A stretch of DNA of 64,000 bases, from positions 620,001 through 684,000 of the forward strand of contig JAILWO010000002.1 in NCBI GenBank assembly GCA_025698895.1, written 5' to 3'. Shown here one piece after another: positions 1-64,000 of the stretch (its first letter is position 1; each line of letters begins with the position of its first letter). Position numbers and translations under genes: made by a program. The DNA is from Rhizobiaceae bacterium (GTDB lineage: Bacteria > Pseudomonadota > Alphaproteobacteria > Rhizobiales > Rhizobiaceae). The notes under the pieces were generated by a model. The model was not told the origin of the DNA. It was given only the letters and a program-made list of their open reading frames with translations, and ran no database searches.

Positions 1-1492
1 CCAGGATCGCGGTCGCGACCAGCAGACCGGCGCTGATCGCGGCCGCCAGCGAAAAGGCGGAGGAGTAGGCCGCCCGCGCCGTCCAGGTGACGGCGTCGGC
101 CAGGTCCGGTGGCAGCGTGGCGGCCGCCCCGATCGCGCCTCCGATCGTGTCGCGCGCCGCCGTGGCCGCGTCGCCGGGCAGATCGGCCGGCAGGGACCTG
201 GCCATGGCCAGCCGGTATACCGCCGCCGCGATCGAACCCAGCACGGCGATGCCCAGCGCGCCACCGAACTCGGCACTCGTCTCGGAGATCGCAGCGGCCG
301 AACCGGCCCGCTCGGGCGGCGCGACACCGACCACGAGGTCGGTGGTCATGGTGAAGACCGGGACAAGGCCGATCGACAGGATCGTGGTGCCGGCCACGAT
401 CGCCGCCAGCGACCACTCGCCGCCCGCCTGCGCCAGAACCAGGAAGCCCACGGCTGCCACCACCAGCCCCGATGCCATCAGCCGCGAGGGCTTCATGCGA
501 TGCGCCACGCGTGGCGTGATCTGCGCCCCGACGATGAAGGCGATCGCGCCCGGCAGGCTCCAGAGGCCGGCCCTGAGCGGCGTCATGCCAAGCACGAGCT
601 GCAGATATTGCGCCACCATCAGGAAGGAAGCGAAAGCGGCGAAGAAGGCTGCGATATTGATCGCGAGCGAGGCCGAAAAGGCCGGGAAGCGGAACAGCGA
701 CAGGTCGATCAGCGGGTCGGCCAGCCTCGTCTGCCGCCGCGCGAAGACCCAGCCCAGAACGATGCCCCCGGCGATCGCGGCGAAGGCGAGGGTGGAAGCG
801 CCTTCGGTCGCGATTTCCTTCAGCCCGAAGATGACCGAAAGGACGGCCACCAGCGACAGCGCGGCGCTGGCCAGGTCCAGCCGGCCGGCATTCTCGTCGC
901 GGAACTCGGGCAGAAGGACCGGCCCCAGCGCAAGAAGCAGCGCCATGATCGGCAGCGCGATCAGGAAGACCGAGCCCCACCAGAAATATTGCAGCATCAC
1001 CCCGCCCACCAGCGGGCCGAGCGCACCGCCGGCCGAGAACGAGGTGATCCAGATGCCGATCGCCAAGGTGCGCTGGCGCGGATCGTGAAACATGTTCCGG
1101 AGCAGGGACAGCGTGGATGGCGCCAGCGTTGCCGCGGCCACGCCAAGCACGGCACGGGCGAAGATCAGCATTTCGGGTGTGGTCGAGAAGGCCGCCAGCA
1201 CCGAGGCCGCGCCGAACGCCACCGCGCCGATCATCAGCAGTTTGCGCCGGCCGATGCGATCGCCCAGCGTGCCCATGGTGATCAGCGAGCCGGCGACGAG
1301 GAAGCCGTATATGTCGACGATCCAGAGAAGCTGCGCGCCGGTCGGCTTCAGGTCGGCCGTCAAATGCGGGATGGCGAGGTTGAGGACGGTGAGGTCCATC
1401 GAATAGAGCAGGCAGGGCAGGGCGAGCACCGCCAGCCCGATCCATTCGCGGCGGCCGGCCTTCGCTCCGACGCCCGTTTCTTGATTCGACAT
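1..1492 (-). CDS. DHA2-family MFS drug exporter (3' end outside window)
   Basis: Major facilitator of the 14-helix QacA/SmvA (DHA2) type, predicted to export toxic cations or drugs across the inner membrane using the proton gradient. The N-terminus reads MSNQETGVGAKAGRREWIGL, followed by a first helix with the family signature YSMDLTVLNLAIP and, after helix 2, the motif-A sequence GTLGDRIGRRK. About 497 codons are visible and no stop is reached before the window edge, so the C-terminus is missing. The ATG at 1492 has a GGAG ribosome site 7 bases upstream. The gene points the same way as the YCII gene before it. The substrate cannot be read from sequence. Confidence 0.85.
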   Translation of the reverse strand, partial: MSNQETGVGAKAGRREWIGLAVLALPCLLYSMDLTVLNLAIPHLTADLKPTGAQLLWIVDIYGFLVAGSLITMGTLGDRIGRRKLLMIGAVAFGAASVLAAFSTTPEMLIFARAVLGVAAATLAPSTLSLLRNMFHDPRQRTLAIGIWITSFSAGGALGPLVGGVMLQYFWWGSVFLIALPIMALLLALGPVLLPEFRDENAGRLDLASAALSLVAVLSVIFGLKEIATEGASTLAFAAIAGGIVLGWVFARRQTRLADPLIDLSLFRFPAFSASLAINIAAFFAAFASFLMVAQYLQLVLGMTPLRAGLWSLPGAIAFIVGAQITPRVAHRMKPSRLMASGLVVAAVGFLVLAQAGGEWSLAAIVAGTTILSIGLVPVFTMTTDLVVGVAPPERAGSAAAISETSAEFGGALGIAVLGSIAAAVYRLAMARSLPADLPGDAATAARDTIGGAIGAAATLPPDLADAVTWTARAAYSSAFSLAAAISAGLLVATAIL

Positions 1493-1585
1493 TTGCTCAC
1501 TCCACGATCACGGTCAGGCTTGCACTGGCCGCATCCATATCCGAACCCTACTGACGGCAACCTGTCAGGAGCCGGTCTCGAAAAT

Positions 1586-1927
1586 TCAGTCCGCGGCGCG
1601 CACCTCGATCGTGCCAGTTCTGGCAAGCGGGATGCCCTCCGCCAGACGCAGCGCCTCCGCCTCGTCGCTGGCCTCCACCAGGATGAAGCCGACCAGTTGT
1701 TCCTTGGTTTCGGCAAAGGGACCGTCCACGACGGTCGCACGGCCCTCGCGCACGCGAAGCGACTTCGCCGACGAGACGCCGCCGAGCGCATGGGCGACCA
1801 CCAGATGCCCCTTGGCCTCCAGCTCACGATCATAGGCAAGCGAGTCTTCGGTCAGCTTCTTGAGCTGGGCGGAGGTGTATCGCGCGAAGGCTTCGGGCGT
1901 GTGGTAGACGAGGCAGACATGGCGCAT
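1586..1927 (-). CDS. YCII/DGPF-domain protein
   Basis: A 113-residue cytosolic protein of the YCII-related superfamily (DGPF subgroup), starting MRHVCLVYHTPEAF. It carries the signature VVDGPFAETKEQLVGF near residues 65-80. The same signature occurs in the protein encoded at 18440, next to an ECF42 sigma factor. The ATG at 1927 is chosen over in-frame upstream starts because GGAGGACC lies just before it. Proteins of this group are frequent ECF42 targets and their biochemical role is largely unknown. A candidate ECF promoter lies 34 bases upstream. The next gene downstream is the DHA2 exporter, possibly co-transcribed, although a small hairpin (1551-1568) lies between them. Confidence 0.85.
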   Translation of the reverse strand: MRHVCLVYHTPEAFARYTSAQLKKLTEDSLAYDRELEAKGHLVVAHALGGVSSAKSLRVREGRATVVDGPFAETKEQLVGFILVEASDEAEALRLAEGIPLARTGTIEVRAAD

Positions 1928-1961
1928 TTCTTCGGTCCTCCAGCGTGGCCTGTGACCCGAG

Positions 1962-1988
1962 GACGACGGATGCCGACCGGAACCGACA
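1962..1988 (-). promoter_or_regulatory. Candidate ECF42-type promoter
   Basis: On the minus strand TGTCGG (1988-1983) is followed after exactly 17 bases by CGTC (1965-1962), 34 bases before the YCII start. The same two blocks with the same spacing precede the second YCII gene at 18440. They resemble the TGTCGA / CG(A/T)C elements reported for ECF42 sigma factors. The assignment is inference from two matching sites. Confidence 0.5.
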
Positions 1989-2105
1989 TTCATGGAACCG
2001 GCTGGATGAATGGCGTGCCCGTGACGTGAGACCTGCCGACCGGGCCGTCGGCGACGTCGCGATCAAATCGCCGCTCGCGCCCGACGTCCGGACATTGGTG
2101 GCTGT

Positions 2106-2657
2106 TCAGAAGGCGAAACTGGCTTGGGCGGGGTTCCGGTTCGGAGATGTCGCGTTCTCGAGGGCAAGCAGGCGGGACTTTGTCGCCGAGCCGCCTGGCG
2201 CGGAGAAGCCTCCGATCTTGCCGCCGGCGGCCAGGATGCGGTGGCACGGGACGATGATCGGCACCGGGTTCCTGCCCAGCGCCTCGCCCGTTTCGCGCGC
2301 CATGCCCTTGTGGCCGGCGGCCTCGGCCAGCCCGCCATAGGTCGTTGTCTCGCCGTGGCCGAGCCGGCGTGCCGCCGACCAGATCGCCAGCCGGAACGGG
2401 TCAGCCGAACCGAGATCGAGCGGAACGGCGGAGAAATCAACGATCGCGCCGGCGCAATAGGCCCTGAGCAGCCCGGCCGCCTCGGCGGCGAAGCCGTCCG
2501 GCTCGCATTCGGTCGAACCGGCGAGCCCCTTTAGCAGCCGCGCACGCACGGCCTCCCGGTCGCCTCCGGGTATCTGCACGCGGCAGACGCCCCGGTCTGT
2601 CCAGGCAAGCCCGGCCCAGCCGAGGGCCGTGTCGATCATCGCGTGATGCGTCGCCAT
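2106..2657 (-). CDS. ogt: Methylated-DNA--protein-cysteine methyltransferase
   Basis: Suicide DNA-repair protein that transfers alkyl groups from O6-alkylguanine to its own cysteine. The C-terminal half has the canonical active site IVPCHRIL, with the accessory GGFSAPGG loop and the DNA-binding stretch ETTTYGGLAEAAG. 183 residues from MATHHAMIDTALG, the usual length for Ogt/MGMT without an Ada domain. Start 2657 is chosen because the family N-terminus begins there; upstream in-frame residues look non-coding. It converges on the broken monooxygenase gene only at the 5' side (divergent starts). Single-gene unit, no operator seen. Confidence 0.9.
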   Translation of the reverse strand: MATHHAMIDTALGWAGLAWTDRGVCRVQIPGGDREAVRARLLKGLAGSTECEPDGFAAEAAGLLRAYCAGAIVDFSAVPLDLGSADPFRLAIWSAARRLGHGETTTYGGLAEAAGHKGMARETGEALGRNPVPIIVPCHRILAAGGKIGGFSAPGGSATKSRLLALENATSPNRNPAQASFAF

Positions 2658-2816
2658 GGGCGGAACATAGCCGAAACAGGCGAAGGCGGACACCCGAAAC
2701 GTGATCTTGCACGAAGGTACAAACGACGCTCCTGCCAAATCATGCATGATCGGCTGGCTTCCGTTGCGGGAGGAGATCGCGACGGCGGCCTGCAGCAACA
2801 CGCCCGGGAGGAAGCA

Positions 2817-4600
2817 ATGTCAGCCAACGAAGCCGTCAAGACCTGGCTCGCCGCCTTCGAGAAGGCGCTCGGTTCCGGCGATCCGGCCGCGGTTTCGAAG
2901 CTCTTCGGCGAGGAGAGCTACTGGCGCGACCTCGTCGCCTTCACCTGGAACATCAAGACGGTGGAAGGAGCGGAGGGCGTCGAGGATCTGGTCAGGAATA
3001 CCGCCGCGCACACGAAGGCCTCGAACTTCCGGCTCGACGGCGATGCCAGCGAAGCCGACGGGGTGACCGAAGGCTGGTTCACCTTCGAGACGGGCGTGGC
3101 GCGCGGCTATGGACTTGTCAGACTCAGGGACGGCAAGGCCTGGACCCTGCTGACCACCATGGTCGAACTGAAGGGGCACGAGGAGAAGGCCGGCTTCACC
3201 CGCCCGCTCGGCGCCAAGCACGGCCACGGCGTCGGCACGAAAAGCTGGCGCGAGGAACGCGACGAGGAACTGGCCACGCTCGGCCACACGAAGCAGCCAT
3301 ATTGCGTCATCATCGGCGGAGGGCAGGGCGGCATCGCGTTGGGCGCGCGGCTGAAGCAGCTCGGCGTGCCGACGATCATCGTGGAGAAGAACGAGCGGCC
3401 CGGCGATTCCTGGCGCAAGCGCTACAAGTCGCTGTGCCTGCATGACCCGGTCTGGTACGACCATCTGCCCTATATCGATTTCCCGAAGAACTGGCCGGTC
3501 TTTTCGCCGAAGGACAAGATCGGCGACTGGCTGGAAATGTACACCCGCGTGATGGAGCTCAATTACTGGGCATCCACCGAGGCCCTGAGCGCGAAATATG
3601 ACGAGCAGGCGAAGGAGTGGGCGGTCGTCGTCAGGCGCGACGGCAAGGAGATCACGCTGAGGCCCAAGCAGCTCGTCTTCGCCACCGGCATGTCGGGCAA
3701 GGCAAACGTGCCGCAATTCCGGGGGATGGAGAAGTTCCAGGGCGACCAGCACCATTCCTCGCAGCATCCCGCCCGGACCAGTACAAGGGCAAGAAGGCGG
3801 TCGTCGTCGGCTCGAACAACTCCGCCCACGATATCGCCGCCGCGCTCTGGGAAGCTGGCGCGGACGTGACCATGGTGCAGCGCACCAGCACCCATATCGT
3901 GAAGTCCGACACGCTGATGGAGATCGGGCTGGGCGCGCTCTATTCGGAGGAGGCGGTCCAGAACGGCATGACGACGGCCAAGGCCGACCTGATCTTCGCC
4001 TCGCTGCCCTACCGCATCCTGCATCAGTTCCAGATCCCGCTCTACGAACAGATGAAGGAACGGGACGCAGACTTCTACGAAGGGCTGGAGAAGGCCGGCT
4101 TCATGCTGGACTGGGGCGAGGACGGATCGGGCCTGTTCATGAAATATCTGAGGCGCGGCTCGGGCTACTATATCGACATCGGCGCCTCGCAGCTCGTCAT
4201 CGACGGCAAGATCAAGCTTGCCACCGGCCAGGTCGAGGAAATCACCGAGGATGCAGTGGTTCTCGACAACGGGACCGAAATTCCCGCCGACCTGATCGTC
4301 TACGCGACCGGCTACGGCTCGATGAACGGCTGGGTGGCCGACCTGATCGACAGGGAGACCGCCGACAGGGTCGGCAAATGCTGGGGCCTCGGCTCCGACA
4401 CCCGCAAGGACCCCGGACCATGGGAAGGCGAGCAGCGCAACATGTGGAAGCCGACGCAACAGGAGGCGCTGTGGTTCCACGGCGGCAACCTGCATCAGTC
4501 CAGGCACTATTCGCAGTTCCTGTCGCTGCAGCTGAAGGCGCGCATGGAGGGCATCCCCACGCCCGTCTACGGGCTGCAGGAGGTGCACCACACCGGCTGA
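2817..4600 (+). pseudogene. Flavin-containing monooxygenase, interrupted by a -1 frameshift
   Basis: NAD(P)H/FAD monooxygenase of the group B (YUCCA-like) type with an N-terminal SnoaL-like segment (about residues 1-130). The FAD site VIIGGGQGGIALGARL lies near residue 165, and the NADPH site VVVGSNNSAHDIAAAL lies after the break. Reading frame is lost near 3769-3771: the sequence runs ...HHSSQHP then out of frame, while restoring one G would give HPGPDQYKGKKAVVV. Downstream sequence is intact to the stop at 4600, giving about 594 residues if repaired. Either a recent null mutation or a sequencing error in the CCCGCCCGG tract. ATG 2817 follows GGGAGGAAGC. Substrate unknown. Confidence 0.75.
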
Positions 4601-4750
4601 GGATCTGATCCGGAAGCGCGCCGGCGGGTCGTGAACGGCGGTCCGCCGCGCTTCGGTGCTGTCCCGGTCCGCGAAAAGCCGCGGCGTCGCCATGCTTGCG
4701 CCCGATTTGGCCGGCTTTGTCGCGGTTCGAAACGATCCGGAGAGGGCCTT

Positions 4751-5452
4751 TTGGCCGCACGCATACTGATTCTCGCCGCCACGGCCGGGCTGGCGCTCTC
4801 GGCCTGCACGACCTCCGACGTGCTCCTGCCCGAGACCGCGCTGGCGCCCCAAACGCGGCCCGCCGACGACGCCACGCCGCTCGACGGGCTGATCGCGCAT
4901 TACGCCGACCACTATGACGTGCCCGAAACGCTGGTGCGGCGCGTGGTCAAGCGCGAGAGCAATTTCCGGCCAGAGGCGCGTAACGGCCCCTATTACGGCC
5001 TGATGCAGATCCTGCCGCAGACCGCGCGCACGATGGGCCATGACGGTCCGCCGTCGGACCTGCTCGACGCCGGAACCAACCTGAAATATGCGGTGAAATA
5101 TCTGCGCGGCGCCTACATGGTGGCCGACGGCGATCACGACCGCGCCGTCAGGCTCTACGCGTCCGGCTATTATTACGACGCCAAGCGCAAGGGCATGCTG
5201 GTGGCGACCGGGCTGAAGCCCGGACCCGAGGCGGGGGAACCGGAGACGGCCGTCGCGGAAGCGACCGAGCCGCGGGAACCGGAGACCGCCGTCGCGGCCA
5301 CATCCGACCCGCAGGAGCCCCAGACGACTGTCGCGGCCGCGCCCGAAACGGCGCCGGCGCCCGGTATGGAACCCGCGTTTCAGCCGACCGCCGCCTTCGC
5401 CGGCCCGACGCCCACCGCCCGGCCCGGCGAGGCCACGCCCGCCTTCAATTGA
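4751..5452 (+). CDS. Lytic transglycosylase-like (SLT) lipoprotein
   Basis: Predicted outer-membrane or periplasmic lipoprotein that cleaves peptidoglycan glycan strands. A TTG start at 4751 preceded by GGAGAGGG gives a lipoprotein signal peptide ending in LALSAC (lipobox, Cys about residue 18). The SLT core holds the catalytic-Glu context VVKRESNFRPEARN, then YYGLMQILPQTARTMG and LKYAVKYLRG. The C-terminal third is a low-complexity tail with repeated PETAVA-like units rich in Pro, Glu, Ala and Thr, probably a linker to the cell wall. 233 residues. A longer ATG-initiated version from 4631 would bury the lipobox, so it is rejected. Confidence 0.85.
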   Translation: MAARILILAATAGLALSACTTSDVLLPETALAPQTRPADDATPLDGLIAHYADHYDVPETLVRRVVKRESNFRPEARNGPYYGLMQILPQTARTMGHDGPPSDLLDAGTNLKYAVKYLRGAYMVADGDHDRAVRLYASGYYYDAKRKGMLVATGLKPGPEAGEPETAVAEATEPREPETAVAATSDPQEPQTTVAAAPETAPAPGMEPAFQPTAAFAGPTPTARPGEATPAFN

Positions 5453-5519
5453 ACGTGAAGGCGGCGCCTGCGGGTGCGTCGACCTTGGTTTCGCCGCGGA
5501 CCGCGGCTAACCGGCCCTC

Positions 5520-6521
5520 ATGAACCGACGCAGCCTTCTCGCCCTGCCGCTGGTCGCGGCCTTTCCCGCCACGCTTCGCGCGCAGGACTATTCGCCCGAC
5601 CTGTCGACGGTGATCGACGAGGCCGGCCGGCTCGATCCGCTCAAGGCGGTGATGGTGGCGCGCGGCGGCGAGGTGCTGGCCGAGCGCGGCTATCGCGGCC
5701 ACCGCGTCGACGGCTCGACCAACATCAAGTCGGCCTCCAAGGCCGTCATCTCGGCGCTGGTCGGCATCGCCATCGAGCGCGGCGTGCTCGACGGCGTCGA
5801 CCAGACGATCGCGCCGATCCTGAAGGCCGACCTGCCCGCCGATCCCGACCCGCGCATTCACGACATCACGATCGGCCATCTTCTGTCCATGCGGGCGGGG
5901 CTTGGCCGCACGTCCGGCCCGAATTACGGGCGCTGGGTGTCGAGCCGCAACTGGGTGCGCGCGGCACTCGCCATGCCCTTCGACGACGAGCCGGGCGGGC
6001 GCATGCTCTATTCGACCGGCTCCACGCATCTGCTCTCGGCGATCCTGACCCGGCTGACTGGCCGGACGACGCTGGAACTGGCGCGCGACTGGCTGGAGCC
6101 GGTGGAGGATTTCCGCATCACCGCCTGGGAGCGTGACCCGCAGGGCATTTATCTCGGCGGCAACCAGATGGCGATGTCGACGCGCTCGCTGGCCGCCTTC
6201 GGCCGGCTCTATCGCGACGGCGGCCGCGCCGGCGGCGAACAGGTCGTGCCGGAAGCATGGATCGCCGAAAGCTGGACGCCGCGCACGCGCTCGGTGTGGA
6301 GCGGCGACGGCTATGGCTATGGCTGGTTCCTGCGCGAGATCGGCGGCCACGACATGCGCTATGCCTGGGGCTATGGCGGCCAGATGCTCTATATCGCGCC
6401 GGCGCTCGACCTCGTCATCGCCATGACGTCGGAGGAAAACAACCCGTCGGCCCGCACCGGCTATCGCGACGCGCTGCACCGGCTGGCCGGCGCGATCGCC
6501 CAGGCGGTCGAGACGGTCTGA
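5520..6521 (+). CDS. Exported serine hydrolase, beta-lactamase/class C family
   Basis: 333-residue penicillin-binding-protein-like hydrolase. A signal peptide (MNRRSLLALPLVAAFPATLRAQ) points to the periplasm. The active-site motif SxxK is seen as SASK near residue 77; a tyrosine motif YSTG occurs near 161, and GYGYGWFLR with YAWGYGGQM near the C-terminus fits the third box of the family. Such enzymes act as esterases, D-amino-acid peptidases or beta-lactamases; the substrate here cannot be told. It starts 67 bases after the transglycosylase gene and could share its transcript. Confidence 0.85.
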   Translation: MNRRSLLALPLVAAFPATLRAQDYSPDLSTVIDEAGRLDPLKAVMVARGGEVLAERGYRGHRVDGSTNIKSASKAVISALVGIAIERGVLDGVDQTIAPILKADLPADPDPRIHDITIGHLLSMRAGLGRTSGPNYGRWVSSRNWVRAALAMPFDDEPGGRMLYSTGSTHLLSAILTRLTGRTTLELARDWLEPVEDFRITAWERDPQGIYLGGNQMAMSTRSLAAFGRLYRDGGRAGGEQVVPEAWIAESWTPRTRSVWSGDGYGYGWFLREIGGHDMRYAWGYGGQMLYIAPALDLVIAMTSEENNPSARTGYRDALHRLAGAIAQAVETV

Positions 6522-6623
6522 CAAAGGCGGCGGACGGTTGCGCGTCCGCTCCGAACCGCTCGTTGCAAATTGCGACGCGAACGGTCACACGGCCTTAAGG
6601 TGCCGCGTGCTTGAAGCCTTGCC

Positions 6624-7193
6624 ATGAGCAAGAAGAAGCCCGCCGCTCCCGCGAAAACGCCTGCCGCGAAAGCCGCCGACACGACCGAGCAGCCGAAGAA
6701 GCGCTCGGTGCTGACGCTGGCGCTGCTGGTCGTCACGCCGCTGGTGCTGGCCGGCGGCGGCTTCGCCGGCTGGACATTCTTCCTGACCGACAAGGCGGGC
6801 GGCGAGGCGCATGCCGGGGCGGCGGCGGACGGCCAAGCGGCCGGCGAGGGCGGTTCAGCGGGCGAGGCGATGCTCCACACATCGGCGCTGCCGCCCGAGA
6901 TCGCGGCCGAGACCTCCTTCACCTATTCCTATGCGCTGGGCGAACTGCTCGCCGAACGCTGCGGCCGCCTGCGCCTTTCGGCCTTGGCGGCGGCCAGCGA
7001 GGCCGAGGCGAAGGCCGACGGCATGCTGGTCCATCTGTCCTGGCAGGCGGCCCACCGGCGCACCCTGACCGTGACCGCGCGCTCCTGTGACTTCCTGCGC
7101 GCCGAAATCTACAGCGCCGAAACCCGCGCCGCGCGCAAGGCCGAGGAGGCGGAGGCGGCGGAAGGGAAGGGCGGCAAGACGGCGGGGCATTGA
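6624..7193 (+). CDS. Single-pass membrane protein of unknown function
   Basis: 189 residues. A basic, Lys/Ala/Pro-rich cytoplasmic N-terminus (MSKKKPAAPAKTPAAK) is followed by one transmembrane helix near residues 29-53 (VLTLALLVVTPLVLAGGGFAG). The periplasmic part has two cysteines (ERCGRL, ARSCDF) that could form a disulfide, and ends in a charged Ala/Glu/Lys tail. I do not recognise the family. High-GC codon use matches the neighbours, so it is native rather than part of the AT-rich island that follows. Confidence 0.7.
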   Translation: MSKKKPAAPAKTPAAKAADTTEQPKKRSVLTLALLVVTPLVLAGGGFAGWTFFLTDKAGGEAHAGAAADGQAAGEGGSAGEAMLHTSALPPEIAAETSFTYSYALGELLAERCGRLRLSALAAASEAEAKADGMLVHLSWQAAHRRTLTVTARSCDFLRAEIYSAETRAARKAEEAEAAEGKGGKTAGH

Positions 7194-7243
7194 GGGAGAG
7201 GGTGCGGCGGGGGCTTCGGCCGGGCGCTATCCCTCCCCTTGCG

Positions 7244-7427
7244 GGAGAGAATTTCGACAGCTTAGCCGAGCCCGCCGGAGGCGGTCTTTGCGAGGCTAAG
7301 TGTCAGAAATCGCAAGAGAGGGGACTTGAAGCACGCCGATACCCCCTCTCTTGGATTTTCTATGGCTTAGCCTTGCTTGCTTCCGGAGCCCGGCGGTCTC
7401 GGGCGCTCGGCTAAGATCATGAAAATC
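7244..7427. repeat. Long imperfect palindrome with nested stem-loops
   Basis: The intergenic region 7194-7580 has no gene but is highly structured. The 30-base arms 7294-7323 and 7343-7372 pair at most positions (GGCTAAG...AAGAGAGGGG against CCCCTCTCTT...CTTAGCC). Each arm is flanked by another CTTAGCC/GGCTAAG pair (7261-7267 with 7294-7300, and 7366-7372 with 7409-7415). The two halves read as inverted, diverged copies of an about 85-base unit. It resembles a MITE-like or rhizobial intergenic mosaic element. Confidence 0.6.
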
Positions 7428-7430
7428 CCT

Positions 7431-7451
7431 TCTCCCCCGCCGAGGGGGAGA
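7431..7451. repeat. TCTCCCCC/GGGGGAGA palindrome
   Basis: Perfect 8-base arms (7431-7438 and 7444-7451) around a 5-base loop. Similar elements occur at 9710-9730, 9795-9817 and 45937-45961. They look like the rhizobial RIME-type intergenic palindromes. This copy lies just left of the AT-rich two-gene island. Confidence 0.55.
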
Positions 7452-7580
7452 TAGGGCGCTCGTCGCTCGCCGCCTCACGCGATCGCTTTCTACCTAGCCC
7501 AGAGGGGAAGGTGATGAAGGCCGGCGCGCGCCGGCCAGAGGCGGGCGACTAGTGAGCAAGGTTGAGGGAAGCTACAATCA

Positions 7581-8570
7581 TTGACCAAATACGAGTTGGA
7601 ACGCTATGAACATTTCATGAACACTTTGCGAAAAAATGGTTCCGCCGTACGGGCAGCGGGCGAGCGACAGCTCGTTCAAAAACTAATGAACACAAAGGCT
7701 TTTCAGCGTTTGCGCGAAGTCTCTTTCTTAGGGTCTATAGATTATTATAATCTTCATCACTCCAGGTCGAATACATGGAACTTCAGTCGATCCGATCACG
7801 TGCTCGGAGTTCTTGAGCTAGCTAGATGTCTGCTCAATAAGATAGCGTTTAGTGAAGAGGAGCGCTACCTAATCATCTCCGTGGCAATCTGTCATGATAT
7901 GGGACATAGCCCATTTTCTCATAGCACCGAAAACGTATATAGAAAACTCAATCCAGCAATAGACCATAAAGCCGTCCTGGAAATTGTGCTTCTTGACAAC
8001 TCTATGGGAGTTTCAAAAGTCTTAACAGATTTCAATATAGACGTTAGCAAGGTAATATCAATTAGCATAGGTATTGACAATAATCTTAGCTGGATATTTC
8101 ACAATCCTATAAATATAGATACTCTGGATGGAATGCAGAGATTCCTATTGTCTTTCAGGTTGCCGCCCCCCTTCAATGCCAGGCAAGCGGTAGAATCCGT
8201 TGCGTCTCTCTTTCTTGGGAATCGAAATCTCTCTAAGAGAGAAGTAGAGAATCTGGACAATTTCTGGAGGGTAAAAGGTGCATTCTATGATCAATTTCTG
8301 CAACGGGGGAAATATGCCGAATTTGAGAGGGCGTACATGTCCTTTCTGACGTCTAAAAAGAAATTCATAGATGCCGGTGATTATCTAAAAAGGGACAATG
8401 AACTGGCGGAGGAGATTGGGCTCCTTCCCAGTTTGGGAGCAGAAGGGTTTTCAGTGCCGTCAAAGACCGATATGCATCAGGCAGCAAGATTCCATATAGA
8501 TTCGAGCGTTAAGCTTCATTCTATAGCTGATCTCTATGTGCGATATGGTCGCGGCAAGGGGGCGAAATGA
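7581..8570 (+). CDS. SAMHD1/dGTPase-like HD-domain phosphohydrolase
   Basis: 329-residue predicted metal-dependent nucleotide hydrolase. After an opening FQRLREVSFLG (compare the dNTPase QRLR motif) come the first metal His in SRSDHVLGVLELA, the HD pair in AICHDMGHSPFSH (the SPFSH ending is typical of SAMHD1 and its bacterial relatives) and a late Asp in NIDTLDGMQRF. The start is TTG at 7581 with GAGGGA about 11 bases upstream; the next in-frame ATG is 7617. Codon use is strikingly AT-rich (for example 19 of 60 G/C at 8041-8100), unlike the flanks, so it was probably acquired. It overlaps the nucleotidyltransferase gene by ATGA and must be translationally coupled to it. Substrate unknown: dNTPs, or a nucleotide made by the partner. 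Confidence 0.75.
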   Translation: MTKYELERYEHFMNTLRKNGSAVRAAGERQLVQKLMNTKAFQRLREVSFLGSIDYYNLHHSRSNTWNFSRSDHVLGVLELARCLLNKIAFSEEERYLIISVAICHDMGHSPFSHSTENVYRKLNPAIDHKAVLEIVLLDNSMGVSKVLTDFNIDVSKVISISIGIDNNLSWIFHNPINIDTLDGMQRFLLSFRLPPPFNARQAVESVASLFLGNRNLSKREVENLDNFWRVKGAFYDQFLQRGKYAEFERAYMSFLTSKKKFIDAGDYLKRDNELAEEIGLLPSLGAEGFSVPSKTDMHQAARFHIDSSVKLHSIADLYVRYGRGKGAK

Positions 8571-9517
8571 ATGTAGTGGATTTGGACAGCCGTTTTGAAA
8601 ACCTAAAAAGAGCCTTTCGTGCGTCCGAAGAGAAGTTGGAGAAACTTGCGGCGCTGAATGACGAATATGGTAGCTCGGGAAGCTGCTTGATCGTTAACGG
8701 CTCTTTAGCGCGCAAAGAACTGGTGGATGGATCGGATTTCGACTCGTTTGTGGTCCAGGCAGGTCGGGCGGAGTTAGCGAATGAGCTGTCGCGGAAGGCC
8801 TACGAAATTGCTGGCTTGAAGGAGCCAGGCTCGAGCGGCATCTTTGGCAATGATAGCACTGTGCTCGCTGAGGAAATGCTCCGCAACATTGGGGGTATGT
8901 CAGATTCAAACGAGAAGATAACGCAAAGAATGCTTCTTATTCTTGAGTCTGCTGCGTTCGGTGATATGAATATCTACAATAATCTGGTAGATTCTATGCT
9001 TGCTCGATATATATCTGATAAGATTACCGATCATCAATTGGGACTATTTTTACTAAATGACGTTATTAGATATTACAGAACGATATGCGTCGATTTCGAG
9101 TTTAAGACAGAGGAGGGCAGAAAGCCTTGGGGAATTAGAAATATTAAGTTGGTGTTTTCCAGAAAGCTAATATATTTCTCCGGACTTATCATTTGTGCTG
9201 AGATGGGTCAGCGGACAGCCGCTGAAAAAAGATCAATTTGTCGACGGCTTTTGTCATTAACACCTATCGAAAGGATGCTTGTTGTGTTGAGAGAGGATGC
9301 GTTAGAGCCTCTTGCTTACTACGATAAATTTTTAGAGAAGATGTCAGACAAAGATATTAGAGAGCAATTGAAGAGTGAAGATCGGGAGAAACTTAGGAGT
9401 AGCGAGCTCTTTAGGTCATTGAAAAATGACGGACATCATTTCACTTGGGCACTCAGAAGCGCTTTTAATCGTCACTATGACAGCACGCATCCGATTCACA
9501 AAGCCATAATGTTCTAA
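8567..9517 (+). CDS. Putative nucleotidyltransferase (GS...DxD fold), partner of HD protein
   Basis: 316 residues. The N-terminal domain shows the Pol-beta nucleotidyltransferase signature: VNGSLARKEL followed by SDFDSFVV (GS-x10-DxD, residues about 44-60). The C-terminal half is helical, with a conserved-looking block YYRTICVDFEF...GIRNIKLVFSRKL, reminiscent of DUF294-like uncharacterised nucleotidyltransferases. It has the same AT-rich composition and the same transcript as the upstream HD phosphohydrolase (4-base overlap). It could add a nucleotide to a protein, RNA or small molecule, or make a signalling nucleotide; the sequence alone does not decide. A C-terminal RSAFNRH resembles a HEPN RxxxxxH motif but this is weak. 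Confidence 0.7.
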   Translation: MNVVDLDSRFENLKRAFRASEEKLEKLAALNDEYGSSGSCLIVNGSLARKELVDGSDFDSFVVQAGRAELANELSRKAYEIAGLKEPGSSGIFGNDSTVLAEEMLRNIGGMSDSNEKITQRMLLILESAAFGDMNIYNNLVDSMLARYISDKITDHQLGLFLLNDVIRYYRTICVDFEFKTEEGRKPWGIRNIKLVFSRKLIYFSGLIICAEMGQRTAAEKRSICRRLLSLTPIERMLVVLREDALEPLAYYDKFLEKMSDKDIREQLKSEDREKLRSSELFRSLKNDGHHFTWALRSAFNRHYDSTHPIHKAIMF

Positions 9518-9641
9518 CTTCGAGGACGGCGCGAGGGTGAACTGTGCGGTTGGAACAAAGGCTCTAAATCCCCCTCATAATATGACAGGATCAGGATGGG
9601 GCTCAGGGTATGCGCCGACGCACGCCGGTTTCTCCTCTCCT

Positions 9642-9707
9642 GCGATTTTTAGCCCTTAACTCGCCAACACCGGCTGTTGACCGGGCTCACTAGGGTGCTG
9701 AAATCGC
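9642..9707. repeat. Imperfect palindrome right of the AT-rich island
   Basis: The arms begin GCGATTTTTAG (9642) and end CTGAAATCGC (9707), with further partial pairing inward (CCAACA with TGTTGA). It contains GCTCACTAG (9685-9693), the exact reverse complement of CTAGTGAGC at 7549-7557 on the other side of the island. The region 9518-9641 holds nothing recognisable. Confidence 0.5.
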
Positions 9708-9709
9708 TA

Positions 9710-9817
9710 TCTCCCCCACAAGGGGGGAGATTGGCAGCTTCGGCGTCGTGCAAGCCTTCGACGTTCGCGCAGCCCCTCACCTGCCTGCCGGCATCCTCTC
9801 CCCGCAAGCGGGAGAGG
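9710..9817. repeat. Pair of RIME-like palindromes
   Basis: Two short GC-rich hairpins, 9710-9730 (TCTCCCCC...GGGGGAGA) and 9795-9817 (CCTCTCCC...GGGAGAGG), belong to the same family as 7431-7451. The remaining sequence to carB (9818-9947) is GC-rich, has no plausible gene, and ends with another CACAAGGGGAGAAGG fragment. Confidence 0.5.
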
Positions 9818-9947
9818 AATGCCAATCGCGGACGCCGCGCTCCGTCCTGCACCCCTCATCTGACCTGGGGTTGCGCCCCGTGCCACCCAGGGTGGAGCCG
9901 CGCGTCTCCGCCCGTCCTTCGGACCCCACAAGGGGAGAAGGACAAGC

Positions 9948-13433
<3,486 letters not shown>

Positions 13434-13599
13434 GGCGGGTCCGCGATGTTCGGCTTCGCGCGATCTGCCGGAACCGGGTTTTGCCCGGCCGGCGCGCGAG
13501 GGAGGAATCTGTCAGGCTAGGCGGGCTCTATAGGGGACAAGGGCAGGGGAGGGAACCCCGGAAATGCCGCACGGGCGACGCCTTCCCACGGCTTTCCCT

Positions 13600-14175
13600 T
13601 CATCCGCCCAGACGATCCAGAAGCTCCAGCAGTCCGGCCGTCAGTCGCTCGGTGTCCGCCTCGTCGCCGGCGCGCAGCGCGATCTGGTTCATGGCGCCGT
13701 TGAGAAGCACCGACAGCGCCTCCGCCCCCGCGTCGAACCGGATCGCGCCGGCCTCGACGGCGCCGTCGACGCCGGTCTTCAGCAGGTCGAAGGACAGGTC
13801 CCGGTCGAGTTCCTCCCAACGCTCGCGCCCCAGCACGCCGGGGGCGTCAACGACCAGGATGCGCCGGCATTCGGGCCGCGCCATGAAGTCGATCCAGGCA
13901 CGCGAGCCGGCCTTCAGCGCCTCGACGGGCGCGGCGATCCCGTCGGTGGCGGCTTCCACCTCCCGCGCGGCTTCGCCCGCCAGGTCGCGGCAAACCGCTT
14001 CGAACAGGTCGGCCTTGTCGCGATAGTGATGGTAGAGCGCGCCGCGCGTCGCGCCGGCTTCGGCCAGGATGGCCTCCGTGCCGGTCGCGCCATAGCCGTC
14101 GGAGGCGAACAGCTTCCGTGCCGCCGCGACCAAGCGGGCCTTCGTCTGCGCCGCGCGATCCACGTTCTTCGCCAT
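13600..14175 (-). CDS. TetR-family repressor
   Basis: 191-residue regulator. The N-terminal TetR helix-turn-helix (KARLVAAARKLFASDGYGAT...ILAEAGATRGALYHHYRDKADLF) is typical, and the ligand domain belongs to the AcrR-like group. It is divergent from the VOC gene at 14279; the 103-base gap holds a set of inverted and direct repeats, so it most likely represses itself and the VOC gene. Ligand unknown. Confidence 0.88.
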   Translation of the reverse strand: MAKNVDRAAQTKARLVAAARKLFASDGYGATGTEAILAEAGATRGALYHHYRDKADLFEAVCRDLAGEAAREVEAATDGIAAPVEALKAGSRAWIDFMARPECRRILVVDAPGVLGRERWEELDRDLSFDLLKTGVDGAVEAGAIRFDAGAEALSVLLNGAMNQIALRAGDEADTERLTAGLLELLDRLGG

Positions 14176-14201
14176 ACGGACATTACCTCCAACATAATTT
14201 G

Positions 14202-14258
14202 ACAGACAGTCTGTTTGTTTATATGTGCAGATGACAGACAGATAGTCTGTTTGTTTAT
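14202..14258. promoter_or_regulatory. Candidate TetR double operator
   Basis: Two palindromes, ACAGAC-A-GTCTGT (14202-14214) and ACAGAC-N5-GTCTGT (14234-14250), sit in the divergent promoter gap. The 15-base direct repeat AGTCTGTTTGTTTAT occurs at 14208-14222 and 14244-14258, 36 bases apart. Spacing in register with the helix and position between the two genes fit a cooperative TetR-type operator. Confidence 0.65.
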
Positions 14259-14278
14259 CTCATGCAAGGACGACGCAG

Positions 14279-14689
14279 ATGCGCTTTTCAGATCGCTACC
14301 CCATCATCGTGACGCCGAAGAAGGACGAGTGCCGGGATTTCTGGGTCGCGCAGCTCGGCTTCTCGGTCGGCTTCGACAGCACATGGTTCTGCTGGTTGAC
14401 GGCTGAGGACGGATCCGCCTCGATCGCCTTCATGACGCCGGATCATCCGTCCGCGCCGCCCGGACCCGAGGCCTTCGGCGGCAAGGGCATGTGCTTCGAA
14501 CTTCAGGTCGAGGACGCGACAGCCGCGCATGACGAACTGAAGGGCAGGGGGCTGGAGCCCGGCTATCCGCTCACCGACGAGCCCTTCGGCCAGCGCCGCT
14601 TCGGCTTTGCCGATCCGTCTGGCCTGTGGGTGGATGTCGTCGAGCAGGTGGAGCCGCAGGCCGGCTTCTGGGACAAATATATGGTGTGA
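14279..14689 (+). CDS. VOC-superfamily (glyoxalase-like) protein
   Basis: 136-residue single-domain member of the vicinal oxygen chelate superfamily, which includes glyoxalases, dioxygenases and drug-binding resistance proteins. MRFSDRYPIIVTPKKDECRDFW begins a typical beta-alpha-beta module, and the C-terminal strand FGFADPSGLWVDVVEQVE carries the usual terminal acidic ligand. The hydrophobic middle (TWFCWLTAEDGSASIAFM) fits a bleomycin-resistance-like fold. Divergent from, and probably controlled by, the TetR regulator. Confidence 0.8.
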   Translation: MRFSDRYPIIVTPKKDECRDFWVAQLGFSVGFDSTWFCWLTAEDGSASIAFMTPDHPSAPPGPEAFGGKGMCFELQVEDATAAHDELKGRGLEPGYPLTDEPFGQRRFGFADPSGLWVDVVEQVEPQAGFWDKYMV

Positions 14690-14695
14690 TCGGCT

Positions 14696-15646
14696 TCAGG
14701 GCCGGAAGACCGTCACGGCGCCCGGCCGTATCTCGAAGCGGGCGGGCGTCGTGGTCGTCAGTTCCCCATCGGTGTTGACCGGAAGCGGCTTGCTGGTGCG
14801 GATGGTCACTTCGGTCGTCCGGAAGGCGCGGACATCGTGCCAGCGCGCCTGGGTGCCGGTGCGAAGGCTCGGCAGCAACTGGAGCAGCCGCCACCAGTGG
14901 TCGATCTCGAGCGAATACACGTCGAGCGTGCCATCATCGACCGCGGCCGTTTCCTCGACGGTCATGCCCCCACCGTAGTGGCGCCCGTTTCCGACCGAGA
15001 TCTGCAGCGTGTGGATTTCCTCGCTCGTGCCATCGTGATCGAGCCAGGCCGTGATGAGCCTCGAACGCGCCAGGAGCCGCGCCGCGACGACAGCATATCC
15101 GAATACGCCCCAGCGCTTCTTCGCCGCGGCCGACAGCTCGCCCGCGAGTTCCGCCGAAAAGCCGATGGAGGCGACATTGAAGAAGGGATGGCCGTTGACG
15201 AGGCCGAGATCGACCGGACCTGTCCTGCCGGCGGCGATGATGGCGGCCGCCTTTTGCAGGTCGACCGGAATGCCCAGGGTACGAGCGAAGTCGTTGGCCG
15301 TGCCGAGGGGCAGCACGCCCAATGGCAGTCCGGTTTCGGCCAGGGCAGGCGCGGCGGCGTTGAGCGTGCCGTCGCCGCCACCGACGACCACCATGTCGAT
15401 GGAATCCGCTTCGGCGCGGATCAGCCCGGCTATGCCCTCATCGGGTCCGGGACGGCTTTCGTGAACGTCGATGCCGGCTGCCTCGATAACCGCACGCGCG
15501 GCCGCGATCGAACCGGTGCCGCGGCGCGCCTTCGGGTTCACCACCAGCAGCGCCCGTTTGGTCAATGTTTTCTGCACCTGGAATCCGTCCGCTAGTTTGG
15601 GTGGCTCGTATCCGTCCCAAACGCGGCGAGGGCGTGACGGCTCCAT
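14696..15646 (-). CDS. Diacylglycerol/lipid kinase (DAGK catalytic domain, YegS-like)
   Basis: Cytosolic or membrane-associated kinase that phosphorylates diacylglycerol or a related lipid. The nucleotide loop VVVGGGDGTLNAAAPAL and the following LGVLPLGTANDFARTLGI are the family hallmarks; the C-terminal beta domain ends PVNTDGELTTTTPARFEIRP. 316 codons from ATG 15646, but that ATG has no good ribosome site, and the family normally starts at TKRALLVVNPKARRG, so GTG at 15577 or TTG at 15568 are possible starts. Its stop faces the VOC gene (convergent, 6 bases apart). Confidence 0.85.
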   Translation of the reverse strand: MEPSRPRRVWDGYEPPKLADGFQVQKTLTKRALLVVNPKARRGTGSIAAARAVIEAAGIDVHESRPGPDEGIAGLIRAEADSIDMVVVGGGDGTLNAAAPALAETGLPLGVLPLGTANDFARTLGIPVDLQKAAAIIAAGRTGPVDLGLVNGHPFFNVASIGFSAELAGELSAAAKKRWGVFGYAVVAARLLARSRLITAWLDHDGTSEEIHTLQISVGNGRHYGGGMTVEETAAVDDGTLDVYSLEIDHWWRLLQLLPSLRTGTQARWHDVRAFRTTEVTIRTSKPLPVNTDGELTTTTPARFEIRPGAVTVFRP

Positions 15647-15662
15647 TACGGTTCGGACAGGC

Positions 15663-16181
15663 TCACATCCAGGAAGCCGCGTTTTTCGGCAGTCGACCTT
15701 CCGGATCGATTGCCACCAGCTTCGGACCGGTTGCCCTGTTCCAGCGCCACAAGGCCACGCAGCGTCCTCCGCGGGACATGAAGGAGGGGTAGATCAGGCC
15801 GTCGAAACCGGATCGTGAGAGGCGCCGCTGGTGTCGGTGCGTGTCGGGCACTCGCCCCTCGTCCATTTCGGCTCGCCATTCGACGGTATGGATCGCCCGG
15901 TCGATCTCGAGCCGGTGCAGTTCGGCCTCGTCCGTCAGATCGGCCAGCCGCGCGCCCGTCAGTTCCAGCTTGACGATGAGGGCGGGGTGCTGGCCGATAT
16001 TCTGGTTGTACTCCGCCCAGGCGGTCGACATCTCCATGGCCAGGTAGAGGCAGGGCGTGCCGATCGCGTTCCACCGGCCGCCGAAGCGTGCCGCGCCCTC
16101 GCCGGACAGCGGCGCGTGGGCCCATCGCGGCACATAGGCCCGCCACAGATGGAGCGTTTCGCCGCTCGGGTCGTCAGGCAT
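15663..16181 (-). CDS. RES-domain toxin
   Basis: 172-residue RES-family protein; characterised members (such as MbcT) are NAD+-degrading toxins. Conserved blocks HLWRAYVPRWAHAPLSGEGA, RFGGRWNAIGTPCLYLA and a C-terminal RSGFDGLIYPS are seen, including the Arg (ARFGGRWN) and Tyr that shape the active site. ATG 16181 lies inside the end of the Xre antitoxin gene, an 8-base overlap (ATGCCTGA), so the two are coupled. Confidence 0.88.
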   Translation of the reverse strand: MPDDPSGETLHLWRAYVPRWAHAPLSGEGAARFGGRWNAIGTPCLYLAMEMSTAWAEYNQNIGQHPALIVKLELTGARLADLTDEAELHRLEIDRAIHTVEWRAEMDEGRVPDTHRHQRRLSRSGFDGLIYPSFMSRGGRCVALWRWNRATGPKLVAIDPEGRLPKNAASWM

Positions 16182-16545
16182 AAACGCCGGCGCGCACCGA
16201 TTCCAGATAGGCGAGCACCTTGTCGGCCTTGTCTTCGCCGACCAGGTCAAACGCCGTCTTGCCGGCCCAGCCGGGAATCGGCTGATGCTTGAACCAGACG
16301 GCCGCGCGATCGTCGCCCCCGGCCATCTCGGCCGCCATGGCGAGAATGCGCACGACCGGGCTCATCGCCTGGTCGAGCTTTCTGGCAGCCGATTTGGCGC
16401 CCAGCGTGTTGCGCGACACGCCGATCAGGCGCGCCAGTTCGGCCTGCGTGACGCCGAGGCGCTCCGAAAGGCGCCGCACCGAAAGGAAAGGCGCATTGCC
16501 GTCGACATAGCGGGCGGCACCGACCTCAAGCAGGGGACCGCTCAT
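16174..16545 (-). CDS. Xre/MbcA/ParS-type antitoxin
   Basis: 123-residue antitoxin partner of the RES toxin. It has an N-terminal helix-turn-helix (LSERLGVTQAELARLIGVSRNTL) and the C-terminal DUF2384 region (GGDDRAAVWFKHQPIPGWAGKTAFDLV), which blocks the toxin active site in known pairs. Antitoxin first, toxin second, on the minus strand, as usual for this TA class. A perfect inverted repeat (16547-16566) overlaps its ribosome site, consistent with autorepression. Confidence 0.88.
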   Translation of the reverse strand: MSGPLLEVGAARYVDGNAPFLSVRRLSERLGVTQAELARLIGVSRNTLGAKSAARKLDQAMSPVVRILAMAAEMAGGDDRAAVWFKHQPIPGWAGKTAFDLVGEDKADKVLAYLESVRAGVYA

Positions 16546-16546
16546 C

Positions 16547-16566
16547 GTTTGAACCTCGTTTCAAAC
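16547..16566 (-). promoter_or_regulatory. Inverted-repeat operator of RES-Xre locus
   Basis: GTTTGAA (16547-16553) and TTCAAAC (16560-16566) form a perfect 7-base inverted repeat with a 6-base spacer directly before the antitoxin ATG, covering GAGG. A TTGACA box lies a little further upstream on the minus strand. Confidence 0.6.
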
Positions 16567-16607
16567 ACATGGTGTCAATATGTGCCCAAACCAAGCTCAA
16601 TTCAAGC

Positions 16608-18065
16608 TCACACACCGATCGGCATGTGCTCCGGCGAGCGCGTGACGGCGCGTGGCGCGGTGATCTCCTTCCAAGTCGACAGAGCCTTGTTGACCGCGGG
16701 AAAGGGCTTGCGGGCCACGAAACGGCCCCGACCGGGTCGTGGCTGCGAATTCTGACCGTGCGACCACACCACCTCGCCGCGCGAAAGCGTGTAGCGCGGC
16801 AGGCCCGAGACCTTGATGCCCTCGAAGACGTTGTAGTCGATGATCGACTTCTGGGTCGCGGCCGTGATCGTCTTCGACAGTTTCGGGTCCCACACGACCA
16901 GATCGGCGTCGGAGCCGGGCAGGATCGCGCCCTTCTGCGGATAGATGTTGAGGATGCGGGCGATGTTGGTCGACGTGACCGCAACGAATTCGTTGGGCGT
17001 CAGCCGGCCGGTTTCGACACCCTTCGTCCAGAGCACCGGCATCCGGTCCTCGAGGCCGCCCGTGCCGTTGGGTATCTTGGTGAAGTCCCTGGCGCCCATC
17101 AGCTTCTGCTCGCTCGAAAAGGCGGCGTGATCGGTCGCGACGACCTGCAGCGAGCCGGCGGCCAATCCCGCCCACAGCGAATCCTGATGCGCCTTGTCCC
17201 GGAAAGGCGGGCTCATGACGCGCCGTGCCGCATGCATCCAGTCCTCGTGCTGATATTCGCTTTCGTCGAGCGTCAGATGCTGGATGAGCGGCTCGCCGAA
17301 GGCGCGGATGCCCTTCTGGCGCGCCCGCCGGATCGCCTCGTGGCTCTGTTCGCAGGAGACGTGGACGATATAAACCGGCACGCCCGCCGCGTCCGCGATC
17401 ATGATGGCGCGGTTGGTCGCCTCGCCCTCGACCTCTGGCGGGCGCGAATAGGCGTGCGCCTCCGGACCGGGAATGCCGGCATCGAGATATTTCTGCTGGA
17501 GCGCGGCGACCACGTCGCCGTTTTCTGCGTGGACCAGCGGCATGGCGCCGAGCGCGGCGCAGCGCTGGAACGAGGCGAACATCTCGTCGTCATTCACCAT
17601 CAGCGCGCCCTTATAGGCCATGAAATGCTTGAAGGTGTTGACGCCGCGTTGCGTGACCTTCTCCATCTCGTCGAAGACCTCCTTCGACCAACTCGTCACG
17701 CACATGTGGAAGGAATAGTCGCCCGAAGCCTGACGGCTGGCGCGCTCTTCCCACTCATCCATCGCCGCCAGCATGCCGTCGGGGCCGGGGATGACGAAGT
17801 CGACATTCATCGTCGTTCCGCCCGACAGGGCGGCGAATGTCCCGCTTTCCCAGGTTTCGGCGGCCGTCGTGCCCATGAAGGGCATTTCCAGATGGGTGTG
17901 CGGGTCGATGCCGCCCGGCATGATCATCGCGCCCTCGGCGTCCAGCACGGTGTCGCCCTTGAGCTCCTTGCCGATCGCGGCGATCGTCTCGCCCTCGATC
18001 AGGATGTCGGCTTCGTAGGAACGGTCGGCGGCGACGATCGTGCCGCCCTTGATCACTGTGGACAT
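16608..18065 (-). CDS. hydA: Dihydropyrimidinase / hydantoinase
   Basis: 485-residue zinc amidohydrolase of the reductive pyrimidine-degradation pathway; it hydrolyses dihydrouracil and dihydrothymine (and hydantoins) to N-carbamoyl-beta-amino acids. Metal ligands are visible: DPHTHLEMPF, the carboxylated Lys in HFMAYKGALMV, PLVHAENGD, IVHVSCEQS and VATDHAAFS. The C-terminus (ARKPFPAVNKALSTWKE...HMPIGV) is the usual lid for tetramer contacts. No other pyd genes are next to it in this window. Confidence 0.93.
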   Translation of the reverse strand: MSTVIKGGTIVAADRSYEADILIEGETIAAIGKELKGDTVLDAEGAMIMPGGIDPHTHLEMPFMGTTAAETWESGTFAALSGGTTMNVDFVIPGPDGMLAAMDEWEERASRQASGDYSFHMCVTSWSKEVFDEMEKVTQRGVNTFKHFMAYKGALMVNDDEMFASFQRCAALGAMPLVHAENGDVVAALQQKYLDAGIPGPEAHAYSRPPEVEGEATNRAIMIADAAGVPVYIVHVSCEQSHEAIRRARQKGIRAFGEPLIQHLTLDESEYQHEDWMHAARRVMSPPFRDKAHQDSLWAGLAAGSLQVVATDHAAFSSEQKLMGARDFTKIPNGTGGLEDRMPVLWTKGVETGRLTPNEFVAVTSTNIARILNIYPQKGAILPGSDADLVVWDPKLSKTITAATQKSIIDYNVFEGIKVSGLPRYTLSRGEVVWSHGQNSQPRPGRGRFVARKPFPAVNKALSTWKEITAPRAVTRSPEHMPIGV

Positions 18066-18216
18066 GCGCAGTCTCCCATTTGAGGGCGAGCAAAGCGCGG
18101 GCGCTCGAAGAGGTCAAGAGAGGGCCGAACCGGCACCGCATGGCGCCAGAGAGAGGGTGCTTGCCGGCCGGCTTTCCTTCGGCTCCTGTCAGCAGTTCAT
18201 TTTCGGCATGCTCGAC

Positions 18217-18294
18217 CTAGTGGTTCGTTTCCGACATTTGCATCCCAACCGTATCGGCCACGAGGGCAAATGTCGGAAATCCAAGAACCACTAG
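18217..18294. repeat. Interrupted 78-bp palindrome
   Basis: Outer arms CTAGTGGTTC (18217-18226) and GAACCACTAG (18285-18294) are perfect; inner arms TTCCGACATTTGC (18229-18241) and GCAAATGTCGGAA (18266-18278) are also perfect. It lies in the 374-base gap between hydA and the DGPF gene. It could be a MITE-like remnant or an attenuator. No gene is seen in it. Confidence 0.75.
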
Positions 18295-18321
18295 CAAACG
18301 TATGATACTGGCGGAATTTTC

Positions 18322-18377
18322 GAATTTGACATTCGATCTTCGAGGTCGACATCGAATAGATATCGAATGTCAAATTC
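18322..18377. repeat. 16-base inverted repeat before DGPF-ECF operon
   Basis: GAATTTGACATTCGAT (18322-18337) is perfectly repeated inverted at 18362-18377. The 24-base centre carries a third copy of a GACATCGAAT-like half-site. It ends 12 bases before the candidate ECF promoter, so it may be an operator. Confidence 0.7.
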
Positions 18378-18389
18378 ATTCCACTAGCC

Positions 18390-18416
18390 TGTCGGATCGG
18401 GCAATGCTCGTCCGTC
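18390..18416 (+). promoter_or_regulatory. Candidate ECF42-type promoter
   Basis: TGTCGG (18390-18395), 17 bases, then CGTC (18413-18416), 23 bases before the DGPF start codon. Identical blocks and spacing occur at 1962-1988 upstream of the other YCII gene, suggesting that the sigma factor encoded at 18805 drives both (inference). Confidence 0.5.
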
Positions 18417-18439
18417 TTGATAACCAGGAGATGCACGTC

Positions 18440-18808
18440 ATGCGCTACGCTTTTCTCTGCTACGACAACGAAACCGTCGTCGGCGCCTGGACCAAGGAAC
18501 AGGATGCCGCGGTGATGGAGAAGCACTTCGCCACCCAGCGGCCCCTCGAGGCGGATGGGCGGCTCAAGGCCTCGCTCAGGCTGATGCCGACGACGGCCGC
18601 CACCACGGTCCGCCCCGGCGAGGAATCGCTGGTGGTCGACGGGCCGTTCGCCGAGACGAAGGAACAGCTGCTCGGCTTCTGGCTCGCCGACTGCGAGACC
18701 TATGACGACGCGCTCGAATTCGCCCGCAAGCTCGCCAATGTCAAAAGCCACGGCGCGATCGAGATCAGACCCGTTCACTACGAACACGAGATAGGACAGA
18801 CAGGGTGA
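18440..18808 (+). CDS. YCII/DGPF-domain protein, ECF42 partner
   Basis: 122-residue protein beginning MRYAFLCYDNETVVGAW with the DGPF signature VVDGPFAETKEQLLGF near residue 72-87. ATG 18440 is chosen because AGGAG sits 10 bases upstream. It overlaps the sigma factor gene by GTGA, so the two are translated together. In ECF42 loci such proteins are the typical targets; whether they sense something or act as enzymes is not known. Confidence 0.88.
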   Translation: MRYAFLCYDNETVVGAWTKEQDAAVMEKHFATQRPLEADGRLKASLRLMPTTAATTVRPGEESLVVDGPFAETKEQLLGFWLADCETYDDALEFARKLANVKSHGAIEIRPVHYEHEIGQTG

Positions 18809-20091
18809 CAACGACGACGCTCGACTGGATCGACAAGGCGCTTTCGGGCGCCCGCCCGCAGGCGATGGCTGCCTTGTTGCGCTATTTCCGCGACCTGGAC
18901 ACGGCCGAGGAGGCCTTCCAGGAAGCCTGCCTGCGCGCGATCAAGGCCTGGCCGGACAAGGGGCCGCCGCGCGATCCCGTTGCATGGCTGATCTTCGTGG
19001 GGCGCAATTTCGGCGTCGACCAGATCCGCAAGACCGCCAGGCAGACCGAGCTTCCCGACGACGACCGCATCTCCGATCTGGACGATGTGGAAACGCCAAT
19101 GGCGGAGCGGCTGGACGACCAGCACTATCGCGACGACGTGCTGCGGCTGCTGTTCATCTGCTGCCACCCCGACCTGCCGTCGACCCAGCAGATCGCGCTG
19201 GCGCTGCGCATCGTGTCGGGCCTGACGGTGAAGGAGATCGCCCGCGCCTTCCTCGTTTCGGAGGCGGCGATGGAGCAGCGCATCACCCGCGCCAAACGCA
19301 AGGTGGGCGCGGGTTCGGTCGAGTTCGGCGCGCCCGACGCGGTGGAGCGGCTGGCGCGGCTGCGGACCGTCTCGGCCATGATCTATCTGGTCTTCAACGA
19401 AGGCTATTCGGCCAGCGGGGGCGAGGCTCATATCCGCGCCAGCCTGTGCGAGGAGGCAATCCGGCTGGCGCGGCTGCTGCTCAGGCTGTTTCCGGCCGAA
19501 CCGGAGGTGATGGGCCTGAACGCGCTGATGTTCTTCCAGCATTCGCGCCGCCGGGCGCGGCTCGACGCCGACGGTCAGATCGTGCTGCTTGACGACCAGG
19601 ATCGCACCTTGTGGGATCGTGAACTGATCGCGGAGGGTTTCGCGCTGCTCGACAAGGCGTTCCGCCACCGCCGGGCCGGCTCCTACCAGATCCAGGCCGC
19701 GATCGCCGGCGAACATGCCCGCGCGAAGACCCCGGAAGACACCGACTGGTCGACCATAGACGGGCTCTACGCGGTGCTCGAACAGGTCCAGCCTTCGCCC
19801 GTCGTGTCGCTCAACCGGGCCGTCGCCATCTCGAAGCTGAGGGGGCCGGAGGAGGCCCTGGCCTATGTCGAGCCGCTTGCCGACAAGCTGTCGGGCTACT
19901 TCCATTTCTACGGCGTGAGGGGCGGGCTCCTCAAACAGCTCGGCCGGGTCGAGGAAGCCCGCGAGGCATTCGACCGCGCCATCGCCCTAGCCTCGACACC
20001 GGCCGAGGCGGCCCATATCCGCATGGAGCTCGATCGGCTGGATGCCGACGGTTCAGCCGGCAAGGACGCCCGCAGCGCCGCGGTCGGCTGA
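18805..20091 (+). CDS. ECF sigma factor, ECF42 group (with TPR-like C-terminal extension)
   Basis: 428-residue extracytoplasmic-function sigma factor. Region 2 (RYFRDLDTAEEAFQEACLRA) binds the -10 element and region 4 (GLTVKEIARAFLVSEAAMEQRI, about residues 138-160) the -35. About 230 extra C-terminal residues (starting LRTVSAMIYLVFNEGYSASGG, DUF6596) end in TPR-like helices (FYGVRGGLLKQLGRVEEAREAFDRAI). In ECF42 this extension replaces an anti-sigma factor in controlling activity. It starts with GTG 18805, overlapping the DGPF gene. It probably autoregulates the operon and the YCII gene at 1586. Confidence 0.92.
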   Translation: MTTTTLDWIDKALSGARPQAMAALLRYFRDLDTAEEAFQEACLRAIKAWPDKGPPRDPVAWLIFVGRNFGVDQIRKTARQTELPDDDRISDLDDVETPMAERLDDQHYRDDVLRLLFICCHPDLPSTQQIALALRIVSGLTVKEIARAFLVSEAAMEQRITRAKRKVGAGSVEFGAPDAVERLARLRTVSAMIYLVFNEGYSASGGEAHIRASLCEEAIRLARLLLRLFPAEPEVMGLNALMFFQHSRRRARLDADGQIVLLDDQDRTLWDRELIAEGFALLDKAFRHRRAGSYQIQAAIAGEHARAKTPEDTDWSTIDGLYAVLEQVQPSPVVSLNRAVAISKLRGPEEALAYVEPLADKLSGYFHFYGVRGGLLKQLGRVEEAREAFDRAIALASTPAEAAHIRMELDRLDADGSAGKDARSAAVG

Positions 20092-20094
20092 CGG

Positions 20095-22425
20095 CTACGC
20101 TACCTTGCGCTCCTTCTCGTCCTTGACGGCGGCGCGGCAAGGGATGCGCACCGAGACGATCGTGCCCACGCCCTCGGTCGAGCGGATCTTCAGCGCGCCG
20201 CCGTGCAGTTGCGCCAGCGAGCGCGAAATGGCCAGGCCGAGCCCGGAGCCGGTGTGGGTCCGCGTGAACTGGTTCTGAACCTGTTCGAAGGGCCGCCCGA
20301 GCTTCTTGAGCGCCTCTTTCGGAATGCCGCGTCCGGTATCCTCTATGGTCAGCATCATGGCGCCGGAGACACGGCGCGCCCGCACCGTGATCTTGCCGCC
20401 CTCGTCGGTGAACTTGACGGCGTTCGACAGGAGGTTGATCGCGATCTGCTTGATGGCGCGCCGGTCGGCGTTGACCGACATCGTGTCGGCGATGTTCGTC
20501 TCGACGGTGATGTTCTTGTCGGCCGCCTGAAGCGCCACGACCCTGACCGTCTCGCGGATCAGCGGGCACAGGTCGAGCTCCTCGCGCTCCAGCGAGAACT
20601 GGCCCGCCTCGATCTTCGACATGTCGAGGATGTCGTTGATGACGTTGAGCAGATAGGCGCCTGCTTCATGGATGTCGCCGACATACTCCTCGTAATGGTC
20701 CGAGCCGAGCGGCCCGAACATCTTCTGCTGCATCATCTCGGAGAAGCCGATGATGGCGTTCAGCGGCGTCCTGAGTTCGTGCGACATGTTGGCGAGGAAC
20801 TCGGACTTGGCCTTGTTGGCGGCCTCCGCGCGTTCTGTCTCGCGCATATATTTGCGGTTGAGGTCGGCCAGTTCGCGGCCATGTTGCTCGTCGGCGCGGC
20901 GAAGCTCGGTCAGATCGTGCAGATTGGCCATCAGCCGGCGTTCGCTGTCGAGCAGCTTGTCCTGGTTCTGCTTGAGCTTGGTGATGTCGGAGCCGACCGC
21001 CACCATGCCGCCGTCGCGGGTGCGCAACTCGTTGACCTGTATCCAGCGCCCGTCGGCAAGCTGGCGTTCATAGGTGCTGCCGCCGGCGCGTCCGTCTGCG
21101 CTGGGCAGGCGGCGCTGCAGCGTGGGCTGGAGCATGCGCGCCTCGATCTCCGCGCGCTTCATGCCCGGCAGCAGATCGCGATCCGCCAGCCCGGTATCCT
21201 TCTGGAACTTGGTGTTGCACATGACCAGCCGTTCCGACGCATCGAACAGCACGAACGATTCGGAAATGCTTTCGATGGCGGTGCGCAGCCGCAGGTCGGC
21301 GGCCTCCGACTGCATGGCCAGGTGCCGCTGCTCTGAGACGTCGACGGCGATGCCGATGAGGTGGAGTTCGCGCGCGTCCGGGTCGATCACCTGCGCGCGA
21401 GCCCGCACCCATACCCATTCGTCGTCGGCGGTGCGCATCCGGAAGACCCGGTCGACCTGGTCGAGGCGCCGTGCCGCGATGTCGTTGGCGATACCGAACA
21501 GGTCGGCGTCGTCGGGATGGATGATGTCGGAGACCTCGCCGAAGGACAGCATGCCGTCGCAGGGCTCGTAGCCGAGCATCTGGTACATGGAGCGCGACCA
21601 GTACATCTTGCCGCGGCCCATGTCCCAGTCCCATAGCCCGCAGCGGCCACGCACCAGGGCAAGGTCCACGCGCTCATTGGCTTCTATGAACAGCCGCTCG
21701 CTGCCCTCGGCGCGCGCGACCTGGTTGAAATAGGCCCAGAGCACCATCAGAAGTATGACCGAGGTGAGCGCGAACAGCGTCACATACAGCGTGACCGCCT
21801 GGCGCCATTCGGCGAAGATCGCCGAGACGGGAGCCAGCGACGCAACGCCCGCGGCCGGCGCATCCAGGGTGCGATAGGCCGCATACCAAGGCTGGCCGTC
21901 GATGGTGACGGTCATGACGCCCGCGTCGCGCCCGAACAGGACGAGCGGCTGGGCCCCCTCGATGATCGCGCCGAGCGGTCTGTCGATCCAACTGGCCACG
22001 TGGGCGGAAGCCTGGACGATCCGCTGATCTTCGTCGGCGACAAGAAGCACGCCCTGAGCGGCGATGCCCAGCCGCGAACTCGACCGGATGCGCTCGCCCA
22101 CTCCGTCGATCGAACCCGACAGGGCGACCGCGTGCGAAAGCTCGCTGGCGGTCAGCGCCAGAAGCGCCTTCGCATTGCGCTCTATGTCGTCGCGCTCGGC
22201 CATCAGAGCCGCCACGCAGGCGAATGCCGTCGCGATCAGGAAGCCTATGGTGACGGCCGGTATGAGCCGCCTTAGAAGCGGCTCCGTCAGTACCAGGCCC
22301 GCATCCGCTCCAGGCGGGCTTTCGAGCCGCCACATGCGTTTCCGTTCCTTTCCGGCCCCCCGCCGCCGGTTTCGATTGGCGAAATTCATCGCCTCGGGCG
22401 CGCGCAACGCGTCCGCTCTCGCCAT
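20095..22425 (-). CDS. PAS-domain hybrid-type sensor histidine kinase, PleC/PdhS-like
   Basis: 776-residue inner-membrane kinase. Two transmembrane helices (LIPAVTIGFLIATAFACVAAL and VTLYVTLFALTSVILLMVLW) enclose a periplasmic sensor of about 130 residues. Two PAS domains follow (WDMGRGKMYWSRSMYQMLGY; LRLRTAIESISESFVLFDA), then the HisKA box KSEFLANMSHELRTPLNAII and the ATPase boxes (NLLSNAVKF, DTGRGIP, GSGLGLAISRSLAQLHGG). The phosphoacceptor context and length match the PleC/DivJ family that controls DivK and the cell cycle. No receiver domain. Three GANTC sites upstream support cell-cycle control. ATG 22425 has GGGAG before it; 22335 is a weaker alternative. Confidence 0.85.
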   Translation of the reverse strand: MARADALRAPEAMNFANRNRRRGAGKERKRMWRLESPPGADAGLVLTEPLLRRLIPAVTIGFLIATAFACVAALMAERDDIERNAKALLALTASELSHAVALSGSIDGVGERIRSSSRLGIAAQGVLLVADEDQRIVQASAHVASWIDRPLGAIIEGAQPLVLFGRDAGVMTVTIDGQPWYAAYRTLDAPAAGVASLAPVSAIFAEWRQAVTLYVTLFALTSVILLMVLWAYFNQVARAEGSERLFIEANERVDLALVRGRCGLWDWDMGRGKMYWSRSMYQMLGYEPCDGMLSFGEVSDIIHPDDADLFGIANDIAARRLDQVDRVFRMRTADDEWVWVRARAQVIDPDARELHLIGIAVDVSEQRHLAMQSEAADLRLRTAIESISESFVLFDASERLVMCNTKFQKDTGLADRDLLPGMKRAEIEARMLQPTLQRRLPSADGRAGGSTYERQLADGRWIQVNELRTRDGGMVAVGSDITKLKQNQDKLLDSERRLMANLHDLTELRRADEQHGRELADLNRKYMRETERAEAANKAKSEFLANMSHELRTPLNAIIGFSEMMQQKMFGPLGSDHYEEYVGDIHEAGAYLLNVINDILDMSKIEAGQFSLEREELDLCPLIRETVRVVALQAADKNITVETNIADTMSVNADRRAIKQIAINLLSNAVKFTDEGGKITVRARRVSGAMMLTIEDTGRGIPKEALKKLGRPFEQVQNQFTRTHTGSGLGLAISRSLAQLHGGALKIRSTEGVGTIVSVRIPCRAAVKDEKERKVA

Positions 22426-22481
22426 TGAATGGCTCCCCGCACCTGTGTCCCCGAGATCGCGATCCGGTTACCCGCACGCCC

Positions 22482-22511
22482 GAATCTGACCTAAGGAATC
22501 ATCGCTGATTC
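22482..22511. promoter_or_regulatory. Cluster of three GANTC (CcrM) methylation sites
   Basis: GAATC at 22482 and 22496 and GATTC at 22507 fall within 30 bases, 57-86 bases upstream of the PleC-like kinase start. In alphaproteobacteria CcrM methylation of GANTC in promoters times cell-cycle genes. Function here is inferred. Confidence 0.5.
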
Positions 22512-22587
22512 GGCTTGTCCAGAGGGGTTGCCACAAAAATTTCAAATTTATTAAAGGTCGAACCATCGCCGTGGCGGGCAGGCCCGA

Positions 22588-25236
22588 TCAGGCGAGCGTG
22601 CGGTCGACGATGTCTCGCAGATCGGCCGAAAGATCACGCTGCTCGGAGATGGACAGGAGCGCCTTGCGGGCCTGCTCCCGCCGGACCGTTTCAAGCGATC
22701 GCCAGGACCGGAACGCGGTGGCCAGCCGCGCGGCGAGCTGCGGATTGCGTTTCTCCACGGCGAGCACGACGCTGGTGAAAAGACGATAGCCCTCGCCGTC
22801 GGCGCGGTGGAACCCGATCTGGTTGGCGGTGGCGAAAGCGCCGAACAGCGCCCGCACGCGATTGGGATTGTCGGCCTGGTAGCGCGGATGCGACGAGAGC
22901 CGCCGAACCGCCTCCACCGACGCCGCTCTTGGCGCGCAGGCCTGGATCGCGAACCATTTGTCCATGACCAGCGGATCGCCGCCCCACCGTGCCTCGAAAT
23001 CGGCGAGCGCCGATTCCGTCTCGGAACTGTCGCCGTGCCTGTTGACCAGAACCGTCAGCGCGGCCGCCCGGTCGGTCATGTTCGTCGCGCCGGCATAATG
23101 TTCCCGGGCAAGCCGTGCATCCGGCGAGCTCGCCGACAGGTAGTCGAGCAGCACATTGCGAAGCGCCCTGCGCCCCGATCCGGCGGCGTCGGGCCGGTAC
23201 GGGGCGTCCGAGGCCAAAGAATGATAGAGCGCCCCGAAAGCCTCCCGGTTCCTGATGGCGACCGCTTCGATGAGGCTCTCGCGGGCGACGTGGATCGCGT
23301 CGGGGTCGACTTCCTTGCCGATCTCGCGGGCGATATCGCCCTCGCCGGGCGCCGTCAGTGCGAGCGCGCGCCATGCCTGTTCGATCCCTTCATCGGCGCC
23401 GAGTTCACCATAGAGAGCGACGAATTCGGGATCGAAGGCGACCGGCTTGCCGGCGCGCGCATTCCGGGAAGCCGTGATCAGGGCCTCGGTCGCCAGCGAC
23501 GTCAGCGCGTCCCAGCGCGACACCAGATCGGCGTCATGGCGGGCGAGGAACATGCTTTCCTCCGCCGGGCGCTCGCAGGATATCGTGACGGGGGCCGAGA
23601 AGCCGCGATTGACCGACAGGACCGGTCGTTCCGCGATACCGTGAAACCGGATCGTGTGGTTGCGCTTGCGCAGATTGATGACGCCGTTCTCCACGATCGC
23701 GCCGTCGACGGCTTCGGCCTCCATGTCGCACCCGTCCGGTCCGACCAGTCCGAAGGCGAGGGGGATGTGCAGAAGCCTCTTGCGGCTTTCTCCGGGCGTC
23801 GCCGGCGAGGACTGCTCCAGTTCGACGGTGAAGACCTTGCCGGCGGGATCGTGGCTCGTCGAGACGGTGACGTTCGGCGTGCCGGCCTGATGGTACCAGA
23901 GCGCGAACTGCGACAGGTCGCGGCCGGCCGCGTCCTCGAAGCATTTGAGAAAGTTCTCGACCGTCGCGGCCTCGCCGTCATGCCGCTCGAAATAGAGGTC
24001 CATGCCGCTGCGAAAGAGATCCGGGCCGAGGATGGTGCGGATCATGCGCACCACCTCGGAGCCCTTCTCATAGACGGTCGCCGTATAGAAGTTGTTGATC
24101 TCGCGATAGCGGCGCGGCCTCACGGGATGAGCCAGCGGCCCCTGATCCTCCGGGAACTGGTGCGCCTTCAGCGCGCGGATTTCGGCGATGCGCTTGACGG
24201 GACGCGAGCGCATGTCGGCGGAGAATTCGTGATCGCGAAATACCGTCAGCCCTTCCTTGAGACAGAGCTGGAACCAGTCCCGGCAAGTGATTCTGTTGCC
24301 GGTCCAATTGTGGAAATATTCATGCGCGATGATCGCCTCGATATTGGCGAAGTCGGCGTCCGTCGCGGTATCGAAGTCGGCTAGCACATATTTGTCGTTG
24401 AAGACGTTAAGCCCCTTGTTCTCCATCGCGCCCATGTTGAAGTCGGACACGGCCACGATGTTGAAGACGTCGAGATCGTATTCGCGGCCGAAGACCTCCT
24501 CGTCCCATTTCATGGAGCGCTTCAGGCAGTCCATCGCCCAGGCGGCGCGCTCCTCCTTGCCATGCTCGACATAGATGGCGAGTTCGACCTCGCGTCCCGA
24601 GGCCGTCACGAAACGGTCCTCGACCTTGCCAAGGTCGCCCGCCACCAGCGCGAAGAGATAGGACGGCTTGGGATGGGGATCGTGCCATTCGGCGAAATGC
24701 CGGCCATTCGCCAGGTCGCCGGCCTTGCCGGGATTGCCGTTCGACAGCAGCAGCGGCGCCGACGCGCGATCGGCCTCGATGCGTACGGAATAGGTCGACA
24801 GCACGTCGGGCCGGTCCAGGAAATAGGTGATGCGACGGAAACCTTCCGCCTCGCATTGCGTGCAGTAGACGCCGCTCGAGCGATAGAGCCCCATCAGCGT
24901 CGTATTGGCGGAGGGGTCTATCTCGGTCTCGATCGTGACGGTGAAGCGCCGTGTTGCGGGCAAAGCGATGATCGAGAGACCGTCGGGCGTGGCGGTGAAG
25001 CCGTTCTCGCCTATCGTTTCGCCGTCGACCGATAGGGAGACGAGCTTCAGGCCATCGCCGTCCAGCACAAGCGGCGTATCCCGGCCGACACCATCGCGCC
25101 GCTCGACCGTGAGGCGGGCGCGGACGCGGGTGCGCTCGGGCGAGAGGTCGAACAGGAGGTCCGTTTCGGGGATGAGGTAGTCACTTGGCCGATAGTCCTC
25201 GAGGCGAAAGACCTGGCCGGTGTCGGTACGCAGCAT
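22588..25236 (-). CDS. pepN: Aminopeptidase N
   Basis: 882-residue M1-family zinc aminopeptidase that trims N-terminal residues from peptides in the cytosol. Seen are the substrate-binding GAMENKGLN, the zinc motif AHEYFHNWTGNR (HExxH) and the downstream Glu in LKEGLTVFRDHEFS. The length and four-domain layout match E. coli PepN rather than the shorter eukaryotic-type enzymes. Start 25236 (MLRTDTGQVFRLEDYRPSDY) follows AGGATGCGGG and matches the family N-terminus; upstream ATGs at 25245 and 25305 are less likely. Confidence 0.95.
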   Translation of the reverse strand: MLRTDTGQVFRLEDYRPSDYLIPETDLLFDLSPERTRVRARLTVERRDGVGRDTPLVLDGDGLKLVSLSVDGETIGENGFTATPDGLSIIALPATRRFTVTIETEIDPSANTTLMGLYRSSGVYCTQCEAEGFRRITYFLDRPDVLSTYSVRIEADRASAPLLLSNGNPGKAGDLANGRHFAEWHDPHPKPSYLFALVAGDLGKVEDRFVTASGREVELAIYVEHGKEERAAWAMDCLKRSMKWDEEVFGREYDLDVFNIVAVSDFNMGAMENKGLNVFNDKYVLADFDTATDADFANIEAIIAHEYFHNWTGNRITCRDWFQLCLKEGLTVFRDHEFSADMRSRPVKRIAEIRALKAHQFPEDQGPLAHPVRPRRYREINNFYTATVYEKGSEVVRMIRTILGPDLFRSGMDLYFERHDGEAATVENFLKCFEDAAGRDLSQFALWYHQAGTPNVTVSTSHDPAGKVFTVELEQSSPATPGESRKRLLHIPLAFGLVGPDGCDMEAEAVDGAIVENGVINLRKRNHTIRFHGIAERPVLSVNRGFSAPVTISCERPAEESMFLARHDADLVSRWDALTSLATEALITASRNARAGKPVAFDPEFVALYGELGADEGIEQAWRALALTAPGEGDIAREIGKEVDPDAIHVARESLIEAVAIRNREAFGALYHSLASDAPYRPDAAGSGRRALRNVLLDYLSASSPDARLAREHYAGATNMTDRAAALTVLVNRHGDSSETESALADFEARWGGDPLVMDKWFAIQACAPRAASVEAVRRLSSHPRYQADNPNRVRALFGAFATANQIGFHRADGEGYRLFTSVVLAVEKRNPQLAARLATAFRSWRSLETVRREQARKALLSISEQRDLSADLRDIVDRTLA

Positions 25237-25405
25237 GTCCCGCATCCTGATCCGAATTCGTTGTCGATTGGCGCGCTTGATGACCTTGGCACATCGGAAA
25301 TGCAAGGAGTGCCCTTTACAGCGTGTGCCTGAGCGACAAATCTAGGGCGAACGGCGCGCCGTTCGTGCCTCCGCCAGCCCTCCCTGAAAGCCAGCAGGAT
25401 TCACC

Positions 25406-27718
25406 ATGACTGTCATGACGCCAAAATTCGGCATGGGCGCCTCGGTTCTCCGCAAGGAAGACGATGCCTTCATCACCGGTCGCGGCCGATATACCGACGA
25501 CGTATCGCCGGAGGGAGTGCTTCACGGCCACGTGCTGCGCTCGCCGGTCGCCAAGGCGAAATTCAACATCGTTTCGATCGATGCGGCGAAGGAACTGCCC
25601 GGCGTGCACCTGGTTCTCACCGGCGCCGACCTCGCCCATCTCGGCGATCTGGCTTCCGGCGCCATGCAAAAGCAGCCGGACGGCTCGCGCGCGCCGACGC
25701 GTGACATACCGATCCTGTGCCGCGATGAGGTGGCCTATGTGGGCGACGCCATCGCCTTCATCGTCGCCGACAGCCGCGCGCTGGCGCAGGATGCCGCCGA
25801 CCTGATCGAGGTCGACTTCGAGGATTCCGAACCGGTGACGACAATGGCCGCCGCGCTGGAGGACGGCGCGCCGCTGGTCTGGGAAAAGCACGGCTCGAAC
25901 AGGGCGTTCCGGAACAAGCTGGGAGACGAGAAGAAGGCCGATGCGGCATTCGCCAAGGCGAGCCACGTCACGCGGATCGAGTTCACCAACAATCGCCTGG
26001 TCTGCAACTACATGGAGCCGCGCGCCGCGATCGGCGAATGGCGCCCCGAGGAGGAACGCTTCGTTCTGACGACGGGTTCGCAGGGCGTATGGTCGATGCG
26101 TAAGATCCTGGCCGGGCAGGTTTTCAAGATCGATGAGGAAAAGCTGCACATCATCACGCCCGACGTCGGCGGCGGCTTCGGGCCTAAGACGTTCGTCTAC
26201 CGCGAATACGCGATGGTCATGGAAGCGGCGAAGTGTCTCGGCAGGCCGGTCAAATGGACGGGCGACCGGACCGAGCATTTCTTGACCGACGCCCAGGGCC
26301 GCGACAATCTGGTCACGGCCGAGATGGCGATGGACGAGAATGGCCGCTTCCTGGCGCTGCGCGTCCATCTGCTGGCCAACATGGGCGCCTATGCCCACCA
26401 GTACGGTCCCTTCATACCCTTTCTTGGCGCAACCATGGCGACGGGCGTCTACGATATCACCGCCCTCGACGTGACGATCGACGGTGTCTACACCAACACC
26501 TGTCCGGTCGACGCCTATCGCGGCGCGGGGCGCCCGGAGGCCGCCTTTTTGCTGGAGAAGCTGGTCGACGCCTGCGCCCGCGACCTGAAGCTCTCACCGG
26601 CCGAAATCAGGCGGCGCAACTTCATCAGGCCCGAACAGTTCCCGTACACGACCCAGACCGGGCGCAAATACGATGTCGGCGAGTTCGAGGGACATATGGA
26701 CCGCGCGCTCGATGTCGCCGAGTGGGACGACTTCGATGCGCGTGCCGAGGAATCGAGGCAGCGCGGCATGCTGCGCGGCATCGGCATGGCGACCTATGTC
26801 GAGGCCTGCGCCTTCGCCGGGTCGGAGCCGGCCTTCCTGACGCTGGAGGGCGACGGTTCGGTGACAATGCTGATCGGTACCCAGTCGAACGGCCAGGGCC
26901 ATGCGACGGCCTATGCGCAGCTGGTGGCCGAGAAGCTCAATCTCGACATATCGAAGGTGAACGTCCTGCAGGGCGATTCCGACAAGCTGCCCAACGGCGG
27001 CGGCACGGGTGGCTCGCGCTCCATTCCGCTCGGCGGCGTGTCGGCGGCGCGGGCCGGCGAGGACCTGGCCGAAAAGATCAAGAAGATCGCGGCCGACGAG
27101 TTGGAAGCGTCGGCGGCCGACATCGAGCTCGTCGACGGCAACGCCCGCATCGTCGGCACCGACCGCACGATGGATTTCGCCGCCATCGCCAAGGCGGCCA
27201 GGCAGCCCGACGACCTGAAGGGCATGGGAGAGTTCGTCCAGGACGAGGCGACCTACCCGAACGGCACCCATATCTGCGAGGTCGAGATCGACCCCGGCAC
27301 CGGCCATGTCAAAGTGCTGCGCTACACGATCGTCGACGATTTCGGAGCCACGGTGAACCCGGTGCTCCTGGCCGGGCAGGTGCATGGGGGCGTGGTGCAG
27401 GGCATCGGCCAGGCGCTGGAGGAGAACACGGTCTATGGCGATGACGGACAACTGCTGACCGCCAGCTTCATGGACTACGCGATGCCGCGCGCCGATTCCA
27501 TACCCTTCTTCCATTTCGAGACCCGCAACGTGCCGTCGACCACCAACGCGCTCGGCATCAAGGGAGCCGGCGAGGCGGGGACGATCGGTGCCACCCCGGC
27601 CGCGCTGAATGCCGTGACCGACGCGCTGTGGCGCGCCCACGGGATAGGTCATATCGAGATGCCGGCGACCCCGCTGCGCGTCTGGCAGGCGATCGAGGAG
27701 GCACGGGCCGGGGCGTGA
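25406..27718 (+). CDS. Molybdenum hydroxylase large subunit, form II CoxL-like
   Basis: 770-residue molybdopterin-binding subunit of the xanthine dehydrogenase / carbon monoxide dehydrogenase family. It shows the form II active-site sequence AYRGAGRPEA (form I CO dehydrogenases have AYRCSFR), cofactor loops GGGFGPKT and GSNGQGHATAY-like (TQSNGQGHATAY), and the catalytic Glu in KGAGEAGTIGATPA. Such enzymes oxidise purines, aldehydes or N-heterocycles; CO is unlikely. The FAD (CoxM) and 2Fe-2S (CoxS) partners and maturation genes are absent on both sides, so partners must be encoded elsewhere. The following exporter gene overlaps by GTGA. Confidence 0.9.
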   Translation: MTVMTPKFGMGASVLRKEDDAFITGRGRYTDDVSPEGVLHGHVLRSPVAKAKFNIVSIDAAKELPGVHLVLTGADLAHLGDLASGAMQKQPDGSRAPTRDIPILCRDEVAYVGDAIAFIVADSRALAQDAADLIEVDFEDSEPVTTMAAALEDGAPLVWEKHGSNRAFRNKLGDEKKADAAFAKASHVTRIEFTNNRLVCNYMEPRAAIGEWRPEEERFVLTTGSQGVWSMRKILAGQVFKIDEEKLHIITPDVGGGFGPKTFVYREYAMVMEAAKCLGRPVKWTGDRTEHFLTDAQGRDNLVTAEMAMDENGRFLALRVHLLANMGAYAHQYGPFIPFLGATMATGVYDITALDVTIDGVYTNTCPVDAYRGAGRPEAAFLLEKLVDACARDLKLSPAEIRRRNFIRPEQFPYTTQTGRKYDVGEFEGHMDRALDVAEWDDFDARAEESRQRGMLRGIGMATYVEACAFAGSEPAFLTLEGDGSVTMLIGTQSNGQGHATAYAQLVAEKLNLDISKVNVLQGDSDKLPNGGGTGGSRSIPLGGVSAARAGEDLAEKIKKIAADELEASAADIELVDGNARIVGTDRTMDFAAIAKAARQPDDLKGMGEFVQDEATYPNGTHICEVEIDPGTGHVKVLRYTIVDDFGATVNPVLLAGQVHGGVVQGIGQALEENTVYGDDGQLLTASFMDYAMPRADSIPFFHFETRNVPSTTNALGIKGAGEAGTIGATPAALNAVTDALWRAHGIGHIEMPATPLRVWQAIEEARAGA

Positions 27719-28674
27719 GCGCGAACCATGACGGTTCCGTCGGGGAAGAGCCCCGGCGACCGCTGACCGGCATACTGCTCAAGGTGGTGTCGGTCATGGT
27801 GTTCGTTGCCATGTCCTCTTTCATCAAGGCGAGTGGCCAGGTGCCGCCGGGCCAGATCGTCTTCTTCCGCTCGTTCTTCGCGATCTTTCCGATCCTGGCG
27901 GTTCTGGCCTTCCGCCGGGAGCTGGCGACCGCCTTTTCGACCGCGCATCCGGTGAGCCATGTCCTGCGCGGCATCGTCGGTGTCTCGGCCATGATGCTGA
28001 GCTTCTTCGCGCTGACCGTCCTGCCTCTGCCCGAAGCGATCACGCTCAACTATGCGCAACCGCTGCTGGTGGTGGTCTTCAGCGCCCTGTTTCTCGGCGA
28101 GACCGTTCGCATCTTTCGCTGGACCGCCGTCGCGGTGGGCTTTGTCGGGGTCTTCATCATCTCCTGGCCAAGACTGACCCTGTTCGCGGGCGATGCCCCG
28201 ATGCAGGCCAACGAGGCCCTCGGCGTCACGGCCGCGCTCGCCGCCGCCGCGATCTCGGCGGTGGCGATGCTGCTCGTGCGCAGGCTGGTGCGCACCGAAA
28301 CGACGCCGACCATCGTGTTGTGGTTCTCCCTCACGGCGTCCGTGATCGGGCTGATGACGCTGCCGTTCGGCTGGATATCGCTGACCCCGCTCCAGGCTGG
28401 TTTTCTGGTCTCGGCCGGCTTCTGCGGCGGGCTGGGCCAGATCCTGATGACCGAGAGCTATCGCCATGCCGAGATGGCCACGATCGCGCCGTTCGAATAC
28501 ACCTCGATCGTGATGGGCGTTCTGGTGGGCTGGTTCGTGTTCGGCGACGCACCCACGATACATATCGTCGTCGGCGGCGCGATCGTCATTGCAGCCGGGC
28601 TGTTCATCATCTGGCGCGAACATCGCCTGGGTCTGCCGCGCGGCGCGGCGCGCAAGGTGGCCCCGCCGCAGTAG
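27715..28674 (+). CDS. EamA/DMT-family transporter
   Basis: Ten-helix drug/metabolite transporter with two EamA repeats (VFVAMSSFIKASGQVPPGQIV...; LAAAAISAVAMLLVRRLVRT...). The inner-membrane loop AEMATIAPFEYTSIVMGVLVGW is typical of RhaT/RarD-like permeases. 319 residues from GTG 27715, which overlaps the stop of the molybdenum hydroxylase gene (GTGA), so the two are coupled. It may export or import the hydroxylase's substrate or product, but the substrate is not readable. Confidence 0.88.
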   Translation: MSANHDGSVGEEPRRPLTGILLKVVSVMVFVAMSSFIKASGQVPPGQIVFFRSFFAIFPILAVLAFRRELATAFSTAHPVSHVLRGIVGVSAMMLSFFALTVLPLPEAITLNYAQPLLVVVFSALFLGETVRIFRWTAVAVGFVGVFIISWPRLTLFAGDAPMQANEALGVTAALAAAAISAVAMLLVRRLVRTETTPTIVLWFSLTASVIGLMTLPFGWISLTPLQAGFLVSAGFCGGLGQILMTESYRHAEMATIAPFEYTSIVMGVLVGWFVFGDAPTIHIVVGGAIVIAAGLFIIWREHRLGLPRGAARKVAPPQ

Positions 28675-28691
28675 GCTTTCCCCCTGTGGCC

Positions 28692-28717
28692 TATTGGTAA
28701 CATATATGATACCAATA
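28692..28717 (+). promoter_or_regulatory. 26-bp palindromic TA operator
   Basis: Outer arms TATTGGTA (28692-28699) and TACCAATA (28710-28717) flank a palindromic CATATATG core, giving near-perfect symmetry except for the two single bases between blocks. It lies 22 bases before the toxin TTG start, so it is the likely autorepression site of the following TA pair. Confidence 0.7.
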
Positions 28718-28739
28718 AGCGGCGGGAGGAGGCCGGAAC

Positions 28740-29060
28740 TTGAACCTTGTCGAGTATGTCGACGATCGTGGACGTAGCCCGTTTGGCGAATGGTTCGACA
28801 GGCTTCCGCCCGCGACAGCCGCACGGATCGTCACAGGCCTGGCTCGCATGGAAGCGGAAAATCTGACCAATGCCAAAGCGATCGGAGGAGGCGTTTCGGA
28901 ATACAGGATGGATTTCGGTCCGGGCTTTCGGATCTATTTCGGCCGCGACGGCAAGGAATTGATCCTTCTTCTGGCAGGCGGGACCAAGCGGCGGCAGGAC
29001 GCTGATATCAGAGCCGCCCAGCGGCGCTGGCAGGACTACAAGGCTCGGAAGGCGAGGTGA
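28740..29060 (+). CDS. RelE/ParE-superfamily toxin (HigB-like, COG3657)
   Basis: 106-residue toxin of the addiction-module killer type: SPFGEWFDRLPPATAARIVTGLARMEAENL, then a basic strand GPGFRIYFGRDGKELILLLAGGTKRRQDADI, the usual RelE-like core. Members cleave ribosome-bound mRNA or poison gyrase; which one is not decided here. It starts with TTG 28740 preceded by GGGAGGAGG. Toxin precedes antitoxin (HigBA order), 4 bases apart. Confidence 0.85.
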   Translation: MNLVEYVDDRGRSPFGEWFDRLPPATAARIVTGLARMEAENLTNAKAIGGGVSEYRMDFGPGFRIYFGRDGKELILLLAGGTKRRQDADIRAAQRRWQDYKARKAR

Positions 29061-29064
29061 CGAG

Positions 29065-29379
29065 ATGGCGTTGACGAAGGATTTTCGGCAGACGGTCAAG
29101 GCACGCGCGGATCGTGATGCCGCATTTCGGGCGGAACTGCTTGTGGAAGCCGTAAATCTGTTGCTGGCGGGTGATATCACGACCGGAAAGTCGCTGCTTC
29201 GTACCTATGTCAATGCCACGATCGGGTTCGAGTCCCTTGCCGACGATGTCGGCATTCCATCGAAGAGTTTGATGCGCATGTTGAGCGAGAAGGGCAATCC
29301 CCGGGCCGAACACCTCTTCGCCATTATTCGCGTGCTGCAGAGCAAGACAGGCGTGAGCCTCGAAGCCAATGCGGCCTGA
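29065..29379 (+). CDS. HigA-like helix-turn-helix antitoxin (COG3636)
   Basis: 104-residue antitoxin with an N-terminal segment LTKDFRQTVKARADRDAAFR that wraps the toxin and a C-terminal helix-turn-helix (FESLADDVGIPSKSLMRMLSEKGNPRAEHLF) that should bind the 26-bp palindrome. Same strand, directly after the toxin gene. It ends one base before the stop of the opposing XRE regulator gene. Confidence 0.85.
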   Translation: MALTKDFRQTVKARADRDAAFRAELLVEAVNLLLAGDITTGKSLLRTYVNATIGFESLADDVGIPSKSLMRMLSEKGNPRAEHLFAIIRVLQSKTGVSLEANAA

Positions 29380-30192
29380 TCACCTCAGGTTCTGACGCAG
29401 CGCGGCCGCGGTCTCTTCGTCGGCGGGGAAGAAACTTTCGACCGCCAGTTCGGACAGCGTCACGTCCAGCGCCGTGCCGAACACGGTTATGGTCGAGATG
29501 AAGGACAGGATCGCCGGGCCGAATCTCAGCCGCAGCGGCACCGCGATCAGGCCAGCCTCGCCCTTTGGCGGCGGCGTTCGCGTCGCGGTGCCGGGATAGG
29601 CCTGCAGTTCTGCTTCCAGTTCGATCAGCTTCGGGTCGCCGGACGCGTCGACAAGGCGCTTGAGCCGCTCGAAAAGATGCGCGCGCCATTCGCCCAGATT
29701 GACGATCAGCGGCGCCAACCCCTGCGGATGCAGGCTCAGGCGCAGCACGTTGACCGGCGGTTCGAGCAGCTTCGGATCGGTTGCCGCCGCCATGAATGGC
29801 TTGATCGCGTCGTTGGCGGCGACCAGGTTCCAGTGGCGATCGACGGCGATTGCCGGATTCGGCTCATGGACCTTGAGCACCCGCTCGACCGCCTTCATGG
29901 CGGGTTCGAGATCGGGATCGTCGATAGCGCGTTCGGTGAAGGTCGGGGCGAACCCGGCCGCCAGAAGCAGGTGATTGCGCTGCCGCAGCGGCACGTCGAG
30001 ATGGTCGGCAAGGTGCAGGATCATGTCGCGCGACGGCGCGGCGCGCCCGCTCTCCACGAAGCTGAGATGGCGCTGCGAGATTTCGGCCTCCAGGGCCAGG
30101 TCGAGCTGGCTCATGCGGCGGCGGTTGCGCCATTCGCGCAGCAGAGGTCCGATCTCGGTGGCGCGAGGGGGAAGGGCGGAGACGTGGTTCAT
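29380..30192 (-). CDS. XRE-family regulator, MmyB-like ligand domain
   Basis: 270-residue transcription factor. A helix-turn-helix (LLREWRNRRRMSQLDLALEAEISQRHLSFVESGRAAPSRDM) is followed by an MmyB-like PAS-fold domain (NPAIAVDRHWNLVAANDAIKPFM...LGEWRAHLFERLKR). Such domains bind fatty acids or other small hydrophobics. ATG 30192 has AAGG upstream; 30225 is possible. It is divergent from the four-helix membrane protein at 30359 and probably regulates it. Convergent with the HigBA-like pair. Confidence 0.88.
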   Translation of the reverse strand: MNHVSALPPRATEIGPLLREWRNRRRMSQLDLALEAEISQRHLSFVESGRAAPSRDMILHLADHLDVPLRQRNHLLLAAGFAPTFTERAIDDPDLEPAMKAVERVLKVHEPNPAIAVDRHWNLVAANDAIKPFMAAATDPKLLEPPVNVLRLSLHPQGLAPLIVNLGEWRAHLFERLKRLVDASGDPKLIELEAELQAYPGTATRTPPPKGEAGLIAVPLRLRFGPAILSFISTITVFGTALDVTLSELAVESFFPADEETAAALRQNLR

Positions 30193-30358
30193 GGCGGCGG
30201 CCTTGCGTTTGCGATCACTGCTCATTTGCCGAACCGATAACCTGCGAAGGGGGATGATCCTATTACCTCTCGCATAATCGCATGGGCGATCGGCTTCCGT
30301 CATCGTCTGGACATGGCCGGCGCGACCGGCCGCCAACCGGACCTCAAGGGAGATCACG

Positions 30359-30757
30359 ATGCCCGTCACGATTACACCATTCCTGCGCAATTCCTTCCTG
30401 CTCGACGCGGTTGCCAGCGGCGCAACCGGACTTCTGATGCTGGCAGGCGGATCCCTCGTGGCTTCGTTGACCGGGCTTCCGCAGCCGCTGCTGTTTTGGG
30501 CCGGTGTTTCGCTGATGCCTTTCGTCGCGCTGCTGGTCCATGTTTCCCGCCAGCCGGCCGTATCAGCCGGGCTCGCCAATGCGATCGTGGGGATCAACGT
30601 CCTGTGGGTCGTGGCGAGTTTCGGTATCCTGCTGGCTGGGGTGGTTCAGCCGAACCTGCTCGGCATCGCCTTCGTCGTGGCTCAGGCGCTGGCGGTTGCC
30701 CTGTTCGCGGCGCTCCAGGTGGCGGGACTGCGCCGGGGTTCGACGGCCGCGGCCTGA
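30359..30757 (+). CDS. Four-helix integral membrane protein
   Basis: 132 residues almost entirely hydrophobic, with about four transmembrane segments (LLDAVASGATGLLMLAGGSL; LLFWAGVSLMPFVALLVHV; AIVGINVLWVVASFGILLAG; AFVVAQALAVALFAALQVAG). Family not certain; similar small proteins are often named only as conserved membrane proteins. ATG 30359 follows AAGGGAGATCACG. Divergent partner of the MmyB-like regulator. A strong hairpin follows the stop. Confidence 0.7.
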   Translation: MPVTITPFLRNSFLLDAVASGATGLLMLAGGSLVASLTGLPQPLLFWAGVSLMPFVALLVHVSRQPAVSAGLANAIVGINVLWVVASFGILLAGVVQPNLLGIAFVVAQALAVALFAALQVAGLRRGSTAAA

Positions 30758-30778
30758 CGGCCGATCAAGAGGAAACAT

Positions 30779-30802
30779 GCCCGCCGGCACCAGCCGGCGG
30801 GC
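30779..30802. terminator. Hairpin between convergent genes
   Basis: Perfect 10-base stem GCCCGCCGGC / GCCGGCGGGC with loop ACCA, between the ends of the membrane-protein gene (30757) and the uracil-DNA glycosylase gene (30821). No long T run follows, so it may be a bidirectional but weak terminator. Confidence 0.7.
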
Positions 30803-30820
30803 GTATTCGTTCGTCTGGCT

Positions 30821-31651
30821 CTACAGATCGCCGAGCGCGGCCGCCAGCCGCGCCTTGATCTCCAGGAAGTCGCGCCATGCCAGCTTCTTATGGGCCGGGT
30901 TGCGCAGAAGATAGGCCGGATGGAGCGTCGGCATGGCGGGAATGACGGTGCCGCCCGCGGTCGTGTATTCGCGCCAGGTCCCGCGCACGCGCAGGATGCC
31001 GTCCTTCGGGGCGAGCAGCAGCTTCGTCGAGGGATTTCCGAGCGTTACGAGTATTTTCGGATTCGCCAGTTCGATCTGGCGCTCGATGAAGGGGCGGCAG
31101 ATCTCGGTCTCCAGTGGCGTGGGCGTACGGTTTCCCGGCGGACGCCAGGGGATGACGTTGGCGATGTAGGCCTTGCTCCTGTCGAGGCCGATCGCCGCCA
31201 GCATCCGGTCGAGCAACTGTCCAGACACGCCGACGAAAGGCAGGCCTTCGATATCCTCGTCGCGACCGGGCGCCTCGCCCACGAACATGATCCCCCCGTC
31301 CGGATTGCCGTCGGCGAAGACGAGGTTCTTGGCCGTGAACTTCAGGTTGCAGCCGTCGAAGCCGGCCAGGATGTCGCGCAACTCGTCGAGTGACGCGGCC
31401 GATCGCGCCAGCTCGCGCGCGCGAACCGCCTGGCTCTCGTCCGGCACGGCGAGTGCCGCCGGCTGCCGGGCGGGTGGGGGTGCCGCTGGCTGGCTTCGTG
31501 GGGGCTCGATTTCGGCGGGTCGCGAAGCCGGCCTATCGGTCACGGCGAAACGATCGACCGCGGTTTCCTCGACCGCCTCGTCGACGCCAGCCTCGCGGTA
31601 GAAGGCGAGCAGGTCGGCGAGACTGACCGGTCGGGCGGGCGAGGCGTTCAT
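30821..31651 (-). CDS. Uracil-DNA glycosylase, family 4-like
   Basis: 276-residue DNA-repair enzyme that removes uracil. Motifs: GEAPGRDEDIEGLPFVGVSGQLLD (active-site loop GEAPG), IANVIPWRPPGNRTPT, LVTLGNPSTKLLL and MPTLHPAYLLRNP (the conserved HP motif). Family 4 enzymes carry a 4Fe-4S cluster; the first pair of Cys is not fully clear because only Cys in FDGCNLKF and EICRPF are seen. A Pro/Ala-rich linker precedes the catalytic domain. ATG 31651 with AAGGA upstream is preferred to 31702. Confidence 0.88.
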   Translation of the reverse strand: MNASPARPVSLADLLAFYREAGVDEAVEETAVDRFAVTDRPASRPAEIEPPRSQPAAPPPARQPAALAVPDESQAVRARELARSAASLDELRDILAGFDGCNLKFTAKNLVFADGNPDGGIMFVGEAPGRDEDIEGLPFVGVSGQLLDRMLAAIGLDRSKAYIANVIPWRPPGNRTPTPLETEICRPFIERQIELANPKILVTLGNPSTKLLLAPKDGILRVRGTWREYTTAGGTVIPAMPTLHPAYLLRNPAHKKLAWRDFLEIKARLAAALGDL

Positions 31652-31698
31652 GCCATTCCTTGTGACGTCGGTGGCGCCGGAAGGCAATTGCGTTTCCG

Positions 31699-32292
31699 TC
31701 ATGAGGAAGGAATGCGCGGATCCTGCACCAGGTAGAATTCGATCTTCGGCGTGAAGTCCGAGATGAACAGGGAAAAGCTCACGCTTCGAAGCGCGTCGAC
31801 GAACCCGTCGGTGAAGCGCAGCCTGTCATAGGGCTCGAAGTCGCGGCTGTAGCTGGCGAAGCGATCCGATTTGGACGTCTCGGTCTCCACCTTGCGCTGG
31901 TCAAAGGAGAGCCCGTCTCCGTAAAGGCTGGGCAGACCGCGCAGTTCCTGCAGCTCGAATTCGAACTCGGCCCAGGGCAAGCCGCTGTTGTTCAACGTCT
32001 CCAGACGAATGTGGATGAAGCCGTTGGCGAATTCTTCGGAGAGCGTGTGTCCCCGGATCGGCTTGACGGCCCGGATCACCATCGTGACCGGAGAGGCGGA
32101 ATTGAGTTCCTGCTCCAGCACGACCGGATCCGTCCGCGTGCCGGAGCCGGAGATGCCTGTAATGGAGAATCCGCCCAATTCGTCGGAATAGGAGTAGGCG
32201 CCGGCGATCCAGGGCGACGATCCCTCCGCCCGGGTCTCATTTGGCCCGGCGAGCGCCGTGGCGGCAGCGAATATGGCGAACAGCATTCGCAT
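31699..32292 (-). CDS. Exported protein of unknown function
   Basis: 197 residues with a signal peptide (MRMLFAIFAAATALAGPNETRA). The mature part is beta-rich with many Gly and Ser residues (GGFSITGISGSGTRTDP) and no Cys. I do not recognise the family. It lies directly upstream of the glycosylase gene on the same strand; its stop is at 31699, 48 bases before the chosen start of the latter. Confidence 0.7.
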   Translation of the reverse strand: MRMLFAIFAAATALAGPNETRAEGSSPWIAGAYSYSDELGGFSITGISGSGTRTDPVVLEQELNSASPVTMVIRAVKPIRGHTLSEEFANGFIHIRLETLNNSGLPWAEFEFELQELRGLPSLYGDGLSFDQRKVETETSKSDRFASYSRDFEPYDRLRFTDGFVDALRSVSFSLFISDFTPKIEFYLVQDPRIPSS

Positions 32293-32495
32293 TCCGGCTT
32301 TTCCGTACGGTCCGCTGGAAAGTATGGGACCAATGGGCCATGAGGCAAGCGATGGGCCGCGACGGAACGCGCAGTTGACGCTTACGTAACATGTAAATAT
32401 CGGACCGAATTGCTGTTGCGGGCGTTGAACAAGCGTGATTTGTCGGAACCGAGGCAGCGGCCGGCAATGGCAGGCAACCGGATCTGGAGGGACGG

Positions 32496-34211
32496 ATGAG
32501 CGACGACGTTGAACGCGAAAGCATGGAGTTCGACGTGGTGATCGTGGGAGCGGGTCCGGCCGGGCTGGCGGCCGCCGTCCGCCTCAAGCAGATCAACGCG
32601 GACCTTTCGGTGGTCGTCCTGGAAAAGGGCGCGGAGGTCGGCGCGCACATTCTGTCGGGCGCCGTTATCGATCCGATCGCCGTCGACCGGCTTCTGCCTG
32701 ACTGGCGCAACGAGGACGACCATCCGTTCCAGACGCCGGTGACGGACGATCATTTCCTGGTACTCGGACCGGCGGGCTCCTTCAGACTGCCCAACTTCAT
32801 GATGCCGCCGCTGATGAACAATCACGGCAACTTCATCGTCTCGCTTGGCAATGTCTGCCGTTGGCTGGCGACCAAGGCCGAGGCGCTCGGCGTCGAGATC
32901 TATCCCGGCTTCGCGGCAGTCGAGGTGCTCTATGACGAGAACGGCCGGGTGAAGGGTGTCGCTACCGGCGACATGGGCATCGAGCGTGACGGCACGAAGG
33001 GCCCGAACTACGCCCCGGGCATGGAATTGCACGGCAAGTACACGATGATCGGCGAGGGCGTGCGCGGGTCGCTCGCCAAGCAGCTGATCGCGAAGTTCGG
33101 CCTGGACGAGGGGCGCGAGCCGGGCAAATACGGCATCGGGCTGAAGGAACTCTGGCAGGTCGCGCCCGACAAGCACCGCAAGGGCCTCGTGCAGCACTCC
33201 TTCGGCTGGCCGCTCGACAGCAGGACCGGCGGCGGCTCGTTCCTCTATCATCTGGAGGACAATCTGGTCGCGGTCGGCTTCGTGCTGCATCTCAATTACC
33301 GGAATCCCTATCTGTCGCCTTTCGAGGAGTTCCAGCGCTTCAAGACGCATCCGGCCATCAAGGACACGTTCGAGGGCGGCAAGCGCATCTCCTATGGCGC
33401 GCGCGCCATCACCGAGGGCGGCTGGCAGTCCGTGCCTAAGCTGGCCTTTCCCGGCGGCGTGCTGATCGGTTGCTCGGCCGGTTTCGTCAACGTCCCGCGC
33501 ATCAAGGGCTCGCACAATGCGATGCTGTCGGGAATGCTGGCGGCCGAACATGCGGCCGAGGCGCTTGCCGAGGGGCGGGCCAATGACGAACTGGCCGGCT
33601 ACGAGCACGCATGGCGCGCCTCCGACATCGGCAAGGATCTCAGGAAGGTCCGTAACGTGAAGCCGCTGTGGTCGCGGTTCGGCACGATCGGGGGCGTCGC
33701 GCTCGGCGGCCTCGACATGTGGACCAACACGCTGTTCGGCTTTTCCTTCTTCGGCACGATGAAGCACGGCAAGACGGACGCCGCTTCGCTGGAGCCGGCC
33801 GCCAAGCACAAGAAGATCGACTACCAGAAGCCCGACGGCGTGCTGACCTTCGACCGGCTGTCGTCGGTATTCCTGTCCAACACCAATCACGAGGAGGACC
33901 AGCCGGTCCATCTCCAGGTGAAGGACATGGAACTGCAGAAGGAGTCGGAATACGCCGTCTATGCCGGGCCGTCGACACGCTATTGCCCGGCCGGCGTGTA
34001 TGAATGGGTGGACGCCGATGGCAACTCGCTCGCCGGCGGACCGGGCTCACCGGACAAGGGTGGGGGTGACAGGCACCAGCCGGATGCACGCTTCGTGATC
34101 AACGCGCAGAACTGCGTCCACTGCAAGACCTGCGACATCAAGGATCCGAACCAGAACATCAACTGGGTGCCGCCACAAGGCGGTGAAGGACCGGTCTATC
34201 CCAACATGTGA
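32496..34211 (+). CDS. etfD: Electron transfer flavoprotein-ubiquinone oxidoreductase
   Basis: 571-residue monotopic membrane flavoprotein that passes electrons from ETF, and so from acyl-CoA dehydrogenases such as the ivd product at 54860, to ubiquinone. FAD motif VVIVGAGPAGLAAAVRL at residues 13-29; the C-terminal 4Fe-4S ligands are in TRYCPAGVYEW and NCVHCKTCDIKDPNQNINW. Length matches mitochondrial and rhizobial ETF-QO. ATG 32496 has GGAGGGACGG upstream. Confidence 0.96.
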   Translation: MSDDVERESMEFDVVIVGAGPAGLAAAVRLKQINADLSVVVLEKGAEVGAHILSGAVIDPIAVDRLLPDWRNEDDHPFQTPVTDDHFLVLGPAGSFRLPNFMMPPLMNNHGNFIVSLGNVCRWLATKAEALGVEIYPGFAAVEVLYDENGRVKGVATGDMGIERDGTKGPNYAPGMELHGKYTMIGEGVRGSLAKQLIAKFGLDEGREPGKYGIGLKELWQVAPDKHRKGLVQHSFGWPLDSRTGGGSFLYHLEDNLVAVGFVLHLNYRNPYLSPFEEFQRFKTHPAIKDTFEGGKRISYGARAITEGGWQSVPKLAFPGGVLIGCSAGFVNVPRIKGSHNAMLSGMLAAEHAAEALAEGRANDELAGYEHAWRASDIGKDLRKVRNVKPLWSRFGTIGGVALGGLDMWTNTLFGFSFFGTMKHGKTDAASLEPAAKHKKIDYQKPDGVLTFDRLSSVFLSNTNHEEDQPVHLQVKDMELQKESEYAVYAGPSTRYCPAGVYEWVDADGNSLAGGPGSPDKGGGDRHQPDARFVINAQNCVHCKTCDIKDPNQNINWVPPQGGEGPVYPNM

Positions 34212-34379
34212 GGATGACCGCGTCTCGACCGCCGTCTGAAAGAGCCCCGGCGAGCCGGTCCATGTGACCGCCGCGCCGGGCAGCCGCCGCGAACGGTGGT
34301 GAAATGCGATCAGGCTTGACGTTGGCCCCGCTGTGGTCACAATCGTACCGATCCGTAACCCGGGACGGGAGCGGCGCGA

Positions 34380-34976
34380 ATGAGACAGACCCTGTTTGCC
34401 TGCGTGGTGGCGGCATCGAGCGGCCTGTGCCTCTGCGCGGCCGCGAAAGCCTCTACGAAAGTATCCGTGAAGACGACGCATTACGCGATCGACGGCCAGA
34501 CGGGCGAGGCCCTGGTGGCGCAGATGGACCGATACGGGCCCAAGCACGGCTATCTCACGCGGGCGATCGCGCAGACGAAGTACCGCATGAGGTCCGACGC
34601 CGTATGGCGATACGAGAAGGGCTATTGCCGTCCGGCCGATCCGGTCGTCCGGCTTGACATTACCTATGTCTATCCGCGGGTGGCATCGCCAATGTCCGCC
34701 GCGCTCCGGGCGCGCTGGGCACGCTTCATGCGTGGCGTCGAGCGGCATGAGCAGAAGCATGGACGCATCGCGCGGGACATGGCGAACGCCGCCGCCAGCG
34801 CGATCGGCAAAATGCGCTTCGCCGACAATTCCGGCTGCATGAAGAGCCGTGCGCTTCTCAAGCACCACCTAGGCAAGATCGTGGCGGCCTACGAAAGGAA
34901 GCAGGTCGCCTTCGACGAGGCCGAGCATCGCGACGGAGGCCCGGTCGACTCCCTGCTTTGGGCGTTGAGGAAATAG
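34380..34976 (+). CDS. DUF922 secreted Zn-protease-like protein
   Basis: 198 residues with a signal peptide (MRQTLFACVVAASSGLCLCAAAKA). The DUF922 family resembles zinc peptidases; the metal site HEQKHGRIARDMA (HExxH) is visible near residue 122. Cys residues in YCRPAD and GCMKSR may form a disulfide. Single gene between etfD and the convergent amn gene. Substrate unknown. Confidence 0.85.
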   Translation: MRQTLFACVVAASSGLCLCAAAKASTKVSVKTTHYAIDGQTGEALVAQMDRYGPKHGYLTRAIAQTKYRMRSDAVWRYEKGYCRPADPVVRLDITYVYPRVASPMSAALRARWARFMRGVERHEQKHGRIARDMANAAASAIGKMRFADNSGCMKSRALLKHHLGKIVAAYERKQVAFDEAEHRDGGPVDSLLWALRK

Positions 34977-34996
34977 GGCCCGAGGCAGCGCCCGCG

Positions 34997-36496
34997 CTAC
35001 TGGAACGCCGTCTCCGAGAAGCTGCGCAGCTTGCGCGAATGCAGCCGTTCCGGCGGCATGGCGGCGAGCTTCTCGATCGCGCGCATCCCGATCAGGAGAT
35101 GCTGTGAAACCTGCCGCTTGTAGAAATCGGTGGCCATGCCCGGCAGTTTGAGTTCGCCGTGGAGCGGCTTGTCCGAGACGCATAGGAGCGTTCCGTAGGG
35201 CACGCGGAAGCGAAATCCGTTGGCCGCGATGGTGGCCGATTCCATGTCGAGGGCAATGGCGCGCGACTGCGACAGGCGCTGCACGGGACCGCGCTGGTCG
35301 CGAAGCTCCCAGTTGCGGTTGTCGATGGTGGCGACCGTTCCCGTGCGCATGATCCGCTTCAGGTCGAAGCCGGAAAGGCCGGTGATCTCGGCCACCGCCT
35401 CCTGCAGGGCGACCTGTATTTCGGCCAGCGCCGGTATGGGCACCCAGACGGGAAGGTCGTCGTCGAGCACGTGATCCTCGCGCACATAGGCATGCGCAAG
35501 CACATAGTCTCCGAGCGCCTGGGTGTTGCGCAGTCCCGCGCAATGGCCGAGCATCAGCCAGGCATGCGGCCTGAGCACCGCAATATGGTCCGTGATCGTC
35601 TTGGCGTTGGACGGGCCGACGCCGATATTCACCATGGTGATGCCGCCATGGCCGGGCTTGACCAGATGGTAGGCCGGCATCTGCGGGAGGCGGACCGACA
35701 CCGCGCCCTCGTGCGCCTCGGACTGGCCCGCTTCCGTCACCAGATTGCCTGGCTCCACGAAGGCTTCGTAGCCGCCCCCGCCCCTGGCCATCAGCTCGCG
35801 CGCCAGAATGCAGAACTCGTCGATATAGAACTGGTAGTTGGTGAACAGGACGAAGTTCTGGAAATGGCGGGGCGACGTCGCCGTGTAGTGCGACAGTCGG
35901 TGCAGGGAGTAGTCGATGCGCTGAGCCGTGAACGGTGCCAGCGGCATCGGCTCTCCAGGGATGGGCTCGTAGGTTCCGTTGGCTATCTGGTCGTCCGTGC
36001 CGGCCAGGTCGGGAACGTCGAACATGTCGCGCATCGGACGGTCGATCGCGTCGGCGACCGAGGACTCGACATAGGTCCCCTCGAGGAAGGCGAAATGGAT
36101 GGGTATCGGCGTCTCCGATTCCCCCACGGTGACCGGCACGCCGTGATTGCGCATGATCAATCGCAGCTGTTCGACCAAATAGGGCTTGAAAAGGTCGGGC
36201 CGCGTGATCGTCGTGGCGTAATGGCCGGGTGTGGGCATGTGGCCATAGGCATGGCGCGAATCGATCTGGGTAAACGACGAGGTCGAAACGCTGATCTCTG
36301 GATAGCAGGCCCGGTAGCGCCGGTGGGGGGCGCCCTTGGACAGGCCGTTGAAGCAGTCGCGAAGGAAGGACGTATTCCGTTCGTAGAGTGCGATCAGCGC
36401 GGCCACGGCCTCGGCCGGATCCGTATAGCTGTGCCGCGGCGCCGGGTCCGGCGTCAGCATGGTCTCGATGGGCTGGGGATAGATACGATTTTCCAT
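34997..36496 (-). CDS. amn: AMP nucleosidase
   Basis: 499-residue enzyme that hydrolyses AMP to adenine and ribose 5-phosphate. An N-terminal regulatory domain (about 1-170) precedes the nucleoside-phosphorylase-like catalytic domain (MPAYHLVKPGHGGITMVNIGVGPSNAKTIT..., LMLGHCAGLR, DMESATIAANGFRFRVPYGTLLC). Length matches E. coli Amn (484). Convergent with the DUF922 gene, 20 bases apart. Confidence 0.95.
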   Translation of the reverse strand: MENRIYPQPIETMLTPDPAPRHSYTDPAEAVAALIALYERNTSFLRDCFNGLSKGAPHRRYRACYPEISVSTSSFTQIDSRHAYGHMPTPGHYATTITRPDLFKPYLVEQLRLIMRNHGVPVTVGESETPIPIHFAFLEGTYVESSVADAIDRPMRDMFDVPDLAGTDDQIANGTYEPIPGEPMPLAPFTAQRIDYSLHRLSHYTATSPRHFQNFVLFTNYQFYIDEFCILARELMARGGGGYEAFVEPGNLVTEAGQSEAHEGAVSVRLPQMPAYHLVKPGHGGITMVNIGVGPSNAKTITDHIAVLRPHAWLMLGHCAGLRNTQALGDYVLAHAYVREDHVLDDDLPVWVPIPALAEIQVALQEAVAEITGLSGFDLKRIMRTGTVATIDNRNWELRDQRGPVQRLSQSRAIALDMESATIAANGFRFRVPYGTLLCVSDKPLHGELKLPGMATDFYKRQVSQHLLIGMRAIEKLAAMPPERLHSRKLRSFSETAFQ

Positions 36497-36594
36497 GGTG
36501 CCTTATAATGAGGCGACCATGGCTTGGGGAGGGGGGATGACTTCAAACTGTCTTTAGTTCGGCTGGGGTAGTCCGGGCCAAATGGGAGTTTCCA

Positions 36595-36807
36595 CTATCC
36601 GCGCTGGAGACCGACCAGAAGCACGAAGCCGATCCCGTTGCTCTTCTTCTGGACCACGCCGATCTCGCTCGCGGCCGATGCGAAGGCCGGCGTGGCGAGG
36701 CCGTTGCGGGCGACATGAACCGACCCCACAAACAATCCGAACGCGAGAGCGACCGCCAGCATGGGGCGGATCATCTCATCGAAGTGGCGAGCGGAGCGTC
36801 TTGTCAT
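36595..36807 (-). CDS. Small exported or membrane protein
   Basis: 70 residues; a signal-peptide-like hydrophobic segment (MLAVALAFGLFVGSVHVA, residues 16-33) is followed by ATPAFASAAS, a possible signal-peptidase site, and a short tail ending GIGFVLLVGLQRG. ATG 36807 has AAAGGA 4 bases upstream. It follows another small exported-protein gene by 29 bases on the same strand. No family recognised. Confidence 0.5.
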   Translation of the reverse strand: MTRRSARHFDEMIRPMLAVALAFGLFVGSVHVARNGLATPAFASAASEIGVVQKKSNGIGFVLLVGLQRG

Positions 36808-36836
36808 AGTCCTTTATCCTGGTTGGGTCTTCTTCG

Positions 36837-37007
36837 TTAGCGTCTAATGGGCGGGAGGCAGCGGGTGCCGCCTTCGAACACGCAAGGCACCGCCGATCCG
36901 ATGTCGCTGGAGCGAGCGGGCCGGCTGGCTTCGGCCACCAAAGCCGAGAGTGCAAACCCGAACAGCATCACGATCAGACAGACGATGGTGAAACGGCGAG
37001 CCAGCAT
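36837..37007 (-). CDS. Very small exported or membrane protein
   Basis: 56 residues: a basic start MLARRF, a hydrophobic segment TIVCLIVMLFGFALSALVAEA, then a short polar tail with two Cys (VPCVFEGGTRCLPP) that could form a disulfide loop. ATG 37007 is 6 bases after GGGGAAGGG, a strong ribosome site; an ATG at 37013 lies too close. Stop TAA 36839-36837. It heads a two-gene unit with the 70-residue protein. Unknown function. Confidence 0.5.
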   Translation of the reverse strand: MLARRFTIVCLIVMLFGFALSALVAEASRPARSSDIGSAVPCVFEGGTRCLPPIRR

Positions 37008-37169
37008 GTTCATCCCTTCCCCTCAGTCGTGGGGAGGTTTTAGCCGGCGCGCGCTGAACGGGCTCTGATGCCGCCGTTCAGGCAGCGTTCACCTTCGTGA
37101 ACTGTCGGTAAGGTTGCGCACCGAGGAGCTTTGCGTAGATTCCGGCTGCCTGAACGAGGGAAGCCCATC

Positions 37170-37874
37170 ATGCCGGACCAGACGAAACCGATCGAACTCC
37201 ATTACTGGCCCACGCCGAACGGCTGGAAAGTCAGCATCATGCTTGAGGAGCTCGGCGTTCCCTACGAGGTCAGATACGTCAATATCGGCAAGGGCGAGCA
37301 GTTCGAGCCCTCGTTCCTGGCGATCTCTCCCAACAACCGCATGCCGGCGATCGTCGATCCCGAGGGGCCGGACGGGGAGCCGATCTCGGTCTTCGAGTCG
37401 GGTGCCATCCTGCAATATCTCGGGCGCAAGTTCGGCCGCTTCTATCCGCGCGACGAGCGGGCGCGCGTCGAGGTCGACCAGTGGCTTTTCTGGCAGATGG
37501 GCGGGCTGGGACCGATGGCCGGCCAGGCGCATCATTTCCGTCAATACGCGCCAGAGCAGGTACCCTACGCGATCGAGCGCTACACGAACGAGGTCAACCG
37601 GCTCTATGGCGTCATGAATAAGCGCCTGGCCGATCGCGATTTCCTGGCCGGCGACTATTCGATCGCCGACATGGCCTGCGTGGGCTGGGTGCGGCCATGG
37701 AAGAATCAGGGCCAGGATCTGGACGACTTCCCCAATCTCAAGCGTTGGATGGAAACATTATCAGCGCGCCCTGCCGTCGACAGGGGCTGGAGCGTCGGAC
37801 AGGAGTTCCGCCGCAACATCGCCGACGACGAGGAGGCGAAGAAGGTCCTGTTCGGCCAGCGGGCGCGGGCGTGA
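37170..37874 (+). CDS. Glutathione S-transferase, YfcG/YghU type
   Basis: 234-residue cytosolic thiol-disulfide transferase. N-terminal thioredoxin fold with HYWPTPNGWKVSIMLEELGV (the TPNG motif of nu-class GSTs such as YfcG, active as disulfide-bond reductases), RMPAIVD and FESGAILQYLGRKFG (glutathione-binding ESG); then the alpha-helical C-domain with FLAGDYSIADMACVGWV. Start 37170 (MPDQTKPIELHY) has GAGGGAAGCC upstream. Confidence 0.92.
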   Translation: MPDQTKPIELHYWPTPNGWKVSIMLEELGVPYEVRYVNIGKGEQFEPSFLAISPNNRMPAIVDPEGPDGEPISVFESGAILQYLGRKFGRFYPRDERARVEVDQWLFWQMGGLGPMAGQAHHFRQYAPEQVPYAIERYTNEVNRLYGVMNKRLADRDFLAGDYSIADMACVGWVRPWKNQGQDLDDFPNLKRWMETLSARPAVDRGWSVGQEFRRNIADDEEAKKVLFGQRARA

Positions 37875-37961
37875 AGGCAGGGGAATAGGGCAATACGTGA
37901 AATAGGTGTAGGGGTAGCGAGTCTGGCTGAAATGCAGCCCAGCGATCTATCCGCCGTCCCC

Positions 37962-37992
37962 TACTGCCCTATTGCCTTACTGCCCTATTGCC
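37962..37992. repeat. Tandem 15-base repeat
   Basis: TACTGCCCTATTGCC occurs at 37962-37976 and 37978-37992. The reverse complement of its core (AATAGGGCAATA) lies at 37884-37895, so the two sides could pair into a hairpin between the GST gene and the convergent DUF2147 gene. Confidence 0.6.
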
Positions 37993-38002
37993 CATTCTCG
38001 AC

Positions 38003-38344
38003 TCACTGCCGCGTAAGATTTTCGCTCTTGCAGATGATGCCGCCCAGCACGCAACCGGACAGGGCGAGCGTGTTTCCGTTGACTGAAGCTTTTCCGTTGT
38101 AGGTCTTACCTTCGTCGAGCTTGTTGACCTTCCCGGTGTAGCTGCCATCCTTGCCGCTCATGCAGCCGATCGACTTGCCTTTGTATTCGCCGGTCATGAC
38201 CGTGCCGCAATACTGGCCACCGCTGGCCGCATATTTGATCAACGTGCCGTTCGGCCGTTTCCAGGTCCCCTCAATCGGATCGGCGAATGCCGTTCCCGTC
38301 ATCAATGTCAGGCCGATGCAGGCCAACATGATCGTGCGTGCCAT
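38003..38344 (-). CDS. DUF2147 exported protein
   Basis: 113 residues with a signal peptide (MARTIMLACIGLTLMTGTAFA). The mature part is a small beta-barrel (DPIEGTWKRPNGTLIKYAASGGQYCGTVMTG...), the DUF2147 pattern common in rhizobia, with three to four Cys (QYCG, IGCMS, SGCVL, IICKS). Function of the family is unknown; some homologues relate to cell-envelope stress. Single gene. Confidence 0.85.
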   Translation of the reverse strand: MARTIMLACIGLTLMTGTAFADPIEGTWKRPNGTLIKYAASGGQYCGTVMTGEYKGKSIGCMSGKDGSYTGKVNKLDEGKTYNGKASVNGNTLALSGCVLGGIICKSENLTRQ

Positions 38345-38749
38345 TCCGGTTCCTCCCGTCAGGTTCGGCCGCCGCGCAATCAGCGGCCGGATAAATGCGA
38401 CGCTAGTCGAGAATTATCCTGGCGAAAAGCCGGTCGCGCAGCGTCAACCACGGCGATTTCCGCTTTCCCCAGACCGGCAGGCCGCGAACGCGATCATGAT
38501 CGTGGTTAGGGAAAAGTCACCGCGTGGATCGGGCATTTTCGACGAGTTTTCATCGAATCGCCGAATTTCCAAGGCTTCCGATGCTTAACAAAATCCGATC
38601 TTTACCGCTTGTTTTCATTTCGTTTTCTTCAAATTAAGGACGCCGCTTAACGGCCGTTTCAACGCTGGCAGGCCATTCTCGGGTCATCGAACGAAGACAT
38701 CCGGCGGGGACGAAAGCCGGGCTTCGCAGGGACAGACAGGGGACGACAA
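38345..38749. other. Gene-free intergenic region
   Basis: No convincing coding sequence on either strand. The right half (38540-38645) is AT-rich compared with the surroundings and contains TTAACAAAAT and TTCAAATTAAGGA, so it may hold the promoter of the SEL1-like gene. Confidence 0.5.
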
Positions 38750-39016
38750 ATGGCACGCTACGAAATGATGGAAGCCGGTATCGGGCAGATGGGTGCGAAC
38801 GCCCAGGCCGATATTCTCTTCGAACTGGGTATGATGTACGCGACCGGCCGCGACTGCGAGACCGACATGGTCGCCGCCCACAAATGGTTCAACATCGCCG
38901 CCATCAAGGGCTCTGACCGCGCCATCGAACTGCGGCGCGAGCTTGCTGCCCAGATGTCTAAGGCCGACCTCGCCAGGGCGCTGCGCGAGGCGCGCGAGTG
39001 GATGACCGTCCACTGA
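38750..39016 (+). CDS. SEL1-like (TPR) small protein
   Basis: 88-residue protein with a single Sel1-like repeat pair: ADILFELGMMYATGRDCETDMVAAHKWFNIAAIKGSDRAIELRRELAAQM. Such proteins form helical scaffolds for protein-protein contacts and are widespread in Rhizobiales as single short genes. ATG 38750 follows GGGGACGACAA. A hairpin follows at 39118. Confidence 0.85.
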   Translation: MARYEMMEAGIGQMGANAQADILFELGMMYATGRDCETDMVAAHKWFNIAAIKGSDRAIELRRELAAQMSKADLARALREAREWMTVH

Positions 39017-39117
39017 GGCGGGCAAAGGAAGCAACGACGAGAGCGGGATAACCCGCCGGAACTGACAGGGAAGCGGCTGTCGCGAAGGGCAAGGGGCGCC
39101 CGACGGCACGCGAACGA

Positions 39118-39156
39118 AAGACCGCGACCGGCCGGAAACAAGGCTGGCGCGGTCTT
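39118..39156. terminator. Terminator-like hairpin
   Basis: AAGACCGCG (39118-39126) pairs with CGCGGTCTT (39148-39156), with further pairing of CCGGCC with GGCTGG inside. It lies between the SEL1 gene and the convergent gene ending at 39184; it is A-rich on the left and T-rich on the right, fitting a bidirectional terminator. Confidence 0.65.
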
Positions 39157-39183
39157 CGTCGATTCAGAGGAAGCGATCACGCG

Positions 39184-39609
39184 TCAGTAGCATTCGACCG
39201 ATCCTTCCACGACCGCGCCGGTCTGCCAGTCCATCAGAAAGATCAGGCCGTATTCCATTTCCGCGCCGCCGCCGGTGGCGAAGTTCAGCGCGCAGTACTC
39301 CTGGGATTCGGTCTTCGGGTAGCCTGCGCGGTCGACACACTGAAGTGTAAGCCCGGTTGCCTCTTCGCTGGTGACTGCCTTCAGCAAGGCCACCCCAAGC
39401 CCGTCCGCCACGCTCATCGGGCGCGGGTCGGACAGGTCCGCCTTGCAGGAGGGGTCGTCCGACAGCGGTTGGGTCGACGCGCGCGACAGCGCCTCCACGA
39501 CCTTGATGGCTTCCCCGTCGTCCAGCATACGCGGCTCGGCGGAATTTGCCGCAGCCGCGCCCGCGCTCGTGGCAAGCAGCAGGACGGCCATGCGTATGCC
39601 TGCTCTCAT
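39184..39609 (-). CDS. Periplasmic protein, possible immunity partner
   Basis: 141 residues with a signal peptide (MRAGIRMAVLLLATSAGAAAA). The mature protein has four Cys (residues 55, 91, 106, 140) that could make two disulfides. It overlaps the end of the NlpC/P60-like gene by ATGA, so it is made with it. A periplasmic partner of a peptidoglycan hydrolase suggests an immunity protein (inference). No family recognised. ATG 39609. Confidence 0.6.
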   Translation of the reverse strand: MRAGIRMAVLLLATSAGAAAANSAEPRMLDDGEAIKVVEALSRASTQPLSDDPSCKADLSDPRPMSVADGLGVALLKAVTSEEATGLTLQCVDRAGYPKTESQEYCALNFATGGGAEMEYGLIFLMDWQTGAVVEGSVECY

Positions 39610-40142
39610 GGCAGGTCGCTCACGTAGAGCACGGTCCTGCTGCCATAGTGGCTGGCGAACTCCCCTACCGGCTGGCAGACCACCGCGTCCCGTGTGTTGG
39701 AATAGTGGTAGACATTGGTGCCGAGCAAAAAGCCGATATGCTTGCGTGGATGGTCGCCGACCACCGGCGGGTTGTCGCCGCGCACATTGTCGGCGATCGT
39801 GGCGACGATGATGCGTGGCGTGTGGCAGGTCACGGCGGCGTCGAAGGCCGCGCGCCCGTTGCAGGAATTGTAGACCTGGTTGACGCGTACGCAAACGCCG
39901 TTGCGCCGCTCCTCGTAAGTATAGGTGCTGTTGCCGACATTGGAGCACAGCGCGGCGCCAGGAATGCGCAGGTCGAGAACGTGCGAGACGAAATGCGCGC
40001 AATGATTGATTGTGTCGCCCACCGAACCGTACTTGCCGCAATAGTCGGTAACCGTCTGGCCGAGCAGACCGTCGAGCACCTGTTGCGTCACCGCGGCATG
40101 GGCGACGACGGCTGACGGGACGGGCGTGGGATTGCCAGGCAT
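39606..40142 (-). CDS. NlpC/P60-like cysteine peptidase, possible secreted effector
   Basis: 178 residues without a signal peptide. The Cys nucleophile candidate is Cys48 in INHCAHFVSHVL; His135 in KHIGFLLGTNVYHYSNT matches the HxGxxxG...H pattern of NlpC/P60 peptidases and amidases that cut peptidoglycan stems. Extra Cys residues are present (about eight in all). ATG 40142 has GGAGGTGAACGC directly upstream. The overlapped periplasmic protein suggests an effector/immunity pair, but no secretion genes are nearby. Confidence 0.6.
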   Translation of the reverse strand: MPGNPTPVPSAVVAHAAVTQQVLDGLLGQTVTDYCGKYGSVGDTINHCAHFVSHVLDLRIPGAALCSNVGNSTYTYEERRNGVCVRVNQVYNSCNGRAAFDAAVTCHTPRIIVATIADNVRGDNPPVVGDHPRKHIGFLLGTNVYHYSNTRDAVVCQPVGEFASHYGSRTVLYVSDLP

Positions 40143-40252
40143 GCGTTCACCTCCTTCCATGGGGTGACCATCTGCCAATGAAGGCTAAGCCGCGCCCGTC
40201 TCACGACGATGAAATTGGTCACACAGCCGGCGTCGCGATGGGAGGTTTCGCC

Positions 40253-42205
40253 TTACCCCGCAACAGACTCCTCGAAACGGACGAGCACCGCTCCATCCGT
40301 CACCTGCGCGCCTTCCGCCGCGATCTCAGCCAGGATGCCGTCATGCGGCGCGGCGATGGTGTGCTCCATCTTCATCGCTTCGAGGATCAGCAGGGGCTGC
40401 CCCTTCTTCACGGCCTCGCCCGACGCCGCTCGCACCAGCTTGACCAGCCCCGGCATCGGCGCGCGCAGCGTGTCCCCGCCGGCCGCGACGTCTTCGGCCG
40501 CTTCCAGCGGATCCGGCGTCGCGAAGCTGTGGCCGACCGGGCCATCGAAGATCGTGACATGACCGGGCCATAGCGCGAAACGCTCGCCGTGGTCCGGCGA
40601 CAGCGTGAAATTCTCCCCGCCGAGCTCGACCGTGAAGCGGCCATCCGCCAGCGGAACGATCCGCGCCTCCATCGTCCTGTTCCCGAACCCGACCATGCGC
40701 CGGAAACCGTTCGAGCCGAAATGGGCGTAGCCGACCAGCGTATCCCAGGGATCGTCCGCCGGCCGCGGCCTGGTTAGGCCGGAAGCCTCCAGCGCCGCGA
40801 CGGCCGCCTGGCGCGGGCCGGGTGCGGGCAGGGCCGTCAGCGCCTCCTGACGGCGGGCGATCATGCCGGTATCGACATCCCCCGACGAGAAGGCCTCATC
40901 GCCGGCCAGCGCATGCAGGAATGGAAGATTGGTGGTCGAGCCGGCGATCTCTGTCTCGGCGATGGCCGCTCTCAGCGCCGCGAGCGCGGCGGCGCGGTCC
41001 GACCCGTGGGTGACCAGCTTGGCGATCATCGGATCGTAGAAGGGAGAAATCCGGTCGCCGGCGCGCACGCCGGTCTCGACGCGGATCGTGCCGTCCGCGA
41101 TCGCCTCGGGAAAGCGCAGATGATGCAGCTTGCCGGTGGCGGGCAGGAAGTCGCGGGTCGGATCCTCGGCATAGATACGCGCCTCGAAGGCATGTCCCTC
41201 GAGCGCGATCTCGCCCTGCCGTTTGGGCAGCCTTTCGCCGGCCGCGACGCGCAACTGCCATTCGACAAGGTCGACGCCGGTGACCATCTCGGTGACCGGA
41301 TGCTCCACCTGCAGCCGCGTGTTCATCTCCATGAACCAGAACCGGTCCGGCCGAAGCCCTTCCGATGCGTCGACGATGAATTCGATCGTACCGGCGCCCG
41401 AATAGTCGATCGCGCGCGCGGCCTTGACGGCGGCCTCGCACATGGCCGCGCGCATTTCGTCGGTCATGCCGGGCGCGGGCGCTTCCTCGATCACCTTCTG
41501 GTGGCGGCGCTGGGCCGAGCAGTCGCGCTCGAACAGGTGCACCGCATTGCCGTGATTGTCACCGAAGACCTGCACCTCGATGTGCCGGGGCTTCTCGATA
41601 TATTTCTCGACCAGCACCCGCTCGTCGCCGAAGGCGGCCTTGGCCTCGCGTCTGGCGCCCGCCAGGGCTTCGGCGAAATCGTCGGGATCCTCCACGCGGC
41701 GCATGCCCTTGCCGCCGCCGCCGGCGCGCGCCTTGATCAGCACCGGATAGCCGATCTCTCGGGCCTTGGTGGCCAGCACGACGATCTCCTGCGCCTCGCC
41801 GTGATAGCCGGGCACCACCGGCACGCCCGCCTTTTCCATGAGCCGCTTGGCCGCGTCCTTGAGGCCCATCGCGCGGATGGAGGCAGACGACGGCCCGATA
41901 AAGACGAGGCCGGCGGCCTCGACCTGCTCGACGAAGTCCGGATTCTCCGACAGGAAGCCGTAGCCGGGGTGGATCGCTTCGGCTCCCGTGGCCACCGCCG
42001 CCTCGATGATGCGGTCGCCGCGCAAATAGCTTTCGCCGACGGGCGCCGGGCCGATGGCGACCGCCTGGTCGGCCATGCGCACGTGAAGGGCCTGCGCGTC
42101 CGCGTCCGAATGAACGGCCACCGTCGATACGCCGAGGCGCTGCGCGGTGCGCATCACGCGGCAGGCGATTTCGCCGCGATTGGCGATCAGGATTTTCGCG
42201 AACAT
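40253..42205 (-). CDS. mccA: Methylcrotonyl-CoA carboxylase biotin-carboxylase subunit
   Basis: 650-residue biotin-dependent subunit. Biotin carboxylase ATP-grasp (KILIANRGEIACRVMRTA; ARAGGGGKGMRRV; EKYIEKPRHIEVQVFGD; FMEMNTRLQVEHPVTEMVTG), a BT-like linker, and a C-terminal biotinyl domain with EAMKMEHTI (Lys is the biotin site). Length and fusion match the leucine-pathway enzyme; a propionyl- or acetyl-CoA specificity cannot be fully excluded. The transferase subunit mccB lies 10 kb away at 52313. Confidence 0.9.
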   Translation of the reverse strand: MFAKILIANRGEIACRVMRTAQRLGVSTVAVHSDADAQALHVRMADQAVAIGPAPVGESYLRGDRIIEAAVATGAEAIHPGYGFLSENPDFVEQVEAAGLVFIGPSSASIRAMGLKDAAKRLMEKAGVPVVPGYHGEAQEIVVLATKAREIGYPVLIKARAGGGGKGMRRVEDPDDFAEALAGARREAKAAFGDERVLVEKYIEKPRHIEVQVFGDNHGNAVHLFERDCSAQRRHQKVIEEAPAPGMTDEMRAAMCEAAVKAARAIDYSGAGTIEFIVDASEGLRPDRFWFMEMNTRLQVEHPVTEMVTGVDLVEWQLRVAAGERLPKRQGEIALEGHAFEARIYAEDPTRDFLPATGKLHHLRFPEAIADGTIRVETGVRAGDRISPFYDPMIAKLVTHGSDRAAALAALRAAIAETEIAGSTTNLPFLHALAGDEAFSSGDVDTGMIARRQEALTALPAPGPRQAAVAALEASGLTRPRPADDPWDTLVGYAHFGSNGFRRMVGFGNRTMEARIVPLADGRFTVELGGENFTLSPDHGERFALWPGHVTIFDGPVGHSFATPDPLEAAEDVAAGGDTLRAPMPGLVKLVRAASGEAVKKGQPLLILEAMKMEHTIAAPHDGILAEIAAEGAQVTDGAVLVRFEESVAG

Positions 42206-42287
42206 CGGACCCCTCGTTGCCGCTCACTCATAGCGGCATCGGCTCCACCTTGCATCTGCTGTTTTCGCTTCCTCCCCGCCGCAAAAA

Positions 42288-42315
42288 GGTCGGGCAGCCG
42301 CCAGGCTGCCCGACC
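42288..42315 (-). terminator. Intrinsic terminator
   Basis: Perfect 12-base stem GGTCGGGCAGCC / GGCTGCCCGACC with a 4-base loop, followed on the minus strand by TTTTTGC. Placed 8 bases after the stop of the gene at 42324. Confidence 0.88.
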
Positions 42316-42323
42316 GCCAATGC

Positions 42324-42986
42324 TCAAAGTTCGGTGCGGACCTCGCAGGTCGAGAGGCCAATTACCAATTCCCCGCCGGTCTTCCCGCGCGTGACGAGGT
42401 GCTCGCAGTTCGCGGTGGCGGTGAACTCGACCGACGATTTGCCGGCTTGCGCCGTGCCGTCCCCGCCGGTGTCGGGCTCTCGCGCATCGGCCCCGGTGGA
42501 ACTGGTCTGGAGCTCGTCGCGCGCGCCGGCCGTTTCCGGCACGGCGAAGGTCGCGCTCTCGACATAGTCGACCTTCACCGTCGCGGCGTCGGGGCCGGCG
42601 GGCGCGACTTCGCTCACCTCGATCTGGAGCGAATAGTTTTCGATAGGCTGATCGTCCGTGCCGGACATCATGCCGAGCGCCATGCGGCCAAAGCGCATCA
42701 TGTCCTCCTTGTCGAGCGAGACCACACCGAATCCTTTCCGGTCTTCGCCGACATAGAGTTCGTTGCTTGCCGCGAATGTGGCGCCGTCCGCGATGTGGTT
42801 TTCCGTCCAGTCGAGCAGGCGGTCGAACTCGCCGGCCTCGACGGACTCGGTCACGATTTGCTGCATCGTATCGAAGAAGCCGCGCACCTCCTCGTCCGCA
42901 AGTTGCTCCTGTGCGTGGAGCGGCCCGGTGGTCATGAGCAACCCCGCGGTCGCGCCCATGAGAGCCACCTTCATGCGATCGGTCAT
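42324..42986 (-). CDS. Exported protein of unknown function
   Basis: 220 residues with a signal peptide (MTDRMKVALMGATAGLLMTTGPLHA). The mature part is acidic with a Thr/Asp/Gly-rich linker (SSTGADAREPDTGGDG) and late Cys (TANCEHL, LSTCEV). ATG 42986 is chosen because GGAGG lies 5 bases before it; 42989 and 42998 are nearby alternatives. A much longer open frame upstream to 43754 overlaps the VOC gene and is not used. A strong terminator follows. Family not recognised. Confidence 0.7.
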   Translation of the reverse strand: MTDRMKVALMGATAGLLMTTGPLHAQEQLADEEVRGFFDTMQQIVTESVEAGEFDRLLDWTENHIADGATFAASNELYVGEDRKGFGVVSLDKEDMMRFGRMALGMMSGTDDQPIENYSLQIEVSEVAPAGPDAATVKVDYVESATFAVPETAGARDELQTSSTGADAREPDTGGDGTAQAGKSSVEFTATANCEHLVTRGKTGGELVIGLSTCEVRTEL

Positions 42987-43192
42987 CATTGCCTCCATGG
43001 TTGGGTCTTTTGGCGCCGACGAAGATGAGGCCGTTTCCTCCGGCCTTTCCGTTCCGCGAGGGCGCAGGAGGCCAACCGCGTTCGCTCCGCGATTGTTCCA
43101 ACGGTCGACCGGCGTTTTTGACCGCCGGAACTGTCCGCCGATGGCACCCGTTCCGACTGGCTCCTCCGGCCGCCTGGTCTCGCGGCCGGTTG

Positions 43193-43954
43193 CTACCGCG
43201 AAGCGGCGGTCAGCCCGAAGCGCGCGCCCTGAGGATCGAGCGCCTCCATCGCCCAGGCACCCCCGGGCACCTCCATCGGCTCCATGACGACCGTGCCGCC
43301 GCCCTTGACGATCTTCTCGCGCGCCGCGTCGATGGCCGGAACCACGAAATAGAACAGCCAGAACGGATGCTCGCGGTCGGGCGTCTTGGTCATCATGCCA
43401 CCCACCGGCTCGTCGCCGCCGGCATGGAAGAGCTGGTAGTCGCCCATGCCTTCCATCGGGATCGCGTCGCCCTTGGTCCAGCCGAACAGGCCCGCATAGA
43501 AGGACCAGGCCTCGTCGAGGTCGCCCGCCGACAGGTCGCGCCAGCCGATCGTGCCGGGCGTGGTCATCGGCAAGGGCGGGCGATCCTCGCCATTCGGCTT
43601 CATGATCATGAAGGGCGCGCCATGCGGGTCGGTGCAGACGGCGGCGCGGCCGATCTCGGGAATGTCCCACGGCCCCTTCTCGACCTTGCCGCCGGCCGTC
43701 TCCACCTCGCGGGCCTTGGCGTCGACATCGTCGACATAGAGGTAGCCCATCCATTGTGGCGGCATGCCGGCCGCCTCGGGCGGGGTCGCCATGATGCCCG
43801 CGGTGCCCTGGTCGGGACCGACATTGAGGACCGTGTAGTCATGGGACGGGCCGTAGGGGACGGGCGTCCAGCCGACCACATCGGCGTAGAAGCCGGTGGC
43901 GGCCTTGGGATCGGTGGTGACCAGTTCGTACCAGAAGAAGTTGGCGGGCTTCAT
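43193..43954 (-). CDS. VOC-superfamily protein with two glyoxalase-like domains
   Basis: 253 residues made of two tandem VOC modules: residues 1-120 (FFWYELVTTDPKAATGFYADVVGW) and 125-250 (GWRDLSAGDLDEAWSFYAGLFGW). The pattern matches CFP32/27-kDa antigen-like hydroxylases and related proteins of unknown substrate. Each domain ends with a beta strand carrying a possible metal ligand (TDPHGAPFMIM; LDPQGARFGLT). Confidence 0.85.
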   Translation of the reverse strand: MKPANFFWYELVTTDPKAATGFYADVVGWTPVPYGPSHDYTVLNVGPDQGTAGIMATPPEAAGMPPQWMGYLYVDDVDAKAREVETAGGKVEKGPWDIPEIGRAAVCTDPHGAPFMIMKPNGEDRPPLPMTTPGTIGWRDLSAGDLDEAWSFYAGLFGWTKGDAIPMEGMGDYQLFHAGGDEPVGGMMTKTPDREHPFWLFYFVVPAIDAAREKIVKGGGTVVMEPMEVPGGAWAMEALDPQGARFGLTAASR

Positions 43955-44059
43955 GCAGGGCTCCTGTGTGTGGATGTCCTCGATCGACGGATCGAGGACG
44001 GTCAGCCGCCGCCTGATCCGACATCATGCCATGATTTTTTGACGCGGGAACGACCGGTG

Positions 44060-44686
44060 CTAGGCGGGCGGCAGGAAGGGCTGCGAGATCGTCGTGAAGA
44101 CCGGCAGGGCCTCCAGCGCGGCGCAATGGCGGGCAAGGGCGGGATAGGCCTCCAGATCGACGAGGTCGGGATGGCTGTCGCGCGTGTGGCGGATGGCGGC
44201 CGCGACCGCGATGTCGGCATGGCCGATGCGCTCGCCGAACCAGTGGGTCGTCCGGCGTTCGTTGCGCTCTGCTTCCAGCGCGGCCAGCCCGCCAAGCAAC
44301 TGCGCGCCGCGCCGCTCGACCAACACGGGGGAGGGCGCCTCGTGCAGGACCTTCTCGTAGAACAGGCTGACGGCGGTGTCGGCAAGCTGCGAGGCGAGCG
44401 CCGATACTTTCAGCGAATGCCGGCGGGCCGGTCCCTCGGCCGGCACGAGCCGCCGCTCGGGGGCAACCAGCGTGTCGAGGTGATCGAGGATCGCGTGCGT
44501 GTCGATCAGCACCTCGTCATCATCGAGCACCAGGACCGGGACGCGGCCGGTCGGGTTGAGGCCGCGCAAGGCCTCGAAATCCGAAAACACCGACCAGGGC
44601 CGGTGCTCGAAGGAAAGGTCGTAGAGCGTCAGCGCGATGCCGACGCGGCGCACGAAGGACGAATCATACTGGCCGATCAGGATCAT
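44060..44686 (-). CDS. Glutathione S-transferase family protein
   Basis: 208 residues. Thioredoxin-like N-domain starting MILIGQYDSSFVRRVGIALTLYDL (Ser/Tyr in the loop YDSSFVRRV is a typical active-site place), followed by GRVPVLVLDDDEVLIDTHAILDHLD, and a helical C-domain. Substrate unknown. ATG 44686 has GGAGGAGG upstream, so the longer start at 44707 is not used. Confidence 0.88.
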   Translation of the reverse strand: MILIGQYDSSFVRRVGIALTLYDLSFEHRPWSVFSDFEALRGLNPTGRVPVLVLDDDEVLIDTHAILDHLDTLVAPERRLVPAEGPARRHSLKVSALASQLADTAVSLFYEKVLHEAPSPVLVERRGAQLLGGLAALEAERNERRTTHWFGERIGHADIAVAAAIRHTRDSHPDLVDLEAYPALARHCAALEALPVFTTISQPFLPPA

Positions 44687-44777
44687 GGGCGGGGCCTCCT
44701 CCAGCACCTGCCATAGCGCGGAACGCTCCGGACCGGAACGGAGGCTGCCGCCAGCATGACGTCAGGAGCGCTGGCGC

Positions 44778-45683
44778 CTACTGCATATGCGGCTTGCGCA
44801 GGAGCTCGGCGCGGTCGCCAGACCGGACCTTGAGCCATTTCTCGCGCCCGTCGCGCACCACGCGCAGCGGCAGTTCGGTGCCGACCGGGCCGCTGGCCCA
44901 CAGCGCGCGGTAGAAATCGGCCAGGCCGCGCACCTCGGCGTCGCGCAGTTCAGAGATCACGTCGCCCGGCCGCAGCCCCGCGCGGTCGGCGGGCCCTTCG
45001 CTGGCGACGCTCAGCACGATGACCTCGCCGTTCTGCTCGGCCGAGAAGGCGCCAAGCCACGGGCGCGGCGGATGGGCGGGCCGGCCGCGGCGGACGAGAT
45101 CGTCGAGCACCGGGGCGAGCAGGTCGACCGGCACCGACATGTTGATGCCCGAGACCTCGCCGTCCTTCATCATTTCGAGCCGGAGCGAGCCGATGCCGAT
45201 CAGCCGGCCCTCGGCGTCGACCAGCGCCGATCCGCCCCAGGCGGGATGGGCCGGCGCGGTGAAGATCGCGTCGTCGATCAGATATTCCCAGTAGCCGGCG
45301 AATTCCTGGCGGGCCACGATCTCGCCCTCGATCGCATCGCCCGCGCCGTCGATCAGCATGACCGGATCGCCGGTCCTGGCCTTGGCCGAGCGGCCGAGCG
45401 GCAGCGCCGGCAGGCCCAGATCGCCCAGCGCCTGGACGAGGCCGAAGCCGGTCTCCTGGTCGTAGGCCAGCGGGTGGCCGGCCACGACCTTGCCGTCGTG
45501 GCGCGTCAGCCAGACCTCCTCGGCCTCGGTGATCAGGTAGCCGATGGTGAGCACCAGGCCGCTGTCGCGGATGACCACGCCCGAACCCTCGCGGCGCGTG
45601 CCCAGCGTTTCGGCCGTGAAGGCGTCGGCGGGCACCTCGGCGCGCAGAGAAACGAGCGAATGGCGGATCGGAGCGTTGGGCAT
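44778..45683 (-). CDS. S1C (HtrA-like) protease fold with PDZ domain, catalytic residues lost
   Basis: 301 residues: a trypsin-like barrel (about 1-190) plus one PDZ domain (about 205-295; PWLGAFSAEQNGEVIVLSVA, GLRPGDVISELRD). In HtrA proteases the triad is His in TNxHVV, Asp in TDLA and Ser in GNSGG. Here the aligned stretches read VLTIGYLIT (Tyr at 49), ETGFGLV (Gly at 79) and PAWGGSALVD, so all three residues appear replaced. No signal peptide is obvious. It is probably a pseudo-protease acting as a chaperone or peptide-binding scaffold (inference). Confidence 0.8.
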   Translation of the reverse strand: MPNAPIRHSLVSLRAEVPADAFTAETLGTRREGSGVVIRDSGLVLTIGYLITEAEEVWLTRHDGKVVAGHPLAYDQETGFGLVQALGDLGLPALPLGRSAKARTGDPVMLIDGAGDAIEGEIVARQEFAGYWEYLIDDAIFTAPAHPAWGGSALVDAEGRLIGIGSLRLEMMKDGEVSGINMSVPVDLLAPVLDDLVRRGRPAHPPRPWLGAFSAEQNGEVIVLSVASEGPADRAGLRPGDVISELRDAEVRGLADFYRALWASGPVGTELPLRVVRDGREKWLKVRSGDRAELLRKPHMQ

Positions 45684-45992
45684 GGCAGTTCCCTCGTATC
45701 TGTCCGGCGCCGGCGGGCTGTTCGCCGGCACCGGAAATGAATCCGGGTCATGCCGAAGGTAAGGCCGAGGACGTCCGATGCAAGGGCAAGCGCCGATGCC
45801 GCCGCGTGAACGCGGCGCGCGGGCGTGGATGATATCTGCCTTTGAGCGAGAGGACGGGCGCCCGTCCTCCACCCGTAAGGGGGGCGGTGGCGAGGGCAAA
45901 GCCCGAGACGGAGGGGTCGAAGCCCCACAGGCGATGGTCTCCCCCGCGAAGGGCGGGAGACAGGGCGGCGGTTCAGGCGCCCGCTTTTCTCA
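45684..45992. repeat. Intergenic region with RIME-like palindrome
   Basis: 309 bases without a gene. A GTCTCCC/GGGAGAC hairpin at 45937-45961 belongs to the same repeat family as those near the AT-rich island, and the stretch 45855-45930 is a GC-rich low-identity remnant (CCACCCGTAAGGGGGGCGG). Confidence 0.45.
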
Positions 45993-46430
45993 TCATGATG
46001 TGTCGGGCGCGCGCGGCGGCGCGGGGGGTGCTTGCAGGGCGACGAGCGTAGGCCACGACATCGGCGCGCCGGTCTGACCGCTGTCAGCGCAAGGAAGCGA
46101 TCGGGCGAGGCACGAGACCCAGGCCAGGATCGTGCCCAGCATCAGCGCCAGCACCCGGAATCGCGCGGCAAGCCGCCCGGCCTCATCGACCGCCGGTAAT
46201 TCGGCGACGGGACAGGCCGGCACGCCCAACTCATGCGCGAGCCCCGTGACCAGGGTGCGCGCCACGGCCTCGCCGCGACCGAGGATGGCAAGCACCGGCA
46301 GGCGGATCGGCGTGGGCAGGCCGGCAACGCGATCGGCGAGTGCGGCCAGCGCGAGAAGGAACGCCAGGATGCGTTCCAGCACGACCCGGTTCCGCTCCAC
46401 CTCCTCAACGTTCCAGCCCATCCGTCCCAT
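45993..46430 (-). CDS. Membrane protein of unknown function
   Basis: 145 residues starting MGRMGWNVEEVERNRVVLER, with hydrophobic stretches (ILAFLLALAALADRVAGLPT; LALMLGTILAWVSCLAR) that may span the membrane. ATG 46430 has GGAGG 5 bases upstream. High GC like the surroundings. No family recognised. Confidence 0.6.
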   Translation of the reverse strand: MGRMGWNVEEVERNRVVLERILAFLLALAALADRVAGLPTPIRLPVLAILGRGEAVARTLVTGLAHELGVPACPVAELPAVDEAGRLAARFRVLALMLGTILAWVSCLARSLPCADSGQTGAPMSWPTLVALQAPPAPPRAPDTS

Positions 46431-46574
46431 CGCGTCCTCCTTCGCGGACAGGATGCGCGCGCGGCCGGACGGGTGGAAAAAGAAAATCCGCCTGTCGAGG
46501 GAAATCAACGGGTTGAGACCGGCGAGGGGCCGGATTTATTCACGTCATGGCTTCCGCCTGAAAAGGGGAGACGG

Positions 46575-46661
46575 TCAGGATCTGCTGTGACGCGCCGCGG
46601 TCTCGTCGGCCTCGGCCATCGCCGCGCGGGTGGCGGCGTTGGGCACTTTGAGTTCGAACGG
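46575..46661 (-). pseudogene. RelB/DinJ antitoxin 3' remnant
   Basis: The minus strand encodes PFELKVPNAATRAAMAEADE before a stop at 46575-46577, a typical C-terminal part of RelB/DinJ antitoxins. Sequence before PFEL (towards 46737) does not continue the family. The 5' part appears lost where the restriction operon begins. The fragment is short, so chance similarity is possible. Confidence 0.5.
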
Positions 46662-46737
46662 GCCGAGACCGGCGATTGGGGGACGTGCACCGGCCTACAC
46701 GGGGCTGATGAACGGCTAGAGTGACGAACATCCAAAG

Positions 46738-47568
46738 CTAAACCTGTCGAAGCTCGTCTATAAAATCATGGAGCACTTCGTCGAGGTTGGCGTAGATCTT
46801 CGTACTTTCGAAATGTGCTTGGAGATCGGCTGTGATTTGTGTGGGTGTTCTGGCGTCTTCGGTGGTCTGAGCCGCCCATGCTCTACCTGGGTGCAGCGTA
46901 TCCCAAGGTGAGCGCTTGTTTCCGCGCGTTTCCGCGCTGTCTCCATGTTTACCTAGCCCGTAAAGAATGTTTGTTTCGGAGTTCCAAACTGGCCGGAACA
47001 AGTGAATGAGGAAATCCTCGGCAGCAGATTCCCAACCGCTCTGCACGACAAGAGCACGGTACTCGAAGTCGTCGATGTTCAGCGTACCGGTCGCTTTCGA
47101 AATATTGCTTCGGTGATCCCGAAGGCGCCGAGCGAGCCGATCTCCCTGTTCCATGGCCGTGCGAGCGTTGCTCATCGCCGGGGCTGCTTGGCCCACATAG
47201 ATTGGCGTTTCGCTTCGCGTGATCGGCGCATAGCTTGGAAACGAGCCATTATAGTAGATGGCGTATACGCCCGACCCATAGAAGGCCTCCACTCCCTTGA
47301 GTAACTGACGCGGTTGGGCGACCAAAGCAAGCGAGATAAAACGACCGACTACCTTTGGGTTGCTTGGATCAAAGACGGCAGCAGGTTGGCGAATCGGATC
47401 AAGCTCATGGAGCAGTCTTCCTAGTTCGGCCATTAGCTCACGCAGCTGTGCGTCCAGTTGCTTGCGTCTTCGAGGTGCTAGCGGTGAACTAGTGGCTTCG
47501 GCGGCCAGGTCGGCCAAATCCTGCCTAAGCTTCTCGGCTGCGGTTTGTCGGAACTTTGGCGTCTTCAT
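46738..47568 (-). CDS. GIY-YIG restriction endonuclease, Eco29kI-like
   Basis: 276-residue type II restriction enzyme. The GIY-YIG core shows GSGVYAIYYNG, ETPIYVGQAAP, the Arg/His helix DRLARRLRDHRSNI, the metal Glu in WESAAEDFLIHLFRP and the closing PVWN. These match the Eco29kI/NgoMIII group, which cuts CCGCGG; specificity here is inferred. A N-terminal helical extension makes it longer than Eco29kI. ATG 47568 overlaps the methyltransferase stop by 4 bases. Base composition is lower in GC than the flanks (32 of 60 at 46981-47040). Confidence 0.88.
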   Translation of the reverse strand: MKTPKFRQTAAEKLRQDLADLAAEATSSPLAPRRRKQLDAQLRELMAELGRLLHELDPIRQPAAVFDPSNPKVVGRFISLALVAQPRQLLKGVEAFYGSGVYAIYYNGSFPSYAPITRSETPIYVGQAAPAMSNARTAMEQGDRLARRLRDHRSNISKATGTLNIDDFEYRALVVQSGWESAAEDFLIHLFRPVWNSETNILYGLGKHGDSAETRGNKRSPWDTLHPGRAWAAQTTEDARTPTQITADLQAHFESTKIYANLDEVLHDFIDELRQV

Positions 47569-48746
47569 TTCAGAAAGTCCGATCCCCCGAAAAGGAGATG
47601 ACGCTTCACGTCGCGGGCGACTATGTTAGCAAGTTCCACGGGGACCGCGTTGCCGAGTTGGCGCATCGTTTCGGTCCACGACCCGTGAAACCGAAATTCG
47701 TCCGGAAAAGTCTGCAACCGTGCGCTCTCCCGCACCGTGAAGTAGCGCACGCTCCTGTCGGCCCTTAGCAACATATTCTCCCCACCCGGAACACCGTGCA
47801 CGCCAGCTTTTAGGGTTTTCGCGGGTTCATCTAGAGGGCTGCCGGTATGGCCGTAGTAGGATCGCGCGCCGGGTTGGAAACGGTGGTTGTGGTATTTTCG
47901 AGATTTTTCCGGCTCAAGCTCGGGGTCCGGCAAATTTCCAATTGCATCACGTGTAGTCCGCCACGGCGATTCCCTCGGGCGCTCGCGAAGTTGACGGAGG
48001 CGTTGCGAGTGGCGATGAGCGATGATGCGATCCCGGTTGCGGACCTCATGCCGCTCCCAATATTCGCCTTTCGCCTGATCCCAAATCAGGGCGTCGAGTG
48101 AGTGCGTTTCCTTTGGAAATGCCCATTCGATGCCTAAGTCTTTCCGAAAGCCGACGAACACCACGCGCTCTCGACGCTGCGGAATTCCATAGTTCGCGGC
48201 ATTTAGCACCCGATACACGACTCGATACTCGAGGCCGGCGGGACCACGGCGGCCGGTATGGTGCATCTCAAGCCGGCAGAGGTGGCTTTCCCAACTCTCA
48301 TCGTCGTCGGCCATGAGCTCGGGATAAGTCAACTGCATCACGATATAGGACAGGTAGGTCGCGAAACTCTGACGGGTCAGTCCCTTCACATTCTCAAAAA
48401 TAAAAGCTCTCGGCTTGGCTTCTCGGACAGCGCGCACCGCCTCGGACCACATGTCGCGAGAATCCGCGTGCGCTCCATGCTTTCCGCCAAGAGAAAAGGG
48501 CTGGCACGGGGGACCGCCAGTAACCAGATCAAGATGGCCTTCGAAAGGCCCAAAGTCCACATTCCGGACGTCGCCTTCGATCGGTTCAGGCCAGTCGCCA
48601 ACCAAGCCTATGCCGGCACCACGGTTCTCCCTAATGGTATCGCAGCACCAACGATCCCATTCCACGATGGCTTGAGGTTTGAAGCCTGCACGGCTGATCC
48701 CCATTCCTAGCCCGCCCGCACCCGCGAACAGCTCGATCGCCTTCAC
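47565..48746 (-). CDS. DNA (cytosine-5)-methyltransferase
   Basis: 393-residue C5 methyltransferase protecting host DNA. Motif I AIELFAGAGGLGMGISRAGF, the catalytic motif IV GGPPCQPFSLGGKHG (Cys nucleophile), motif VI ENVKGL, motif VIII-like IPQRRERVVFVGF, and motif X RQLGNAVPVELANIVA are all intact. It lies between vsr and the Eco29kI-like gene with 4-base overlaps on both sides. No controller (C) protein is seen. Confidence 0.95.
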   Translation of the reverse strand: MKAIELFAGAGGLGMGISRAGFKPQAIVEWDRWCCDTIRENRGAGIGLVGDWPEPIEGDVRNVDFGPFEGHLDLVTGGPPCQPFSLGGKHGAHADSRDMWSEAVRAVREAKPRAFIFENVKGLTRQSFATYLSYIVMQLTYPELMADDDESWESHLCRLEMHHTGRRGPAGLEYRVVYRVLNAANYGIPQRRERVVFVGFRKDLGIEWAFPKETHSLDALIWDQAKGEYWERHEVRNRDRIIAHRHSQRLRQLRERPRESPWRTTRDAIGNLPDPELEPEKSRKYHNHRFQPGARSYYGHTGSPLDEPAKTLKAGVHGVPGGENMLLRADRSVRYFTVRESARLQTFPDEFRFHGSWTETMRQLGNAVPVELANIVARDVKRHLLFGGSDFLK

Positions 48747-49159
48747 GTATCCTCCAAAAAATGCCTAAATTTGTTCTCTAATTGTTCACTATGCCGCAAT
48801 TCGCATTCCCAGACAACCAATACCTGCCAACCGAGTTGCCGAAGAGCCTCCTGGTGTCGGACGTCTCGCTCGGCATTGGCGACGAGCTTCGGCTCCCAGA
48901 ACTCAAGACGTGATTTTGGAAGGCGCGCGAGTCGGCAAGCCGGGTCAGGGTGACGATGCCAAAAGCAGCCGTGGATGAAAATGACCTTACGCCTCTTTCC
49001 AAAAACAATGTCGGGCTTACCGGGCAAATCCTTCCTGTGAAGGCGGTAGCGATAACCCAGGCCGTGCAGAAGACGTCGCACGAGCATCTCCGGTTTGGTG
49101 TCGCGGCCGCGAACACGCCCCATCCGAGCGCTGCGTTCGGCGGGTGTAAGAGTGTCCAG
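48743..49159 (-). CDS. vsr: Very short patch repair endonuclease (Vsr), likely CTG start
   Basis: 138-residue T:G mismatch nickase that repairs deaminated methylcytosine. Motifs: MGRVRGRDTKPEMLVRRLLH, LPGKPDIVFGKRRKVIFIHGCFWHRHPDPAC (catalytic Asp and Zn-site Cys/His). The family N-terminus DTLTPAERSARM is encoded upstream of ATG 49123 but has no ATG, GTG or TTG; CTG 49159 follows GAGGAG after 7 bases. Either CTG is used or the protein starts at 49123 (126 residues). First gene of the vsr-methyltransferase-endonuclease operon. Confidence 0.9.
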   Translation of the reverse strand: MDTLTPAERSARMGRVRGRDTKPEMLVRRLLHGLGYRYRLHRKDLPGKPDIVFGKRRKVIFIHGCFWHRHPDPACRLARLPKSRLEFWEPKLVANAERDVRHQEALRQLGWQVLVVWECELRHSEQLENKFRHFLEDT

Positions 49160-49228
49160 CTTCGTTCTCCTCGGTCCAGTTGGTCGTGATGGGAGAGGAG
49201 TCGGGCGAGACTATGATTCTCCACCCCC

Positions 49229-50107
49229 TCACCCCCTCACCAGTTCCTCCACCAAAATCTCATAAACCAGCCGGATGCGGCGGCTGGTGCGCAGCTCGCG
49301 GTGGGTGACGAGCCAGACGGGAAAGCGCGGCGGGTCGAGATCGGGGAACAGCTCGACCACGTCCTGCGCGCGCCCCGCGATCTCGCGGCTCATCAGGCCG
49401 ACGCCGAGGCCCGCCTTGACCATCTCCCAGGCGGCGACAGAGCTTTCGGAGACGAGGCGAAAGCCCTCCACCGTCGCGCGCGTGCCCAGGCCGCGCATGA
49501 AGTCGACGAAGCGCTCGCTCCGCTCGAAGCCGATGAAATCCTCCGGCGCGATATCGGCCGGGGAGGCGGGATGGCCGTGGCGCGCGAGCCATGGGCGGGA
49601 GGCGTAGAAATGCGCGGTGCTCTCGCGCACCAGCCTGCCGATGAGATTGTCGCCCTCGGGCCGCACATGGCGGATGGCGATGTCGGCCTCGCGCCGCTGC
49701 AGGTCGCTGAGCGAATTGGAGGCGACGATGACGAGCGTGACCTGCGGCGCCTCGCGGCGGATGCGCGCGGCGATCTGCGGCAGGAGGTAGGCGGCGTAGC
49801 CGTCGGTGGCCGAGATGGTGACGCGGCCCTCGATCGCCTGGGCGCGGCCGCTTGCCGCGAAGCCCATGGCGAGTGCTGCCTCGCCCATGGCGCGCGCATG
49901 CTCCAGCAGGCTCTCGCCGGCCTCGGTGAGCACCAGCTTCTTGCCGATGCGCTCGAACAGGAGAATGCCGAGTTCGGCCTCCAGCGCGGCCACTTGTCGC
50001 GAAAGGGTGGGCTGGGTGAGCCCGAGCCTGCGCGCCGCCGCCGAGAGCGAGCCGACCTCGGCCGTAGCGAGAAAGGCGCGGGCGCGGTTCCAGTCAGGTT
50101 CGGTCAT
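49229..50107 (-). CDS. LysR-family transcriptional regulator
   Basis: 292 residues. Winged helix-turn-helix ARAFLATAEVGSLSAAARRLGLTQPTLSRQVAALEAELG and a periplasmic-binding-like effector domain (GRVTISATDGYAAYLLPQIAARI...). Divergent from the SAM methyltransferase gene at 50194, with an 86-base gap that contains the likely operator. Effector unknown. Confidence 0.92.
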   Translation of the reverse strand: MTEPDWNRARAFLATAEVGSLSAAARRLGLTQPTLSRQVAALEAELGILLFERIGKKLVLTEAGESLLEHARAMGEAALAMGFAASGRAQAIEGRVTISATDGYAAYLLPQIAARIRREAPQVTLVIVASNSLSDLQRREADIAIRHVRPEGDNLIGRLVRESTAHFYASRPWLARHGHPASPADIAPEDFIGFERSERFVDFMRGLGTRATVEGFRLVSESSVAAWEMVKAGLGVGLMSREIAGRAQDVVELFPDLDPPRFPVWLVTHRELRTSRRIRLVYEILVEELVRG

Positions 50108-50193
50108 ACGCGAACGTATATGGCTTGTGCGTCGGTCGGCAATTCCAAAAGATGACGCATATGCTAGGGACGGCGCGAAAACGAGGGCCGGCC

Positions 50194-50832
50194 ATGTTCC
50201 GCATGACAAACGACGCGCGCTTCTGGAACCGCGTCGCGCGCAAATATGCCGCCGATCCGATCTCCGACGAAGCGGGCTACGAGCGCACGCTGGCCCGCAC
50301 GCGTGACTTCCTCGACGGCGGCAAGACCGCGGTCGAGTTCGGATGCGGCACCGGCACGACGGCGCTGAAGCTCGCGCCTTTCGTGAAGCGGATCGTGGCG
50401 ACCGACATATCCGGCGAGATGATCGCGATCGCACGCGAGAAGGCTGCGGCGCAAGGCTGCGCCAATGCCGAATTCGCGGTGGCGACGCCCGACGCGGCAC
50501 CCTGGCCGGACGGGACGTTCGATGTGGCGCTCGGCTTCAACCTCCTGCATCTGGTGGCCGCGCGCGAGGCCACGCTCGGCGGCGTGCACCGGGTTCTGAA
50601 GCCAGGCGGGCTGTTCATCTCCAAGACGCCCTGTCTGAAGGAGATGAACCCGGTCGTGCGGCTGGCCATCCCGCTGATGCAGCTCGCCGGCAAGGCGCCC
50701 TATGTGTCGGCGTTCGACGCGGCGGAACTGGAGCGCATGACCGAGGTGGCCGGCTTCGAGATTATCGAGCGCGCCCGCCATGGGACGAAGGGCAAGGACG
50801 CGCGGCCGTTTCTCGTCGCAAGGAAGGTGTAG
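50194..50832 (+). CDS. SAM-dependent methyltransferase, class I
   Basis: 212 residues. Rossmann fold with SAM motif [16 protein letters not shown], motif [20 protein letters not shown], and [29 protein letters not shown] further on. Resembles UbiE-like and phospholipid methyltransferases; substrate unknown. ATG 50194 chosen over 50125, where the family begins. Divergent from the LysR regulator, which may control it. Confidence 0.9.
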
Positions 50833-50892
50833 GGACGCGCATAGGGGCGAGGACCGAAGCCACTCGCGACGGCGGACGGCCGTATCCCCGGC

Positions 50893-51093
50893 CTATCCGC
50901 GGCCTCGGCTTGCCTTTTTCACGGCCTTCCGGGTCTCCGACGTCGCCGAACCCTTGTCGCCGACAGGATTGGCGGCCAGTTCCGCGCGCTGCCCGGCAAA
51001 GACCTTTCCGTGCCGAGCCCGCTTCGATTTCTCCGGTGGCCGGCTGATGCGCCGGTTGGTCTCCTCGATCTCGTCCCGCTTGCGATCGGCCAT
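50893..51093 (-). CDS. Small basic protein
   Basis: 66 residues, strongly basic and probably unstructured ([32 protein letters not shown]...). ATG 51093 has GGAAGACGG upstream. Might bind nucleic acid; no known family. The coding evidence is weaker than for the neighbours. Confidence 0.4.
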
Positions 51094-51181
51094 GTCCGTC
51101 TTCCCGCGTTGGCGTTCTCGACCAGCAACGGGACGCGCCTCGTCTTGTTCCCGGAACACAAGGGGCGGATGGACCCCGAGA

Positions 51182-51535
51182 TCATTCCGCCCGCAGGATC
51201 TTCTCCATCTTCTTGCCCTTGGCCAGCTCGTCGATCAGCTTGTCGAGATAGCGGATCTCGCGCATCAGCGGCTCCTCGATCTCCTCCACGCGCACGCCGC
51301 AGATGACGCCGGTGATCGATGAGCGGGCGGGGTTGAGGGCCGGGGCCTTCGCGAAGAAGGTCTCGAAGTCGCTGCCGTCGTCCAGGATGGCCCTGAGATC
51401 GCCGGGGCCGTAGCCGGTCAGCCAGGTGATGATCTCGTCGACCTCGGCCCTGGTGCGGCCCTTCTTCTCGGCCTTGGTGACATAGTGCGGATAGACGCTG
51501 GCGAAGCTCATCGAATAGATGCGGTGCGCGGGCAT
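51182..51535 (-). CDS. DUF2200 family protein
   Basis: 117 residues. Pattern [37 protein letters not shown] is the DUF2200 signature. Function unknown; homologues are common and single-domain in many bacteria. Soluble, no signal peptide. Confidence 0.9.
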
Positions 51536-51564
51536 GGGTGGTGCTCCCGGAATGGAAATCCTCG

Positions 51565-51972
51565 TTATCGACGGGACAGACCGGCGATCGGGCGTTTCTC
51601 CCGAATAGCGGTCAGGAACCTGTGGGCCACCTTCTCCAGGAACCGTGTGCTGAGCGACCCAACCGGAGCAAGACTCTCGAAGTCGTAGAGTTCGTCCGTC
51701 CGAACCTTGTTGTAGTCATCGAGGATCAGGTGGCTCACCTTCTCGGGACCAAGACCGATCCTGCGCTGCTCGATTTCCGGAAGGATTTCGTAGAGCCGTT
51801 CCTCACCTGGCTCTCTTGGCTGCGGAACCCGGCTGGAGATGGGAAACAGGTAAAGCCAACCCTTGACCTCCATCACCAGGCAGACCCGCCGAATCTTGCG
51901 GCCGCTCTCCTCGCCCCGCTCCGCCTCGTGGCCCCAGAGGTAGTGGAAACGCTAGACCTCGCCACGCCTCAC
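51565..51972 (-). pseudogene. PemK/MazF-like toxin with an internal amber codon
   Basis: Reading from GTG 51972 (overlapping the antitoxin stop by GTGA) gives VRRGEV, then TAG at 51954-51952, then RFHYLWGHEAERGEESGRKI and an intact 129-residue remainder to 51565. A Tyr codon (TAC) at the TAG position would give a continuous 135-residue protein. The remainder (RRVCLVMEVKGWLYLFPISS) resembles PemK-like toxins. Either a recent nonsense mutation that frees the cell of the toxin or internal re-initiation at GTG 51876. Family call is moderate. Confidence 0.65.
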
Positions 51973-52232
51973 CGGTCGGACGTGGTCTCATCGAGAATCT
52001 GCTGAAAGCCAGCCGTTAGGTTCTCGATGTCTTCGTCCGGCGCCTCGGCCAGCGTGAACGCGTTCCGCGCCCGGCGAGCGGAGGCCATGCGTTCCAGACG
52101 CTCGTACTCGTGGATGGGCATCATCATGACCTTGGCCTTGCCACGCTTCGCAAGCGAGACCTTTCCCGCCATTGCAGCCTCGAGGACGTCGCCAGACCGG
52201 CGGCTGAGGTCGGAGAACGAGAATTCCCTCAT
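51969..52232 (-). CDS. Phd/YefM-like antitoxin
   Basis: 87 residues: MREFSFSDLSRRSGDVLEAAMAGKVSLAKRGKAKVMMMPIHEYERLE is the Phd/YefM DNA-binding fold; the C-terminal tail (APDEDIENLTAGFQQIL) is the flexible toxin-binding part. It precedes the broken toxin gene. A perfect inverted repeat lies 15 bases upstream. Start 52232. Confidence 0.85.
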   Translation of the reverse strand: MREFSFSDLSRRSGDVLEAAMAGKVSLAKRGKAKVMMMPIHEYERLERMASARRARNAFTLAEAPDEDIENLTAGFQQILDETTSDR

Positions 52233-52247
52233 TGCAGTCTCCAGTTT

Positions 52248-52267
52248 TGTATTTTCTGAAAAATACA
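52248..52267 (-). promoter_or_regulatory. Palindromic operator of PemK/Phd locus
   Basis: TGTATTTT (52248-52255) and AAAATACA (52260-52267) form a perfect 8-base inverted repeat with loop CTGA, 15 bases upstream of the antitoxin start. It is AT-rich in a GC-rich region, as expected for an antitoxin-bound promoter. Confidence 0.65.
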
Positions 52268-52312
52268 GAAGATACAGAATTGGTACAAGGGCATGAATCG
52301 GCGCCCGCGCGC

Positions 52313-53920
52313 CTACATCCTGAACACGCCGAACCTCGTCTCCTCGATCTCGCGGTTGAGCGACGCCGAGAGCGACAGCGCCAGCACCTCGCGGGTTTTC
52401 GCCGGGTCGATGATGCCGTCGTCCCACAGCCGCGCCGACGAATAGATCGGCCTGCCCTCATGCTCGAACCGGTCGAGGATCGGCTGTTTGAACGCCTCCT
52501 CCTCCTCGGCGCTCCATGTGCGGCCGGAGCGTTCGATGCCTTCGCGCTTGACGATGGCCAGCACCGTCGCGGCCTGCTCGCCGCCCATGACGGAGATGCG
52601 CGCATTGGGCCACATCCACAGGAAGCGGGGCGAATAGGCGCGGCCGCACATGCCGTAATTGCCCGCGCCGAAGGAGCCGCCGATGATGAAGGTGAATTTC
52701 GGCACGCGCGCGGTCGCCACCGCGGTCACCAGCTTGGCGCCGTCCTTGGCGATGCCGCCGGCCTCGTATTTCTGGCCGACCATGAAGCCGGTGATGTTCT
52801 GCAGGAAGACCAGCGGGATCTTCCTCTGGCAGCACAGCTCGATGAAATGCGCGCCCTTGAGCGCGGATTCGGAAAACAGCACGCCATTGTTGGCGATGAT
52901 GCCGACCGGCATGCCGTGGACATGGGCGAAACCGGTGACCAGCGTCGTGCCGTAATTGGCCTTGAACTCGTCGAGCTCGGACCCGTCGACGATGCGCGCG
53001 ATCACCTCGCGCACGTCATAGGGCTGGCGCGCATCGCGCGGGATGACCCCATGAATCTCGTCCGGTGCGTGAAGCGGCGGCAGAGGATCGCGAAGGGCGA
53101 GCCCTATCGTCTTCTTCCGATTCAGATTTCTCACCAGCCGGCGGGTGATGGCGAGCGCATGGGCGTCGTCGAGCGCGTAGTGGTCGGCCACGCCGGAGCG
53201 GCGCGTATGGACCTCGGCGCCGCCAAGCTCCTCGGCCGAGACGATCTCGCCGATCGCCGCCTTCACCAGCGGCGGGCCGCCAAGGAAGATGGTCGCCTGG
53301 TTGCGGACCATGACGGTCTCGTCCGACATGGCCGGCACATAGGCGCCGCCGGCCGTGCACGAGCCCATGACGCAGGCGATCTGCGGGATGCCGGCGGCCG
53401 ACATGTTGGCCTGGTTGTAGAAGATGCGGCCGAAATGCTCGCGGTCGGGAAAGACCTGGTCCTGGTTGGGCAGGTTGGCGCCGCCCGAATCGACCAGATA
53501 GACGCAGGGCAGGTTGTTCTCCAGCGCGATCTCCTGGGCGCGCAGGTGCTTCTTGACCGTCATCGGATAATAGGTGCCGCCCTTCACGGTCGCGTCGTTG
53601 ACGACGACCATGCATTCGGTGCCCTCGATGCGGCCGATGCCGGTGATCATGCCGGCCGAGGCGATGTCGCCGTCATACATGTCGAAAGCGGCGAACTGGC
53701 CGATCTCCAGGAAAGGCGCGCCCGGATCGAGAAGCTGCGCCAGCCGGTCTCGCGGCAGCAGCTTGCCGCGCTCGACATGGCGCTTGCGCTGCTCGTCCGG
53801 TCCGCCGCGGCGGACCGTCTCGGACCGGGCGGCGAGCTCGTCCAGAAGCTCGCGCATCCGCTCGGCATTGGCACGGAAGCCGTCGGAGGAGGGGGAGATG
53901 GCGGAGGCGAGGGCGGGCAT
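52313..53920 (-). CDS. mccB: Methylcrotonyl-CoA carboxylase carboxyltransferase subunit
   Basis: 535-residue carboxyltransferase that carboxylates 3-methylcrotonyl-CoA in leucine degradation, working with the biotin subunit encoded at 40253. Seen: [59 protein letters not shown] and the C-terminal [37 protein letters not shown] 53920 is favoured over TTG 53953. In most relatives mccA follows directly; here a TA locus and more lies downstream. Confidence 0.95.
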
Positions 53921-53936
53921 GGGCGAGAAAGGTTCC

Positions 53937-54320
53937 TCAGCGAATGAGTTCAATGGGGCAGGGCAGGTCGAGCGCGGCCCAGGCGCGGTCGGCGGTTACG
54001 GCGGTGGCGTTTCGCTGAACCGCGGTGGCGATGCAGGCACGGTCGCCAAGTGAGAGCACACCTTTGGGTACCACGCTCGCGAGACGGCCGGCGAAAACGG
54101 CATCTTCCTGCTCGAAAGCGACGACCGCGATCTCCCTGCCTGCAAGGAACAGAAGGGCTTCGCCGGGGTCCAGCCCCCATTCGACACATTTGGTCACGAT
54201 CTCGGTGATGTTGACGCTGCTGATCGCCGCTTTCCATGCGAATTCGGCCGCGGCTTCGCCGCCCCGCTCTCCCTTGAGAACGGCCAGGATAACGGACGAA
54301 TCGAGAACGAAGCGGCTCAA
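53937..54320 (-). CDS. vapC: VapC PIN-domain toxin
   Basis: 127-residue ribonuclease toxin. PIN-fold acidic residues: [14 protein letters not shown] (Asp first), [13 protein letters not shown], and the C-terminal [11 protein letters not shown] and VTADRAW. TTG 54320 starts 4 bases after the antitoxin stop. It lies between ivd and mccB with VapB. Appears intact. Confidence 0.88.
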
Positions 54321-54324
54321 CAGA

Positions 54325-54699
54325 TCAATCCAGCGGCGGCAGGCCGTGCGCCCGGCGCCACTCATTGGCCTCTTCGAGCTCCCTACGGGCTTCGGCACGG
54401 CGATCCGCGATCAGGTCTTCCACGAGGTCGACCCCAGGGTTCTTCTTGCGCCATTCGCGGCCGACCGCCTGAAAACGCTTCAAGGCAACAGCCGGAGATG
54501 TGATGCGGAATTCGCCGTCCTTGACTTCCGCCGTCACCGTGTCGCCGGGCTTGACCATCATCGCAGCGCGCATCTCGGCGGGGATGACGACGCGGCCGGC
54601 GCTGTCGATCTTCAGCCGGGCGTAAGGAACGGAGCGCAGACCATCGGCCGCGTCTTCGAAGGGCTGCGGCTCCTCGGCGAAGCCAGAGGCACGTGCCAT
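54325..54699 (-). CDS. vapB: AbrB/SpoVT-type VapB antitoxin
   Basis: 124 residues. A SpoVT-AbrB swapped-hairpin domain (ARLKIDSAGRVVIPAEMRAAMMVKPGDTVTAEV) binds DNA; the C-terminal helix (ADRRAEARRELEEANEWRRAHGL) inhibits VapC. ATG 54699 has AGGAG 7 bases upstream. Direct repeats TGCCAC at 54710 and 54729 lie in the promoter region and might be part of the operator. Confidence 0.85.
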   Translation of the reverse strand: MARASGFAEEPQPFEDAADGLRSVPYARLKIDSAGRVVIPAEMRAAMMVKPGDTVTAEVKDGEFRITSPAVALKRFQAVGREWRKKNPGVDLVEDLIADRRAEARRELEEANEWRRAHGLPPLD

Positions 54700-54859
54700 G
54701 ATCTTCTCCTGCCACTGATACGATATGGTGCCACATAGGAAAGCGTCTGGCAATTCGAGGCGAATATGGGAGCAAGACATGTTTGTGGCAGGTTTCATCC
54801 ATTCCCCCACCGGGCGTGTTCGAGCCGGTATCCCAGTCGCCTCCCGGCGATGAAAGGGA

Positions 54860-56020
54860 TCACCCCTCGGCCATGATTTCGCGGCCGATCAGCCAGCGGC
54901 GGATCTCGGAGGTGCCGGCGCCGATCTCGTAAAGCTTGGCGTCGCGCAGCAGGCGGCCGGTCGGATAGTCGTTCACATAGCCGTTGCCGCCGAGAAGCTG
55001 GATGGCGTCGAGCGCGACCTGCGTGCCGCGTTCGGCCGAAAACAGCACGCAGCCGGCGGCGTCCTTGCGGGTCGTCTCGCCCCGGTCGCAGGCGGCCGCG
55101 ACCGCGTAGACATAGGCGCGGGCGGCGTTCATCGTCGAATACATGTCGGCGAGCTTGGCCTGGACGAGCTGAAATTCGCCGATCGGCTGGCCGAACTGCT
55201 TGCGCTCATGGCAATAGGGCACGACAACGTCCATCGCCGCCGCCATGATGCCGACCGGACCGGCGGCGAGCACGACACGCTCGTAGTCCAGCCCGCTCAT
55301 CAGCACCTCGACGCCCTTGCCCTCCTCGTGCAGCACGTTCTCGAAGGGCACCTCGACGTCCTCGAAGACCAACTCGCCGGTGTTGGAGCCGCGCATACCG
55401 AGCTTGTCGAGCTTCTGCGCGACGGAAAAGCCCTTCGTCTTCGTGTCGACGACGAAGGCGGTGATGCCGCGCGACTCGGCGTCGGGGTCGGTCTTGGCGT
55501 AGACGACTAGCGTGTCTGCGTCCGGGCCGTTGGTGATCCACATCTTGGAGCCGTTGAGAATATAGCGGTCGTTGCGCTTCTCGGCCCTCAGCCGCATCGA
55601 GACGACGTCGGACCCGGAGCCGGATTCCGACATGGCGAGCGCGCCGACCTTCTCGCCCTCGCACAGCGCCGGCAGCCATTCCGCCTTCTGCTCGGCAGTG
55701 CCCCAGCGGTTGATCTGGTTGACGCACAGATTGGAATGGGCGCCGTAGGACAGGCCGACCGACGCCGAGGCGCGGCTGATCTCCTCGATCGCGACGACCT
55801 GGGCCAGATAGCCCATGCCCGAGCCGCCATGATCGGGATCGGCCGTGATGCCGAGCAGGCCGAGTTCGCCGAGTTCCTTCCACAGATGGGAGGGGAACTC
55901 GTTGCTGGCGTCGATCTCGGCGGCGATCGGGGCGATCCGGTCGGTGGCGAAGCGGCGCACCATATCGCGCAGCGCCTCGATCTCCTCACCCAGCCCGAAA
56001 TTCATCGTGTGCGTGTACAT
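54860..56020 (-). CDS. ivd: Isovaleryl-CoA dehydrogenase
   Basis: 386-residue FAD acyl-CoA dehydrogenase; it oxidises isovaleryl-CoA to 3-methylcrotonyl-CoA, the substrate of MccAB, and passes electrons to ETF and ETF-QO (etfD). Signatures: [39 protein letters not shown], the catalytic Glu in [13 protein letters not shown] (the position used by isovaleryl-CoA dehydrogenases), and [33 protein letters not shown]. It overlaps the TetR gene start-end by 35 bases, so the two are co-transcribed. Confidence 0.94.
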
Positions 56021-56630
56021 GGGTCCGTTTCCCTGGAGTGTCCGCGCCGACGAGGCGCATGGTCATGGCAAGATAGGTCTCGGCGACTTCCTCGACACTC
56101 AGGCGCTCGTCGGGCCGGAACCAGACGATGACGCCGGTCGTCATCTGGATGATCGCCATCGCGGTCAGGCCGACATCCTCCACGAGGAAGTCGCCGCTTT
56201 CGGCGCCGTCGCGCAGGATCGCACGCAGATGCTTCTCATAGGCGCTCCGCAGCCTGAGGATCGCCGACAGCCTGTCGCGCGACAGGCTGCGCAGCTCCAT
56301 GTTGGAGACATGGGTCGAATGGCGAAGCCGCACATGGAAGCGGATGTGGTTGACCACGAAAGCCGCCAGCCGCGCGGCCGGGTCGTTCGTGTCGGGCCGC
56401 TCTTCCTGCCAGGAAGCGAGCAGGCCTTCCATGTGGTCCTTCATCAGCGAGAAGAGCAGTTCCTCCTTGGTGGGGAAGTAGCGGTAGAGCGCGGCCGCCT
56501 GTACGCCGACCTCGGCGGCAAGCTGGCGCATCGACACGGCCTCATAGCCATGCCGCGCGATCAGCGCGGTGGCTGCGTCGCGGATGCGCGCGAGCGTCAG
56601 TTCGCCGTCCGATCCCACCGTGCGCGCCAT
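55986..56630 (-). CDS. TetR-family regulator of the ivd gene
   Basis: 214 residues. TetR helix-turn-helix ([47 protein letters not shown]) and an acyl-CoA-regulator-like ligand domain ([24 protein letters not shown]). Genes of this kind usually regulate acyl-CoA degradation operons. It precedes ivd and overlaps it by 35 bases. ATG 56630 has GGAGG 6 bases upstream. Confidence 0.88.
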
Positions 56631-56852
56631 CATCAGCCTCCGTGGCGGCAATAATAAAATGACCGTTCAATTAATTCAAGCGCTTTGCCGTGCCTACGAG
56701 CACGCGGCCGGAGCCGGGCGGCGCGCGCCTGACGAAGGCGAGGGAAAACGGCCCCCCGCAATGCGGGGTCTCGATGCGGCCCTGCCCGAGCTGGTAGAGT
56801 GCCCGACGGATTGAGGGTGAGAGATCGCTCGCGACCAGACGGAGACACGACA

Positions 56853-57125
56853 ATGATCGTCACGATCGCCAAAGTGACCGACCCGGACTGGTTCCTCGAG
56901 ATTTTCCGAACCGTGGGTGCCGACAAGCGGAGGGAGCACGGGTGCCGAAGCGCCCGCGTCTACTTCGATCCGGACGATGCCCACAGGGTCTGGTCCGTCT
57001 TCGATTGGGACGCCGAGGACTATGCCGGATTTCTCGCGGACCCCGAGGTGCCAGCCATCGCACGGCAGCTCGGGATTCGGGAACCGCCGGTGCACGCCGT
57101 TGCCGCGGCCGAGCTCGACGCCTGA
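56853..57125 (+). CDS. Antibiotic-biosynthesis-monooxygenase-like (Dabb) small protein
   Basis: 90 residues: MIVTIAKVTDPDWFLEIFRTVGADKRREHGCRSARVYFDPDDAHRVW is a ferredoxin-like alpha-beta fold as in Dabb/ABM-superfamily proteins. Function unknown. ATG 56853 follows GGAGACACGACA. Divergent from the TetR-ivd operon. Confidence 0.65.
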   Translation: MIVTIAKVTDPDWFLEIFRTVGADKRREHGCRSARVYFDPDDAHRVWSVFDWDAEDYAGFLADPEVPAIARQLGIREPPVHAVAAAELDA

Positions 57126-57369
57126 CCGTGAAACCGGGAGCCGCGCTGCGCCCGGATCCGGCGCCGGTCGTGCGGGCCGTGAACCGAACCACCCGATCTC
57201 CATTGCCGCTTTCCCCTGCAATCGATCCCGGACACCAGACGAGATCGACCGGGCGAAAACCGTGCATGGCTCTTCGCATTTCGCCTTCTGGCACTTGTGC
57301 GAGGCGAGAGGGGCGTGGATCAGCCGATCACATGAGAAAGATCGGTCGAGGCCTTGCCGGGAGCGGCGT

Positions 57370-58581
57370 GTGAGACTTGCTTCGCCAGCGGGCGAGGGCC
57401 TGTTCGTCAGCGCGCTCGGCGCCGCCCAGATATGTTCCTGGGGGACGCTGTTCTACGGCTTTCCGCTCATCGCGGAGGCCATGCGGGTTGATCTCGGCTG
57501 GTCGAAACCGACGCTTTACGGCGCCGCGACGCTGGGCATGATCCTGGCCAGTCTCAGCGCCTACAATATCGGCGCCGCGATCGACCGAGGTCACGGCCGG
57601 CTTCTGATGGCCGGCGCCTCGGTCGTCGCCGGCCTGCTCCTGGCGGCATGGTCGCGGATCGAGACGGTCTGGGCCTTCTACATGGTGCTGGCGTTTCTCG
57701 GCTGCATGCAGGCCGCGACACTCTACGAGCCGGCCTTCGCGGTAATCGCGCGACGGTTCGGACCGGCGCGGGCGCGCGCCGGCATCACGACGCTGACGCT
57801 GTGGGGCGGTTTCGCCAGCACCGTCTTCGTGCCGCTGATCCAGCTGCTGATCGACCTCCATGGCTGGCGCGGCGCGCTGATGGGCATGGCGGTCGTCAAC
57901 GGCGTGATCTGCGGCGGGCTCTACGCCTTCGCCATCGACCCGTCGAAGGACGCGCCGGCGCGCGTGCATGGACCCGACGAGCTGCCGCCGCCGGCCGGCC
58001 GGCATGCGGTCGCCGCCGCCATGCGCCGGCCCGCCTATTGGGGCCTTCTGGTCGCCTGGCTCGCCTATGCCTTCGCCTTCGGCTCGCTGACCTATCACAT
58101 CTATCCGCTGCTGCTCGAACGCGGCCTGGATGCGTCCGGCGTGGTCGCCATCATGACCGTGATCGGCCCGGCACAGGTGGCCGGACGGCTGGCCATACGC
58201 GCCTTCGCGCCCGACATGCCCGTGCGCACGCTCGGATCGCTGATCGTCATCGTCTTCCCGCTGGCGATACTGGGCTTCGCCTTCGCGCCGCCCGACGTGC
58301 TGGTGATCGGCGCCATCGCGGCCTTCTACGGCGCTGCCAACGGCATGATCACCATCGTGCGCGGCATGGCGGTGCCGGAAATGGTCGCGCCCGAAGCCTA
58401 TGGCGCGGTCAACGGCTCGCTGGTCGGTCCCATGAACATGATGCAGGCGCTCGCCCCGCTCGGCGCGGCGATGCTGTGGCAGGCCTATGGCGGCTATGGC
58501 GCGGTGCTTGCCGCCATATTCCTCGGCGCGCTCGCGCTGTGCGCGGGCTTCTGGTTCGCCGCCATCCGTTCGCGGATCTGA
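57370..58581 (+). CDS. MFS transporter, monocarboxylate/oxalate-type
   Basis: 403-residue twelve-helix major facilitator: QICSWGTLFYGFPLIAEAMRVDLGWSKPTLYGA begins the first half, GRHAVAAAMRRPAYWGLLVAWLAYAFAFGS the second. The pattern resembles the oxalate/formate and monocarboxylate MFS group common in rhizobia. GTG 57370 has GGGAG before it; the long upstream in-frame extension overlaps the Dabb-like gene and is not used. Substrate unknown. Confidence 0.85.
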   Translation: MRLASPAGEGLFVSALGAAQICSWGTLFYGFPLIAEAMRVDLGWSKPTLYGAATLGMILASLSAYNIGAAIDRGHGRLLMAGASVVAGLLLAAWSRIETVWAFYMVLAFLGCMQAATLYEPAFAVIARRFGPARARAGITTLTLWGGFASTVFVPLIQLLIDLHGWRGALMGMAVVNGVICGGLYAFAIDPSKDAPARVHGPDELPPPAGRHAVAAAMRRPAYWGLLVAWLAYAFAFGSLTYHIYPLLLERGLDASGVVAIMTVIGPAQVAGRLAIRAFAPDMPVRTLGSLIVIVFPLAILGFAFAPPDVLVIGAIAAFYGAANGMITIVRGMAVPEMVAPEAYGAVNGSLVGPMNMMQALAPLGAAMLWQAYGGYGAVLAAIFLGALALCAGFWFAAIRSRI

Positions 58582-58591
58582 GCGGCGGGGA

Positions 58592-59047
58592 TCACTCCTC
58601 GCCGGTGACCTCGCGGACGATCTCGTCGAGCAGCATGTTGATGGCGTCCCGGCCCAGCCCCTCGGGCAGTTCGCGGAAGCCGACGACGACCTTGCCCGGC
58701 TCGGCCTCGGTTTCGTAGGCGAACAGTACGTAGGGGCAGAAGGCGATATTGCCGATGTCGGCCTCCATCATCTCGCGCGACAGCACCGCGGAGCAGAACT
58801 GGATGAACTCGGCGTTGCGGTAGAGCTGCTTCTCGCTGCCCACGTCCTCGGCGGTGCGCTGGAGCATCTCGCCGATATAGCCGTGATAGTCGACGACATA
58901 GCCGCGATTGATGACGGCGTCCTCGAGATCGGTGACGACATCGGTGAATTCGGCCTCGACGGAGCGCACCGACACGGGTTCGTGGGCAAGGACGGGCGTG
59001 ACGGCCGTGGCCAGCAGGACGGCACCTGCAAGAAGCGTGCGGTACAT
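58592..59047 (-). CDS. DUF302 domain exported protein
   Basis: 151 residues with a signal peptide (MYRTLLAGAVLLATAVTPVLA). DUF302 core: VVTDLEDAVINRGYVVDYHGYIGEML and GNIAFCPYVLFAYETEAEPGKVVVGFRELP. Function unknown; often near sulfur-oxidation or redox genes. Divergent from the metallo-hydrolase with a candidate operator between, so it could belong to the sox regulon (inference). Confidence 0.85.
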   Translation of the reverse strand: MYRTLLAGAVLLATAVTPVLAHEPVSVRSVEAEFTDVVTDLEDAVINRGYVVDYHGYIGEMLQRTAEDVGSEKQLYRNAEFIQFCSAVLSREMMEADIGNIAFCPYVLFAYETEAEPGKVVVGFRELPEGLGRDAINMLLDEIVREVTGEE

Positions 59048-59113
59048 TCAGACCTCCATCGGGCGGGATGACACGGATGCCATTATCCGACCATGCTAGC
59101 CCCTCGCGCAAAA

Positions 59114-59138
59114 ATATGCAAAAAGCCATATATATGGC
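59114..59138. promoter_or_regulatory. Candidate SoxR (ArsR-type) operator
   Basis: The divergent gap between the DUF302 and metallo-hydrolase genes holds ATATG-N8-CATAT (59114-59131) overlapping the perfect palindrome GCCATATATATGGC (59125-59138). The decamer GCCATATATA recurs in the soxS-soxV gap (62031-62040). Confidence 0.5.
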
Positions 59139-59154
59139 AGCGAAGGAGGATGAC

Positions 59155-60093
59155 ATGCGCCACATCAAATCGGCACCGCGCGGCCGGATCGACAGGCGGA
59201 CCTTCGTTGGCGGGCTGGGCGCGGCGCTCACCCTTGCCGGCGCCGGGCCGGCGCGCTCAATCGGACGTCTGGCGGCCGGCGACGGCGAACTGATCGTGGT
59301 GTCGGACGGCTCGATGACGCTGCCGGTCGATTTCGCCTTCCCCGACGTGCCGGCCGACGAGGTGAGGGGGCTTCTCGAGGCGGCCGGCCAGTCGGGCGAC
59401 GGCATCACCAACGCCTGCAACGTCACGCTGCTTCGGCGCGGCGACAGGCTGGCGATCTTCGACGTCGGCGCTGGCCCGAATTTCCTGCCGACGACCGGCG
59501 AACTTCTCGACAATCTGGCCGAGGCCGGCGTCGACCCGGCCGAGGTGACGGACGTGATCTTCACTCACGCCCATCCCGACCATCTGTGGGGGCTGACGGA
59601 CGATTTCGACGATCTGGTGTTCCCCGAGGCGCGCTATCACATGGCGCGCGCCGAGCGCGATTTCTGGATGTCGCCGGAAGCCATGGACGCCTTGCCCGAG
59701 GAGCGGCAGAGCTTCGTCGTCGGCGCGCAGAACCGCATCCCCCGCTTCGAGGAGCAGGCGAGTTTCTTCGAGCCCGGCGACGAGGTGATACCGGGCGTCG
59801 AGGCGATCGACACGGCCGGCCACACGCCCGGCCACGTCTCGTTCGCCGTGCATGGCGGCGACGGGCCGGTGATCGTCGTGGGCGACGCCGTGACCAATGT
59901 GGTGCTGTCGCTCGAGCGTCCGGACTGGCCGTCCGGAGCCGACCAGGACGTGGAGAAGGGCGTGAAGACCCGCACGGCGCTGCTCGACCGGTTGGCGGGC
60001 GACAAGGCGCGGGTGATCGGCTTTCATTTCCCGCATCCGGGCGCGGGCCTGATCGAGCGCAAGAACGGAGGCTACCGCTTCGTTCCCGCCTGA
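59155..60093 (+). CDS. MBL-fold metallo-hydrolase, Tat-exported
   Basis: 312 residues. The N-terminus carries a twin-arginine pattern (DRRTFVGGLGAALTLAGA), so it is exported folded. The zinc site IFTHAHPDHLWGL (HxHxDH), AGHTPGHVSF and VVVGDAVTN are intact. Resembles the hydrolases found beside sox genes and in BigR-type operons, though its sequence is not the BlhA persulfide dioxygenase pattern with certainty. ATG 59155 is 5 bases after GGAGG. Follows candidate operator. Confidence 0.85.
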   Translation: MRHIKSAPRGRIDRRTFVGGLGAALTLAGAGPARSIGRLAAGDGELIVVSDGSMTLPVDFAFPDVPADEVRGLLEAAGQSGDGITNACNVTLLRRGDRLAIFDVGAGPNFLPTTGELLDNLAEAGVDPAEVTDVIFTHAHPDHLWGLTDDFDDLVFPEARYHMARAERDFWMSPEAMDALPEERQSFVVGAQNRIPRFEEQASFFEPGDEVIPGVEAIDTAGHTPGHVSFAVHGGDGPVIVVGDAVTNVVLSLERPDWPSGADQDVEKGVKTRTALLDRLAGDKARVIGFHFPHPGAGLIERKNGGYRFVPA

Positions 60094-60131
60094 GAACACG
60101 GCCGGAATGCTCGTTCCGGCAGTGATCCCGG

Positions 60132-61226
60132 CTATTCGGCCGGCAGGCGCGACAGCGGCTTGAAGGCCTCCAGCGGCGAGCCCTCGATCAGATAGGCCAG
60201 CCCCATGCGCGCGCCCAGCATGATCGACAGCAGCACCACCGGCGCCGAAATCGCCATGGCCGAAACGGCGGTGACGCCCTGACCGATCGTGCAGCCCATG
60301 GCGAAGACGCCGCCTATGCCCATGAGCATGCCGCCGGCGAGGTGGCGGCCGAGTTCACGCGCGTCGTCGCAGGCCTCCCAGCGCACGTCGCGCTTCAGAA
60401 AGGCGCAAGCCGCTGCGCCGGCCACGACGCCCAGCACAAGGCCGACCCCGTAATCGGGCAGCACGCCGGTGAAGGTGACGACCTGCAGGATCGTGTCGGC
60501 GACAGGCACGACGAAGCTGCCGGCCTCGATCTGCACCACCTCGAAGGAGTGCCGGGCCGCGAGGCTCGTGGCCCACCAGCCGAAGGCGACCACGGCGCCG
60601 ACGGTGATGCCGGTCGCGATGGAGCCCGGCTTGCGCCGGTAGGAGGCGGAAGCGAAGATCCAGGCCAGCAGCGCGACGGCAAGACCGGCCGCGACGACGA
60701 GGGTCAGATCGCGGCCCGCCCACCATGAGACGATCAGGCCGAGCGACTGGCCGCCCATGTCGGAGACGTCGATCGCGTTGCGGTCGGAGATCACCACGCG
60801 CGCCTGGGCGACCAGCCCCTTCTGGGCCGACATGGCCGCAAGTCCGAGCACGACCAGCACGATGAGCGAGCGCAGGCTGCCGCCGCCGAGCCTGACCAGC
60901 GCGCCGAAGCCGCAGGTGCCGACCAGCGCCATGCCGAAGCCGAAGGCGACGCCGCCGGCGATCGCGCCGACCAGGGCGAAGTCGGAGCGGATATAGAAGC
61001 TGGCGGCGGTGTCGACCATGCCCGCCGCCTGCATGGCCTGGGTGAGGATCAGGGCGGTCGCGCCGGCCAGGATCCAGGTTCTCAGGCCGCTGCCGTCGCC
61101 CGCATACCAGGCGCGTTCCAGCGCCGACATGGTGCAGAAATGATTGGCGCGCGCGGCAAAGCCGAGCACGAAGCCGGCGCCGAGGCCCGCCAGAGCGAGA
61201 AACCACGGCCAGGTGGCGAGGCTCAT
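60132..61226 (-). CDS. soxT: YeeE/YedE sulfur transporter, SoxT
   Basis: 364-residue membrane protein with about ten helices. The conserved Cys motifs of thiosulfate transporters of the TsuA type are present: ANHFCTMSALERAWY, VGTCGFGALVRLGGGS and MGCTIGQGVTAVS. Likely brings thiosulfate or sulfite sulfur into the cytoplasm. It follows soxR (44 bases) in the soxS-soxR-soxT operon, the order reported for Pseudaminobacter. Confidence 0.88.
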   Translation of the reverse strand: MSLATWPWFLALAGLGAGFVLGFAARANHFCTMSALERAWYAGDGSGLRTWILAGATALILTQAMQAAGMVDTAASFYIRSDFALVGAIAGGVAFGFGMALVGTCGFGALVRLGGGSLRSLIVLVVLGLAAMSAQKGLVAQARVVISDRNAIDVSDMGGQSLGLIVSWWAGRDLTLVVAAGLAVALLAWIFASASYRRKPGSIATGITVGAVVAFGWWATSLAARHSFEVVQIEAGSFVVPVADTILQVVTFTGVLPDYGVGLVLGVVAGAAACAFLKRDVRWEACDDARELGRHLAGGMLMGIGGVFAMGCTIGQGVTAVSAMAISAPVVLLSIMLGARMGLAYLIEGSPLEAFKPLSRLPAE

Positions 61227-61270
61227 TTTTCCTCCCGTGGGCGCCGCCGCCGGGCGCCCTTGTCGTCGGC

Positions 61271-61624
61271 CTATTCGGCCATGTCGCCGCGAACCGGCGC
61301 GCAGAACAGATCGTACAGCGTCTCGATGACCGAGGAGACCTCCTTGCTGGCGATCGAATAGTAGATGGTGCGCCCCTCCCGGCGCGTGTTGACGAGGCGG
61401 TCGAAGCGCAGCCGGGCGAGCTGCTGCGAGACGGCCGCCTGCGGCATGTTCATCGCGTCCTCAAGCTCGGAGACCGACTTCTCGCCCTCGGCCAGCAGGC
61501 ACAGGATCAACAGGCGGCCCTCATGCGACAGCGCCTTGAGAAGGTCGCTCGCCTTGCGGGCCTGTTCCAAAAGCCGCTCGAAATCCTCGGGGGAGTGGGC
61601 GTCCTTGAGCTTGGGAAGACTCAT
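61271..61624 (-). CDS. soxR: ArsR-family sulfur-responsive repressor SoxR
   Basis: 117-residue winged-helix repressor. The helix-turn-helix SVSELEDAMNMPQAAVSQQLARLRFDRLV binds DNA. Cys42 and Cys108 are at exactly the positions of the two redox cysteines of BigR (and close to those of SqrR), which form a disulfide or trisulfide when sulfide is present. It should repress the sox genes. It is 18 bases downstream of soxS and upstream of soxT. Confidence 0.92.
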   Translation of the reverse strand: MSLPKLKDAHSPEDFERLLEQARKASDLLKALSHEGRLLILCLLAEGEKSVSELEDAMNMPQAAVSQQLARLRFDRLVNTRREGRTIYYSIASKEVSSVIETLYDLFCAPVRGDMAE

Positions 61625-61642
61625 GTTCGTCTCGTCGGTCCC

Positions 61643-62008
61643 TCAGTCGGTCGCGGGTGGCAGCAGGTCGATGAGTTCGCCGATACGATACCAGAAAAAC
61701 TCGTCGCCGACGTAGCCTCTAATTCTTCCGATCTCCCGGCCGTCGTCCACCAGCACGAAGGTCGGCGTGAACCGCTCCTTGCGGATGTCCTCCAGATCGG
61801 TCGGCCATGCTTGCGTGATGTCGACGCGCCGCAGCGGCGCGCGCCGGCCTTCCTCGGTCTTGGGCCAGGCGGGAGCGATCTTGGCGTTGAAGCGGGCGCA
61901 CCACACGCAGCCGGGCTGCTCCATCATCACCAGTTCGGCCGCCGGCGCGCGCTGGGGCGCGAGTGCCAGAAGCAGGGCCGAGGCGATGATGGAGAGTGCG
62001 GGGCGCAT
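61643..62008 (-). CDS. soxS: Periplasmic thioredoxin-like SoxS
   Basis: 121 residues with a signal peptide (MRPALSIIASALLLALAPQRAPA). Thioredoxin fold with CVWC in MMEQPGCVWCARFNAKIAPAW. In Paracoccus, SoxS keeps the SoxYZ/SoxAX thiols reduced and activates the Sox complex. ATG 62008 is chosen for the signal peptide, but ATG 62035 is possible. Divergent from soxV. Confidence 0.88.
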   Translation of the reverse strand: MRPALSIIASALLLALAPQRAPAAELVMMEQPGCVWCARFNAKIAPAWPKTEEGRRAPLRRVDITQAWPTDLEDIRKERFTPTFVLVDDGREIGRIRGYVGDEFFWYRIGELIDLLPPATD

Positions 62009-62111
62009 GGTGGACCAAGCATTGGTGATTGCCATATATAGCGATTTCTGAATACATTTGCCAAGCCGGCGAGGGCAAATCAGCGCGATCGTGCCGGCGA
62101 TGCGGAGGACC
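62009..62111. promoter_or_regulatory. soxS-soxV divergent promoter region
   Basis: In Paracoccus and Pseudaminobacter, SoxR binds the soxS-soxV and soxW-soxX gaps. Here the gap holds GCCATATATA (62031-62040, also in the operator at 59125) and TGAATACATTTGCC. A clear perfect palindrome is not seen. Confidence 0.5.
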
Positions 62112-62846
62112 ATGCTCGACGTCAGTCTTGGAGGAGCGCTGCTGGCCGGCCTTCTGTCGTTCGTCTCGCCTTGCGTGCTGCCGATCGTCCCGCCCTATCT
62201 GGCATGGCTGGCCGGCGTCAGCTTTGAGGAACTGCGCGACGAGACGCCGGGCGCTGCGCAGCGGCGGCGGCTGATCCTGGCCGCCCTGGCCTTCGTGCTC
62301 GGCTTCACCACCGTCTTCGTGGCGCTGGGGGCCACGGCCAGTGTGGTCGGCCGCACCATCGCCCAGTATTTCGACACGCTGTCGATCATCGCGGGCGTGA
62401 TCATCATCATCATGGGACTGCATTTCCTCGGCGTCTTCCGTATCGCCATGCTCTATCGCGAGGCGCGGGTGCAGGTGGCGCGCAAGCCCGCGGGGCCGAT
62501 CGGCGCCTATGTCATCGGCCTGGCCTTTGCCTTCGGCTGGACGCCCTGCGTGGGGCCGGTGCTGGCCGCGATCCTCTTCGTGGCGGGCTCGGAGGGGACG
62601 GCGCTGCGCGGGGCGGCATTGCTTGCCGTCTATTCGCTCGGAATTGGAATTCCGTTCCTGTTGGCGGCGGTTTTCGCAAGCCGGTTCCTCGGCTGGGCGG
62701 CCCGCTTCAGGCAACACATGCGCAAGGTCGAAATGGCGATGGGCGGGCTGCTGGTCGTAACCGGCGTGCTGTTCATAACCGGCCAGATGTCGACGATCGC
62801 CTTCTGGCTTCTCGACACCTTCCCCGTTTTCCAGACCATCGGATAG
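62112..62846 (+). CDS. soxV: CcdA/DsbD-like electron transporter SoxV
   Basis: 244 residues, six transmembrane helices. The two redox Cys lie in FVSPCVLPIVPPYLAWLAGV and FAFGWTPCVGPVLAAILF, as in CcdA. Carries electrons from cytoplasmic thioredoxin to SoxW and SoxS in the periplasm. ATG 62112; GGAGGACC is directly before it. Its product partner soxW starts 8 bases downstream. Confidence 0.93.
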   Translation: MLDVSLGGALLAGLLSFVSPCVLPIVPPYLAWLAGVSFEELRDETPGAAQRRRLILAALAFVLGFTTVFVALGATASVVGRTIAQYFDTLSIIAGVIIIIMGLHFLGVFRIAMLYREARVQVARKPAGPIGAYVIGLAFAFGWTPCVGPVLAAILFVAGSEGTALRGAALLAVYSLGIGIPFLLAAVFASRFLGWAARFRQHMRKVEMAMGGLLVVTGVLFITGQMSTIAFWLLDTFPVFQTIG

Positions 62847-62854
62847 GAGACACC

Positions 62855-63442
62855 ATGCCGAAGCTCTTCGCAGCCGTCCTTGCCGTGCTGTTCCTTTCGG
62901 TGCCCACGGCCCTGGCCGCCGAGATCGGGGAGGACGGTCTGCACAAGCAGGACTGGTTCGCGCTGACCTTCCGCGACATCGCCGAGGACATCGAGCAGGC
63001 GAGGTCGGAAGGAAAGCGGCTGGCGATCACCTTCGAGCAGCGCGGCTGCATCTATTGCCGCGAGATGCACGAGAAGCTCCTTGCCGACCCGGAAGTGCGT
63101 GACTATCTGCGCGAGCACTTCATGATCGTGCAGTACAACATGTTCGGCGACGAAGAAGTCACCGACCTCGACGGGGAGACGCTGACGGAAAAGACCGCAG
63201 CGCGCAAATGGGGCTATGTCTTCACGCCGACCATCGTGTTCCTTCCGGAGGAAGCGCCGGATGGCGTGTCGGTGGCCGAGGCGGCGGTGGCGACCATGCC
63301 CGGCGCCTTCGGCAAGTGGACGTTTCTCAACATGTTCCGCTGGGTGAACGAGAAGGGATATGAGGGCGACGAGCACTTCCAGCACTATCATGCCCGCGTC
63401 ATCAACGAGCTGCGCGAGGAAGGGCGCCTCGATGAGGACTGA
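62855..63442 (+). CDS. soxW: Periplasmic thioredoxin-like SoxW
   Basis: 195 residues with a signal peptide (MPKLFAAVLAVLFLSVPTALA). The thioredoxin-like active site CIYC is in TFEQRGCIYCREMHEKLL. SoxW takes electrons from SoxV; its exact role in thiosulfate oxidation is unclear. Ends 8 bases before the candidate SoxR palindrome. Confidence 0.9.
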   Translation: MPKLFAAVLAVLFLSVPTALAAEIGEDGLHKQDWFALTFRDIAEDIEQARSEGKRLAITFEQRGCIYCREMHEKLLADPEVRDYLREHFMIVQYNMFGDEEVTDLDGETLTEKTAARKWGYVFTPTIVFLPEEAPDGVSVAEAAVATMPGAFGKWTFLNMFRWVNEKGYEGDEHFQHYHARVINELREEGRLDED

Positions 63443-63446
63443 ACAC

Positions 63447-63462
63447 ATGCAAAGATTTGCAT
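63447..63462 (+). promoter_or_regulatory. Candidate SoxR operator before soxX
   Basis: ATGCAAA-GA-TTTGCAT is a palindrome with perfect 7-base arms in the soxW-soxX gap, 104 bases before the soxX start. The position matches the second known SoxR binding region of other alphaproteobacteria. Confidence 0.6.
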
Positions 63463-63550
63463 TTTTCCATTGATAGGCGGCGGCATGACCGTTATCGTTG
63501 ACAGCAGGAGAGGGGTCCGGCAGAGGCCCGGACAAAGGGAGGAGACCGCT

Positions 63551-64000
63551 ATGAGGCTGACCGTGCCTGCCATCGCCGCCGCGTTCGTGATGACGGGGTG
63601 GGTAGGGGCCCATGCCGCCGAGGTCGCGCCGGGCGACGTCCAAATCGAGGACATGGCCGTCGAGGCTTCGCTGACCGGCACGCCGGGAAATCCCGAGGAA
63701 GGCGCCAAGACCTTCGCCAACCGAAGCCTCGGCAACTGCCTTGCCTGCCACGCGGTCGAGGCGCTGGCGAAGGAACAGTTTCACGGCAATGTCGCGCCGC
63801 CGCTGGACGGCGTGGCGGACCGCTGGTCGCAGGCCGAACTGCGCGCCATCGTGGTCGACGCCAAGAAGGTATTCAGCGACGAAAGCATGATGCCGGGCTT
63901 CTACAGCCTGGACGTCGGCAAGAACGTTCGCGAGGATCTGGTCGGCAAGACGATCCTGACCGCGCAGCAAGTCGAGGACGTCGTCGCATTCCTGACGACG
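63551..64000 (+). CDS. soxX: Sulfur-oxidation cytochrome c SoxX (3' end outside window)
   Basis: Small periplasmic c-type cytochrome that forms SoxAX with SoxA to load thiosulfate on SoxYZ. Signal peptide MRLTVPAIAAAFVMTGWVGAHA; heme motif CLACH in NRSLGNCLACHAVEAL; axial Met likely in SMMPGFYSLDV. ATG 63551 follows GGAGGAGACCGCT. 150 codons are visible and no stop is reached at the edge. Confidence 0.93.
   Translation, partial: MRLTVPAIAAAFVMTGWVGAHAAEVAPGDVQIEDMAVEASLTGTPGNPEEGAKTFANRSLGNCLACHAVEALAKEQFHGNVAPPLDGVADRWSQAELRAIVVDAKKVFSDESMMPGFYSLDVGKNVREDLVGKTILTAQQVEDVVAFLTT

Follow-up and report, generated by a model that had tools for sequence, protein, structure and literature searches.

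The locus lies in a window of 64 kb (the whole stretch of DNA analysed) and is composed of two genes on the forward strand: an HD-domain phosphohydrolase gene and, overlapping its stop codon, a nucleotidyltransferase (NTase) gene. The features of the locus are the following.

7549..7557, forward strand: left-hand occurrence of the inverted 9-mer CTAGTGAGC, bordering the AT-rich island
About 8 bases upstream of the TTG start of gene 1: AGGGA, ribosome-binding-like, read by eye
7581..8570, forward strand: gene 1, HD-domain phosphohydrolase with the SAMHD1/EF1143 fold, TTG start, 329 amino acids, Pfam HD
7797..7799, forward strand: codon of the HD metal ligand H73 (49 of 50 alignment rows, one gap)
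7893..7898, forward strand: codons of the HD doublet H105-D106 (50 of 50 alignment rows)
8118..8123, forward strand: codons of D180 and T181, the metal aspartate followed by a family-specific threonine (arginine in EF1143, by alignment to 2o6i; 50 of 50 rows each)
8567..8570, forward strand: ATGA overlap, in which the ATG of gene 2 shares bases with the TGA that ends gene 1
8567..9517, forward strand: gene 2, nucleotidyltransferase of the PDC-M70A family, predicted GlnE/DrrA-type fold, ATG start, 316 amino acids
8699..8743, forward strand: catalytic motif GS-x10-DxD (G45 S46 ... D57 x D59), from the NTase alignment
9685..9693, reverse strand: right-hand occurrence of this 9-mer (GCTCACTAG), bordering the island on its other side

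The GC content is 0.433 in the HD gene and 0.436 in the NTase gene versus 0.650 in the whole window, and the 25 lowest-GC segments of 951 bp, taken in 50-bp steps over the 64 kb, all start within 7450-8800. A preliminary description of this DNA had reported the two genes overlapping by ATGA, which is correct, and its local G/C counts (19 of 60 at 8041-8100, 43 of 60 at 10441-10500) are exact; the limits it had given to the island, 7549 and 9693, are the outer ends of the two 9-mer copies. This 9-mer occurs only twice in the window, where shuffled sequences are expected to hold 0.16 copies and held two or more in 1 of 100 shuffles; that it marks the boundary of the island is a guess. On the other side of the NTase gene the first long ORF, of 1161 amino acids (9948-13433), is on the opposite strand. 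Three promoters and three terminators were predicted at the locus, close to the shuffled means of 2.1 and 2.2, and the search for an empty site with the flanking DNA returned just short matches resembling intergenic repeats.

The HD protein matches Pfam HD at E 2.1e-7. Its predicted structure (pLDDT 90.9) aligns over about 290 residues to 2hek (VIA Z 22.5), 2o6i (22.4) and SAMHD1 (about 21.7); the SAMHD1-like HD motif ending in SPFSH, which had been noticed earlier, is thereby accompanied in the model by the full SAMHD1/EF1143 fold. In the window protein the motif reads HDxGHxPFSH (H105 D106 ... S113 H114), and as HDxGHxP[FL]SHxxE it is present in 66 of 67 HD ORFs of at least 270 amino acids, the exception being a fusion with D for E. 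H114 and E117, the HxxE adjoining the HD doublet, are found in all 50 rows of the HD alignment, and the metal site and catalytic histidines are kept (H73, H105, D106, H109, H114, H129 and D180). The HD profile A3 was made from the window protein and 49 of the 69 HD ORFs, excluding near copies, most Thalassospira sequences, fragments and the fusion; two tyrosines, Y236 and Y322, do not vary in it. After the metal aspartate the family departs from the known enzymes. The dNTP-contact residues there, K312, Y315 and D319 in SAMHD1 and R, Y and D in EF1143, are replaced: by alignment to 2o6i, T181 (50 of 50 rows) and G184 (48 of 50) stand where EF1143 has R and Y, while position 188, D in EF1143, is mostly S, C or T, also A, and F in the window protein. 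Since these contacts have given way to other conserved residues, plain dNTPase activity appears doubtful for the family, and T181 and G184 argue against a simple dNTP-depleting effector.

The NTase matches the PADLOC profile PDC-M70A at E 2.1e-60 over residues 6-302. S46, R49, E51, D57 and D59 are present in all 58 rows of its alignment, window included, and G45 in 57 with one gap; 87 of the 88 NTase ORFs called contain GS-x10-DxD, and the profile A2 was made from the window NTase and 57 chosen NTases. The active sites of both window genes are intact. The structure model (pLDDT 94.6) has its best matches in the GlnE C-domain (VIA Z 11.8), DrrA (11.8) and the GlnE N-domain (11.4), over 246-264 residues and with the next match at 6.8, which would give it the NTase plus helical-bundle fold of these protein AMPylators, with the tool's warning that a Z below about 13 may reflect an arrangement common in helical proteins. 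AadA and kanamycin NTases are weak matches (Z about 5.4-6.1). The earlier nucleotidyltransferase call, which the lack of such a fold in a structure prediction was to overturn, stands, the motif being confirmed and an NTase fold being found in the model.

Such a transferase, beside an HD protein which retains its metal site and catalytic histidines and has lost the dNTP contacts, is also consistent with a writer and eraser, or a toxin-antitoxin pair in the reverse sense: the NTase would place an NMP on a target in the cell (protein, RNA or small molecule), with toxic or regulatory effect, and the HD protein could erase the mark, in the manner of GlnD. Gene order counts for it as well, as in toxin-antitoxin pairs the antitoxin gene commonly comes first. 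We consider this explanation a serious contender, though on the unlikely side.

The HD-NTase pair is a real recurring module. Of 172 NTase loci the best 80 were inspected, and 66 of these have the same HD family, directly upstream in 53 and fused in one (HD first, 691 amino acids); the 80 are the top scorers for resemblance to the window NTase, itself paired with an HD protein, the remaining 92 may hold more non-HD partners, and two of the 66 (L054 and L057) are counted from gene fragments where the fetched sequence ends. The count disposes of the objection, foreseen in the preliminary description, that the two genes might rarely be adjacent in other genomes. At L017 the HD gene is on the opposite strand. 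Fourteen of the 80 loci have no HD gene in the fetched stretch, nine of them from Thalassospira and five from a divergent clade, one of these with a TIM barrel. In Thalassospira the pair is separated by 0.5-6.7 kb in 5 of 6 cases examined; at L063, taken as genome G267, the HD gene was found 6.7 kb from the NTase gene.

In a scan of 385 genomes of the class, the NTase was present in 5 of 5 genomes carrying this HD protein and the HD protein in 5 of 6 carrying the NTase, with HD calls scoring at least 286 bits against 82 for the next best protein and with profiles A2 and A3 derived partly from genomes which they later recovered. At 1e-10 profile A3 matched 55 of the 385 genomes, 50 of which were taken as carrying other HD proteins because they scored below 83 bits. 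The PADLOC profile was less clean, matching 10 of the 385 genomes, 4 of them only at 1e-4 to 1e-3. The phylum scans each gave 2 of 319 genomes, the window's and one already found. The trees of the two proteins are correlated (Mantel r 0.85 for 67 pairs and 0.82 for a thinned set of 49, with 0 of 2000 permutations as high in each), a correlation which reflects shared species history in part.

The NTase is the constant part of these loci and its partners vary, including the HD protein, a PDC-M70B-type TIM barrel and His_Phos_1; in some lineages a histidine phosphatase is the third gene of a three-gene module. Within the family to which the window belongs, 5 of 151 genomes have the NTase, and only the window has the HD gene alongside; the other four have no HD gene within 1.5 kb, three having a TIM-barrel gene, PDC-M70B-like by likeness of sequence, and one a gene that by eye is exonuclease-like. 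A distant NTase of Rhizobium sp. BT04 adjoins a histidine phosphatase inside a sugar/glycosyltransferase cluster. The four NTases lacking an adjoining HD gene would suit two unrelated foreign genes overlapping by accident, a reading whose probability is negligible: the pairing in 66 of the 80 top-ranked loci (out of 172), the fusion, the co-occurrence and the tree correlation rule out chance adjacency. For a writer with its eraser, a constant NTase with changing partners would look as if hydrolases were interchangeable in the second job. The same constancy also fits partners that are effectors, as a figure legend of the Clover preprint has CloB homologues coloured by adjacent effector (PMC12265719), and the HD gene lying 6.7 kb away in G267 speaks against an eraser too.

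The pair is a horizontally moving module found on chromosomes as well as on a very small plasmid and a contig resembling a phage. Its GC content is below that of the flanks in 52 of 54 loci (pair span up to 2.6 kb, flank at least 2.5 kb, near copies included). On the E. coli plasmid pISHS7_5 of 4,499 bp it is the AT-rich part and the sole other listed gene is Rop-like; among 5,426 E. coli genomes the plasmid's NTase was found in one, the plasmid's own. A phage-like contig with Zot (E 2.6e-41) carries the pair as AT-rich cargo. Scanning of viral_contigs gave one relative among 41 in a profile scan and none among 3 pattern matches with the window NTase alone; phage records gave no match, and the fold search of BFVD gave 208 matches at E<=10 and none at 0.001. 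Nitrospirota rows fall among gammaproteobacterial rows.

Among 150 of the 249 neighbouring genes, from 46 of 48 loci, 190 PADLOC models were matched, versus 31 by 150 of 151 control genes, these being counts of overlapping models and not of genes. The control consisted of 20 hand-picked stretches taken from 10 genomes; some of its genes are of phage type, and it also held defence models among the matches listed (mad2 in two genes, ThsB, methyltransferases). The look of a foreign island, described earlier for the window, is supported by these data, and the surroundings lean to mobile and defence genes. Housekeeping and metabolic genes also occur among the neighbours. They are in line with an accessory metabolic role other than defence, in which the NTase would activate a small molecule with NMP and the HD protein, with or without the histidine phosphatase, would trim phosphates, for instance during a tailoring or detoxification process; the Rhizobium sp. 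BT04 cluster and the weak AadA/kanamycin NTase matches point the same way. However, His_Phos_1 is found in 6 of the 150 neighbour genes and the other families listed in at most 3 each, with no biosynthetic family prominent among them, and the presence of the pair on so small a plasmid and on phage-like DNA also argues against this role, which we consider improbable.

Our preferred reading, held tentatively and at rather less than even confidence, is that of a mobile module of two genes, in some lineages three, for self-restraining defence or abortive infection, with an HD effector restrained by the NTase. Phage defence or a self-restraining toxin switch would be the most likely role of the pair. 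The earlier idea of a maker and a breaker of a nucleotide is one mechanism among several. We infer the toxicity of the HD protein, its restraint, the phage trigger, the substrate, the chemistry and the role in defence as parts of one scheme. The HD protein would be a latent effector, a metal-dependent hydrolase which, once freed, would bring growth to a halt through cleavage of a substrate that is a nucleotide or is linked to one, probably something other than plain dNTPs. Its keeper would be the NTase, using NTP in uninfected cells to hold the HD protein off. The restraint would most likely be a covalent NMP on the HD protein (compare MntA on HepT; GlnE and DrrA, whose fold the modelled NTase shares, AMPylate proteins); a nucleotide ligand made by the NTase may be the alternative. 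Infection would disturb the keeper or its signal and release the HD enzyme. The separation of the pair by 0.5-6.7 kb in 5 of 6 Thalassospira cases is unlike a tight toxin operon and counts against this reading, as do the four non-HD NTases of the window's family.

A fuller version would have a GlnE/DrrA-type transferase nucleotidylating and silencing a SAMHD1-fold hydrolase with a non-dNTP substrate and a histidine phosphatase resetting the circuit in some lineages, with AMPylation as the off-state of the effector, plasmid and phage spread, and interchangeable hydrolases; we think it unlikely that all of this holds together. Such a family of silencing switches is undescribed as far as the open-licence PMC literature was searched. 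With the pair it could be tested cleanly whether an anti-phage effector is controlled by AMPylation of a protein, and laboratory tests are easy, since the E. coli plasmid carries it ready-made. The function of the unexplained PDC-M70A family of PADLOC comes within reach because the catalytic type of its hydrolase partner here is known.

The preliminary description had recognised no named system, which holds insofar as the pair falls outside Clover, PDC-M70 and HEPN/MNT; it does not hold insofar as the NTase is that of a PADLOC candidate and Clover has the same layout. In PDC-M70 the M70A NTase is paired with M70B, an AP_endonuc_2 TIM barrel. The window NTase is M70A, but the place of M70B is taken by an HD hydrolase, upstream and not downstream, and the window HD protein gives no hit to M70B at E<=1; with M70B absent beside the window NTase, membership was rejected. 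No publication on PDC-M70 was found in the open-licence PMC literature searched. The SAMHD1/EF1143 dNTPases share the whole fold, the HD metal site and the catalytic histidines and differ in the contacts, where R/K, Y and D have become T, G and mostly S/C/T (F in the window), in the length (329 amino acids for the window protein), and in that the family was confined in the class scan to NTase-bearing genomes. With the AMPylators GlnE and DrrA, which transfer AMP to a tyrosine of a protein, the window NTase would share, by its model, the NTase plus helical-bundle fold. GlnD combines the logic of NTase and HD, its HD domain taking UMP off PII. It differs in having UTase, HD and ACT in one chain, whereas the window pair consists of separate chains of 329 and 316 amino acids with no Pfam match to ACT; unlike GlnD and GlnE, the pair is accessory and patchy and not core, with an HD protein of SAMHD1 type.

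HEPN/MNT (HepT-MntA) is likewise a two-gene unit, with an NTase which could modify its partner and has exactly GS-x10-DxD, the definition GSx10DxD being that of PMC7641770. The partner here is an HD hydrolase and not a HEPN RNase with RX4HXY, and the NTase is of GlnE type and at 316 amino acids more than twice the length of 5yep (139). Membership is ruled out by a partner with Pfam HD and no Pfam match to HEPN/DUF86 at E<=1.

Clover is the closest working analogue, alike in the proposed logic and of families not detectably the same. According to the 2025 preprint (PMC12265719), a dNTPase-fold effector is restrained by a partner NTase, CloA being a dGTPase activated by dTTP and CloB an NTase making p3diT. 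As in Clover, the window has an operon of two overlapping genes, an HD phosphohydrolase followed by a Pol-beta NTase, with both active sites conserved; order and overlap are matched by a Clover locus of Methylobacterium symbioticum, which has two dGTPase-NTase loci apart from this pair. CloA is of Dgt type, the M. symbioticum C25 dGTPase matching 9p8s at 1.7e-126, whereas profile A3 matches 9p8s at 0.011 only versus EF1143 at 5e-24, and the window HD protein does not match 9p8s at E<=1. Profile A2 likewise has no match in the two CloB-like NTases of M. symbioticum (266 and 281 amino acids; E 0.097 and 0.28 at database size 1). Membership was rejected on both proteins, the NTase comparison being with these two and not with Salmonella CloB. 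Strict signalling of the Clover kind, where the NTase would make a diffusible nucleotide (a linear dinucleotide, for instance) inhibiting a dNTP-depleting HD effector, is suggested by the logic and layout shared with Clover (PMC12265719), by the full SAMHD1 fold and by the HxxE kept beside the HD doublet. The replaced dNTP contacts, an NTase profile without match to CloB-like proteins and a fold of the protein-modifying type make it rather unlikely. If the preferred reading of an effector restrained by its NTase is true, the pair would be a second arrangement of the Clover idea from different families, SAMHD1-type versus Dgt-type and GlnE/DrrA-type versus CloB, and would go beyond Clover in the third gene of some lineages and in a natural fusion.

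The pair lies in the following surroundings (window coordinates):

6624-7193, gene upstream of the pair, without confident Pfam match
7581-8570, forward strand, HD gene, TTG start, 329 aa
8567-9517, forward strand, nucleotidyltransferase (NTase) gene, 316 aa
9948-13433, opposite strand to the pair, downstream ORF of 1161 aa, which we take from its sequence to be carB

The two genes share an ATGA overlap and have a GC content of 0.433 (HD) and 0.436 (NTase) against 0.650 for the whole window. All 25 of the lowest-GC 951-bp windows begin within 7450-8800, making the pair the AT-richest part of the window and bearing out the overlapping AT-rich two-gene island of the preliminary description. At the edges which that description gave for the island, 7549 and 9693, are found the window's only two copies of CTAGTGAGC, in inverted orientation, which is suggestive of an element boundary; no similar copy was seen in the stretches read beside the related pair of Mesorhizobium sp. 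B2-7-2. Short GC-rich repeats of the CCCCACAAGGGGGGA and TCCCTCCCCTTGCGGGAGAG types flank the island on both sides (7230-7452 and 9707-9938). They look like dispersed intergenic repeats, since parts of the left flank also match genomes of relatives. About 37 kb from the HD-NTase pair, at 46738-48746, the window has type II restriction-modification genes with reduced GC, 0.55-0.59 (REase_II, 5.5e-27; C5 methylase MTase_II, 3.8e-123).

The HD protein matches Pfam HD (2.1e-7) and, by sequence, SAMHD1 and EF1143. Its structure model (pLDDT 90.9) reproduces the whole SAMHD1/EF1143 fold, with Z scores of 22.5 (2hek), 22.4 (2o6i) and about 21.7 (SAMHD1) over some 290 aligned residues, in agreement with the SAMHD1-like phosphohydrolase originally proposed. 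Metal-binding and catalytic residues are kept across the 50 aligned rows, and HDxGHxP[FL]SHxxE is present in 66 of 67 HD ORFs of at least 270 aa, the exception being a fused HD. After the metal Asp, in the alignment to EF1143, the family reads D-T-x-[ED]-G-x-x-R-[SCT] versus D-R-M-D-Y-L-L-R-D in EF1143. At the positions which we take to be the dNTP contacts K312, Y315 and D319 of SAMHD1 it carries T (50/50), G (48/50) and a mostly small residue (F in the window). The protein is therefore likely a phosphohydrolase, while, with these contacts replaced, a dNTPase activity appears doubtful.

The NTase barely matches Pfam (DUF294, 0.019), but is recognised as PDC-M70A, the NTase of a PADLOC candidate system (2.1e-60). 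Its confident model (pLDDT 94.6) matches the GlnE C-domain (Z 11.8), DrrA (11.8) and the GlnE N-domain (11.4) over 246-264 residues, which supports the nucleotidyltransferase fold; the remaining entries listed reach at most 6.8, including HalB of Hailong (6.2) and MntA/HepT entries (about 6). All 58 aligned rows keep S46, R49, E51, D57 and D59. HEPN-type helical domains joined to GlnE and DrrA are described in a passage of PMC3710099.

A scan of genome contigs with the NTase profile gave 172 relatives, of which the best 80 loci were used for counting. A same-family HD gene lies directly upstream (same strand, gap of at most 200 bp) in 53 of these best 80, so that adjacency in other genomes holds, and somewhere within the fetched stretch in 65. 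Pseudomonas oryzagri adds a natural HD::NTase fusion of 691 aa (L091:4846-6921), and the 14 loci without HD are nine of Thalassospira and five divergent rows (Sorangium, Hydrogenedentota, Chitinophagaceae). Among 385 genomes of the class, HD is found in five (at least 286 bits; next match 82), all five with the NTase; three of them belong to one genus, hence three lineages. In genome G267 the two genes are 6.7 kb apart on one strand, thus staying together in the genome even when not adjacent. Tree distances of HD and NTase correlate with r 0.85 (67 pairs) or 0.82 (49 thinned), a value reached in 0 of 2000 permutations. HD and NTase are a unit, and a rare one: the PADLOC profile picks up the NTase in 10/385 genomes of the class, our own profile in 6/385. 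The sixth NTase genome (G128) has a partner other than HD, a 204 aa protein (L007:590-1204) whose two HxT motifs resemble, by eye, those of a 2H phosphoesterase, and which has no convincing match in Pfam or PADLOC.

The pair is mobile. Its GC is lower than that of the flanks in 52/54 loci (mean difference 8.9 points), and in the NTase tree Nitrospira rows fall among gammaproteobacterial ones. On the E. coli plasmid pISHS7_5 (4,499 bp), HD (spanning the record start) and NTase make up an AT-rich part of GC 0.323 against 0.517 for the remainder, the sole other listed gene being Rop-like. On the IMG/VR contig L174 (1542-7356) a gene for Zot, the assembly ATPase of filamentous phages (2.6e-41), and a C5 methyltransferase gene precede an AT-rich cassette of HD, NTase and His phosphatase (4768-7356), which lies where the GC of the contig is 0.29-0.37. 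In Methylobacterium symbioticum the pair is flanked on one side by an AbiEii gene (4.8e-36) and on the other by an integrase (3e-7). The best relative found, that of Mesorhizobium sp. B2-7-2 (NTase 67%, HD 50% identity), is likewise an AT-rich island adjoining a carB-like gene, with 27 bp between its two genes.

Of the 53 HD-adjacent loci, 16 have a gene clustering with His_Phos_1 directly after the pair; Pfam confirmed the family at L058, L174 and, without HD, L015, where it follows the NTase of Rhizobium sp. BT04. On this plasmid (L015:1087-11019) the distant NTase and the His phosphatase lie amid glycosyltransferase, AAA ATPase, HAD and MFS genes. Outside the HD group a TIM barrel follows the NTase in two rhizobial plasmids and one Chitinophagaceae contig, the Mesorhizobium protein matching PDC-M70B (2.2e-105) and AP_endonuc_2 (2.4e-7). 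In the taxonomic family of the window the NTase is present in 5/151 genomes, with HD alongside in the window only; three of the other four (L096, L097, L098, L099) have a TIM-barrel-like gene downstream, as judged by sequence likeness. In the fourth (L098:781-1437) an exonuclease-like gene, so judged by eye, lies 3 bp upstream. The pattern is that the transferase stays the same while its partners, most of them hydrolases, are exchanged; the window pair is the HD version, and in its family the TIM-barrel version is the more frequent one. DUF5131 genes directly follow the HD-NTase pair in two alphaproteobacteria (L081:6957-7787 and L087), the former matching PDC-M41B (5.5e-55) and also PDC-M30B.

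The surroundings lean towards defence islands, which is not proof. At 1e-8, 150 neighbour genes from 46 loci matched 190 PADLOC models; the 150 control genes, taken from 10 of the same genomes, matched 31. Among the 25 models listed, those of the neighbours include mad2 (4 genes), AbiEi, AbiEii, type I methylase and specificity, pAgo, PD-Lambda-5, SoFic, PDC-M30, PDC-M41 and E2, a part of CBASS. The 25 listed for the control are mostly type II methylase, one member each, with mad2 (2 genes), ThsB, orphan methylase models and PDC-S66 as well. Pfam found three integrases and two AbiEii among the neighbours, neither family being among the 25 of 90 control families listed. Ordinary metabolic genes are neighbours too, and the control has defence models of its own.

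The favoured but tentative reading, with a probability somewhat below even, is that the HD enzyme is an effector which its NTase would keep silent in the uninfected cell and which would be released on infection. The reverse, with the NTase as toxin and HD as eraser, seems less likely. For an NTase silencing its HD effector, covalent modification is slightly preferred to a diffusible nucleotide, because the NTase has the fold of AMPylators and has its GS-x10-DxD motif in common with MntA of HepT-MntA; MntA is described as polyadenylylating HepT in a section of PMC7641770.

The preliminary description's statement that no known named system is recognised needs qualifying, given the PDC-M70A NTase. 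In the open-licence literature we found no paper on PDC-M70 and recognised none on the HD-NTase pair. In Clover, according to parts of PMC12265719, the dGTPase CloA is held off by p3diT, the product of CloB, and M. symbioticum SB0023/3 is named in the Figure 1 legend. This genome has two loci of a dGTPase and a small NTase, of Clover type, C25 and C35 (L145:2771-5069 and L146:2635-5164), which are separate from its HD-NTase pair at C38. The C25 dGTPase matches structure entry 9p8s, presumably CloA, at 1.7e-126, whereas the HD profile of the window family reaches it at 0.011, and two CloB-like M. symbioticum proteins do not match the NTase profile. Identity with Clover was rejected on these two grounds. 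At most the pair may work like Clover: it is arranged as Clover is, but from unrelated parts, and its NTase is one that PADLOC lists as a candidate.
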